This document shows positions 1-36,368 of a stretch of 36,368 nt of DNA, piece after piece. Position numbers and translations under genes: made by a program. Source of the DNA: Erysipelotrichaceae bacterium. Lineage in GTDB: Bacteria; Bacillota_I; Bacilli_A; Erysipelotrichales; Erysipelotrichaceae. The notes under the pieces were generated by a model. It searched no databases, was not told the DNA's origin, and saw only the letters and a list, made by a program, of their open reading frames with translations. The stretch is taken from positions 1 to 36,368 of the forward strand of contig JAFQZR010000012.1 in the NCBI GenBank assembly GCA_017405785.1, in the 5' to 3' direction. The number at the start of each line of letters is the position of its first letter. The stretch's first letter is position 1.

Positions 1-278
1 ATCACGACGACGATGACGATGATGAGATCTTCAAGAACCTGATCCTAAGACCGACACATATCTTTACTGAAGAAGAACTTGCCGAAATACTGTCAAACAT
101 GGAAGAAGACATCATCCGTGTCAAAGGCTATGTAAACGGTGAAAAGGGTACTCTGTATTTCAACTATGTTCTAAATGAATACAACATCTATTACTATGAC
201 ACCAGAGAGGATACTCTGGTATCCATCATCGGTACAGCCATAAACGAAGAAAGAATGAAAGAGGTATTCCATGGCTAG
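1..278 (+). CDS. CobW/COG0523-family metal GTPase, C-terminal fragment
   Basis: Open from the left edge in the frame whose first full codon is at position 3, ending with TAG at 276-278; the start lies outside the window. The visible 91 residues begin with an acidic run after a histidine (HDDDDDDE), the kind of His/Asp-rich linker that precedes the C-terminal domain in CobW proteins. The part from about residue 20 (TEEELAEIL, then VKGYVN and LYFNYV) fits the CobW C-terminal domain, where an RxKG-type strand is followed by a short beta-rich fold. COG0523 GTPases are thought to insert or traffic Zn, Co or other metals. The stop overlaps the next start by 8 bases, so the two GTPase genes are translationally coupled. 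The nucleotide-binding half is not visible, so the assignment rests on the tail and the neighbour. Confidence 0.6.
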   Translation, partial: HDDDDDDEIFKNLILRPTHIFTEEELAEILSNMEEDIIRVKGYVNGEKGTLYFNYVLNEYNIYYYDTREDTLVSIIGTAINEERMKEVFHG

Positions 279-1203
279 AATGAAGCCTGTCTATGTCTTC
301 AGCGGATTTCTGGATGCCGGAAAGACTACTGCCATAAAAGAGAGTCTACTGGATCCGGGCTTTAATCAGGGAGAAACCAACCTGATCATTGCCTTTGAAC
401 AGGGAGATGAGGAATATGATGACGATTTCCTTTTCAATTCCAATTCCTACATCGTATATCTTGATGATATAAAGGAACTAGACCGTAAGAAGATTGCCCA
501 GCTGGATGATGACTATTATCCGGACAGAATTATCATTGAACTCAACGGCATGCAGGATGACAACGAACTTTTTGCCAAGGACGGTTCTCTCAACTGGGTC
601 ATCGCTGATTATCTGACTTTCTTTGATGCCACCAGACTGAAGAACCAGATGCTTAACATGCGTCAGTTTGTCTTCAATCATGTTGTGAACTCAGCCATCT
701 GCTACATAAACAGATGCTCTGATCAGGATCTCATGTATTTCCGCAATAATCTTAAGGGAATTAACCGCTATCTGATGGTAGTTTTCCTTAACGAAGACAA
801 CAAGATCATCAACATTGAATCACAGATGTTTGATGTAACAAAGCCACTCGACATCAGTGATGATGATTTTGGCCTGTGGTACATGGATGCCCTGGATAAT
901 GCGGATAAGTATGACGGCTGCCAGATTACTCTGAAACTCAAATGGCTTGATACTGTCAAGGAATATGAAAACGTCTGTATCATGGGAAGAGAAGCCATGG
1001 TATGCTGCTCAAATGACATACAGAAGATCGGATTGACCTGTACCAATGTCGATCCGAAAAAGATCAGGAAGAAGAAATTCTATTCACTGACAGGAAAGCT
1101 CAAGGCTGTTGATGATGAAAACGGTGACAGAACAGTTATTCTCTATACCGACAGCATTACAGAAGCTGAAGCTCCTGAAGATGAATATGTGAGTTTCAAT
1201 TAA
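271..1203 (+). CDS. CobW-like P-loop GTPase with YcgQ/DUF1980-like C-terminal domain
   Basis: 310 residues. The N-terminus has a CobW-type Walker A (GFLDAGKTT, residues 12-20) and a Walker B-like strand with ELNG at about 90-93, where the family has E-(S/T)-(S/T)-G. The CxCC metal motif expected between them is missing; this stretch is acidic (QGDEEYDDD). The NKxD guanine motif is at best degenerate (NRCS near residue 146). The C-terminal third is not a CobW C-terminal domain. It resembles the C-terminal domain of YcgQ/TIGR03943 proteins: C236, the CC pair 245-246 followed by an acidic residue, then FYSLTGKL near 271-278 and a closing APEDEYV. YcgQ-type proteins sit in zinc-homeostasis loci, so a zinc or related metal role is inferred. 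The start overlaps the preceding CobW gene. GTP hydrolysis is uncertain given the degenerate motifs. Confidence 0.65.
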   Translation: MARMKPVYVFSGFLDAGKTTAIKESLLDPGFNQGETNLIIAFEQGDEEYDDDFLFNSNSYIVYLDDIKELDRKKIAQLDDDYYPDRIIIELNGMQDDNELFAKDGSLNWVIADYLTFFDATRLKNQMLNMRQFVFNHVVNSAICYINRCSDQDLMYFRNNLKGINRYLMVVFLNEDNKIINIESQMFDVTKPLDISDDDFGLWYMDALDNADKYDGCQITLKLKWLDTVKEYENVCIMGREAMVCCSNDIQKIGLTCTNVDPKKIRKKKFYSLTGKLKAVDDENGDRTVILYTDSITEAEAPEDEYVSFN

Positions 1204-1219
1204 CTGTTAGAGGTATTTT

Positions 1220-2362
1220 ATGAAGAAGTTTCTAAGGATCATATTGTTAGCAGTTCTGGCAGGCGCTGCATTCTTCGGATACAGGTATTTTTCTCCTGAA
1301 CAACAGCTTAACAGACTGAACAGTCAGGCTGAAAAGCTTATTCAGGCAGAACAGTATCAGGAAGCTTTTGAACTGTATGCAAACGCTTTGGATGAAGGCA
1401 AACTGGATCATGATGAATTAATAAATGGTGTATGCAAAGTTTGCGGACATTGGTTTCCCTCCCGGACTGTAGATTATCAGGATGATCCGGAAAAACTGTT
1501 TGACCTTTATGATGTTGTAATGGAAAGACTTCCGGAACTGAAAGAACGGTGTGAAGACAGTCTGGCCATGAATGCAAGCCTGATTATGAGTGTTAAATAC
1601 TCAGGTGATCTAAAAGGACTGAATCAGTTCTGGCAGGATGTAATAACCCGTTATTACTGGAGTGATACTATCTGTGAAGAGATAGATTCTCAATATAGGA
1701 TGGAACGGGAGAGTGTTCTGGAACAGAACGTTAACGATCTGGTAAATGCAGGATTCATTGATGACATGATCAATAAGGAATATAAGAAAGTATTTGATGC
1801 CTTTGAAGTCAGTGATCTTCGTGCTAATGCATTGGCTCTGAAGAAACAGATAGATTTCCCGTTCTATGGAGCAATAAGAGGTAAGACGTTTGTTGTAGAT
1901 TTTGTCAACGGCGGATTAACGATTTACTATGGCGAATACAGCAATGAAAAACGTAACGGCGAAGGAATACATCTGTTCTTATACAAAGGTGAAAAAGTCG
2001 GTTATAAGAGTCTTGTTTACGGAAACTTCACCAATGACATGCTTAATGGGGAATTCGAAGAATATTCCATAGTTGATGCTGATGCCTGGCGTGAAGGAAT
2101 TGTAACCGGTAATATGGTCGACAGCAAGTATGACGGCCAGATTCAGATGACACTGACAACTCCTAAGAGCACAACCGACTATGCTATGCGTTTTGATAAC
2201 GGAAAAGCCATTGCGGAGGGCTCATATGTTGACGATAACGGTGAAACGATCTACGTTGTTGCCAGTACCTGGATCGACGGCAAGCAGAGAGTCTACGGCT
2301 ACCCGAAGGATTTTTATGACTGTGAGCACGGATTACAGCCGTGGTATGAAAGACCTTATTAA
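1220..2362 (+). CDS. Membrane-anchored TPR-like/MORN-like repeat protein
   Basis: 380 residues of unknown function. Residues 4-23 form one hydrophobic segment after a KK pair, so the protein is probably held in the membrane by its N-terminus; there is no lipobox cysteine. Residues about 30-70 look like a helical TPR-type repeat (QAEKLIQAEQYQEAFELYANAL). After a helical middle, three MORN-like strands follow: YYGEYSNEKRNGEG (near 237-249), VYGNFTNDMLNGEF (near 267-280) and VTGNMVDSKYDGQ (near 295-307). MORN repeats often bind membranes or partner proteins. The start follows the CobW-like gene by 16 bases with AGAGGT upstream, so it probably shares that transcript. A terminator hairpin follows at once. 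No enzymatic motif is visible. Confidence 0.55.
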   Translation: MKKFLRIILLAVLAGAAFFGYRYFSPEQQLNRLNSQAEKLIQAEQYQEAFELYANALDEGKLDHDELINGVCKVCGHWFPSRTVDYQDDPEKLFDLYDVVMERLPELKERCEDSLAMNASLIMSVKYSGDLKGLNQFWQDVITRYYWSDTICEEIDSQYRMERESVLEQNVNDLVNAGFIDDMINKEYKKVFDAFEVSDLRANALALKKQIDFPFYGAIRGKTFVVDFVNGGLTIYYGEYSNEKRNGEGIHLFLYKGEKVGYKSLVYGNFTNDMLNGEFEEYSIVDADAWREGIVTGNMVDSKYDGQIQMTLTTPKSTTDYAMRFDNGKAIAEGSYVDDNGETIYVVASTWIDGKQRVYGYPKDFYDCEHGLQPWYERPY

Positions 2363-2371
2363 GCTGATATG

Positions 2372-2400
2372 AAAAAGTGAGAAATCACTTTTTTCTTTTG
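2372..2400 (+). terminator. Intrinsic terminator of the CobW/MORN transcript
   Basis: Nine-base arms AAAAAGTGA (2372-2380) and TCACTTTTT (2385-2393) around a GAAA tetraloop, followed by the T-rich run TTTTCTTTT. It lies 10 bases after the stop of the MORN-like gene and just upstream of the copper promoter, separating the two units. Confidence 0.85.
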
Positions 2401-2410
2401 AGCTAATCAA

Positions 2411-2439
2411 TTGACTCTATCATAACTGAAATCTATAAT
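2411..2439 (+). promoter_or_regulatory. Sigma-A promoter of the copper operon
   Basis: TTGACT at 2411-2416 and a perfect TATAAT at 2434-2439, separated by 17 bases. This is the best promoter match in the window. It sits directly upstream of the G-rich CsoR-like operator, so transcription would start at about 2446, inside that operator. Confidence 0.85.
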
Positions 2440-2441
2440 AA

Positions 2442-2463
2442 ATATAGGGTATGGGGGTATATT
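2442..2463 (+). promoter_or_regulatory. Putative CsoR operator
   Basis: A TA-flanked G-rich element: TAGGGTATGGGGGTATA at 2445-2461. CsoR operators in Bacillota carry a central G tract bounded by TAT/ATA. Here the right half (GGGGGTAT) fits well, while the left half is TAGGG where the usual form is TACCC. It overlaps the expected transcription start, and csoR is encoded in the same operon, so binding of apo-CsoR would block the promoter until Cu(I) binds the repressor. Assigned from context and similarity. Confidence 0.65.
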
Positions 2464-2487
2464 ACACTACCATAGAAAAGAGAGTTT

Positions 2488-5028
2488 ATGGAACAGTATA
2501 CAGTAACGGGAATGAGCTGTGCAGCCTGTCAGGCCAGAGTGGAAAAAGCAGTCAGCAATGTTCCGGGAGTAACCCGGTGCAGTGTATCTTTACTGACTAA
2601 TTCCATGGGTGTTGAAGGCAGTGCGGATGCGGCTGACATCATAAAGGCTGTTGAAAATGCCGGATATGGTGCATCTAAAAAAGGCGACAAAGCCAGAACC
2701 GATAAGATCAGAGAAGAAGAGGAAGCTCTGAAGGACAGGGAATCACCAGTACTTAAGAAGAGACTGATTCTTTCACTTGGTTTCTTAGCGGTTTTAATGT
2801 ATCTGTCCATGGGCCATAAAATGCTTGGCTGGCCGGTTCCTTCATTTTTGAAAGACAATCCATTATCACTGGCAATAACGGAAATGTTATTGGCTATTAC
2901 AGTAATGATCATAAATCATAAATTCTTTACTTCCGGATTTACCTCACTGATGCATGGGGCACCTAACATGGATACCCTGGTTGCCTTAGGCTCTGCTGCT
3001 TCATTTGTATATTCATTAGCTGAACTGTATATGATGTCAAATGCCATGATGACAGGTAATCACCAGACAGTACACAGTTACTACCATAATCTGTATTTTG
3101 AATCAGCGACCATGATCGTTGCCCTGATAACAGTTGGTAAACTGCTGGAAGCCATCAGCAAGGGCAGAACTACCAATGCTCTTAAGAGTCTTTTGAAGCT
3201 TGCTCCGCAGAAAGCAACCCTGATAATAAACGGTCAGGAAAAGGAAGTCGGCATTGAAGAAGTCAGTGTCGGAGATATCTTCGCCGTAAAACCGGGAGAA
3301 AGCGTACCGGTAGACGGTGTTATTGTTGAAGGCAACAGCGCCATTAATGAAGCCGCTCTGACCGGGGAAAGCATTCCTGTTGATAAGCAGGAAGGTGATC
3401 TGGTATCTGCCGCAACCATAAATCAGGCCGGTTATTTCAAAGCCAGAGCCACCAGAGTAGGTGAAGATACTACGTTATCTCAGATAATACAGATGGTATC
3501 TGATGCATCCGCTACCAAGGCTCCAATTGCCAGAATAGCCGATAAGGTATCAGGCATATTTGTACCGGCGGTAATCGGAATTGCCTTAATTACTCTGGTT
3601 ATATGGTTACTGGCAGGAAAGCCGTTCAGCTTTGCGATAGCCCGTGCCATTTCAGTACTTGTCATATCCTGCCCGTGTGCCTTAGGTCTGGCAACGCCTG
3701 TTGCCATCATGGTAGGCAACGGTGTGGGAGCTAAAAACGGTATCCTGTTCAAGAATGCCGAAGCTTTGGAGCAGGCCGGGAAAACTGACATCGTTGTTCT
3801 GGATAAGACCGGAACGATCACTACAGGACAGCCTGTGGTAACCGACATTATCGGCCTTAACGGAACCGATGAGGATTATCTGCTGAAACTGGCAAATGAC
3901 ATTGAAAGAAAGAGTGAGCATCCTTTAGCTCGTGCCATTGTTCGGTATGCTGAAGAAAAGGATGTTGTCACGACAGATGTTGATGATTTTACTGCTTTAC
4001 CAGGTAATGGTGTCAGTGCATTAAGAGATAACAGGAAGATCATTGCCGGCAGCGGTAAGTTCATGAGCAAAAAGACCGCTTTTACCAAAGATGTCATCGA
4101 GATATCAGACAAGCTGTCAGAAGAAGGAAAGACACCTCTGTTCTTCATGGAAGAAAATGAACTTAAAGGCATCATTGCGGTTGCGGATGCCATTAAGCCT
4201 GAATCTCCGGAAGCAGTAAAACAGCTGCAGAACATGGGTATTCAGGTAGTTATGCTGACGGGAGACAATCAAAAGACTGCCAGAGCTATTGGCAGGGCCG
4301 CAGGCGTTGATAATGTGGTAGCACAGGTATTACCAGACGGTAAGGAAAAAGCCATCAGAAAGCTGCAGGAAAGCGGCAGGGTGGCTATGGTCGGAGACGG
4401 CATAAATGATGCTCTTGCCCTGACTTCTGCTGATATGGGTATAGCTATCGGAGCGGGAAGCGATGTGGCGATTGATGCTGCTGATATCGTATTAATGAAG
4501 TCTTCGTTACTGGATGTCCCGGCAGCGATCAGGCTGTCCAGAAAGACTGTTACGAATATTCATCAGAATCTGTTCTGGGCATTCTTCTATAACATCATCT
4601 GCATACCATTGGCAGCCGGTTTATATCAGGCGATATTCAAGGTTAACTGGCAGATGACACCGATGCTGGGAGCTGCAGCCATGAGCCTGTCAAGTTTCAC
4701 GGTCTGTTCAAATGCCTTAAGACTGAATCTGGAAAACATATATGATGCCAGTAAAGATAAAGCTAGTAAGAATAAGACAATTAAGATTGAAGATATTGAA
4801 TTAAAGGAGGAAGAAACCATGACAAAGACTATCAGAATTGAAGGAATGATGTGTGAACACTGCGAAGCAACAGTCAAGAAAGCTCTGCAGAAGATCGACG
4901 GAGTTGTCAGTGCCGAAGTATCACATGTAGCTGGAACAGCCATTGTTACTCTGGAAAAGGATGTTGACAATGAAATCATGAAGACAGCCATTGAAGACAG
5001 AGACTATACCGTACTGGGAATTGAGTAA
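2488..5028 (+). CDS. copA: Copper-exporting P1B-type ATPase with fused C-terminal CopZ-like domain
   Basis: 846 residues. It pumps Cu(I) out of the cytoplasm using ATP. An N-terminal heavy-metal domain carries GMSCAAC (Cys11, Cys14). Eight membrane segments are expected; the sixth holds the CPC copper site (395-397). The actuator has TGES (292-295), the phosphorylation motif is DKTGT with Asp439, the nucleotide domain has His478-Pro479 of the HP motif, and GDGIND is at 636-641. The FWAFFYN and MSLSS motifs of the last two helices are present. A typical Bacillota CopA would end near residue 760. Here a lysine-rich linker leads into a second heavy-metal domain with GMMCEHC, the whole length of a free CopZ chaperone, beginning at Met778. 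An ideal ribosome-binding site precedes Met778, so a separate CopZ may also be made. Weak purine-rich SD (AAAAGAGAG) at the main start. First gene of the copper operon. Confidence 0.95.
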   Translation: MEQYTVTGMSCAACQARVEKAVSNVPGVTRCSVSLLTNSMGVEGSADAADIIKAVENAGYGASKKGDKARTDKIREEEEALKDRESPVLKKRLILSLGFLAVLMYLSMGHKMLGWPVPSFLKDNPLSLAITEMLLAITVMIINHKFFTSGFTSLMHGAPNMDTLVALGSAASFVYSLAELYMMSNAMMTGNHQTVHSYYHNLYFESATMIVALITVGKLLEAISKGRTTNALKSLLKLAPQKATLIINGQEKEVGIEEVSVGDIFAVKPGESVPVDGVIVEGNSAINEAALTGESIPVDKQEGDLVSAATINQAGYFKARATRVGEDTTLSQIIQMVSDASATKAPIARIADKVSGIFVPAVIGIALITLVIWLLAGKPFSFAIARAISVLVISCPCALGLATPVAIMVGNGVGAKNGILFKNAEALEQAGKTDIVVLDKTGTITTGQPVVTDIIGLNGTDEDYLLKLANDIERKSEHPLARAIVRYAEEKDVVTTDVDDFTALPGNGVSALRDNRKIIAGSGKFMSKKTAFTKDVIEISDKLSEEGKTPLFFMEENELKGIIAVADAIKPESPEAVKQLQNMGIQVVMLTGDNQKTARAIGRAAGVDNVVAQVLPDGKEKAIRKLQESGRVAMVGDGINDALALTSADMGIAIGAGSDVAIDAADIVLMKSSLLDVPAAIRLSRKTVTNIHQNLFWAFFYNIICIPLAAGLYQAIFKVNWQMTPMLGAAAMSLSSFTVCSNALRLNLENIYDASKDKASKNKTIKIEDIELKEEETMTKTIRIEGMMCEHCEATVKKALQKIDGVVSAEVSHVAGTAIVTLEKDVDNEIMKTAIEDRDYTVLGIE
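4805..4821 (+). promoter_or_regulatory. Internal ribosome-binding site and start codon for a CopZ-like peptide
   Basis: AGGAGG at 4805-4810, eight bases, then ATG at 4819-4821, in frame with copA (codon 778). It is a stronger SD than that of copA itself. Initiation here would give a 69-residue CopZ-like protein ending at 5028 (start MTKTIRIEG, metal motif CEHC). Confidence 0.7.
4819..5028 (+). CDS. copZ: Possible separately translated CopZ-like copper chaperone nested in copA
   Basis: This is the in-frame 3' end of copA read from the internal ATG. The 69-residue product is one complete HMA domain: beta strand TIRIEG, MMCEHC copper site, helix ATVKKALQKI, then DGVVSAEV and a final DYTVLGIE strand. 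Its size matches stand-alone CopZ chaperones, which carry Cu(I) to CopA and to CsoR. Escherichia coli makes a chaperone from copA by programmed frameshifting; here internal initiation would reach a similar end. Whether the free protein is made is inferred from the ribosome-binding site alone. The alternative is a simple gene fusion that kept the old translation signal of copZ. Confidence 0.55.
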   Translation: MTKTIRIEGMMCEHCEATVKKALQKIDGVVSAEVSHVAGTAIVTLEKDVDNEIMKTAIEDRDYTVLGIE

Positions 5029-5029
5029 T

Positions 5030-5323
5030 ATGGAAGAATGCTGCACCAAACATAAGGAAAGGTCTCCTGAAGAGATCAGAGCGCTTACTAACAGACTCAA
5101 CCGCATCGAGGGCCAGATCAAGGGACTTAAGAAAATGATTGATGAAGAGCGTTATTGCGTAGACATCATCACCCAGGTTTCTTCCGTTCAGGCTGCTCTT
5201 AATGCCTTCCAGAGAGAGCTTCTGAACAGCCACATCAAGTCATGTGTTGTCACTGACATCCGTAATGGCAATGAAGAAGCCGTAGATGAACTCTGCGGTC
5301 TATTGCAGAAAACCATGAAATAG
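5030..5323 (+). CDS. csoR: Copper-sensing transcriptional repressor CsoR
   Basis: 97 residues, all helical. The Cu(I) ligands of the family are in place: Cys43 (RYCVDII), His68 and Cys72 (HIKSC). The signature RLNRIEGQIKGLKKMI lies at about 22-37, with DNA-contacting basic residues, and the N-terminus adds an extra CC pair and a histidine (CCTKH). CsoR tetramers bind a G-tract operator and release it on Cu(I) binding. The start at 5030 is one base after the copA stop; an upstream in-frame TTG at 4991 would add 13 residues encoded inside copA and is unlikely. Translation is probably coupled to copA. It should repress its own operon through the element at 2442-2463. RcnR/FrmR relatives have different ligand sets, so CsoR is favoured. 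Confidence 0.92.
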   Translation: MEECCTKHKERSPEEIRALTNRLNRIEGQIKGLKKMIDEERYCVDIITQVSSVQAALNAFQRELLNSHIKSCVVTDIRNGNEEAVDELCGLLQKTMK

Positions 5324-5334
5324 GGAGGGATTGC

Positions 5335-6375
5335 ATGAGTGAAAAGAAAGGACTCGGACGGACAATAGAAAAGTTTGTTTTCCTGGTAAAAAGAAAATTC
5401 AGGAAAGACAAACTGGCAATGCGGGGCAAACCGCAGTATACCGTAAATCAGAATAACATCTTCCTGCAGCTCAAGCCCGGTGATATTTTCCTGGGCAAAA
5501 TGCCAATGTCAGACAGTGAACTTTATGACGTACCGGATGGACATCGTCACAGACCTTATCTGGTAATTAAGAAGAATAAAAAGAATGTAACAGCCTTGCA
5601 GGGTTCTCACCGCCAGTACGGCCGGGATAAGGAAACCTTTAAGATCATCCTGCCGGACTTTGGCCAGTATAACGGTGAAACGTATTTCAGTACCCTGGAA
5701 ACCTTTGAGGTTCCGATTGAAAACATTAACAAGTACATATCTTCTTTAACAGACAGTCAGATGTCCGCTCTGCAGAGAATGCTGACGGTTCAGGAAAAAG
5801 GTTCAGCTAAGATAAATAGTCTGGACAATGTTCCTGTAAAGTTCAAGATGGGTGATATCGTCAGCGACGGTAAAAACACATATCTGGTCACTAACGACAA
5901 GGATGGAGTTGCCAAGGGTTATCTGCTGGGAAAAAAGACGTACCGTAACGGTTTCAGTATCATGCTGAATAACGAGCAGTATCACGCCGACATCTATCAG
6001 TACAAGATCCTTAACGGCAATAATCTTGAGCTTGTTACGACTCTCAATAAAAACAGAATGACAGAGCTGCACCGTTTCCTCAGTGCCGGTGTCTTTGTGA
6101 AAGTCGGAGACATAATCAAGATCGGCAATGAATACTTTTACGTATTCAAGACTTACCGTGATGAGATACAGACCTATCCGCTGTCAAACAAGAAATCCGC
6201 TAATACCATAAAAGTGAATTTCGGTAAAAAGGAAATGTATCTGAATCCACGTAAAGTAGTGAAGTTCAGCAATCTGAGAAGAGATGTTGTCTATTACAGC
6301 GGCAATGAAAAGCTGATAAACTACGTTAACATCAACCGTAAGAACATAAAGGTCAAGGAAGATAAGAAAATGTAA
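5335..6375 (+). CDS. Protein of three repeated PemK/SH3-like units, function unknown
   Basis: 346 residues, not recognised with certainty. A basic N-terminus (about 40 residues) precedes three units that each begin with a GDI motif: residues 49-51 (LKPGDIFLG), 173-175 (FKMGDIV) and 258-260 (VKVGDII). Units 1 and 2 also share a closing helix (MSALQRML and MTELHRFL). Unit 1, with GDIF, then HRPYLVI and a late helix, resembles the PemK/MazF barrel, but no antitoxin gene is adjacent and the toxin active-site residues cannot be confirmed. No signal peptide or membrane segment. It follows csoR by 11 bases with AGGGAGGG upstream, so it belongs to the copper operon, though nothing in it suggests metal binding (few Cys/His). 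A terminator follows directly. Confidence 0.5.
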   Translation: MSEKKGLGRTIEKFVFLVKRKFRKDKLAMRGKPQYTVNQNNIFLQLKPGDIFLGKMPMSDSELYDVPDGHRHRPYLVIKKNKKNVTALQGSHRQYGRDKETFKIILPDFGQYNGETYFSTLETFEVPIENINKYISSLTDSQMSALQRMLTVQEKGSAKINSLDNVPVKFKMGDIVSDGKNTYLVTNDKDGVAKGYLLGKKTYRNGFSIMLNNEQYHADIYQYKILNGNNLELVTTLNKNRMTELHRFLSAGVFVKVGDIIKIGNEYFYVFKTYRDEIQTYPLSNKKSANTIKVNFGKKEMYLNPRKVVKFSNLRRDVVYYSGNEKLINYVNINRKNIKVKEDKKM

Positions 6376-6380
6376 TATGA

Positions 6381-6406
6381 AAAAGTGCCACAGGTGTGGC
6401 GCTTTT
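6381..6406. terminator. Bidirectional terminator ending the copper operon
   Basis: Arms AAAAGTGCCAC (6381-6391) and GTGGCGCTTTT (6396-6406) with one G-T pair and a four-base loop. A-rich on the left and T-rich on the right, so it can serve both the copper operon and the converging minus-strand gene that stops at 6406. Confidence 0.85.
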
Positions 6407-6738
6407 CAGTTTAGATAGATATGAAAATCTGAGAATATTTTCATATACTTTCTGATCTTTTCTTCATTAAGTGAAACTGTCTCTCCCTCAGTATCACTGT
6501 CAACAAGCAGTATGTTGCCGAAGAGAATGTCTACCAGTTCATTGTTGTAGTAAAGAAAACGATTAGCCAGTGAACCGTTGAACTTTCCTTCTTCATTAAC
6601 CACAACATCAACATCATCAAAAAGATAAGGCATTTCAAAAGAGCCTTCAACCAGTTTCTGTAATTCCTTATATCCTTTCTCAAACTCAACGATCTGAGGC
6701 ATTTCATTGGGCTTTACCAGTATACCTGTAATCATCAT
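6406..6738 (-). CDS. DUF3846-like small protein
   Basis: 110 residues, soluble, acidic. The layout fits DUF3846: an N-terminal strand MITGILVKPNEMPQIVEF, a helix GYKELQKLVEG, then a VVVNEEGKFNGSLANR core, NILLVDSD and a C-terminal EEKIRKYMKIF helix. DUF3846 proteins have no known function and are common on plasmids, phages and conjugative elements. The start is set by AAAGGAG on the minus strand, five bases before ATG at 6738 (or eight before the next ATG at 6735); a longer reading from 6777 lacks a ribosome-binding site. It is a single-gene unit with no mobile-element genes beside it. Confidence 0.65.
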   Translation of the reverse strand: MMITGILVKPNEMPQIVEFEKGYKELQKLVEGSFEMPYLFDDVDVVVNEEGKFNGSLANRFLYYNNELVDILFGNILLVDSDTEGETVSLNEEKIRKYMKIFSDFHIYLN

Positions 6739-6833
6739 CACAGCTCCTTTCTGATTACAGAATATGTTAAGAGACAATAACTTTGGTCCTGAGGTTGTCC
6801 CAGATTATGTAGTTGTACTGGTGGAAAAGGGAT

Positions 6834-6862
6834 TAGACATTGTCATGCCGTGGTAGTATGAT
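6834..6862 (+). promoter_or_regulatory. Promoter of the MFS transporter gene
   Basis: TAGACA (6834-6839) and TATGAT (6857-6862) with a 17-base spacer, 26 bases before the MFS start codon. An imperfect 20-base direct repeat (16 of 20 matching) lies at 6821-6840 and 6871-6890, one copy over the -35 element and one over the ribosome-binding site. Confidence 0.7.
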
Positions 6863-6888
6863 TTATACAGGTTGAAAAGGGGACAGAC

Positions 6889-8034
6889 ATGAAAAAAAGA
6901 AACATTGCGGTCATGTATATGATATCACTGTTTCAGGGCATGGTATTCTATGCCTCTATTTCAACGTTGTACAGAACCGCCAGAGGACTGACATTATCAC
7001 AGTATGCCTTCATCGATTCTGTCTCATTACTGCTGACACTGCTATTAGAAGTCCCATGGGGTGTTGTAGCCGATAAGATAGGTTACAGAAAGACTTTATT
7101 ATTGGCAAACGGGTTCTATGCTCTCAGCAAGCTTGTCTTTCTTAACGCTTACGGATTCTTGGGATTTTTGATGGAAAGGGTATTCTTCTCTCTGGCCATG
7201 TCCGGTATTTCCGGTGTTGACATGTCTGTACTCTATCTTTCCTGTGATGAAGGTGAAAGTCAGAAGGTCTTCGGAAGATACAGCGCCTTTGGAAACCGGG
7301 GCATGCTGCTGTCTGCCGGCATATTTGCCATATGTGCCTTAACACATCAGCAGGCTGCCTTATTCACGCTGATTGCCTACAGCATCTCATTAGCTCTGAC
7401 CTTCCTGGTTACGGAAGTAAAAGAAGAAACCAAAGAAGAAACAGACAGAATTCCTTTCAAACTGTTATTGAAAAATACTGTAACCGATATCGAGCTGATC
7501 GTCTTTCTGGCCAGCTGTGCCCTTATAAGTGTTTCAACCTGGGTCATCGTGGTATTCCTTAACCAGAATCAGTATCTGGCAAACGGACGGAATGAAAGAT
7601 TCATAGGTTTCACATTCATCATATCCGGTCTGATCAATTTCATTGGCGTCTTCTCTGATAACTTTACCAGAAAAACAGGTGATAAGCTGGCTGGAATAAT
7701 ACTTTTAGGGTGCCTGGGAGTTACTGCCATGCTATTATCTTTCAGTAAAAATGTATATTTGTCTTTGTTCTTAATAGCTTCTACTGATGCTTTATATAAT
7801 CTGTTTATTCCTCTGCAGCACCGACTGGAAAGTGACTATATAAAAGCTAAAGACAGAGCTACGGTTTTAAGCATATACATGATGTGCATTGATCTGTTTT
7901 CAGTAGTTCCTAATACATTAATGGGAATAAGCGGTGAAAACAGTCTGCCGGCAACCTTCAGATGGTGTGCATTGATGTCATTTGCCGCAATGGCAGGATA
8001 TATCTATTTCATAAACAGAAAACAGGAAAAATAA
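6889..8034 (+). CDS. Major facilitator superfamily transporter
   Basis: 381 residues and about 12 predicted membrane helices, starting with VMYMISLFQGMVFYASIS. The loop after helix 2 has the MFS motif A in the form GVVADKIGYRK (about 57-67), preceded by LEVPWG, a pairing common in small drug or metabolite exporters. A charged central loop (KEETKEETDR, about 180-190) separates the two six-helix halves. Substrate unknown; multidrug or sugar efflux are both possible. The SD is GGGG just before GACATG. It stands alone between its own promoter and a shared terminator, so it is a monocistronic unit. Confidence 0.85.
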   Translation: MKKRNIAVMYMISLFQGMVFYASISTLYRTARGLTLSQYAFIDSVSLLLTLLLEVPWGVVADKIGYRKTLLLANGFYALSKLVFLNAYGFLGFLMERVFFSLAMSGISGVDMSVLYLSCDEGESQKVFGRYSAFGNRGMLLSAGIFAICALTHQQAALFTLIAYSISLALTFLVTEVKEETKEETDRIPFKLLLKNTVTDIELIVFLASCALISVSTWVIVVFLNQNQYLANGRNERFIGFTFIISGLINFIGVFSDNFTRKTGDKLAGIILLGCLGVTAMLLSFSKNVYLSLFLIASTDALYNLFIPLQHRLESDYIKAKDRATVLSIYMMCIDLFSVVPNTLMGISGENSLPATFRWCALMSFAAMAGYIYFINRKQEK

Positions 8035-8060
8035 AAGAGTGCTTACTTAGCACTCTTTTT
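8033..8060. terminator. Bidirectional terminator between MFS and acyl-CoA synthetase genes
   Basis: Eleven-base perfect arms AAAAGAGTGCT (8033-8043) and AGCACTCTTTT (8049-8059) with a TACTT loop, followed by more T. It lies over the last codons of the minus-strand synthetase gene. Confidence 0.88.
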
Positions 8061-9815
8061 TGTCTTTTCAGCAGCAACTGCTTCGTTAAGCTCAGCGGCT
8101 TTTCTTTCTGCTTCTTCGATCTTCCGAGCTTCTTCTTCCTCAAGTACACGGTAGGCAACCTTGCCGACAAGTGTCTTAGGCAGATCTTCACGGAATTCAA
8201 TGTCATATGGCATTGCCCATCTGGAGACATGCTGACGCAGGTAATCCATGATCTCCTGCTTGACGCTGTCATCAGCGACAACATTAGGTTTCAATACAAC
8301 GAAGGCCTTTACTTTCTGCATCTTGTATGAGTCCTTAACGCCGATAACGCAGCTGATAAGTACTTTCGGATGAGAATCGATTACGTTTTCAACCTGGGAA
8401 GGATAAACATTATAACCTGATGAGATGATCATTCTCTTGATTCTCTGCTTGAAATAAACGAATCCGTCGGCATCCATATAACCCATGTCTCCGGTATGCA
8501 GATACGTTCTGCCATCTGCGTGAACTCTTAATGTTTCGTTTGTTTCTTCTTCATTGTTCAGATAACCCAGCATGACGCTTGGACCTGACAGACAGATCTC
8601 TCCGTCCTGACCGATCTCAACTTCCTTATCGGTTCCCGGTTCACAGATGATGTACTTGGTATCAGGATAAGGTAAACCGATACTTCCTTCACGGTAATCA
8701 TTTGCCGGAGTCAGACAGCTAGCTGTAACGCATTCAGTTGTACCGTAACCCTCACGGACCTGAATTGTTGCTTTGTGTTCCTTAAGGAACTTGTCAACTT
8801 TGGCTTTCAGTTCAACAGACAGTGAGTCACCGCCTGAATACATGCCCTTGAGGAATGACAGGTTGGCGTTTTCCAGACCCTTGGTTCTTAACAGAGCTTC
8901 ATAGAGGGTAGGAACGCCGGCAATGAAGTTAGGCTTTTTCTTGATAAGCATCTGAGCATAGGTCTTTACGGTAAATTCCGGAATCAGGTCACAGCAGATA
9001 CCCTTGACCATGCAGGTGTGAATGCCGATACCTAAGCCGAAACCGTGGAATAACGGCATGACGGCAAGGATCTTCTGACCTTTTTCATAAGGAACTTCCA
9101 TGGCTACTGAACTCTGCAGGGCACAGGCGTTGAAGTTAAGGTCACTTAACATGATGCCCTTGGTTGTACCGGTTGTACCGCCGGAATACAGAATGACTGC
9201 GGTTCTTTCAACATCGAATGTTATTTTCGGTAAAGGAAGAGGGAACTTGCTGCCGTAATGCATGAAGTCCTTCCAGGTGATTGAATAGGCTTCATTCGGT
9301 ACTGACGGATACTTGCCCATGTTCTTAACCTTGAATGGAACGACCAGATACTTAGGCAATTCATCAGCAATGTCAGCCATGATGATGATGACGGTATGGT
9401 CAGCACCCTTACGGGCTTCAACCACTTTGTCATAGAATCTGTCCAGAGTCAGGATGGCCTTGGAATTGGAGATGTTCATATAGAAGGTGATCTCCTTGAC
9501 GGCTGATAACGGGTGGATCATGTTGGCGATGGCACCGATCCTGTTAAGAGCGTAGAAAGTATTGATGGCCTGCGGGCAGTTAGGCATGCAGATGGTGACG
9601 GCGTCACCGGCTCTGATGCCGATACTGGTCAGTGACTTGGCAGTCAGTTCAATGTTATCCATGAATTCGCTGTAAGTGGTTTTCTTACCCATGAATTCAT
9701 AGGCAATGTTATAAGGATATTTTCTGGCACTTTCCCTGACGAGCTGATACATCGTCATCTGGGGATAGTCTATTTCGTGTTTTTCGTTAAAGAAGTTTTC
9801 CCATCTTTCAGACAT
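8043..9815 (-). CDS. AMP-forming acyl-CoA synthetase (long-chain fatty-acid CoA ligase type)
   Basis: 590 residues of the adenylate-forming superfamily: acid + ATP + CoA gives acyl-CoA + AMP + PPi. Visible core motifs: the P-loop YSGGTTGTTKG (210-220), GYGTTE, the LHTGDMGYMDADG stretch with the ribose-binding Asp, the hinge region YFKQRIKRMIISSGYNVYP, and the catalytic lysine Lys552 in PKTLVGKVAYR. The C-terminus adds an Ala/Glu/Lys-rich helical tail of about 35 residues (AERKAAELNEAV...) beyond the usual end. The substrate cannot be read from sequence; medium or long-chain fatty acids are most likely, with aromatic acids possible. GGAGG precedes the ATG by 10 bases. Monocistronic, divergent from the polyamine locus. 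Confidence 0.85.
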   Translation of the reverse strand: MSERWENFFNEKHEIDYPQMTMYQLVRESARKYPYNIAYEFMGKKTTYSEFMDNIELTAKSLTSIGIRAGDAVTICMPNCPQAINTFYALNRIGAIANMIHPLSAVKEITFYMNISNSKAILTLDRFYDKVVEARKGADHTVIIIMADIADELPKYLVVPFKVKNMGKYPSVPNEAYSITWKDFMHYGSKFPLPLPKITFDVERTAVILYSGGTTGTTKGIMLSDLNFNACALQSSVAMEVPYEKGQKILAVMPLFHGFGLGIGIHTCMVKGICCDLIPEFTVKTYAQMLIKKKPNFIAGVPTLYEALLRTKGLENANLSFLKGMYSGGDSLSVELKAKVDKFLKEHKATIQVREGYGTTECVTASCLTPANDYREGSIGLPYPDTKYIICEPGTDKEVEIGQDGEICLSGPSVMLGYLNNEEETNETLRVHADGRTYLHTGDMGYMDADGFVYFKQRIKRMIISSGYNVYPSQVENVIDSHPKVLISCVIGVKDSYKMQKVKAFVVLKPNVVADDSVKQEIMDYLRQHVSRWAMPYDIEFREDLPKTLVGKVAYRVLEEEEARKIEEAERKAAELNEAVAAEKTKKSAK

Positions 9816-9845
9816 TTTTACTATACCTCCATATAGTCAAAGGAC

Positions 9846-9873
9846 ATTTTAACACAAATAAATGAAATGTGTA
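9846..9873 (-). promoter_or_regulatory. Extended -10 promoter of the acyl-CoA synthetase gene
   Basis: Read on the minus strand: TACACA at 9873-9868, then TGT directly before TAAAAT at 9851-9846, with a 16-base spacer. The TGn extension compensates for the poor -35. Confidence 0.5.
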
Positions 9874-9951
9874 TTAAAATTTTATAAAGTATTATGAAAC
9901 GGCACTTCGAAAGAAAGTTAAGAGGTATTGAACAAAAAGTTAAATAAGGTA

Positions 9952-9979
9952 TTGCATTATCGAGAAGAACGGATATAAT
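9952..9979 (+). promoter_or_regulatory. Promoter of the XRE-cupin/pot operon
   Basis: TTGCAT (9952-9957) and TATAAT (9974-9979), 16-base spacer. Two similar direct repeats lie just upstream at 9916-9930 and 9938-9954 (shared AGTTAA and AGGTATTG), the second running into the -35. Confidence 0.7.
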
Positions 9980-9996
9980 GAATATGGTAAAAGTGA

Positions 9997-10013
9997 CTTA
10001 ACAATTTGTTCAG
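9997..10013 (+). promoter_or_regulatory. Palindromic putative operator for the XRE-cupin regulator
   Basis: CT-t-AACAA-t-TTGTT-c-AG, symmetric around 10005 with one mismatched pair, lying about 11 bases downstream of the expected transcription start. A further half-site TTGAACAA is at 9928-9935, just ahead of the -35. The position suits repression by the product of the first gene, as in PuuR-type autoregulation. Inferred from symmetry and location only. Confidence 0.45.
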
Positions 10014-10040
10014 TAACACTTTACAGATAGGAGGACGCCA

Positions 10041-10580
10041 ATGGATCTGGGAAAAAGAGTAAAACAGTTAAGGGTCAAAAACGACATGACTCTGGAAGAA
10101 CTGGCCAGCCGTACAGAATTAACCAAGAGTTTTCTGTCACAGGTTGAAAGGAATCTGACAACACCATCATTGCCTACACTGGAAAACATTGTTGAAGTGC
10201 TGGGTGTTTCAATGGGTGATTTTTTCCAGGAAGAGAAGAATGTCCAGATTGCATTCACTGAAAAGGATTATTATGAAGATGAGAAGGATCTGGTAAAGAT
10301 CACATATCTGGTTCCTAATGCTCAGAGAAACAACATGGATCCGATCTTACTGACCATTGAGCCTCACGGAGTCTCACAGGTCATACCGCCACATGACGGG
10401 GAGGAGATGGGCTATGTGATCCGGGGAAGGATCGTTCTCCGTGATCTCACCGGTAATACCAGTGTTACGGTTAAAAAGGGTGAGACATTCTACATTAAGG
10501 GAGATTTCAGACACTGCCTGGAAAATGACGGCGGCAGTGTTGCCAAAGTACTGTGGGTATCAGCACCTCCGGTATTCTAA
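10041..10580 (+). CDS. XRE-family regulator with cupin domain (PuuR-like)
   Basis: 179 residues. Residues 1-65 form an XRE helix-turn-helix (RVKQLRVKNDMTLEELASRTELTKSFLSQVERNLTTPSLPTL). Residues about 105-178 form a cupin barrel (HDGEEMGYVIRGRIVLRDLTG, then KKGETFYIKGDFRHCLEN). This architecture is standard for regulators that sense small metabolites and lie next to polyamine transport genes; PuuR of Escherichia coli senses putrescine. The SD is AGGAGG eight bases before the ATG. It is the first gene of the pot operon, 15 bases ahead of potA, so it is probably autoregulated with the transporter. The ligand, a polyamine, is inferred from context. Confidence 0.85.
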   Translation: MDLGKRVKQLRVKNDMTLEELASRTELTKSFLSQVERNLTTPSLPTLENIVEVLGVSMGDFFQEEKNVQIAFTEKDYYEDEKDLVKITYLVPNAQRNNMDPILLTIEPHGVSQVIPPHDGEEMGYVIRGRIVLRDLTGNTSVTVKKGETFYIKGDFRHCLENDGGSVAKVLWVSAPPVF

Positions 10581-10595
10581 GAGGGGAAGAGTTTT

Positions 10596-12164
10596 ATGAA
10601 AAAGTTAATTGAGTTCAAGAACATCGTCAAGTCATTTGACGGAAACGTCGTCTTAAAGGGTGTAAACCTTGATATCTATGAAAATGAGTTCGTTACGCTG
10701 TTAGGCCCGTCCGGCTGCGGCAAGACCACTCTGTTAAGGATCCTGGGCGGTTTCCTGGATGCCGATGAAGGTGAAGTGATCTTCGACGGCCAGGAGATCT
10801 CCAATGTTCCCGCTTATAAAAGAGAGATCAATACCGTATTCCAGAAGTATGCGTTATTCCCGCATCTCAATGTCTATGACAACATCGCCTTCGGCTTAAA
10901 GCTAAAGAAGCAGTCCAAGGACGTCATTGAGCAGAAGGTCAACCGTATGCTGTCACTGATCGGTCTGGAAGGATACGGAAAACGTGACGTCAACCTGTTA
11001 TCCGGCGGCCAGCAGCAGCGTGTTGCCATTGCCAGAGCTCTGGTAAATGAACCGTATGTACTGCTGCTTGATGAACCGTTAAGCGCCCTGGATAAGGCCT
11101 TAAGAAAGGAAATGCAGTACGAACTGAAGAGAATCCAGCAGGAAGTAGGCATTACCTTCATCTTCGTCACTCATGACCAGGAAGAAGCTCTGACCATGTC
11201 AGATAAGATCGTCGTCATGAAGGACGGGTCCATCCAGCAGATCGGAACTCCGACTGAAATCTACAATGAACCGGTAAATGAGTATGTCGCTCACTTCATC
11301 GGTGAGTCAAATATCTTCGAAGGCATCATGAAGGATGACTATCTGGTATCCTTCGATGACAAGGATTACAAGTGTGCTGACCACGGTTTCAGAAGAAATG
11401 AACCGGTTGACATCATGATCCGTCCGGAAGACCTGGAAATCGTCTCCAGAGGAAGAGGTATCATTCCGGGTGAAGTAAAATTCGTTCTGTTCAAGGGTGT
11501 TCATAACGAAGTAACTGTTCAGACCGTTTCCGGTGCATCCAAGACCATTACGATGCATGTTATCGGTAACCATGACTTCACCAATGAAGAAGAGAAGGAG
11601 AAGATCTCCGCCAACGACTTCTTCATGGACCTGGAAGACGTAGATGAACTGACTGACGCTGAAGTCATTGCCCGTGCCAACGCTCAGGCCTGGGACGAGG
11701 ATGACGAATTGCTGTCTCTGCACAGAGTAGAATATGACATTCAGAAAGTCCCTGGAACCTACGATGTAACATTCGCAACATCAAAGGGAACTTATATCAC
11801 TATAAAGGCTTATGTTCAGGAACCTAAGTTCATCGAGGATGATAAGAAAGGTGTCGGCGTTGCTGCTTTCGACTTCTTCATCACCGCTGATGAATTAAGA
11901 GAATCAATCGCTCTGGATACAGACTTATGCATCTGGGCCGCAGCGGAAGCCTGGGATCTGGAAACCGGCAAGGAAATCGAGATCTACGATGTAATTTACA
12001 ATTTTGATGAAGAAAACATCACCGAAGGAGACTACAAGATCACTTTCGCTACACAGGGTCATGAATTTAAGGTTCATACAAATAAGAATGTTGAAGTAGG
12101 TAAGAAGGTCGATCTGACATTTGAACCTGATGATATCCATGTAATGAGCAAGATGGGGTACTAG
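10596..12164 (+). CDS. potA: Spermidine/putrescine ABC transporter ATPase PotA with duplicated insertion in the TOBE domain
   Basis: 522 residues against about 350-385 for usual PotA. The ATPase half is normal: Walker [10 protein letters not shown] (37-45), LSGGQQQR signature, Walker B LLLDEP and the switch histidine in FVTHDQEEA. The TOBE domain starts at about 269 ([10 protein letters not shown], then [13 protein letters not shown]) and its closing strand, [17 protein letters not shown], lies at 503-519. Between them sits an extra stretch of about 170 residues holding two similar repeats (about 339-407 and 423-494). Each runs A-x-DFF, then A-x-AWD, then G-x-Y-x-(V/I)-TFAT, and resembles Ig-like repeats of Gram-positive surface proteins. 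The frame is intact throughout. It powers polyamine uptake with PotB, PotC and PotD. What the insertion does is unknown; sensing or regulating transport is one possibility. Confidence 0.9.
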
Positions 12165-12167
12165 CCT

Positions 12168-12950
12168 ATGAAGACCTTCTCAAAGTTAACGTGGCCTTAC
12201 ATAGCCTGGATCAGTGCCTTTGTCGTACTGCCGATGCTGCTGATCCTGCTGTATGCCTTCACAAAGGAAGGTAACAGCATCATCACCTTAAGCTTCACAC
12301 TGGAAAACTTCGCCAAGTTCTTCTCCGATGCCATTTTCCCGATGGTATTATGGAGATCACTGAAGATCGCGTTCTTTACAACCGTTATATGTGTTCTGTT
12401 AGGATATCCGGCAGCCTACATCATCGCTCAGATGAGTGAAAAGAAACAGGCATTTGCCATTCTGTTAATCACCTTGCCGATGTGGATCAACATGCTGATC
12501 CGCACCTATTCCTGGAAGGGAATCCTGGCATACTTCGACTTTGATTCACAGATCAACGTCATGATCGGCATGGTCTACAACTTCCTGCCGTTTATGATCT
12601 TACAGATCCACACATCACTGTCAAAACTGGACCGCAACCTGATCACGGCTGCCAATGACCTGGGAGCCGACAGCGTTCAGACTTTCTTGAGAGTAACCTT
12701 ACCGCTGTCAATGTCAGGTGTCATCTCCGGTATTACTCTGGTATTCTTACCGGCTGTATCCAGCTTCTTCATTCCGAAGCTGTTAGGCGGCGGTGAATAC
12801 GTTCTGATCGGTAATTTGATCGAGAACTACTTCATCTCAGTAGGTAACTGGAACTACGGTTCCGCCATCTCACTGATCATGGCTCTGGTCATCATCCTGT
12901 CAATGTTTGTGACTAAGAAGATGGATCAGAAGACAGGAGGTGAAGAATAA
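12168..12950 (+). CDS. potB: Spermidine/putrescine ABC transporter permease PotB
   Basis: 260 residues with about six membrane helices, the first at residues 10-30 (YIAWISAFVVLPMLLILLYAF). The ATPase-coupling EAA-type loop reads AANDLGADSVQTFLRVTLPLSMSG (about 161-184), as expected for a binding-protein-dependent permease. It forms the membrane channel with PotC. The start is three bases after the potA stop and the stop overlaps the potC ATG by one base, so translation is coupled through the operon. The length is normal for PotB. Confidence 0.92.
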   Translation: MKTFSKLTWPYIAWISAFVVLPMLLILLYAFTKEGNSIITLSFTLENFAKFFSDAIFPMVLWRSLKIAFFTTVICVLLGYPAAYIIAQMSEKKQAFAILLITLPMWINMLIRTYSWKGILAYFDFDSQINVMIGMVYNFLPFMILQIHTSLSKLDRNLITAANDLGADSVQTFLRVTLPLSMSGVISGITLVFLPAVSSFFIPKLLGGGEYVLIGNLIENYFISVGNWNYGSAISLIMALVIILSMFVTKKMDQKTGGEE

Positions 12951-13747
12951 TGAAGTTCATTAAGAAATTAGTGTCAAGCGCCTATTTTTGGCTGACAATG
13001 TTATTCTTCTATCTGCCGATCATCTATGTTATCGTCTTCAGCTTCAACGAATCCAAGAGCCTGACAAGATTCACCGGTTTCTCCTTACAGTGGTATCAGA
13101 AACTGTTTGAATCCCGCTCCATCAGAGAAGCTATCTACTATACACTGCTTATTGCGGTAATTGCGACCATCATATCTACGATAATCGGAACCCTGACAGC
13201 CATCGGCCTGTCCAAGAGCAATAAGATCTTAAGAGCCATCGTTCTTCAGATCAACGATATCCCGATGATGAATCCTGATATCGTAACCGCCATCGGCTTC
13301 ATGCTGCTGTTTACATCACTGGGTGTCGACAAGGGTTTAGGAACGATCTTACTGGCTCACATCTCGTTCTGTATTCCGTATGTCATTCTGACTGTCATGC
13401 CAAGATTAAGACAGCTGGATGACAACCTGGCAGAAGCTGCTCTGGACCTGGGAGCTACACCGCTTCAGGCCCTGACCAAGGTCATCATTCCTCAGCTAAA
13501 GGGGAGCATCATCTCCGGTGCCCTGATTGCCTTTACCATGAGCTTCGATGACTTCGTGATCTCATTCTTCACATCAGGACCGAAGGTCAGCAACATCGCA
13601 ATCTACGTATATTCATCAATCAAGCGTATCAATCCAACGATCAACGCTTTGTCAACAATCATTGTTGTTATCGTTACGACGGTATTGATTATCGTCAACG
13701 TTGTTCCTATGATAAAGGATAGAAAGACAAGAGGTATCGAAGAATGA
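12950..13747 (+). CDS. potC: Spermidine/putrescine ABC transporter permease PotC
   Basis: 265 residues with six predicted membrane helices; the N-terminal helix AYFWLTMLFFYLPIIYVIVFSFNES is typical of PotC. The EAA loop reads EAALDLGATPLQALTKVIIPQLKG (about 161-184), followed by the conserved SFDDFVISFFTSGP stretch of PotC proteins. It pairs with PotB. The ATG overlaps the last base of potB and the stop overlaps potD by four bases (ATGA). GGAGG upstream of the start lies within potB. Confidence 0.93.
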   Translation: MKFIKKLVSSAYFWLTMLFFYLPIIYVIVFSFNESKSLTRFTGFSLQWYQKLFESRSIREAIYYTLLIAVIATIISTIIGTLTAIGLSKSNKILRAIVLQINDIPMMNPDIVTAIGFMLLFTSLGVDKGLGTILLAHISFCIPYVILTVMPRLRQLDDNLAEAALDLGATPLQALTKVIIPQLKGSIISGALIAFTMSFDDFVISFFTSGPKVSNIAIYVYSSIKRINPTINALSTIIVVIVTTVLIIVNVVPMIKDRKTRGIEE

Positions 13748-14820
13748 AAAAGTTATTAGTTAGTATCCTGGCAGTATTGATCTGCTTAACAGTTTCCGGC
13801 TGCAAGGGCGGCGGAAAGACCGATTTTGATCCAATCGCTGAATTCGGATCAGATGAGTTATATGTCTTCAACTGGGGTGAATACATCGATGAATCCAATA
13901 TCGAAGCCTTCGAGAAGAGATACAATGTCACGGTTTATTACAAGACTTTCGACTCCAACGAGGAAATGTACACAGCCATCGTCGGCGGTGACAAGTACGA
14001 CATCATCGTTCCAAGTGACTACATGGTAGAACGTCTTATCAGGGAAAAGCTCATTCAGCCTCTTGATCTGAGCCTGATCACCAACATCGGTGCCATCGCT
14101 GAAGGTCTGAAGTCACCTGACTATGACCCGACACATGCATATTCTATTCCTTATTTCCAGGGTTCAATCGGCATCATCTATGATTCAACCAAGGTTACCG
14201 AGGAAGAGATCACTGCTAAGGGCTGGGATATCCTGTTAGATACCAAATATGCCGGTCAGATCTGCATGTACAACGCTGACAGAGACAACTTCCTGCCAGC
14301 CCTGAAGTCACTGGGTTATTCCGTCAACACCACAAACGATGACGAGATCCAGGCTGCCTATCAGTGGCTGCTGACCCAGAAGAAGACCATGAGCCCGGCT
14401 TATGTAACTGACGAAGTCAACGACATCATGATCGAAGGAAACAAGACACTGGCTGTTGTCTACAGCGGTGCTGCTGCCTATATCATGAGTGAAAACGAGG
14501 ACATGGCCTTTATTGAGCCATATCAGGGAACCAACATCTGGTCAGATGCCATGTGCATTCCTGCCACTTCAACCAACGTCAAGCTGGCCCATGCCTGGAT
14601 CAACTTCTGCATGGAACAGGAAGTAGCAGAAAAGAACTCCATCGCCGTAGGTTACACTTCAGGCTATCAGGCAGTTATCGACAAGCTCAGCAAGACCGAG
14701 TTTGACGGCATCAACGCCTATCTGCCAAGAGTCGGCTATGACAAGGACGAAGAATATCATGATGACAACGTCCTGAAGACCAAGCTGGCTGAACTGTGGA
14801 ACCAGGTAATGTTCAACTAA
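13744..14820 (+). CDS. potD: Polyamine-binding lipoprotein PotD
   Basis: 358 residues. The signal peptide has a KK start, a hydrophobic core and the lipobox VSGC, with the lipidated cysteine at position 20, so the mature protein is anchored outside the membrane. The mature start matches PotD/PotF proteins (ELYVFNWGEYIDESNIEAFEKRY), and later YDIIVPSDYMVERL and PYFQGSIGIIYD follow the family pattern. It captures spermidine and/or putrescine and hands them to PotBC. Which polyamine is preferred cannot be told from the sequence. It is last of the pot genes, followed by a hairpin and then the amidase gene. Confidence 0.93.
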   Translation: MKKLLVSILAVLICLTVSGCKGGGKTDFDPIAEFGSDELYVFNWGEYIDESNIEAFEKRYNVTVYYKTFDSNEEMYTAIVGGDKYDIIVPSDYMVERLIREKLIQPLDLSLITNIGAIAEGLKSPDYDPTHAYSIPYFQGSIGIIYDSTKVTEEEITAKGWDILLDTKYAGQICMYNADRDNFLPALKSLGYSVNTTNDDEIQAAYQWLLTQKKTMSPAYVTDEVNDIMIEGNKTLAVVYSGAAAYIMSENEDMAFIEPYQGTNIWSDAMCIPATSTNVKLAHAWINFCMEQEVAEKNSIAVGYTSGYQAVIDKLSKTEFDGINAYLPRVGYDKDEEYHDDNVLKTKLAELWNQVMFN

Positions 14821-14825
14821 TGATG

Positions 14826-14853
14826 AATATGGCATCGCTGTGATGCCATATTT
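14826..14853 (+). terminator. Intercistronic hairpin between potD and aguB
   Basis: Perfect 11-base arms AATATGGCATC (14826-14836) and GATGCCATATT (14842-14852), GCTGT loop, but only a short T run. More likely a partial terminator or an mRNA-stabilising hairpin behind potD than a full stop, since aguB follows with a good SD at 14858-14864 and no clear promoter. Confidence 0.55.
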
Positions 14854-14870
14854 ACCGAAAGGAGATAACC

Positions 14871-15752
14871 ATGAGAAAGGTAAAGGTAGCCATGATCCAG
14901 ATGTCCTGCTCAACTGCCCAGCAGGAAAATCTCGAAAAGGCTGAAAGATATATCAGAGAAGCAGCCGGAAAGGGGGCAAATGTCATCCTTTTACCGGAAC
15001 TGTTTGACCGCAACTATTTCTGCCAGGAAAGAAGATATGAGTACTATGACTATGCAATGAGTGTGGATACTCATCCAAACATAGCCATGGGAAAAAGACT
15101 GGCCAGGGAATTAGGTGTTGTCTTACCGGTAAGCTTCTATGAAAAAGACGGAAATGTACTGTATAACTCACTGGCTTGCATCAATGCAGACGGAACGGTT
15201 TTAGGTGTATACCGCAAGACACATATTCCTGACGATCATTATTACCAGGAAAAGTTCTACTTCACACCTGGTAATACCGGATTCAAGGTATTTGATACAG
15301 CATACGGCAAGATCGGCATCGGAATCTGCTGGGATCAGTGGTTCCCGGAAACAGCCAGAGCTCTGGCTTTACAGGGTGCGGAAATGATCCTGTATCCGAC
15401 TGCGATAGGTTCTGAACCAATACTGGGTGTGGATTCCATGGAACACTGGAGAAGGGTAATGCTGGGACACGCCCGGGCTAATTTAATGCCCGTCTGCGCC
15501 GCAAACCGCATTGGCCTGGAAGAAGTATCACCTTGCAGGGAAAACGGCTTCCAGCAGTCTTCTCTTGATTTCTACGGCTCTTCGTTCATGACTGATGAGA
15601 CCGGTGCAGTTGTGGAAAATGCTTCCAGTGACAGAGAAGAGATCCTCATCCATGAGTACGATCTGGATGAACTGAAAACCAACCGTATCGCCTGGGGACT
15701 GTTCCGTGACCGCAGGGAAGAAATGTATCAAATCATAACGGGAGAAAAATAA
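14871..15752 (+). CDS. aguB: N-carbamoylputrescine amidase
   Basis: 293 residues, nitrilase superfamily. It hydrolyses N-carbamoylputrescine to putrescine, CO2 and ammonia, the last step of the agmatine route. The catalytic triad is visible: Glu43 (LLPELF), Lys116 (YRKTHIPDD) and Cys153 (GICWDQWFPE). The strings RKTHIPDDHYYQEKFYFTPG and WDQWFPETARALALQGAE are typical of AguB rather than of other nitrilases. SD AAAGGAG six bases before ATG. It follows potD, so synthesis and import of putrescine are encoded together. The partner agmatine deiminase (AguA) is not in the window. A long-looped terminator follows. Confidence 0.9.
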   Translation: MRKVKVAMIQMSCSTAQQENLEKAERYIREAAGKGANVILLPELFDRNYFCQERRYEYYDYAMSVDTHPNIAMGKRLARELGVVLPVSFYEKDGNVLYNSLACINADGTVLGVYRKTHIPDDHYYQEKFYFTPGNTGFKVFDTAYGKIGIGICWDQWFPETARALALQGAEMILYPTAIGSEPILGVDSMEHWRRVMLGHARANLMPVCAANRIGLEEVSPCRENGFQQSSLDFYGSSFMTDETGAVVENASSDREEILIHEYDLDELKTNRIAWGLFRDRREEMYQIITGEK

Positions 15753-15759
15753 CTTAAAC

Positions 15760-15813
15760 AAAGACTTCATTTTCGTGAAATTCCTGTGAAATTAATCGAA
15801 AAGAAGTCTTTTT
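15760..15813 (+). terminator. Terminator after aguB
   Basis: Long stem: AAAGACTTC (15760-15768) plus TTTTCG (15770-15775) pairing with CGAAAA (15797-15802) plus GAAGTCTTT (15803-15811), one bulged A, 21-base loop, then T. The loop repeats GTGAAATT. Confidence 0.75.
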
Positions 15814-15828
15814 ATATTGATGTGTACA

Positions 15829-15837
15829 TGCTATTAT
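15829..15837 (+). promoter_or_regulatory. Extended -10 promoter of the second ABC importer
   Basis: TGCTATTAT: a TGn extension ahead of TATTAT (15832-15837), with no good -35 at the right distance. In the short leader a small hairpin, GCGAT-TTCA-ATCGC, lies at 15850-15863, just before the SD (AGGAGG, 15870-15875). Confidence 0.5.
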
Positions 15838-15881
15838 ATAAACAGGAAAGCGATTTCAATCGCAACAATAGGAGGAAAATC

Positions 15882-17054
15882 ATGAAAAAATTATTAGCAG
15901 TTTTACTGTCTGTTCTGATGGTAGTCTGCATGTTTGGCTGCACGGGCGGTGGCGAAAACGAACCAGAGCCTGATACAGGTGAAAAGACAGCTGCACAGGT
16001 CCAGAAGGAAATCCTGGCAAGCATCGAACCGGATGTATCAGTTACCGGTAAGTTAGTTGTATATTCACCAAACTCAAACGGTGAGATCAACGCTATCAGA
16101 CCTGGTTTCACAACCAAGTATCCTAACGTAACACTGGAAATCATCTCCATTGGTACTGGCGACTGCATCTCCAGAATTCAGGCTGAAGCAGAAAACCCTC
16201 AGTGCGACGTCATGTGGGGCGGCATGAACTTTGAAAAGTGGTATAACTTCCAGGGATACTGGGAAAACTACATTTCACCAAATGCTGACAATTTACCAGA
16301 AGAATACCAGAACAAGACTGGTCAGGGTGCCGGTTACTTCACAAGCTATGGCTTAAGCGGCAACACTGCATTTGTCATCAACACCAGAATTCTGGAAAGA
16401 TTAGGCCTCAAGCCAGAAGACATCACAGGTTATCAGAGCTTAATTGATCATGCTGACAAGTTAAAAGGTCAGGTATTATCAGGCGACCCAGTCAAGTCAT
16501 CAAGTGCTTGGCAGGAACTGGTAGCTATGCTGTATGTTTACGGCGACGGCTTCAACAAGGGCTGGGAAAACCTTGACATGGACAAGGGCTGGGCATATGT
16601 TGAACAGTTCATCAAGGTTATCGACGGTTCAGTATTAAGCTCATCTTCAGCTGTTTACAAGAACGTTACAGCTGGTGAAGCTGCAATCGGTGTTACATAT
16701 GAGGACCCTGCATTACAGTTATTAAAGGATGAAGCAGAAGACATCATCATGATCTATCCAGAAGAAGGTAACAACTGGACACCATGTGCAGCTGCAATCG
16801 TTAAGAATGCTCCTCATATGGATCTGGCTAAGTTATTCATCGACTTCTTAGTATCAAAAGAAGGCCAGGGCTTATACCAGTGCACAACATTACGTCCTGC
16901 TGACAAGAACATGGTCAACATCGTTAAGGGCATCAAGACATTTGATCAGATCCAGAACGTATTCGATCAGGATCAGCTGTACATTGCAAGCAACACTGCT
17001 TCATGGAAGGCAAAATGGACTGAACTGCTGGATAAGTACAACGCTAGCAAGTAA
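15882..17054 (+). CDS. Extracellular solute-binding lipoprotein (FbpA/AfuA-like, substrate unknown)
   Basis: 390 residues. The lipobox MFGC places the lipidated cysteine at residue 20, followed by a Gly/Glu/Pro-rich linker. The mature part (KLVVYSPNSNGEINAIRPGFTTKYPNVTLEI, then GDCISRIQAE and CDVMWGG) follows the class of periplasmic-binding proteins that carry Fe(III), phosphonates, thiamine or sugar phosphates. The start at 15882 is fixed by AGGAGG six bases upstream and by the signal peptide; an in-frame ATG at 15786 would add 32 residues lying over the preceding terminator. It partners the ATPase and double permease downstream. A hairpin after its stop suggests that it is expressed more strongly than they are. 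The iron-ligand tyrosines cannot be confirmed, so no metal is assigned. Confidence 0.82.
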   Translation: MKKLLAVLLSVLMVVCMFGCTGGGENEPEPDTGEKTAAQVQKEILASIEPDVSVTGKLVVYSPNSNGEINAIRPGFTTKYPNVTLEIISIGTGDCISRIQAEAENPQCDVMWGGMNFEKWYNFQGYWENYISPNADNLPEEYQNKTGQGAGYFTSYGLSGNTAFVINTRILERLGLKPEDITGYQSLIDHADKLKGQVLSGDPVKSSSAWQELVAMLYVYGDGFNKGWENLDMDKGWAYVEQFIKVIDGSVLSSSSAVYKNVTAGEAAIGVTYEDPALQLLKDEAEDIIMIYPEEGNNWTPCAAAIVKNAPHMDLAKLFIDFLVSKEGQGLYQCTTLRPADKNMVNIVKGIKTFDQIQNVFDQDQLYIASNTASWKAKWTELLDKYNASK

Positions 17055-17080
17055 TACTTAAAATCGGCATAAAACCTATG

Positions 17081-17124
17081 AAGAGTGATTTGGGATTCTT
17101 TATACTCGAATCACTCTTTCTTTG
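17081..17124 (+). terminator. Intercistronic attenuating terminator after the binding-protein gene
   Basis: Arms AAGAGTGATT (17081-17090) and AATCACTCTT (17109-17118), extended by a T-G and a G-C pair, with a 14-base loop and then TTCTTT. No strong promoter follows before the ATPase gene, so partial read-through into it is likely, giving excess binding protein over transporter. Confidence 0.65.
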
Positions 17125-17151
17125 AAAAATCTATAATAGGAGGAGAACCCA

Positions 17152-18300
17152 ATGAGTGTTGGTATTAAAATCAATCATGCCGTTAAGGCCTATGGCGATA
17201 ACGTTGTTATTCCTGACCTTTCTCTGGAAGTAGAAGACGGGGAATTCTTTACACTGTTAGGACCTTCCGGCTGCGGCAAGACCACACTGTTAAGAATGAT
17301 TGCCGGATTCAACTCAATTGAAGGCGGAGATTTCTATTTCGGAGATAAGCGCATCAATAACCTTGACCCGGCAAAGAGAAACATCGGCATGGTGTTCCAG
17401 AACTACGCCATCTTCCCGCATCTGACTGTTGAAAAGAACGTTCAGTTCGGCTTGAAGAACCGCAAGGTCTCCAAGGAAGAAATGGAAAGAGACACCAAGC
17501 AGTTCATGGACTTAATGCACATTACCGAATACAAGGACAGAATGCCTGAAAGACTCTCCGGCGGCCAGCAGCAGCGTGTTGCCTTAGCCAGAGCTCTTGT
17601 TATCAAGCCGGATGTTCTGTTAATGGACGAGCCGTTAAGTAACCTGGATGCCAAGCTGAGAGTTGAAATGAGAACAGTCATCAAGCAGATCCAGCGTGAA
17701 GTAGGAATCACCAATGTCTATGTAACACATGACCAGGAAGAAGCCATGAGCGTATCAGACAGAATCGCTGTCATGAACCTCGGCGAGATCCAGCATATCG
17801 GCAAGCCGAAGGACATCTATCAGAGACCGGCTAACTTATTCGTTGCCAGCTTCATCGGCCGTACAAATCTTGTCAATGCCAAACTGGAAATCAGAGACGG
17901 TGAAGCACATGTTGTTTTCGCTGACGGCTATGATCTGGTAATGGACAACATCCTGCCTGAGGAAATGCATGACCAGGATGTCATCGTGGCAGCCAGACCT
18001 GAAGAAGTAGTAATCAATGCCGAAGAGGGCATCCATGCCAAGGTAGATGACTCTGTATTCCTGGGTCTGAATACTCACTACTATGTCCTGAGCGATCAGG
18101 TACACTGCATCCATACAGAAGACAAGGATGATGACCGTTTTGAACTTATTCAGGAATCAATGATCGATGAGATCATTCCTAACGGAACCGAAGTACGTCT
18201 GAGAATCAAGAAGGAAAAGGTCAACGTCTTTACCGCTGACGGTTCAAAGAACATTGTGAAAGGTGTCAAGAACGATAAATACCTTTATGGCAATGACTAA
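17152..18300 (+). CDS. ABC transporter ATPase (FbpC/PotA type)
   Basis: 382 residues. Walker [10 protein letters not shown] (37-45), LSGGQQQR signature, Walker B VLLMDEPLSNLD and switch [11 protein letters not shown] are intact. A C-terminal TOBE-like domain of about 150 residues follows (VIVAARPEEVVINAEEG, then LGLNTHYYVL). It energises the fused permease encoded next, three bases or so downstream. Unlike PotA in this window it has the usual length and no insertion. The sequence places it in the iron/phosphonate/polyamine importer group without fixing the substrate. SD AGGAGG nine bases before ATG. Confidence 0.88.
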   Translation: MSVGIKINHAVKAYGDNVVIPDLSLEVEDGEFFTLLGPSGCGKTTLLRMIAGFNSIEGGDFYFGDKRINNLDPAKRNIGMVFQNYAIFPHLTVEKNVQFGLKNRKVSKEEMERDTKQFMDLMHITEYKDRMPERLSGGQQQRVALARALVIKPDVLLMDEPLSNLDAKLRVEMRTVIKQIQREVGITNVYVTHDQEEAMSVSDRIAVMNLGEIQHIGKPKDIYQRPANLFVASFIGRTNLVNAKLEIRDGEAHVVFADGYDLVMDNILPEEMHDQDVIVAARPEEVVINAEEGIHAKVDDSVFLGLNTHYYVLSDQVHCIHTEDKDDDRFELIQESMIDEIIPNGTEVRLRIKKEKVNVFTADGSKNIVKGVKNDKYLYGND

Positions 18301-18311
18301 AGGTGACCGCT

Positions 18312-20009
18312 ATGAAGAAAGAAAATAAAAAACCGGTTCAGAAGCAGAAAAGAAACTATGACAGCTGGCTGATAGTAACTATCATCCTTCTTGCTTTCTA
18401 TGCTTTCTTCATGCTGTACCCGATGGTTGCTCTGGTTAAGCAGTCATTTACAGACAAGAATACCGGTGTTACGTCTCTGGTCAACTACATGGAGTTCTTC
18501 AACAACAAGTCCAATGTACTTGCCCTGCAGCACAGCTTCAAGGTATCAGTCTGGGTTACCGTATTTTCACTGCTTCTTGGTGTACCGCTGGCTTACTTCA
18601 CAACCTGTTACAAGATCAGGGGAAGCAAGCTGATAAGAGTTCTTATCATCCTTAGTTCCATGTCACCTCCGTTTGTCGGAGCTTTCTCCTGGGTCGTATT
18701 CGCCGGTAACAACGGCATATTCACCCGTTTCATGGAGAAGACATTCGGAATCATAATGCCTAGCATATACGGCTTTACCGGAATCGTACTGGTTATGACC
18801 CTGGGATTCTTATCCCTGGTATATCTGTATGTATCCGGTGCTCTTAAAAACATTGATAACTCTCTGATTGAAGCCAGTGCCAACCTTGGTACTTCCGGCA
18901 TCAGAAGATTCATCAAGGTCATCATTCCGCTGATCATGCCTACCATTCTGGCCAGTGCCCTGATGGTATTCATGAGAGCGTTCGCAGACTTTGGTACGCC
19001 TATCTTCATTGGCAAGGGATATCAGGTATTTACAGTATTGATCTATGACCAGTATTCAGGTGAAATGAGCCAGAACAAGGCTTATGCTGCTGCACTCAGC
19101 GTCATTGCGATCATCATCACCACGATCATATTCCTGCTGCAGAAGTGGGCTAACTCTAAATTCCAGTTCACCATGAATGCACTGCATCCTGTTGAACAGA
19201 AGAAGGCTAAGCCGTTACAGTCATTCTTCATGCACTTCTACTGCTATGCCATTACTTTCCTGGCATTCTTACCGCAGATCTATGTCATCTATTCATCATT
19301 CCAGAAGACATCAGAATCAGGTCTGGTATTCAAGAAAGGCTATTCACTGAACAGCTACAAGTATGTTCTGGAAGCTTATTCCGATACCATCTGGAATACA
19401 ATCAAGATCGCTGTAAGTGCCTTGTTACTGGTAGTACTGCTTGCGGTTGTCTGTGCATATCTGGTAGTCAGAAGAAGAAATCTCTTCAACCAGACTCTTG
19501 ACGTTCTAACCATGATGCCATACATCATTCCTGGTTCAGTTATCGGTGTTGCCCTGATCGTTACCTTCAACAGAAGCGTCTTAGGTTTACCGGTACTGAC
19601 AGGAGGACCGTTCATCATGATCATAGCGCTGATCATAAGACGTTCACCATACACGATCAGATCATCCGTTGCCATCCTGCAGCAGATTCCGCAGACTATC
19701 GAAGAAGCATCAATTTCCCTGGGTTCATCCAAGGCCAAGACCTTCTTTGCGGTAACGCTGCCTATGATGCTTAACGGTGTTATTTCCGGTGCAATTCTGT
19801 CCTGGGTTTCCATCATCACAGAGCTGTCAACGGCTATTTACCTGTTCACTTACCGTACAAGAACCATGACCATTTCCGTTTACGAACTGGTTACAAAAGG
19901 TTCATACGGATACGCATCTGCCATGGCTGCCATCCTTACAGTATTCACGGTAATTTCTCTGGTACTGTACATGGTAGTAACAAAGGGCGAAGGTTCAGGT
20001 ACTGCATAA
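18312..20009 (+). CDS. Fused double-domain ABC transporter permease (FbpB-like)
   Basis: 565 residues with about 12 membrane helices in two homologous halves. Each half has its own EAA coupling loop: EASANLGTSGIRRFIKVIIPLIMP and later EEASISLGSSKAKTFFAVTLPMML. Such fused permeases are typical of Fe(III), 2-aminoethylphosphonate and some sugar-phosphate importers, where one chain replaces two. The N-terminus is basic (KKENKKPVQKQKRN). Start chosen at ATG 18312 because AAAGGTG lies six bases upstream; a GTG at 18303 would add three residues. It follows the ATPase gene by 11 bases and precedes a small membrane protein by 18 bases. Confidence 0.87.
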   Translation: MKKENKKPVQKQKRNYDSWLIVTIILLAFYAFFMLYPMVALVKQSFTDKNTGVTSLVNYMEFFNNKSNVLALQHSFKVSVWVTVFSLLLGVPLAYFTTCYKIRGSKLIRVLIILSSMSPPFVGAFSWVVFAGNNGIFTRFMEKTFGIIMPSIYGFTGIVLVMTLGFLSLVYLYVSGALKNIDNSLIEASANLGTSGIRRFIKVIIPLIMPTILASALMVFMRAFADFGTPIFIGKGYQVFTVLIYDQYSGEMSQNKAYAAALSVIAIIITTIIFLLQKWANSKFQFTMNALHPVEQKKAKPLQSFFMHFYCYAITFLAFLPQIYVIYSSFQKTSESGLVFKKGYSLNSYKYVLEAYSDTIWNTIKIAVSALLLVVLLAVVCAYLVVRRRNLFNQTLDVLTMMPYIIPGSVIGVALIVTFNRSVLGLPVLTGGPFIMIIALIIRRSPYTIRSSVAILQQIPQTIEEASISLGSSKAKTFFAVTLPMMLNGVISGAILSWVSIITELSTAIYLFTYRTRTMTISVYELVTKGSYGYASAMAAILTVFTVISLVLYMVVTKGEGSGTA

Positions 20010-20027
20010 ATACGGATTCATTGATCT

Positions 20028-20282
20028 ATGAACAAGATTCACAAGTATGTAATACAGACACTGGCATTGGTTATCTTCGGAGCATATGTTCTTATCAACA
20101 GGGAAGATGTCAATCCTTACTTCTCTCTGGTAATGCTGTGCTGCCGGGAAACGGTAATAACGCTGCTTTATGTGTTTGTTAACAGGAAGAACCTCAGCAA
20201 GGAGGAATCCCAATGGGAATTCATCTGCATCTATGCTTACATAGTTGTGATCATCATAGTGTCGATGTTCTTCCTCATGTAA
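20028..20282 (+). CDS. Small three-helix membrane protein
   Basis: 84 residues with hydrophobic segments near 8-23, 31-51 and 63-83, so nearly all of it lies in the membrane. No recognisable family or motif. It starts 18 bases after the permease stop with no clear SD, so it depends on read-through translation or coupling, and it ends just before a terminator, which makes it the last gene of the importer operon. It may be an accessory subunit of the transporter; nothing in the sequence proves this. Confidence 0.5.
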   Translation: MNKIHKYVIQTLALVIFGAYVLINREDVNPYFSLVMLCCRETVITLLYVFVNRKNLSKEESQWEFICIYAYIVVIIIVSMFFLM

Positions 20283-20287
20283 GAACG

Positions 20288-20316
20288 ACCCGCAATAAGC
20301 GGGTCTTCTGCTTTTA
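20288..20316 (+). terminator. Terminator of the second ABC importer operon
   Basis: GACCCGC (20288-20294), AATAA loop, GCGGGTC (20300-20306), then TTCTGCTTTT. Compact GC-rich stem six bases after the last stop. Confidence 0.8.
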
Positions 20317-20332
20317 AAGAAATATTGAGAAT

Positions 20333-20361
20333 TGTCAAAAAAGGTATTAAAATGATATTAA
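20333..20361 (+). promoter_or_regulatory. Promoter of the DUF937 gene
   Basis: TTGTCA (20333-20338), 17 bases, TATTAA (20356-20361) with a TGA extension directly before the -10. The SD GAAGGAG follows at 20367-20373. Confidence 0.7.
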
Positions 20362-20380
20362 CGAGAGAAGGAGACAAGAA

Positions 20381-21148
20381 ATGAATCTATTACAGTTATT
20401 GTTAAGCACTCTGACAACACAGAGTTCAGTTAACACAGTTTCAAAGAAGACTGGTGTTAACTCCAAGTTAACTTCAAAATTACTGCTGGTTGCCATTCCT
20501 CTGTTAATCAAGTACATGACAAAGAACGCCAGCAAGAAGCCAGGAGCTCAGTCACTATTAAGTGCTCTTGGACAGCATACCAACACACAGACCATGACTC
20601 AGCAGCTGCAGAACGCTGACCAGAACGACGGCAGCCGGATCATCAACCACATCCTTGGCAAGGATAAGGACACAGTTGTCAATTCACTGGCAAGCGAAAC
20701 AGGTCTGAATAGCAACCAGGTCAACTCAACATTAAGCACAATCGCTCCGGCATTACTGTCTGGCTTATCAGCAGCTACAACCCAGGCTCAGAACCAGTCT
20801 TCAGGTGTAAACCTGTCCGATGGTCTTGACTTCGGTGACCTGATGGCATTATTCGGCGGTTCAAACAACAATGCAAGCAGCTCACTGTTAGGATCATTAT
20901 TAGGCGGGTCAACCCAGCAGCAGACTCAGCAGTCCAACGGCATGGGCAACATTTTAGGAGCATTATTAGGCTCAGGTACAACCCAGCAGCAGACTCAGCA
21001 GTCAAGCGGTTCTGATCTGACTGGCTTACTGACATCACTGTTAGGTGCAGGAACTACTCAGACTACTACTTCCAAGAAGAAAAAGACTCAGCAGTCACAG
21101 CTTGACGGTACTGATCTGTTACAGCTGTTAACAGCTCTTAGCAAGTAA
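20381..21148 (+). CDS. DUF937-family protein with repetitive Gln/Ser/Gly tail
   Basis: 255 residues. The N-terminal 130 residues are helical and match the DUF937 pattern (INHILGKDKDTVVNSLASETGLNSNQVNSTLSTIAPALLSGL), a family of unknown function often compared with YidB. The tail repeats a hydrophobic LLGxLLG helix followed by a TTQQQTQQS spacer: SSLLGSLLGGSTQQQTQQS, then GNILGALLGSGTTQQQTQQS, then a diverged third copy. A short SKKKK stretch and a final LDGTDLLQLLTAL helix close the protein. No signal peptide, so cytoplasmic. An exact 25-base direct repeat underlies the tail and could drive length variation in steps of 23 codons. Monocistronic, with its own promoter and terminator. Confidence 0.75.
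   Translation: MNLLQLLLSTLTTQSSVNTVSKKTGVNSKLTSKLLLVAIPLLIKYMTKNASKKPGAQSLLSALGQHTNTQTMTQQLQNADQNDGSRIINHILGKDKDTVVNSLASETGLNSNQVNSTLSTIAPALLSGLSAATTQAQNQSSGVNLSDGLDFGDLMALFGGSNNNASSSLLGSLLGGSTQQQTQQSNGMGNILGALLGSGTTQQQTQQSSGSDLTGLLTSLLGAGTTQTTTSKKKKTQQSQLDGTDLLQLLTALSK
20910..21003 (+). repeat. Exact 25-base direct repeat in the DUF937 tail
   Basis: Copies at 20910-20934 and 20979-21003, identical, 69 bases apart, so slippage or recombination would keep the reading frame. They encode the TTQQQTQQS-type spacer. Confidence 0.9.
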
Positions 21149-21160
21149 TCAACAAACGTA

Positions 21161-21194
21161 AAAAGTGCTGTACATATAATAGGTACAGCATTTT
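21161..21194 (+). terminator. Terminator of the DUF937 gene
   Basis: AAAA, a bulged G, TGCTGTAC (21166-21173), a nine-base loop, GTACAGCA (21183-21190), TTTT. Confidence 0.8.
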
Positions 21195-21209
21195 AATATT
21201 GTTTAAAAG

Positions 21210-21235
21210 CGTTGTTTATAAAAAATAATACAACG
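21210..21235 (+). promoter_or_regulatory. Palindrome upstream of the zinc-ribbon gene
   Basis: Arms CGTTGT (21210-21215) and ACAACG (21230-21235) around an A/T-only centre, six bases before the SD (GGGAGG) of the next gene. It could be an operator or part of the promoter; no clear -35/-10 pair is seen here. Confidence 0.3.
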
Positions 21236-21254
21236 TAATGGGAGGATATTTATA

Positions 21255-22874
21255 ATGAAGAGAATGACATGTGAACTATGCGGAAGCACAAACTTCGTTA
21301 AACAGGATGGTATGTTTGTCTGCCAGGATTGCGGTTGCAAATATACTGTTGAAGAAGCCAGAAAACTGATGGTTGAAGTTGATGGACCGGCTCCATCTGC
21401 AACACCGTCTGCAGCGCCAGCTGTGGCTCCGGCTCCAAACAATACTCAGCTTGAAAGCCTTTTGAATATGGCCCAGATTTCATTTGATTCGAAGAACTAT
21501 GAAAAAGCCGAAGAATTCTGTAACCAGGTCATTGCCATGGATAATAATAACTACACTGCCTGGAAATTAAAAGGTGAAGCAATTAACTATCAGATCAGTT
21601 CTAACAATCAGAGGATTCTGGAAGTATATAACTGCATAATGAATTCATACCGTGTTCTTGATGATGCCGGCAAGGAAGAGAAGAAACATGAGATCATTGC
21701 ATCCCTGAAAAAGTGTTTTGAAAGTGAAATTACTTTCTGGATCAGTGAATTTGAATCAAAAAGACCTACTAAAGCTGCATTAGGAAGAGTAGAAAGCGCA
21801 TACTCAGACAGTTATGCGAAACTCAAAGCAGCGTTCGAAGAACTTGGTCTGGAAGATGAAAAAGAAGAGTATCTGATCAAGTTTGACAATTACTTCATCG
21901 GACACTGCAGTGCAATATGCAACTCCGCCTGGAAGACAACTGTCGGATATAATTACTACCGTGATTATTTTGGCAAGGGAATAGATCCGTTTGGCCGCAC
22001 TGACAGACGTTATGTTATCACAAATACAGATATGTGGCGTCCTATGAAGAAAACCTGGGATACTTTCCTGGATGAAACCGACAACCTGATCTCACTTCTT
22101 CAGTTTGCCGAAAAGAGATTCAATGATGATACAAACCCTCAGGTAATGAGTGCCATCTACGCAAACATTGCATTCTTTGAGGAATGTGTGATTCCTTCAG
22201 GAAGCTGGAAAATCTCAACAGGATATGCTCACGCTTTCGATGAATACAAATCCGTTGGATGGGCTGAAGAGTATTTCCTGACTGAAGGCGCAAAAACGAT
22301 CAGAAGAGTCATCATGAACGATTACAGAAAAAAACATGATACTCTGCCGGCACAGATAGAAGCTAAGCAGAAAGCTAAGCGGGAACAGAAGAAGCAGGAG
22401 AGAATAGCTAAATACTGGGAAGAGCATTCAGAGGAAAAAGCTAAACTTGATTCGGAAAAAGATGAATTGGAAAAGCGTATGGAAGAGCTCAATACCCAGA
22501 TAGCTGAATTAGACAAGGCCAATGCTCCGAGAATTGCTGAACTGGAAAAGAAACGCTCGGAAAAAAATGATGCTGATACAGAAGTTGAGAACCAGGAACG
22601 TGTTATCCGTGAAGTAGAAAATTTACGTGATGGTCTCAGCATATTCAAGGGAAAAGAGAAAAAAGCACTTGTCGAGAGATTGGAAAAAACGGAAAGACCT
22701 CTGCTTAATGAACTGAAAGAAAAAGCAAAGACAGCCAGACAGGCACTGGACAATGAAGTCAGCCGCAAGATCCTGGAAATCAGAAACGAAGGAAAGGAAA
22801 TGCGCGATGAAGTTGCTTCATTGAAGAAGAAAGTCGCCGAAATTGTCAATGAGCTGACAAAAGACAGAGAATAA
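21255..22874 (+). CDS. Zinc-ribbon, TPR and coiled-coil protein
   Basis: 539 residues. Residues 6-26 are a zinc ribbon (Cys6, Cys9, Cys23, Cys26) of the TFIIB-like type. A Pro/Ala linker (about 45-66) leads to a TPR-like helical pair (ISFDSKNYEKAEEFCNQVIAMDNNNYTAWKLKGEA, about 75-110), then a long helical middle. From about 375 to the end the protein is a charged coiled coil rich in Glu and Lys (EKDELEKRMEELNTQIAELD). No membrane segment. Proteins with this ribbon-TPR layout are common in Bacillota but have no assigned role; a scaffold or stress role would be a guess. SD GGGAGG is 10 bases from the ATG. Alone in its unit. Confidence 0.7.
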   Translation: MKRMTCELCGSTNFVKQDGMFVCQDCGCKYTVEEARKLMVEVDGPAPSATPSAAPAVAPAPNNTQLESLLNMAQISFDSKNYEKAEEFCNQVIAMDNNNYTAWKLKGEAINYQISSNNQRILEVYNCIMNSYRVLDDAGKEEKKHEIIASLKKCFESEITFWISEFESKRPTKAALGRVESAYSDSYAKLKAAFEELGLEDEKEEYLIKFDNYFIGHCSAICNSAWKTTVGYNYYRDYFGKGIDPFGRTDRRYVITNTDMWRPMKKTWDTFLDETDNLISLLQFAEKRFNDDTNPQVMSAIYANIAFFEECVIPSGSWKISTGYAHAFDEYKSVGWAEEYFLTEGAKTIRRVIMNDYRKKHDTLPAQIEAKQKAKREQKKQERIAKYWEEHSEEKAKLDSEKDELEKRMEELNTQIAELDKANAPRIAELEKKRSEKNDADTEVENQERVIREVENLRDGLSIFKGKEKKALVERLEKTERPLLNELKEKAKTARQALDNEVSRKILEIRNEGKEMRDEVASLKKKVAEIVNELTKDRE

Positions 22875-22884
22875 TGTCAAAAAG

Positions 22885-22919
22885 AAAAAACCGAAAGTAA
22901 TCAATACCTTCGGTTTTTT
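22885..22919. terminator. Bidirectional terminator between zinc-ribbon and FliB-like genes
   Basis: AAAAAACCGAA (22885-22895) and TTCGGTTTTTT (22909-22919) with a 13-base loop. The symmetrical A and T tracts serve the converging genes on both strands. Confidence 0.85.
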
Positions 22920-22933
22920 GATGACTGGTAATG

Positions 22934-23965
22934 TTACAGTTTTATCATTACAGCGGCATTGTCTATAAGAACATTGACGTTGTAATAGAAAGATGTATGA
23001 TCAATCAGATGATAAAGGTTGCATACTGCATCAACAAGACTCTCACTGCTTTTATTAAAATGATGATTACCGGCACACAGCACTCTCATCAGTCCGTAAC
23101 TGACACATAATCCTCTGTAAGATAGGGTCTGGTCAAATCGGCTGTCAACGAAAGGGAAGCATTCATACATCATGGAGTTATTGATAACTCGTTCGAAGAA
23201 ATGCATCCATTCAGGAAAGTCTTTCTCAAACTCAGCCATATCTGAATCGTAGAGAGAAGGATCTTCGGTATATCTTTCAATTATCGGAGCGGCTATTTCT
23301 TCAAGTACATGATTTGAATTATACAGTCTTTTCAGAACAGTAAGAGCGTTCTGAAATGCATCTGCATCTGAGTAATAATCTTCTGTAAATTCCTTTTCAT
23401 TAATGATCATGCATATTTCATATAAGCTTTCAGCCAATGTAGTAGAGCGGTCCTTTAAAAGTCTTTGGAACAGGGAGATCTGTTTAAGGCTGTCTTCAGG
23501 TATGTTGATGAAAACTTCCGGGTGAGCATCTAGCCTACCGGCAACCATGTACATCTGATCACTGTCGAGCAGCCGTTCTATGACAGCTTCACATGATCCG
23601 GAACATGAGACATAATTCTGACCATTGATGCTTTTGAAACTGCGTGGATACAGTCGACAGATGCGAGGAAGGAAATCTTCACCTTTGTCTCTGTGAATGG
23701 TGCAGAGTTTCTGATCCTGTAATGGACATTCTCCAAGCCAGTTGAAACTGATATAACGGTAACGTTCTTCGGTTGGAAAATCAGGTTCTACAAATGCCAT
23801 GGTAACTCGTCTGTAAAGATCATCTGAACATTCCATGTTAATCAGCTTGTTGTATTCTTGATGAGAGACCGGAATCTTCCAGTTACTGCAGCAGTTATTA
23901 CGGCATTTGGAAGCCTTGCATTTAAAATTGGTGTAATACTGAGGATAATACCATAGATTTTTCAT
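22934..23965 (-). CDS. FliB-like cysteine-rich protein (flagellin lysine-N-methylase family)
   Basis: 343 residues. The N-terminal third carries the cysteine pattern of the FliB family: Cys16, Cys21, Cys25 and Cys26 (FKCKASKCRNNCCSNWKIPV), then Cys80 (GECPL), Cys88, Cys103 (PRICRLYPR), Cys121 and Cys125 (SCSGSC). These are likely to hold an Fe-S cluster or zinc. The rest is helical. In Salmonella FliB methylates flagellin lysines, but there are no flagellar genes here, and many members of the family occur in non-motile Bacillota with unknown targets. ATG at 23965 was chosen over tandem TTG codons at 23986. No SD is visible, and a TATAAT lies at 23977-23972 (minus strand), which would make the mRNA leaderless. 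Confidence 0.75.
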   Translation of the reverse strand: MKNLWYYPQYYTNFKCKASKCRNNCCSNWKIPVSHQEYNKLINMECSDDLYRRVTMAFVEPDFPTEERYRYISFNWLGECPLQDQKLCTIHRDKGEDFLPRICRLYPRSFKSINGQNYVSCSGSCEAVIERLLDSDQMYMVAGRLDAHPEVFINIPEDSLKQISLFQRLLKDRSTTLAESLYEICMIINEKEFTEDYYSDADAFQNALTVLKRLYNSNHVLEEIAAPIIERYTEDPSLYDSDMAEFEKDFPEWMHFFERVINNSMMYECFPFVDSRFDQTLSYRGLCVSYGLMRVLCAGNHHFNKSSESLVDAVCNLYHLIDHTSFYYNVNVLIDNAAVMIKL

Positions 23966-23971
23966 GGAAAT

Positions 23972-23977
23972 ATTATA
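23972..23977 (-). promoter_or_regulatory. Possible -10 element of a leaderless FliB-like transcript
   Basis: TATAAT read on the minus strand, ending six bases before the ATG at 23965. The -35 at the expected distance (TTTAAC, 24000-23995) is poor. Confidence 0.4.
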
Positions 23978-24057
23978 ATTCAACAAAAATCCCGGTTAAA
24001 GAAAAATCGTATCTGTAAATGCCGATTTTGGTTGGGGGTCAAAACAAGTAAATCACG

Positions 24058-24086
24058 TTGTGTAAAGGAACCATTTAAAGTATGAT
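24058..24086 (+). promoter_or_regulatory. Promoter of the hypB/flavoprotein/hypA operon
   Basis: TTGTGT (24058-24063), 17 bases, TATGAT (24081-24086), with the ribosome-binding site AGAAGGG at 24097-24103. Confidence 0.7.
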
Positions 24087-24111
24087 ATAAATGACAGAGA
24101 AGGGCCTTTAT

Positions 24112-24777
24112 ATGTACGAAATATATGAAACAAAAGAAAGAATAATGGCCGATAATGAAGCGGAAGCAGCTAAGCTGAGAGCTTTATTACGTGAAAACGG
24201 TACATTCATGGTCAACCTGATGGGTTCACCTGGTTCCGGAAAGACAAGTGTACTGATAAAGACTATTGAACGGCTCAAGGAAAAATACCGTATTGCGGTA
24301 ATGGAAGCAGATGTGGATTCCAGCGTTGATGCGGAAACCGTCAGTAAGCTTGGCGTAAAAGTCATTCAGCTGCATTCAGGCGGATTATGTCACATGGATG
24401 CAGACATGACAGCCAGAGGAGTTGACAGATTAGGCATTGAAGGAATTGATCTGTTATTCCTGGAGAATATCGGAAATCTTGTTTGCCCCGCAGAATTTGA
24501 TGTTGGAGCAGCTCTCAAGGTAATGATCCTGTCTGTTCCGGAGGGTGATGACAAGCCTCTGAAGTATCCTCTGATGTTTACCGTCAGCAATGTCATGCTG
24601 ATAAACAAGATAGATGCCTTACCTGTATTTGACTTTGATGCCGATAAGGCACTGGAAAGAGCCAGAAAGCTTAATCCCGAGATCATTTGCTTCCAGATCA
24701 GCGCTGTTAAGGACATCGGCATGGAAGAATGGATCAGCTGGCTGGATCAGAAGATAGGAGAATGGAGGAAACGGTTA
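24112..24777 (+). CDS. hypB: HypB-type nickel-binding GTPase, first copy
   Basis: Ends with TGA at 24778-24780, so the coding span is 24112-24780 (222 residues). HypB is a GTPase that delivers Ni(II) to hydrogenase or urease precursors with HypA. P-loop GSPGSGKT (38-45), switch region MEADVDSSVDAE, and the family signature ENIGNLVCP (118-126). The G-domain metal site is complete: Cys93 and His94 in GLCHMD, and Cys125. NKID serves as the guanine motif. There is no N-terminal CxxCGC nickel motif and no His-rich stretch. Start at 24112 because AGAAGGG lies eight bases upstream; an ATG at 24091 falls right behind the -10. A second, similar HypB follows with a four-base overlap. Confidence 0.88.
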
Positions 24778-25442
24778 TGAGAGTAATTGAATTGCATAAG
24801 TCCGTTACTGACTCCAATGACAGAGACGCTGCACAGTTAAGAGCACAGCTGGAAGAAAAGGGTATTTTACTGGTAAATCTGATGAGTTCAGCAGGTTCCG
24901 GTAAGACAACATTGCTGGAAAGAACAATCAGAGATCTAAACGATAAAGTCAGAATTGCTGTACTGGAAGCAGATATAGATGCATCGGTAGATGCTGAAAG
25001 AATACAGGCTATAGGAGCAAAGAGCATTCAGGTTCATACCGACGGCATGTGTCACATGGATGCCGGAATGACCCGTAAAGGTCTGGAAGCGATGGGACTT
25101 GAAGATACGGATATAGCATTTCTCGAGAACATCGGCAATCTTATCTGTCCGGCTGAATACGATACCGGTGCCAGCAGAAATGTCATGATCCTGTCCGTAC
25201 CGGAAGGAGACGACAAACCGCTGAAGTATCCGTTAATGTTCATCAAGAGCAATGCTCTTCTGATAACCAAGATAGATACCATGTCATACTTCACATTTGA
25301 CATGGATAAGTGTATTGAGAGAGTAAGATATCTCAATCCGGATATCAGGATATTCCCGTTATCCGCTAAAACCGGAGAAGGAATGAAAGAATGGGAAGAA
25401 TGGCTGTGCCGGCAGCTCAGAGAAATCAAAGCAGAGGTGTAA
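24777..25442 (+). CDS. hypB: HypB-type nickel-binding GTPase, second copy
   Basis: 221 residues, clearly a paralogue of the preceding gene along the whole length. P-loop SSAGSGKTT (37-45), metal ligands Cys92-His93 (GMCHMD) and Cys124 in ENIGNLICP. The guanine motif is altered: TKID where the first copy has NKID, so nucleotide preference or affinity may differ. HypB works as a dimer, so the two copies could form a heterodimer or serve different targets. ATG at 24777 shares bases with the TGA of copy one (ATGA) and has GGAGG upstream; an upstream start at 24729 would lie inside copy one without an SD. Three bases separate it from the flavoprotein gene. Confidence 0.88.
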   Translation: MRVIELHKSVTDSNDRDAAQLRAQLEEKGILLVNLMSSAGSGKTTLLERTIRDLNDKVRIAVLEADIDASVDAERIQAIGAKSIQVHTDGMCHMDAGMTRKGLEAMGLEDTDIAFLENIGNLICPAEYDTGASRNVMILSVPEGDDKPLKYPLMFIKSNALLITKIDTMSYFTFDMDKCIERVRYLNPDIRIFPLSAKTGEGMKEWEEWLCRQLREIKAEV

Positions 25443-25445
25443 CTT

Positions 25446-28244
25446 ATGGCAAAGAAAAAAGTAACAAATGATCAGATGAGAATGACAAATTCGGGTGACT
25501 ATGTACCGGATCCTAATTACAAAAGTATAGACAAGGAAAAGGAAAAACTGGTACTTAAGTTAGGTACCATGATCACTGACAGATACCTTATCAAGTATAC
25601 AAATACCATGAAGACCACAGACCCTGAATTCTGGGCTCTTAATGCGGTACTGACGAAGGAAGAGGTCAAGTTCCTGTTATCCTTCAAGAAGACCAGAGTT
25701 GCCTATTCACCGGAAGAGATAGCTGCCAGAAACAACATGTCTCTGGAAGAAACTCAGAAGATGATTGACCATCTCTGCTGGGTCGGTGTTCTGGAAATGA
25801 ACAGAGAGAATGAAGATCACCACAAACAGTACAATGTCCCGATCTTTGTTCCTGGCTCAGCCGAATTCATGATGATGAACGACAAACTGACAGATGAGCA
25901 TCCTGAGCTGGCAACATTCTTCAACCTGATGACACAGATGCCTCTGGAAGATGTCACACCGATGATTCCTCCTGGAGGAGCCGGAGTCGGCATGCATGTC
26001 ATTCCTGTTGAAAAGGCCATTGAACATGAAAACAAGTCTGTATCAGTGGAACACATTTCCCATTGGCTGAACAAATATGACAAATACTCCATCGGACAGT
26101 GTACCTGCAGAAAGCAGCAGGCGATGCGCGGTGAGGGAACTGGTGAAATACCGGGTGAATACTGCATCGGTGTCGGAGACATGGCTGAATACTGTGTTGA
26201 CAGAGGCATGGGCCGTTACCTTACTTATGATGAAGTTGTAGCTTATCTGAAGAAGTTTGAAGAGAAAGGTTATGTACACCAGATCACCAACATTGACGGT
26301 GAAGAGAAGATCGTTGCCATCTGCAACTGCGCTCCTGGCGTCTGCAATGCCATCAGGACATCACAATTATATAACACGCCTAATATGTCAGCTTCAGCCT
26401 ACAGAGCTCACGTAGACGCTGAAAAGTGCGTAGCCTGCGGTAAATGCGTAGAGGTATGTCCGGTTGGTGCTGCCAAACTTGGTCAGAAGCTCTGCACTAA
26501 AGAAGGAGAGATTGAATATCCTAAGACAGAACTTCCTGATGCCTTACCATGGGGTCCAGAGAAATGGAATAAGAATTATCGTGACGATGCCAAGATCAAT
26601 TGCTATGACACCGGTACCGCACCTTGTAAGACAGCCTGTCCGGCACACCTGCCAATCCAGGGTTACATCAAGATGGCCAAGGAAGGCAGATGCCTGGAAG
26701 CCTTAAAGCTCATCAAACAGGATAACCCGTTCCCGGCAGTATGCGGTGACATCTGCAACCGCCGCTGTGAAGATGCCTGTACAAGAGGAACCATTGACCA
26801 GCCTATCGCCATTGATGAAATCAAGAAATACATTGCATCACTGGAGATCAACGCCGAAAACAGATATGTTCCGGTATGCGAAAATGATGAGGGTAATCAA
26901 TGGGGTGATGAATATAAGGTAGCAGTCATCGGTTCCGGTCCGGCAGGACTGACCTGTGCATACTATTTAAGAGAAAACGGCTATCCGGTAACCGTATTTG
27001 AAAAGGAAGCCAGAGCCGGAGGCATGCTGCTTAACGGCATTCCGTCATTCCGTCTGGAAAAGGATGTTCTGGAAGCTGAGATCGATATCCTGCGTCAGAT
27101 GGGTGTTGAATTCGTATTTAACACTGAGATCGGCAAGGACATTACCATTCCTCAGTTAAGAGAACAGGGCTATAAGGGATTCTATGTAGCCATCGGTGCT
27201 CAGGGCGGCAGAATGACCGGTGTACCGGGTGAAGACAGTGAAGGTGTCGTAACCGGTGTCGACTTCTTACGTGAAGTCAACATGGGCAGACTGACAAAGC
27301 TTGAAGGCGATGTAGTAGTAGTGGGCGGTGGTAACGTTGCCGTAGACGTAGCCAGAACAGCAGCCAGACTGACTGACGGCAAGGTTACAATGTTATGTCT
27401 GGAACAGCCTGATGAAATGCCGGCTGCCAAAGATGAAGTTGAAGACGCCAAGGCTGAAGACATCATTGTCAATAACGGCTGGGGTCCAAAGGAGATCATC
27501 GCTGAAGACGGAAAGGTCAAGTCCATCGTCTTTAAGAAATGTACATCAGTATACGGTGAAAATCATGCCTTCAATCCTCAGTATGATGAAAACGACACTA
27601 TTACAATCGAGTGCAGTCATGTACTGTTAAGCATAGGCCAGTCAATCATCTGGGGTGATCTGTTAAAGGATACCAAGGTTGAAATCAACCGTAACGGCAC
27701 TGCCAAGGCCGATCCGATTACATATCAGACAGCTGAACCTGACATCTTTGTCGGCGGTGATGTCTATACAGGTCCACGCTTTGCCATCGATGCCATTGCG
27801 GCGGGTAAGCAGGGATATGTATCACTTAACAGATTCGTTCATCCGGGTCAGTCACTGACACTTGCCAGAGACCTGCGTCATTTCATTGAACTTGACAAGG
27901 ACAACATAGTCATAAACGATTATGACCATGAAAAACGTCAGGTTCCTGGCAGCAAGGCCGTCAATCCGAGAAGCACATTTGAAAATGTCCGTCTGGCTCT
28001 GACAGAAGAACAGGTTAAGAAGGAAGCTTCCAGATGCTTAAGCTGCGGCAAGAGTATTGTTGACACCAACAGATGTATCGGCTGCGGTCTGTGCACGACC
28101 AGATGCGAATTCGATGCCATTCATTTAACCAGAGATTTCCCGGAAGCCAGTACAATGTACAGAGCAGAAGACAAGTTCGTTCCTGTCGGTAAATATGCCG
28201 CCAAGCGTGCTGTTAAGATCCTGCTCAACAGGAATAAGAAATAA
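25446..28244 (+). CDS. Multi-cluster Fe-S flavoprotein oxidoreductase (GltD-like core with extra N-terminal module)
   Basis: 932 residues. An N-terminal module of about 320 residues has a winged-helix-like part (FLLSFKKTRVAYSPEEIAARNNMSLEETQ) and its own cysteine set: Cys219 and Cys221 (CTCRK), Cys240, Cys250, Cys293, Cys295 and Cys300 (CNCAPGVC). A ferredoxin-type 4Fe-4S motif follows (Cys328, 331, 334, 338). Next come the GltD-type N-terminal cysteines (Cys394, 398, 433, 437, 441, 445), an FAD Rossmann motif GSGPAG (496-501) and an NAD(P)H motif GGGN (627-630). The end has two more cysteine clusters (Cys864 and 867; 877, 880, 883, 887). It should pass electrons between NAD(P)H, flavin and several Fe-S centres; the partner and substrate are unknown. 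No glutaminase or GltB partner is adjacent, so true glutamate synthase activity is unlikely. It is embedded among nickel-insertion genes. Confidence 0.85.
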   Translation: MAKKKVTNDQMRMTNSGDYVPDPNYKSIDKEKEKLVLKLGTMITDRYLIKYTNTMKTTDPEFWALNAVLTKEEVKFLLSFKKTRVAYSPEEIAARNNMSLEETQKMIDHLCWVGVLEMNRENEDHHKQYNVPIFVPGSAEFMMMNDKLTDEHPELATFFNLMTQMPLEDVTPMIPPGGAGVGMHVIPVEKAIEHENKSVSVEHISHWLNKYDKYSIGQCTCRKQQAMRGEGTGEIPGEYCIGVGDMAEYCVDRGMGRYLTYDEVVAYLKKFEEKGYVHQITNIDGEEKIVAICNCAPGVCNAIRTSQLYNTPNMSASAYRAHVDAEKCVACGKCVEVCPVGAAKLGQKLCTKEGEIEYPKTELPDALPWGPEKWNKNYRDDAKINCYDTGTAPCKTACPAHLPIQGYIKMAKEGRCLEALKLIKQDNPFPAVCGDICNRRCEDACTRGTIDQPIAIDEIKKYIASLEINAENRYVPVCENDEGNQWGDEYKVAVIGSGPAGLTCAYYLRENGYPVTVFEKEARAGGMLLNGIPSFRLEKDVLEAEIDILRQMGVEFVFNTEIGKDITIPQLREQGYKGFYVAIGAQGGRMTGVPGEDSEGVVTGVDFLREVNMGRLTKLEGDVVVVGGGNVAVDVARTAARLTDGKVTMLCLEQPDEMPAAKDEVEDAKAEDIIVNNGWGPKEIIAEDGKVKSIVFKKCTSVYGENHAFNPQYDENDTITIECSHVLLSIGQSIIWGDLLKDTKVEINRNGTAKADPITYQTAEPDIFVGGDVYTGPRFAIDAIAAGKQGYVSLNRFVHPGQSLTLARDLRHFIELDKDNIVINDYDHEKRQVPGSKAVNPRSTFENVRLALTEEQVKKEASRCLSCGKSIVDTNRCIGCGLCTTRCEFDAIHLTRDFPEASTMYRAEDKFVPVGKYAAKRAVKILLNRNKK

Positions 28245-28246
28245 TC

Positions 28247-28594
28247 ATGCATGAACTGGGCATTGTCATTCATGTGGCAAAGACCCTTAACGAACTGGCC
28301 GATGAAAATCATCTGACAAAGATTGGTTCCGTTACACTGGAAGTCGGTGAAGTATCAGGCATTATAACCGATTACTTCATTGACTGCTGGAATTATTTCA
28401 AGGTCAGACATCCTTTGCTGAAGGAATGTGAAATGAAGCTTGAGATGATCAAGGGTGTTACCTTTTGTGAAGACTGCAAGCAGGAGTATGAAACGATCAG
28501 GTACGGACGAATATGTCCATACTGCGGATCGGAACATACCTATCTGCTGCAGGGAAATGAATGCATAATCAAGGAAATAGAAGCAGAAGACTGA
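28247..28594 (+). CDS. hypA: HypA-type nickel chaperone
   Basis: 115 residues, the usual HypA length. The N-terminus is MHEL, with His2 and Glu3 that bind Ni(II) in the family. The zinc site is two CxxC pairs: Cys74/Cys77 (FCEDC) and Cys90/Cys93 (ICPYC). HypA hands nickel to a maturing enzyme together with HypB. It begins three bases after the flavoprotein stop and ends the operon. None of hypC, hypD, hypE or hypF, nor a hydrogenase or urease gene, lies in the window, so the target metalloenzyme must be elsewhere or be the operon's own product. Confidence 0.9.
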   Translation: MHELGIVIHVAKTLNELADENHLTKIGSVTLEVGEVSGIITDYFIDCWNYFKVRHPLLKECEMKLEMIKGVTFCEDCKQEYETIRYGRICPYCGSEHTYLLQGNECIIKEIEAED

Positions 28595-28595
28595 A

Positions 28596-28623
28596 AAAAA
28601 GCAGACATATGTCTGCTTTTTGT
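28596..28623 (+). terminator. Terminator of the hyp operon
   Basis: AAAAAGCAGACA (28596-28607) and TGTCTGCTTTTT (28610-28621), palindromic centre ACATATGT. It begins two bases after the hypA stop. Confidence 0.88.
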
Positions 28624-28624
28624 T

Positions 28625-28654
28625 AAAAAAAGACCCAGTATCAACCGGGAATCT
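28625..28654 (-). terminator. Terminator of the tRNA-Cys/tRNA-Leu transcript
   Basis: On the minus strand: AGA, a two-base bulge, CCCGG, TTGATA loop, CTGGG, TCT and then seven T. It lies eight bases after the CCA end of tRNA-Leu. Confidence 0.65.
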
Positions 28655-28661
28655 TACAAGA

Positions 28662-28749
28662 TGGTGGGGATGGCGGGACTTGAACCCGCACGGACTCATC
28701 ATCCAAGGGATTTTAAGTCCCTCGTGTATACCGATTTCACCACATCCCC
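28662..28749 (-). tRNA. tRNA-Leu (UAA)
   Basis: 88 bases on the minus strand with an encoded CCA. Acceptor arms GGGGATG and CATCCCC, anticodon stem AGGGA/TCCCT around CTTAAAA (anticodon TAA), a long variable arm as in leucine tRNAs, and a T arm with GGTTCAAGTCC. It lies directly behind tRNA-Cys. Confidence 0.95.
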
Positions 28750-28753
28750 ATAA

Positions 28754-28827
28754 TGGAGGTTCCTACCGGAATCGAACCGGTGATCACTGAGTTGCAGTCA
28801 ATTGCCTTACCGCTTGGCTAAGGAACC
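28754..28827 (-). tRNA. tRNA-Cys (GCA)
   Basis: 74 bases on the minus strand with an encoded CCA. Acceptor arms GGTTCCT and AGGAACC, discriminator T as in cysteine tRNAs, anticodon loop CTGCAAC (GCA), T arm GGTTCGATTCC. Four bases separate it from tRNA-Leu; the two share one promoter. Confidence 0.95.
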
Positions 28828-28841
28828 ATTGATGCTTACTA

Positions 28842-28870
28842 ATTATAAACAATGTTCATAACATTTGCAA
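28842..28870 (-). promoter_or_regulatory. Promoter of the tRNA-Cys/tRNA-Leu pair
   Basis: On the minus strand: TTGCAA (28870-28865), 17 bases, TATAAT (28847-28842). Near-consensus, with the start about 8 bases ahead of mature tRNA-Cys. Confidence 0.85.
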
Positions 28871-28900
28871 GCCCTCTTATTGTAACATATTTTGTAAATG

Positions 28901-28928
28901 TTGCAATAAAGAAAAAAATGCGTAATAC
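28901..28928 (+). promoter_or_regulatory. Promoter of the membrane-protein gene, possibly leaderless
   Basis: TTGCAA (28901-28906), 16 bases, TAATAC (28923-28928). The expected start is within a base or two of the ATG at 28936, and no SD precedes that ATG. Confidence 0.45.
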
Positions 28929-28935
28929 TTAAAAT

Positions 28936-29610
28936 ATGGGAAAAGACATAGAGAAAATAAAGAAAAAAGCTGCTAAGGCAGTCGTTGCTGCATCTACCGC
29001 CAGTTCGGTTATTGTTGGCGGTCTTTATTCGTCTCCTGATGATCTGCTGCATCCTAAACCTGTTATATATAATATCGATGAAGATGAAGATTTCTACGAT
29101 GAAAATGTAAGAAAGGAGCCAACCCTGAGAGACAGATTGAGGAACTACATAAACAATCTGCCGTTTGTCATAAGGGCAGTGATAGTATTGCCGTTCTGGC
29201 GGGTTGGGTTCGTGATAATATCACTTACCAGCAATCTGTGGAAAATGATTCTGTCACCGCTTCTGGCACACCGGTCAGTATGGATAATAATCGCATTTGT
29301 CATGCTGGCCTCATTTGTAGCCTTCGGGAAGATCATGTATCCGAAGCTGAAAGCGCGACAATTCATCAATAAGAACACACTGTTAATTACAGGGATTACA
29401 GTGGGCCTGCTGATGATAGGACATCTTGTCATTCCTAAATACTGGGATGGTTATGACAAGTACATCAGGCAGGTACAGGTAGCAGCAGTAGCCATCGGTC
29501 TGATATGCGGATCATATCAGCTATACCATCAGTTCTATCAGAGCAAGATGGTAGTTACAGCAGATAACATGTCACTGGAAAGCCAGGAAAAATTGCAGGG
29601 GAGATATTAA
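28936..29610 (+). CDS. Multi-pass membrane protein, function unknown
   Basis: 224 residues, not recognised. A lysine-rich start (IEKIKKKAAKAVV) and an Ala/Ser-rich stretch near 18-30 are followed by an acidic section (NIDEDEDFYDEN, about 46-57). Four or five hydrophobic segments follow, near 77-100, 114-131, 150-165 and 180-198. The tail is short and polar. No catalytic motif. No SD is visible; its -10 lies so close that a leaderless mRNA is possible, although a later start cannot be ruled out. Single-gene unit between the tRNA promoter and its own terminator. Confidence 0.55.
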   Translation: MGKDIEKIKKKAAKAVVAASTASSVIVGGLYSSPDDLLHPKPVIYNIDEDEDFYDENVRKEPTLRDRLRNYINNLPFVIRAVIVLPFWRVGFVIISLTSNLWKMILSPLLAHRSVWIIIAFVMLASFVAFGKIMYPKLKARQFINKNTLLITGITVGLLMIGHLVIPKYWDGYDKYIRQVQVAAVAIGLICGSYQLYHQFYQSKMVVTADNMSLESQEKLQGRY

Positions 29611-29626
29611 TCTCCTCTTTCTTTTT
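29600..29626 (+). terminator. Terminator of the membrane-protein gene
   Basis: GGAGAT (29600-29605), ATTA loop, ATCTCC (29610-29615), then TCTTTCTTTTT. The stop codon lies in the loop. Confidence 0.75.
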
Positions 29627-29627
29627 A

Positions 29628-29636
29628 TGGTATAAT
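29628..29636 (+). promoter_or_regulatory. Extended -10 promoter of the P-loop gene
   Basis: TGG followed by a perfect TATAAT (29631-29636). No -35 match is seen, since the preceding terminator occupies that space. SD AAGGAG follows at 29650-29655. Confidence 0.6.
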
Positions 29637-29664
29637 TGAGAAGGATAAAAAGGAGAATCATAAT

Positions 29665-30642
29665 ATGAGCGATAAAGTATTTGATGTTGTACTGCTTAAC
29701 GCTTTACCTGCTTCAGGCAAGTCTGAGGTCAGAAACTTCATGGCCAACATTGATCCTGAAGTACTTAAGAGAGATTTCCATATCGGCGAAAACCTGCAGC
29801 TTGATGACTTCCCGTATGTGCATTTCATGAGAAGGATTGATGATGAGCTGGAAAAGATGGGATATTCGAGAATATTCTATCAGAGCACCGAGAAATCATT
29901 CATCAACGACTGGGACTGGGGTACTCTGATCCAGCTTCTGAACGATGACTTCCTTGATCTGATCAACCGCAATGTCATCAAACCTGATTCAGTTGCCAGA
30001 TATCTTTTCAACCGCATAGATAATGCTGCCTTAAGAACAGGAATACCTAACAGACTGGGCATTCTTCCGGAGGAACTGATCGTAAAGCTTTCAGAGGTTC
30101 TGGAAGAGGATGCCAAGGCCATTCTGGAAGGTAAGCTTAAGGAATACCCGGAAGATTTTACTGACAAGACCATCGTCATCGAATCTGCCAGAGGCGGTCA
30201 TGACGGAGCCAGCTGTCCGCTTGAAGATCCGTTTGGCTATCAGTATTCCTTAAGACAGTACTGTCCGGAACTGCTGAGCAGAGCTGTCATTCTCTATATC
30301 TGGGTAACACCTGAGGAAAGCAGAAGAAAGAACTTTGAAAGAGCGAATCCGGATGATCCGGGAAGCAACCTGTTCCATGGTGTACCGTTAAGCGTCATGC
30401 TCAATGACTACGGTACAGATGACATGGCTTATCTGATCGCGAATTCTGAAGTTGAGGATACGGTAACCGTCAAAGCTCACGGCAATACTTATCATCTGCC
30501 GATCGGTGTATTTGACAACAGAGTTGACCAGACTTCATTCCTGAGAAAAGACAAGAGTGAATGGACGGATAAGGAAATCAGTGAGATGACTGAAAGCATT
30601 CAGAAAGCCACTGATGCCATGTTTAAGAATTATAAGAAATAG
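29665..30642 (+). CDS. Orphan P-loop protein, possible small-molecule kinase
   Basis: 325 residues, soluble. A P-loop of the form ALPASGKS (13-20) follows a hydrophobic strand VFDVVLLN, as in small-molecule or nucleotide kinases; the first residue is Ala rather than Gly. A later strand (KTIVIESARGGHDGASCPLEDP, about 169-190) carries an acidic residue where Walker B or substrate contacts would fall, and ILYIWVTPEESRRKNFERA (about 211-229) looks like a lid helix with paired arginines. I do not recognise a named family. SD AAGGAG nine bases from the ATG. It has its own promoter and terminator and no functional neighbour. Confidence 0.6.
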   Translation: MSDKVFDVVLLNALPASGKSEVRNFMANIDPEVLKRDFHIGENLQLDDFPYVHFMRRIDDELEKMGYSRIFYQSTEKSFINDWDWGTLIQLLNDDFLDLINRNVIKPDSVARYLFNRIDNAALRTGIPNRLGILPEELIVKLSEVLEEDAKAILEGKLKEYPEDFTDKTIVIESARGGHDGASCPLEDPFGYQYSLRQYCPELLSRAVILYIWVTPEESRRKNFERANPDDPGSNLFHGVPLSVMLNDYGTDDMAYLIANSEVEDTVTVKAHGNTYHLPIGVFDNRVDQTSFLRKDKSEWTDKEISEMTESIQKATDAMFKNYKK

Positions 30643-30657
30643 CAGTCAGAAAGATAA

Positions 30658-30689
30658 AAAAGGGCATTGCGGTCAAGCAATGTCCTTTT
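30658..30689. terminator. Bidirectional terminator between P-loop and hydrolase genes
   Basis: AAAAGGGCATTGC (30658-30670), GGTCAA loop, GCAATGTCCTTTT (30677-30689), one G-T pair. A- and T-rich on both sides. Confidence 0.85.
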
Positions 30690-31845
30690 ACTGTGATTTG
30701 TCTTTCTTATTATCGCGGTTGAGAAGTTCGCTGATCTGATCAGTTGTTTCCTTGACTTTCTGCCTGATCGTATTTCCGGCTTTTTCACTGGCCAGTTTAC
30801 CGAAGACGCTTAACAGATCGATGAATGACTGACGGGCTGATTCATCAACACTGACAACTTCCTTCAGGAATTTGATGACAAGAGGGAAGCCTTTCTGAGT
30901 AAAGTCGGTAGTGTTCTCAATGCCGGCTTTGTCAAATGTTTCAAACATCTTGGTTACAAGTTTCTCTCTCTGACTGATGTCCATGGAATTAAGGAATTCA
31001 AAGAGACCCTGATGTATCAGAAGTGATTCTTTGGCCAGCTTTCCTTCTTCAAAATGAGTACCTAATATCTGCCAGCTTACAGCATCATGCTGCATCATCA
31101 GTGCCTTGTCGGATTTTATGACGAGATTGTCCTCTTCATTATCGAACAGTAATCCGACAATGCAGAATTCCGGAATTATCTTGATGATTCTTGACTTGAT
31201 TGAATCATAAGCTTCCTGATCCATTGACATGCCGGATAAGCCCGGGCCGTCATTGCTGTATACATTTATCAGCTTTTTCCTGATGTTCTTGTTAGCCTTC
31301 ATGGCTGCATAAACAGCCAGAGTGCCGCCTTTGGAATGGCCGCCGACGTTATATGTGAAGAAAGGTTTCTTAGCTACGCTGTTGAGATACTTGGCAGCTT
31401 TCTTCTGGGCATTGATAACCTTATAGGACATCTGGAAGTCTTCCTTCCAGCCGATGATGGTATCGTCAGTACCGCAGAAGGCAATATAGGCTTTTCTCGG
31501 TTCATATTCAAAGCATACGGCACTGAACTGTTCTGTAGAACTTTTATCAACGTTACGGATGTAACCTGACATCTTTACATCACCGAAACGATTCGACTCA
31601 CCCATGCGTCTTAAGATGACGGGAGCATGAGCGATAAAACTGCCGGACTTGAGCACTTCTTCTTCCTTGTGAGTTTCAAAGTATCTTTCAGCAGCTTCCT
31701 TTAACGTTATGGTTTCATCTTCCTTAATGACTTCGGAAAGATCTGTGTAACAGGCATAGGAAAACAGCAGGTTATCAACGATGTTAAACCCGTCCTGTGC
31801 GAAACTTAGATCACCGCGCCATTTCAGATAATCATACATGTTCAT
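30688..31845 (-). CDS. Mbeg1-like (DUF2974) alpha/beta hydrolase
   Basis: 385 residues. The serine-hydrolase elbow GHSKGG has its nucleophile at Ser171, preceded by the family pattern CGTDDTIIGWKEDF and followed by YSNDGPG, both usual for DUF2974/Mbeg1-like proteins. These resemble lipases, but their substrates are unknown. The N-terminus (MYDYLKWRGDLSF) also matches the family. A charged C-terminal tail (QKVKETTDQISELLNRDNKK) looks helical. No signal peptide or membrane segment. Start at 31845 because GAGGTG lies seven bases upstream; a longer reading from 31887 has no SD and adds an atypical stretch. Monocistronic, divergent from the ABC exporter. Confidence 0.82.
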   Translation of the reverse strand: MNMYDYLKWRGDLSFAQDGFNIVDNLLFSYACYTDLSEVIKEDETITLKEAAERYFETHKEEEVLKSGSFIAHAPVILRRMGESNRFGDVKMSGYIRNVDKSSTEQFSAVCFEYEPRKAYIAFCGTDDTIIGWKEDFQMSYKVINAQKKAAKYLNSVAKKPFFTYNVGGHSKGGTLAVYAAMKANKNIRKKLINVYSNDGPGLSGMSMDQEAYDSIKSRIIKIIPEFCIVGLLFDNEEDNLVIKSDKALMMQHDAVSWQILGTHFEEGKLAKESLLIHQGLFEFLNSMDISQREKLVTKMFETFDKAGIENTTDFTQKGFPLVIKFLKEVVSVDESARQSFIDLLSVFGKLASEKAGNTIRQKVKETTDQISELLNRDNKKDKSQ

Positions 31846-31973
31846 GAAAAAACACCTCATTGAAACAGATGGATTCTGTTTCTTCATATGACATTATACA
31901 TAAAATGACAGGCCAATTAATAGAACAAATAGTAATGTTAGTGTATTATTAAGAATAAGTCAGGAGGTTCTTA

Positions 31974-33746
31974 ATGAGTCAGTCATCCGGAAAGCAGTAC
32001 AGCAACAAGGAGCTTTTAAAGAGATTTGCACCATATCTGCTTAAGTATAAGGGCATGCTGGTATTTGATCTTTTCTGTGCTTCAATGACGACATTATGCG
32101 ATATAATTCTGCCGCGAATAATGCATTATCTGACTAACTCCGCCATGAATGAACCTGCCTTACTGACAGTTAACCGCATATTCCAGATGGCAGGACTGTA
32201 CATCATCTTAAGACTGATTGACGCCTTTGCCTATTACATGATGAGTTCGCGCGGACATATCATGGGTGTCTACATTGAGACAGACATGAGAAGTGATGCT
32301 TTTAAACATCTGGAAAGACTGTCTGACAACTTCTTCGCCAATAACAAGATCGGCCAGATAATGGGAAGAATATCCAATGACTTATTTGATATCACTGAAT
32401 TTTCTCACCATTTCCCGGAAGAGACTTTTATTGCCATTATCAAGATACTGGTATCATTTACGATATTATGTCACTCAAATGTACTTCTTACAGTAATAAT
32501 CTTCGCCTGTTTGCCGGTGATGATAATTGTATCCATCAAACTTAATCACCGCTTCAGAATGGCTACCAAAGCCCAGAGAGTACAGCTGGGTGAGATCAAC
32601 TCTCAGTTAGAGGATTCTCTGCTGGGTGAAAAGGTGATAAAGGCTTTTAACGCTGAAGAGCATGAACTTGACAAATTCGGCAAAGGTAACCGGAGATTTA
32701 AGGAAATCAAGATAGAACGATATTACGCCATGGCCAACTATAACATGTCAACACGTCTGTTTGACGGTCTGATGTACTCTGTAACGATTCTGGCAGGCGG
32801 TTTGTTTCTGATCAGGGGACTTATCAGTGCTGCTGATCTGGTAGCGTATATTCTGTATGTTCAGTCACTGATCGCGACGATCAGAAGATTTGTCGAGTTT
32901 GCTGAACAGTTCCAGTCAGGTATCACAGGTATCGAAAGATTCTTTGAGATACTGGATACACCAATTGACATCAAGGATAAACCGGATGCTTATGACCTCA
33001 AGGTTACAGAAGGTGAGATCAGATTCAATGATGTTACCTTTGAATATCCTGATGACGGTAACCGTGTACTTGAACACCTGAATCTGACCATTAAACCTGG
33101 TGAGAATCTGGCACTGGTAGGAGAAAGCGGCGGTGGCAAGACAACCCTGGCTTCTTTGATTCCCAGATTCTATGATGTATCACACGGTTCAATAACCATT
33201 GACAACCAGGACATCAGTGATGTTACCTTGAAGAGCTTAAGAGACAACATCGGTATCGTTCAGCAGGATGTGTATCTTTTCTCAGGTACAGTATATGAAA
33301 ACATCGCTTACGGTGATTTCAATGCTGACAGGGAAAAGGTTATTGAAGCAGCTAAGCTGGCAGGTGCAGATGAATTCATAAGAGAGCTGAAGAACGGATA
33401 TGACTCCTATGTAGGCGAACGCGGTGTCAAGTTGTCCGGCGGACAGAAACAGAGAATTGCCATTGCCCGTGTCTTCCTTAAGAACCCTAAGATCTTATTA
33501 CTTGATGAAGCAACCAGCTCACTGGATAACGAAAGTGAAATGCTGATAGAAAAGAGTCTGAGAAAACTGTCTAAGGGCCGTACAACTCTGACGATTGCTC
33601 ACAGGCTTTCGACTATTAAAGGTTCAGACCGTATAATTGTCTTAGGACGTAACGGTATTGAAGAAGAAGGCAATCACGAACAGCTGCTGGAAAACAGAGG
33701 CACATACTACCGACTCTACAACGGCATCTTTGACGATGAAGATTAA
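31974..33746 (+). CDS. ABC exporter, fused membrane and ATPase domains
   Basis: 590 residues. Six membrane helices (about 25-310) are followed by a nucleotide-binding domain (about 340-590): Walker A GESGGGKTT, Q-loop, signature LSGGQKQRIAIAR, Walker B ILLLDEATSSLD and switch TIAHRLST. This is the half-transporter layout of lipid, drug and peptide exporters (MsbA/LmrA/MdlB type), which act as homo- or heterodimers. There is no second half-transporter next to it, so a homodimer is likely. No peptidase C39 domain. Substrate unknown. SD AGGAGG seven bases before ATG. A weak -10 (TATTAT, 31944-31949) lies upstream. Confidence 0.9.
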   Translation: MSQSSGKQYSNKELLKRFAPYLLKYKGMLVFDLFCASMTTLCDIILPRIMHYLTNSAMNEPALLTVNRIFQMAGLYIILRLIDAFAYYMMSSRGHIMGVYIETDMRSDAFKHLERLSDNFFANNKIGQIMGRISNDLFDITEFSHHFPEETFIAIIKILVSFTILCHSNVLLTVIIFACLPVMIIVSIKLNHRFRMATKAQRVQLGEINSQLEDSLLGEKVIKAFNAEEHELDKFGKGNRRFKEIKIERYYAMANYNMSTRLFDGLMYSVTILAGGLFLIRGLISAADLVAYILYVQSLIATIRRFVEFAEQFQSGITGIERFFEILDTPIDIKDKPDAYDLKVTEGEIRFNDVTFEYPDDGNRVLEHLNLTIKPGENLALVGESGGGKTTLASLIPRFYDVSHGSITIDNQDISDVTLKSLRDNIGIVQQDVYLFSGTVYENIAYGDFNADREKVIEAAKLAGADEFIRELKNGYDSYVGERGVKLSGGQKQRIAIARVFLKNPKILLLDEATSSLDNESEMLIEKSLRKLSKGRTTLTIAHRLSTIKGSDRIIVLGRNGIEEEGNHEQLLENRGTYYRLYNGIFDDED

Positions 33747-33751
33747 TAGAC

Positions 33752-33777
33752 AAACTCTGAAAAGAGTTTTTCTTTTT
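33752..33777 (+). terminator. Terminator of the ABC exporter gene
   Basis: AAACTCT (33752-33758), GAAA loop, AGAGTTT (33763-33769), then TTTCTTTTT. Confidence 0.82.
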
Positions 33778-33854
33778 CACAGTATTACTGAATCATTGAG
33801 TTTATAATAAGAATAGAAAGTTTGATAACCCTGAAAAAACAAGAGGATAAGGAT

Positions 33855-36272
33855 ATGACAGAATTATATGAAGAAGCACATCTGAAAAAGCTCAGACCGT
33901 ACCTGGGTGAATGCTGCGTACTTCTTAAGTACAACGGTGCATTTCCCCTGGAAAAACCTTGCAGCATTGCCTGTTTCGGTAACGGTGTAAGAAATACCGT
34001 CAAGGGCGGAACCGGATCCGGTGAAGTTAATTCACGTTATTTCATCAACATTGAAGAAGGCCTCACTAAGGCCGGTTTTACCATCAGTAATCCGCACTGG
34101 GCTAGCCTTTATGTACCGTTTCTGAAAAAAGCCAAAGATGCTTTCCATAAGGAAATAAAGAGAAAAGCCAGAGAAGAGAAGACTAATGTGATAATCGCCT
34201 CAATGGGAACAGTCATGAAGGAACCGGAATATGACATTGATCTGGACATGAATGCGGAAGCAGCATTATATGTTCTTTCCCGCATTTCCGGCGAAGGAAA
34301 TGACCGTACAGATGAAAAGGGAGATTTTCAGCTGACTGACAGTGAAGTCAGAGACATACTTGCTCTTGATGAGCATTACGATAAGTTCATGCTGGTAATC
34401 AATACCGGAGGTCCAGTAGATCTTACACCGGTATTATCTGTCAGAAATATTCTTGTTCTCTCTCAGCTGGGTGTTGAAACGGGGCACGCTCTGGCTGATA
34501 TTCTGCTGGGAATTCAGAATCCTTCAGGTCATCTGACCACTACCTGGACAGGATATAAGGATTACTGTCACATCGGTGAATTCGGCAACAAAGATGATAC
34601 ACGGTATAAAGAGGGAATTTACGTCGGTTACAGATACTTCGATGCTGTCGGTAAAAAGCCTCTGTTCCCGTTTGGTTATGGCTTAAGCTTTACGGAATTT
34701 GAAACAAAGATCAAGAAGATAAAACTGATAAAAGGCATATTCATTCTCGATATCTGTGTAAAGAATACAGGCCGATATGAAGGAAAGAAAACCGTTCAGA
34801 TCTACATGTCATCACCTGATGGAAGACTTGACAAGGAAGTCAAATCACTGGTTGCCTTCAAGAAGAGCAGACTGCTTAAGCCGGGACAGAGTGACGAGCT
34901 GGTTATCAGTTTCAATATCACTGACTGTGTCAGTTATGATCCTGAAAATGCAAGCTACATTCTTGAAAAAGGGAAATACATCCTCTTGCTGGGTGATAAC
35001 AGCCGGGATGTACAGCCTATAGGAGTTTATCAACTTGATAATGACGTTACTGTCAGAAAAGCCAGAAACCTTTTCGGTGATCCCGGTTTTGAAGATTACA
35101 AACCTGAAAAGGAAAGAAAGTTTGATGTATCTGGATTAACAATTGAAAAGATAGACTTAAGTGAACTGAAAACCATTGGGATCAGCTACGATTCTTCAAT
35201 AGAAATACCTGAACTGCTTAATAATCTTAGTGATGAAGAACTGGCTTACATGAACATCGGTTCCTTTGATCCGAAAGCCGGTATTCTGTCAATAGTGGGA
35301 AATGCTTCGGTAAATGTTCCGGGAGCAGCAGGGGAATCAACCTCTTTGTTAAAACACCATGGTATAGAGAATCTGATAATGGCTGACGGTCCTGCGGGAT
35401 TACGTCTGGCAAAGGAGTATTATACAGACAAGGACGGCAAGCATGTAATAGGATCACCGATACCGGAAAGCATGATGGAAGTAATGCCTAAGGTAGTAAA
35501 GTGGATACTTGGAAGAAAGCCGCGTGCCAAAAAGGGCAGTATATTCTTTGAACAGTTCACTACAGCTTTACCGATAGAAACAGCCATAGCCCAGTCCTGG
35601 AATACGGATTTTGCCCGTTTATGCGGTGATATTGTCGGCAAGGAAATGGAAATATTCAATGTTGATCTGTGGCTGGCACCTGCTCTTAACATTCATCGCA
35701 ACGTTCTGTGCGGCCGTAATTTTGAGTATCTTTCCGAAGATCCGCTGTTATCCGGTAAATTCGCTGCAGCTCTGACAATAGGTGTTCAGGCCCACAAGGG
35801 AAAAGGTGTCACCATTAAACATTTTGCCTGCAACAATCAGGAAACTAACCGTTATGCCAATAACTCCCTTGTGTCCGAAAGGGCTTTGAGAGAGATATAT
35901 CTGAAAGGATTCGGTATCTGTATAAAAGAAGCTGATCCTGCTTCAGTAATGACATCGTATAACCTGATAAACGGTACACATACCTCAGAATCATTTGAGC
36001 TGACCACAAACATACTCCGTGATGAATTCGGTTTTAAGGGACTGGTAATGACAGACTGGGTAATTGCCAGTGATTTCCTGATGAAGGATCCTAAATATCC
36101 TGCACCGGATGCTGCCAGGGTTGCCAAAGCGGGGTGTTCATTATTCATGCCTGGCAGTAAGAAAGAATTCTCACAGATCATGGAAGGTCTGAAAAACGGT
36201 TCAGTTTCCAGAGAACAGCTGCAGAGAAATGCAGCATGGTTACTGAAAGTTTCCGAAAGACTGGGTAAATAA
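33855..36272 (+). CDS. Glycoside hydrolase family 3 enzyme with reversed domain order (beta-glucosidase-like)
   Basis: 805 residues. The domain that is C-terminal in most GH3 enzymes comes first here (about 20-250, with GNGVRNTVKGGTGSGEVNSR and PFGYGLSFTEF), then a fibronectin-III-like domain (about 285-370). The (beta/alpha)8 barrel is last (about 460-805), starting near IMADGPAGLRL. In the barrel, the sugar-contacting Lys655-His656 (IKHFACNN) and the nucleophile Asp734 (VMTDW) are in place. The reversed layout is known from rumen and gut anaerobes such as Ruminococcus albus. No signal peptide, so it acts on imported oligosaccharides or glycosides. Start at 33855 behind AGAGGAT; a TTG at 33822 has no SD. 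The exact sugar specificity cannot be read from sequence. Confidence 0.88.
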   Translation: MTELYEEAHLKKLRPYLGECCVLLKYNGAFPLEKPCSIACFGNGVRNTVKGGTGSGEVNSRYFINIEEGLTKAGFTISNPHWASLYVPFLKKAKDAFHKEIKRKAREEKTNVIIASMGTVMKEPEYDIDLDMNAEAALYVLSRISGEGNDRTDEKGDFQLTDSEVRDILALDEHYDKFMLVINTGGPVDLTPVLSVRNILVLSQLGVETGHALADILLGIQNPSGHLTTTWTGYKDYCHIGEFGNKDDTRYKEGIYVGYRYFDAVGKKPLFPFGYGLSFTEFETKIKKIKLIKGIFILDICVKNTGRYEGKKTVQIYMSSPDGRLDKEVKSLVAFKKSRLLKPGQSDELVISFNITDCVSYDPENASYILEKGKYILLLGDNSRDVQPIGVYQLDNDVTVRKARNLFGDPGFEDYKPEKERKFDVSGLTIEKIDLSELKTIGISYDSSIEIPELLNNLSDEELAYMNIGSFDPKAGILSIVGNASVNVPGAAGESTSLLKHHGIENLIMADGPAGLRLAKEYYTDKDGKHVIGSPIPESMMEVMPKVVKWILGRKPRAKKGSIFFEQFTTALPIETAIAQSWNTDFARLCGDIVGKEMEIFNVDLWLAPALNIHRNVLCGRNFEYLSEDPLLSGKFAAALTIGVQAHKGKGVTIKHFACNNQETNRYANNSLVSERALREIYLKGFGICIKEADPASVMTSYNLINGTHTSESFELTTNILRDEFGFKGLVMTDWVIASDFLMKDPKYPAPDAARVAKAGCSLFMPGSKKEFSQIMEGLKNGSVSREQLQRNAAWLLKVSERLGK

Positions 36273-36277
36273 CAAAA

Positions 36278-36306
36278 AAAAGAACAGACGTTTGTTCTGT
36301 TCTTTT
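36278..36306. terminator. Bidirectional terminator after the GH3 gene
   Basis: AAAAGAACAG (36278-36287), nine-base loop, CTGTTCTTTT (36297-36306). It also lies behind the tRNA gene on the minus strand, so it can end both transcripts. Confidence 0.82.
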
Positions 36307-36315
36307 AGTTTTCAG

Positions 36316-36368
36316 TGGTGGATCCGGCCGGAATTGAACCAGCGACACGAGGATTTTCAGTCCTCTGC
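36316..36368 (-). tRNA. tRNA-Phe (GAA), partial
   Basis: Minus strand; cut by the right edge, so the 5' acceptor strand and D arm are missing. Encoded CCA at 36318-36316, T arm GGTTCAATTCC, anticodon stem GAGGA/TCCTC around CTGAAAA (anticodon GAA). Part of a tRNA cluster that may extend beyond the window. Confidence 0.92.

Follow-up and report, generated by a model that had tools for sequence, protein, structure and literature searches.

A CobW-type GTPase without a CxCC motif, fused to a DUF1980_C domain and encoded beside a canonical CobW protein in Erysipelotrichaceae

The stretch of DNA analysed here (hereinafter the window; 36,368 nucleotides of an Erysipelotrichaceae genome) encodes near its start a 310-residue protein in which a CobW-type G3E GTPase is joined directly to DUF1980_C, the C-terminal domain of YcgQ. 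The fusion contains no CxCC motif and directly follows the gene of a second, canonical CobW protein. We tentatively read the two, with a little less than even confidence, as a conserved cytoplasmic two-GTPase module for metal trafficking, formed by a CxCC-containing CobW and a dedicated CxCC-less sister that carries a Cys-Cys OB domain. The features on which this reading is based are as follows.

3-278, + strand: CobW_C tail of the partner, a canonical CobW truncated by the contig start (CobW_C, 29.7 bits; cut-off 22)
271-278, + strand: 8-base overlap of the partner's stop and the fusion's start (read from the sequence)
271-1203, + strand: fusion of a CobW-type G3E GTPase and DUF1980_C, without CxCC, 310 residues (Pfam, TIGR03943)
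286-825, + strand: GTPase domain of the fusion, residues ~6-185, with GFLDAGKTT, E43-x-G45, E90-x-N92-G93 and N147-R148 (31 relatives, solved folds)
826-1200, + strand: DUF1980_C domain of the fusion, residues ~186-310, with R240-x4-C245-C246-x2-D249 and an OB-fold model (Pfam, model, invariant residues)

The open reading frame starts with ATG, and the sequence AGAGGT lies 5 bases 5' of the start codon. Pfam cobW matches residues 6-124 (24.7 bits; cut-off 20.7) and Pfam DUF1980_C matches residues 186-307 (37.8 bits; cut-off 25.9), confirming the claim of an initial annotation that a CobW protein and the C-terminal part of YcgQ are fused directly. That annotation placed the start of the second domain at residue 220; the domain is real, and its start is near residue 186. 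The NCBIfam model of YcgQ, TIGR03943, matches residues 189-306 with an E-value of 4.6e-12. The match covers the last 117 of the 221 model positions (105-221), and its score of 45.8 bits is below the whole-protein equivalog cut-off of 88.8. Comparison with two relatives gives a dN/dS of ~0.07, which indicates that the fusion gene is under purifying selection. An assembly or frame artefact is ruled out by this ratio and by the intact relatives found in many genomes.

Alignment of 31 relatives defines the conserved residues of both domains. Specifically, G-K-T of the P-loop, E43, G45, E90, N92, G93, N147 and R148 of the GTPase domain are invariant, as are R240, C245, C246 and D249 of the tail. 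Among the cysteines named in the initial annotation, the C245-C246 pair thus stands out, while C236 is conserved in only 7 of the 31. Neither the fusion nor any of the aligned relatives has a CxCC or CxxC between residues 30 and 110, in agreement with the earlier statement that the CxCC motif is lost. In an HMM alignment to YjiA, Glu37 of YjiA corresponds to A41 of the fusion, with no acidic equivalent, while E43-x-G45 aligns with E-F-G of the YjiA ENEFGE segment, whose second acidic residue corresponds to the invariant E43. In PDB entry 4ixn, Glu37 of YjiA is mutated along with Cys66 and Cys67. Because CxCC is absent and there is no acidic counterpart of Glu37, the whole switch-I metal site has been lost from the fusion. 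The G4 motif was previously described as a degenerate NKxD. More precisely, N-R is invariant among the relatives and D is the fourth residue in 17 of 31, with NRCS in the protein of the window. Judged by these motifs, the fusion likely binds GTP.

An AlphaFold2 model of the fusion, calculated from the 31-sequence alignment, has a mean pLDDT of 90.6 and contains no membrane part. The nearest solved folds to the GTPase part are HypB (2wsm; Z 14.1, 3.2 Å over 160 residues) and YjiA (1nij; Z 13.5, 2.9 Å over 170 residues), in agreement with Foldseek; UreG (4hi0) has a Z of 12.4. Profile alignment of residues 4-168 to YjiA gives E-values of 3e-10 to 1e-9. A sequence-based search of solved structures returned YjiA for the GTPase part and no convincing match for the tail. 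Modelled alone, the tail has a pLDDT of 91.5, and its neighbours are OB folds, namely SSB and chains of the CST complex by Foldseek, and chain 8d0b_C of the CST complex in a separate comparison (Z 9.3, 3.5 Å over 99 residues). The tail therefore models as an OB fold and not as CobW_C. Residues 220-310, where a CobW_C fold and no similarity to YcgQ would have refuted the initial annotation, lie largely in the region that matches DUF1980_C and TIGR03943. The model is less certain in some parts, among them the loop at C245-C246 (block pLDDT of ~75 to 80).

The upstream gene had been described as another CobW gene, with an apparently normal tail and an 8-base overlap with the fusion, and both the CobW_C match and the overlap are found in the window. 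The overlap suggests translational coupling. The tail in the window and residues 237-326 of a near relative's partner are 86% identical. The first 240 residues of a partner, with GCICC and a His-rich loop, are encoded at the end of contig C6 of the same genome (G000:C6:58387-59108). The end of C6 and the start of the window share no exact overlap; we infer that they carry the two halves of one gene, because the partner is intact in the nearest relative, in which the fusion is 84% identical and the same rseP-like gene lies upstream. In several genomes, contigs end within the His/Asp-rich repeat of the partner, leaving the pair often split in metagenome-assembled genomes (MAGs). Assemblies thus seem to break at this repeat.

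In 38 oriented loci, the fusion is directly preceded by a gene for a second CobW, at a spacing of -35 to +17 bases, a range partly due to start choice. CxCC and a His-rich stretch are present in all 35 complete partners, and the CobW_C tail is present wherever it was tested. Among 145 Erysipelotrichaceae genomes, 71 have both proteins, 2 the fusion only, 9 the partner only and 63 neither (Fisher p 1.7e-28, with relatedness uncorrected). The partner adjoins the fusion on the same strand in 66 of 73 genomes. In six of the other seven the fusion lies less than 500 bases from a contig start, and the seventh, G140, was outside this check. Three strong partner-only cases are at or near a contig end, while the remaining ones, with weaker matches, are probably other COG0523 genes. 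The pair is also found in Clostridia. In a tree of the GTPase domains, a fully supported branch separates all fusions from all partners; the split is therefore old. Distances among fusions and among partners correlate (r 0.58), as co-inheritance alone would also produce. The outer neighbours of the pair vary among lineages, indicating that the pair itself is the unit.

Full-length relatives of the fusion are present in 73 of the 145 Erysipelotrichaceae genomes, in 28 of 59 genera. A phylum-wide draw found them in 57 of 392 genomes, 24 from the same family, 15 from another family of its order and 18 from other families of the class. DUF1980_C is found in 199 of 294 genomes of the order, mostly in open reading frames of ~310-330 residues. 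The named relatives are Erysipelotrichaceae MAGs, and the host of the fusion is a gut-type bacterium. Two Clostridia, Vescimonas fastidiosa and Subdoligranulum variabile, carry the fusion on large replicons, matching over 98-100% of its length with cobW and DUF1980_C both above the Pfam cut-offs; this Clostridia sample consists of two plasmid-collection records. The viral contigs searched contained no relative. In the public record inspected, the pair is annotated as 'CobW family GTP-binding protein' and 'GTP-binding protein', and nothing further. A literature search, with most subscription journals outside its coverage, returned no paper on a fusion of CobW with DUF1980 or an OB fold, or on TIGR03943.

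DUF1980_C also occurs in a second setting. Five genomes of the family (L100, L101, L102, L103 and L104) encode a DUF1980_C protein of ~180 residues with a lipoprotein-like N-terminal signal. In all five, this protein is encoded last in a ZnuA-ZnuC-ZnuB operon, which in four begins with a FUR-type regulator (names by sequence appearance). Four aligned members share R-x2-PGCC-x-NDG. The lipoproteins align with the tails of the fusions with an hhalign probability of 95.9 (E 5.2e-9), and the CC-x2-D motif is present in both. Because the lipoproteins end ZnuACB operons, the domain is found beside zinc transport independently of CobW. From their signals they are presumably located outside the cytoplasm, and they possibly are an extracytoplasmic zinc-handling component. 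The genome of the window has a FUR-ZnuA-ZnuC-ZnuB operon of its own (names by Pfam) on contig C2, the last gene of which encodes a lipoprotein-like protein of 194 residues (L118:5573-6154) that contains a Cys-Cys pair and matches no Pfam family. This distant relative of the DUF1980_C lipoproteins aligns with them (probability 95.5, E 1.6e-8), partly through the signal region, and its direct alignment to the tails of the fusions is weak (probability 14). The connection of DUF1980_C to zinc is thus indirect and comes from operon context in proteins other than the fusion. For the fusion itself, the link to zinc is likewise indirect, through the His-rich, CxCC-containing companion and the lipoproteins of ZnuACB operons.

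The fusion was compared with four known groups of proteins. With COG0523/CobW proteins (YjiA, ZigA, ZagA and CobW) it has the GTPase fold and the P-loop in common, whereas CxCC, the equivalent of Glu37 and CobW_C are missing, the last being replaced by DUF1980_C. In addition, the fusion has E-x-N-G where these proteins have E-x-S/T-G, and its G4 motif is N-R. All COG0523 members have been described as containing CXCC, and Rv0106 as deviating by its lack of the GTPase motifs (Haas et al. 2009; PMC2770081). With YcgQ/TIGR03943/DUF1980 proteins (ScfB of group A Streptococcus) the fusion shares the C-terminal domain. Unlike them, it lacks the membrane segments, is joined to a GTPase and has no permease partner. 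ScfAB are membrane-associated proteins of unknown function, and YcgQ/ScfB contributes to the fitness of a pathogen but has no known activity (PMC5584981). The lipoproteins of ZnuACB operons have the domain and CC-x2-D as in the fusion, but are ~180 residues long, begin with a lipoprotein-like signal and have no GTPase domain. The nickel GTPases HypB and UreG have the same G3E fold, but other metal motifs, other operons and no OB domain. Because the fusion has neither the CxCC and CobW_C of COG0523 nor the full-length match and the permease link of YcgQ, we class it as a G3E/CobW variant outside both families.

These features can be combined in a mechanism. COG0523 proteins bind zinc and are widely studied as zinc chaperones. 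The upstream protein would be a canonical metallochaperone GTPase of this group, in which the CxCC site and the His-rich loop probably bind zinc. The fusion would be its dedicated sister subunit. Having lost a metal site of its own, the fusion would contribute an OB-fold DUF1980_C with R-x4-CC-x2-D in place of the switch-I site, and it probably still binds GTP. Because dimerisation is a feature of G3E GTPases such as HypB and UreG, the GTPase domains of the two proteins may pair as an asymmetric heterodimer, although operon pairing is no proof of a complex. GTP binding or hydrolysis would shift metal between the partner's CxCC/His site and the Cys-Cys pair in the OB domain; alternatively, it might dock the complex on a client. 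Points against the module include the failure to find a Zur box or another zinc-response signal upstream of the pair, the indirect connection of DUF1980_C to zinc, the less certain loop at C245-C246, the fourth G4 residue, which is not D in the fusion of the window, and the many non-metal uses of OB folds.

A more specific version is a two-subunit G3E machine, in which a CobW loaded with metal and its sister without CxCC, which provides an OB Cys-Cys acceptor, move zinc by GTP-driven cycling of the heterodimer, DUF1980_C being a general zinc-relay domain. We regard this version as doubtful. If it were true, DUF1980_C would act as a zinc relay in the cytoplasm, in YcgQ and on the extracellular lipoproteins of zinc importers. 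Independently of this version, the pair, in which a widespread sister GTPase with another candidate metal domain is closely tied to a canonical CobW, is a natural two-part system for studying metal handover by COG0523 proteins. It also gives functional work on DUF1980_C, which YcgQ/ScfB contains as well, a first starting point.

The fusion might instead be the main client, or acceptor, of its partner. The canonical CobW would then insert metal at the Cys-Cys site of DUF1980_C, and the fusion would work alone as a metal-dependent GTP switch. The one-to-one pairing with a CxCC CobW, the invariance of R-x4-CC-x2-D and the absence of a metal site in the GTPase domain of the fusion would all be consistent with such a role. 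However, the GTPase domain is conserved at least as well as the tail (nearest comparison: dN of 0.086 versus 0.134). An active part would explain this better than a carrier would, and we consider the client role unlikely.

The OB fold could also bind nucleic acid or another ligand, in which case the fusion would have left metal biology. The neighbours of the tail in the PDB include TEN1, SSB, MCM and tRNA-synthetase domains, in line with such a function. These matches, however, are generic to the OB fold (Z ~9, ~10-15% identity), a level that is uninformative on the ligand, while by sequence the tail is related to YcgQ and to the zinc-operon lipoproteins, which share its CC motif, and the fusion is paired with a metal GTPase. 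A departure from metal biology is therefore quite improbable.

A soluble stand-in for YcgQ, working with a YcgR-type permease to export or import zinc, would account for the identity of the domain, and the initial annotation pointed towards a YcgR/YcgQ permease complex. This direction was not borne out. No PF03773 (YcgR-type) permease was found in the genome of the window or in its genus, and permease and fusion are anti-associated in the family (14/59/34/38 genomes with both, the fusion only, the permease only and neither; p 4e-4, relatedness uncorrected). Many of the PF03773 matches are ~340 residues long and may be ArsP rather than YcgR; counting all of them as permeases favours the permease hypothesis. 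The genes upstream of the pair in this genome, where a search for a permease and a Zur box had been advised, are ftsK, pyrH, frr, uppS, cdsA, dxr and rseP, judged from the look of their sequences rather than from a family search. No conserved third gene accompanies the pair in 38 loci, in which part of the neighbours were identified. The known boxes of Zur (B. subtilis), AdcR and Fur, which may not be the box of the host, are not enriched upstream of the pairs over shuffles, and the zinc-operon box of the relatives, TGAAAATNATTTTCA, to which the same applies, shows no clear enrichment there. The zinc-operon box of three relatives, TGAAAATGATTTTCA, was not found in the window; upstream of the pair its best matches come marginally nearer than those in shuffled sequences, with none within 2 mismatches. 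Together with the absence of a membrane part from the model, the permease counts and the lack of a conserved third gene make the stand-in very unlikely.

A copper function, suggested by a gene for a CopA-like P-type ATPase with two HMA domains (2488-5028) and an overlapping CsoR-type repressor gene (4991-5323) downstream in the window and by a CopA-sized gene of the same kind that adjoins the pair in the near relative L032, is highly improbable and was dropped, as the arrangement is not kept in L082, of the same genus, or at the remaining loci, and the partner is His-rich with CxCC like the zinc-binding COG0523 proteins.

Two other regions of the window were noticed. At 24091-25442, two overlapping tandem genes encode HypB-like G3E GTPases of 229 and 237 residues, followed by a 932-residue protein resembling Fe-S/NAD(P)-linked oxidoreductases, with no hydrogenase genes noticed nearby (all by eye). 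At 5335-6375, a 346-residue protein has a weak PemK/MazF-like match (18.9 bits, below the cut-off of 23.1), and a similar gene is located downstream of the pair in L032.
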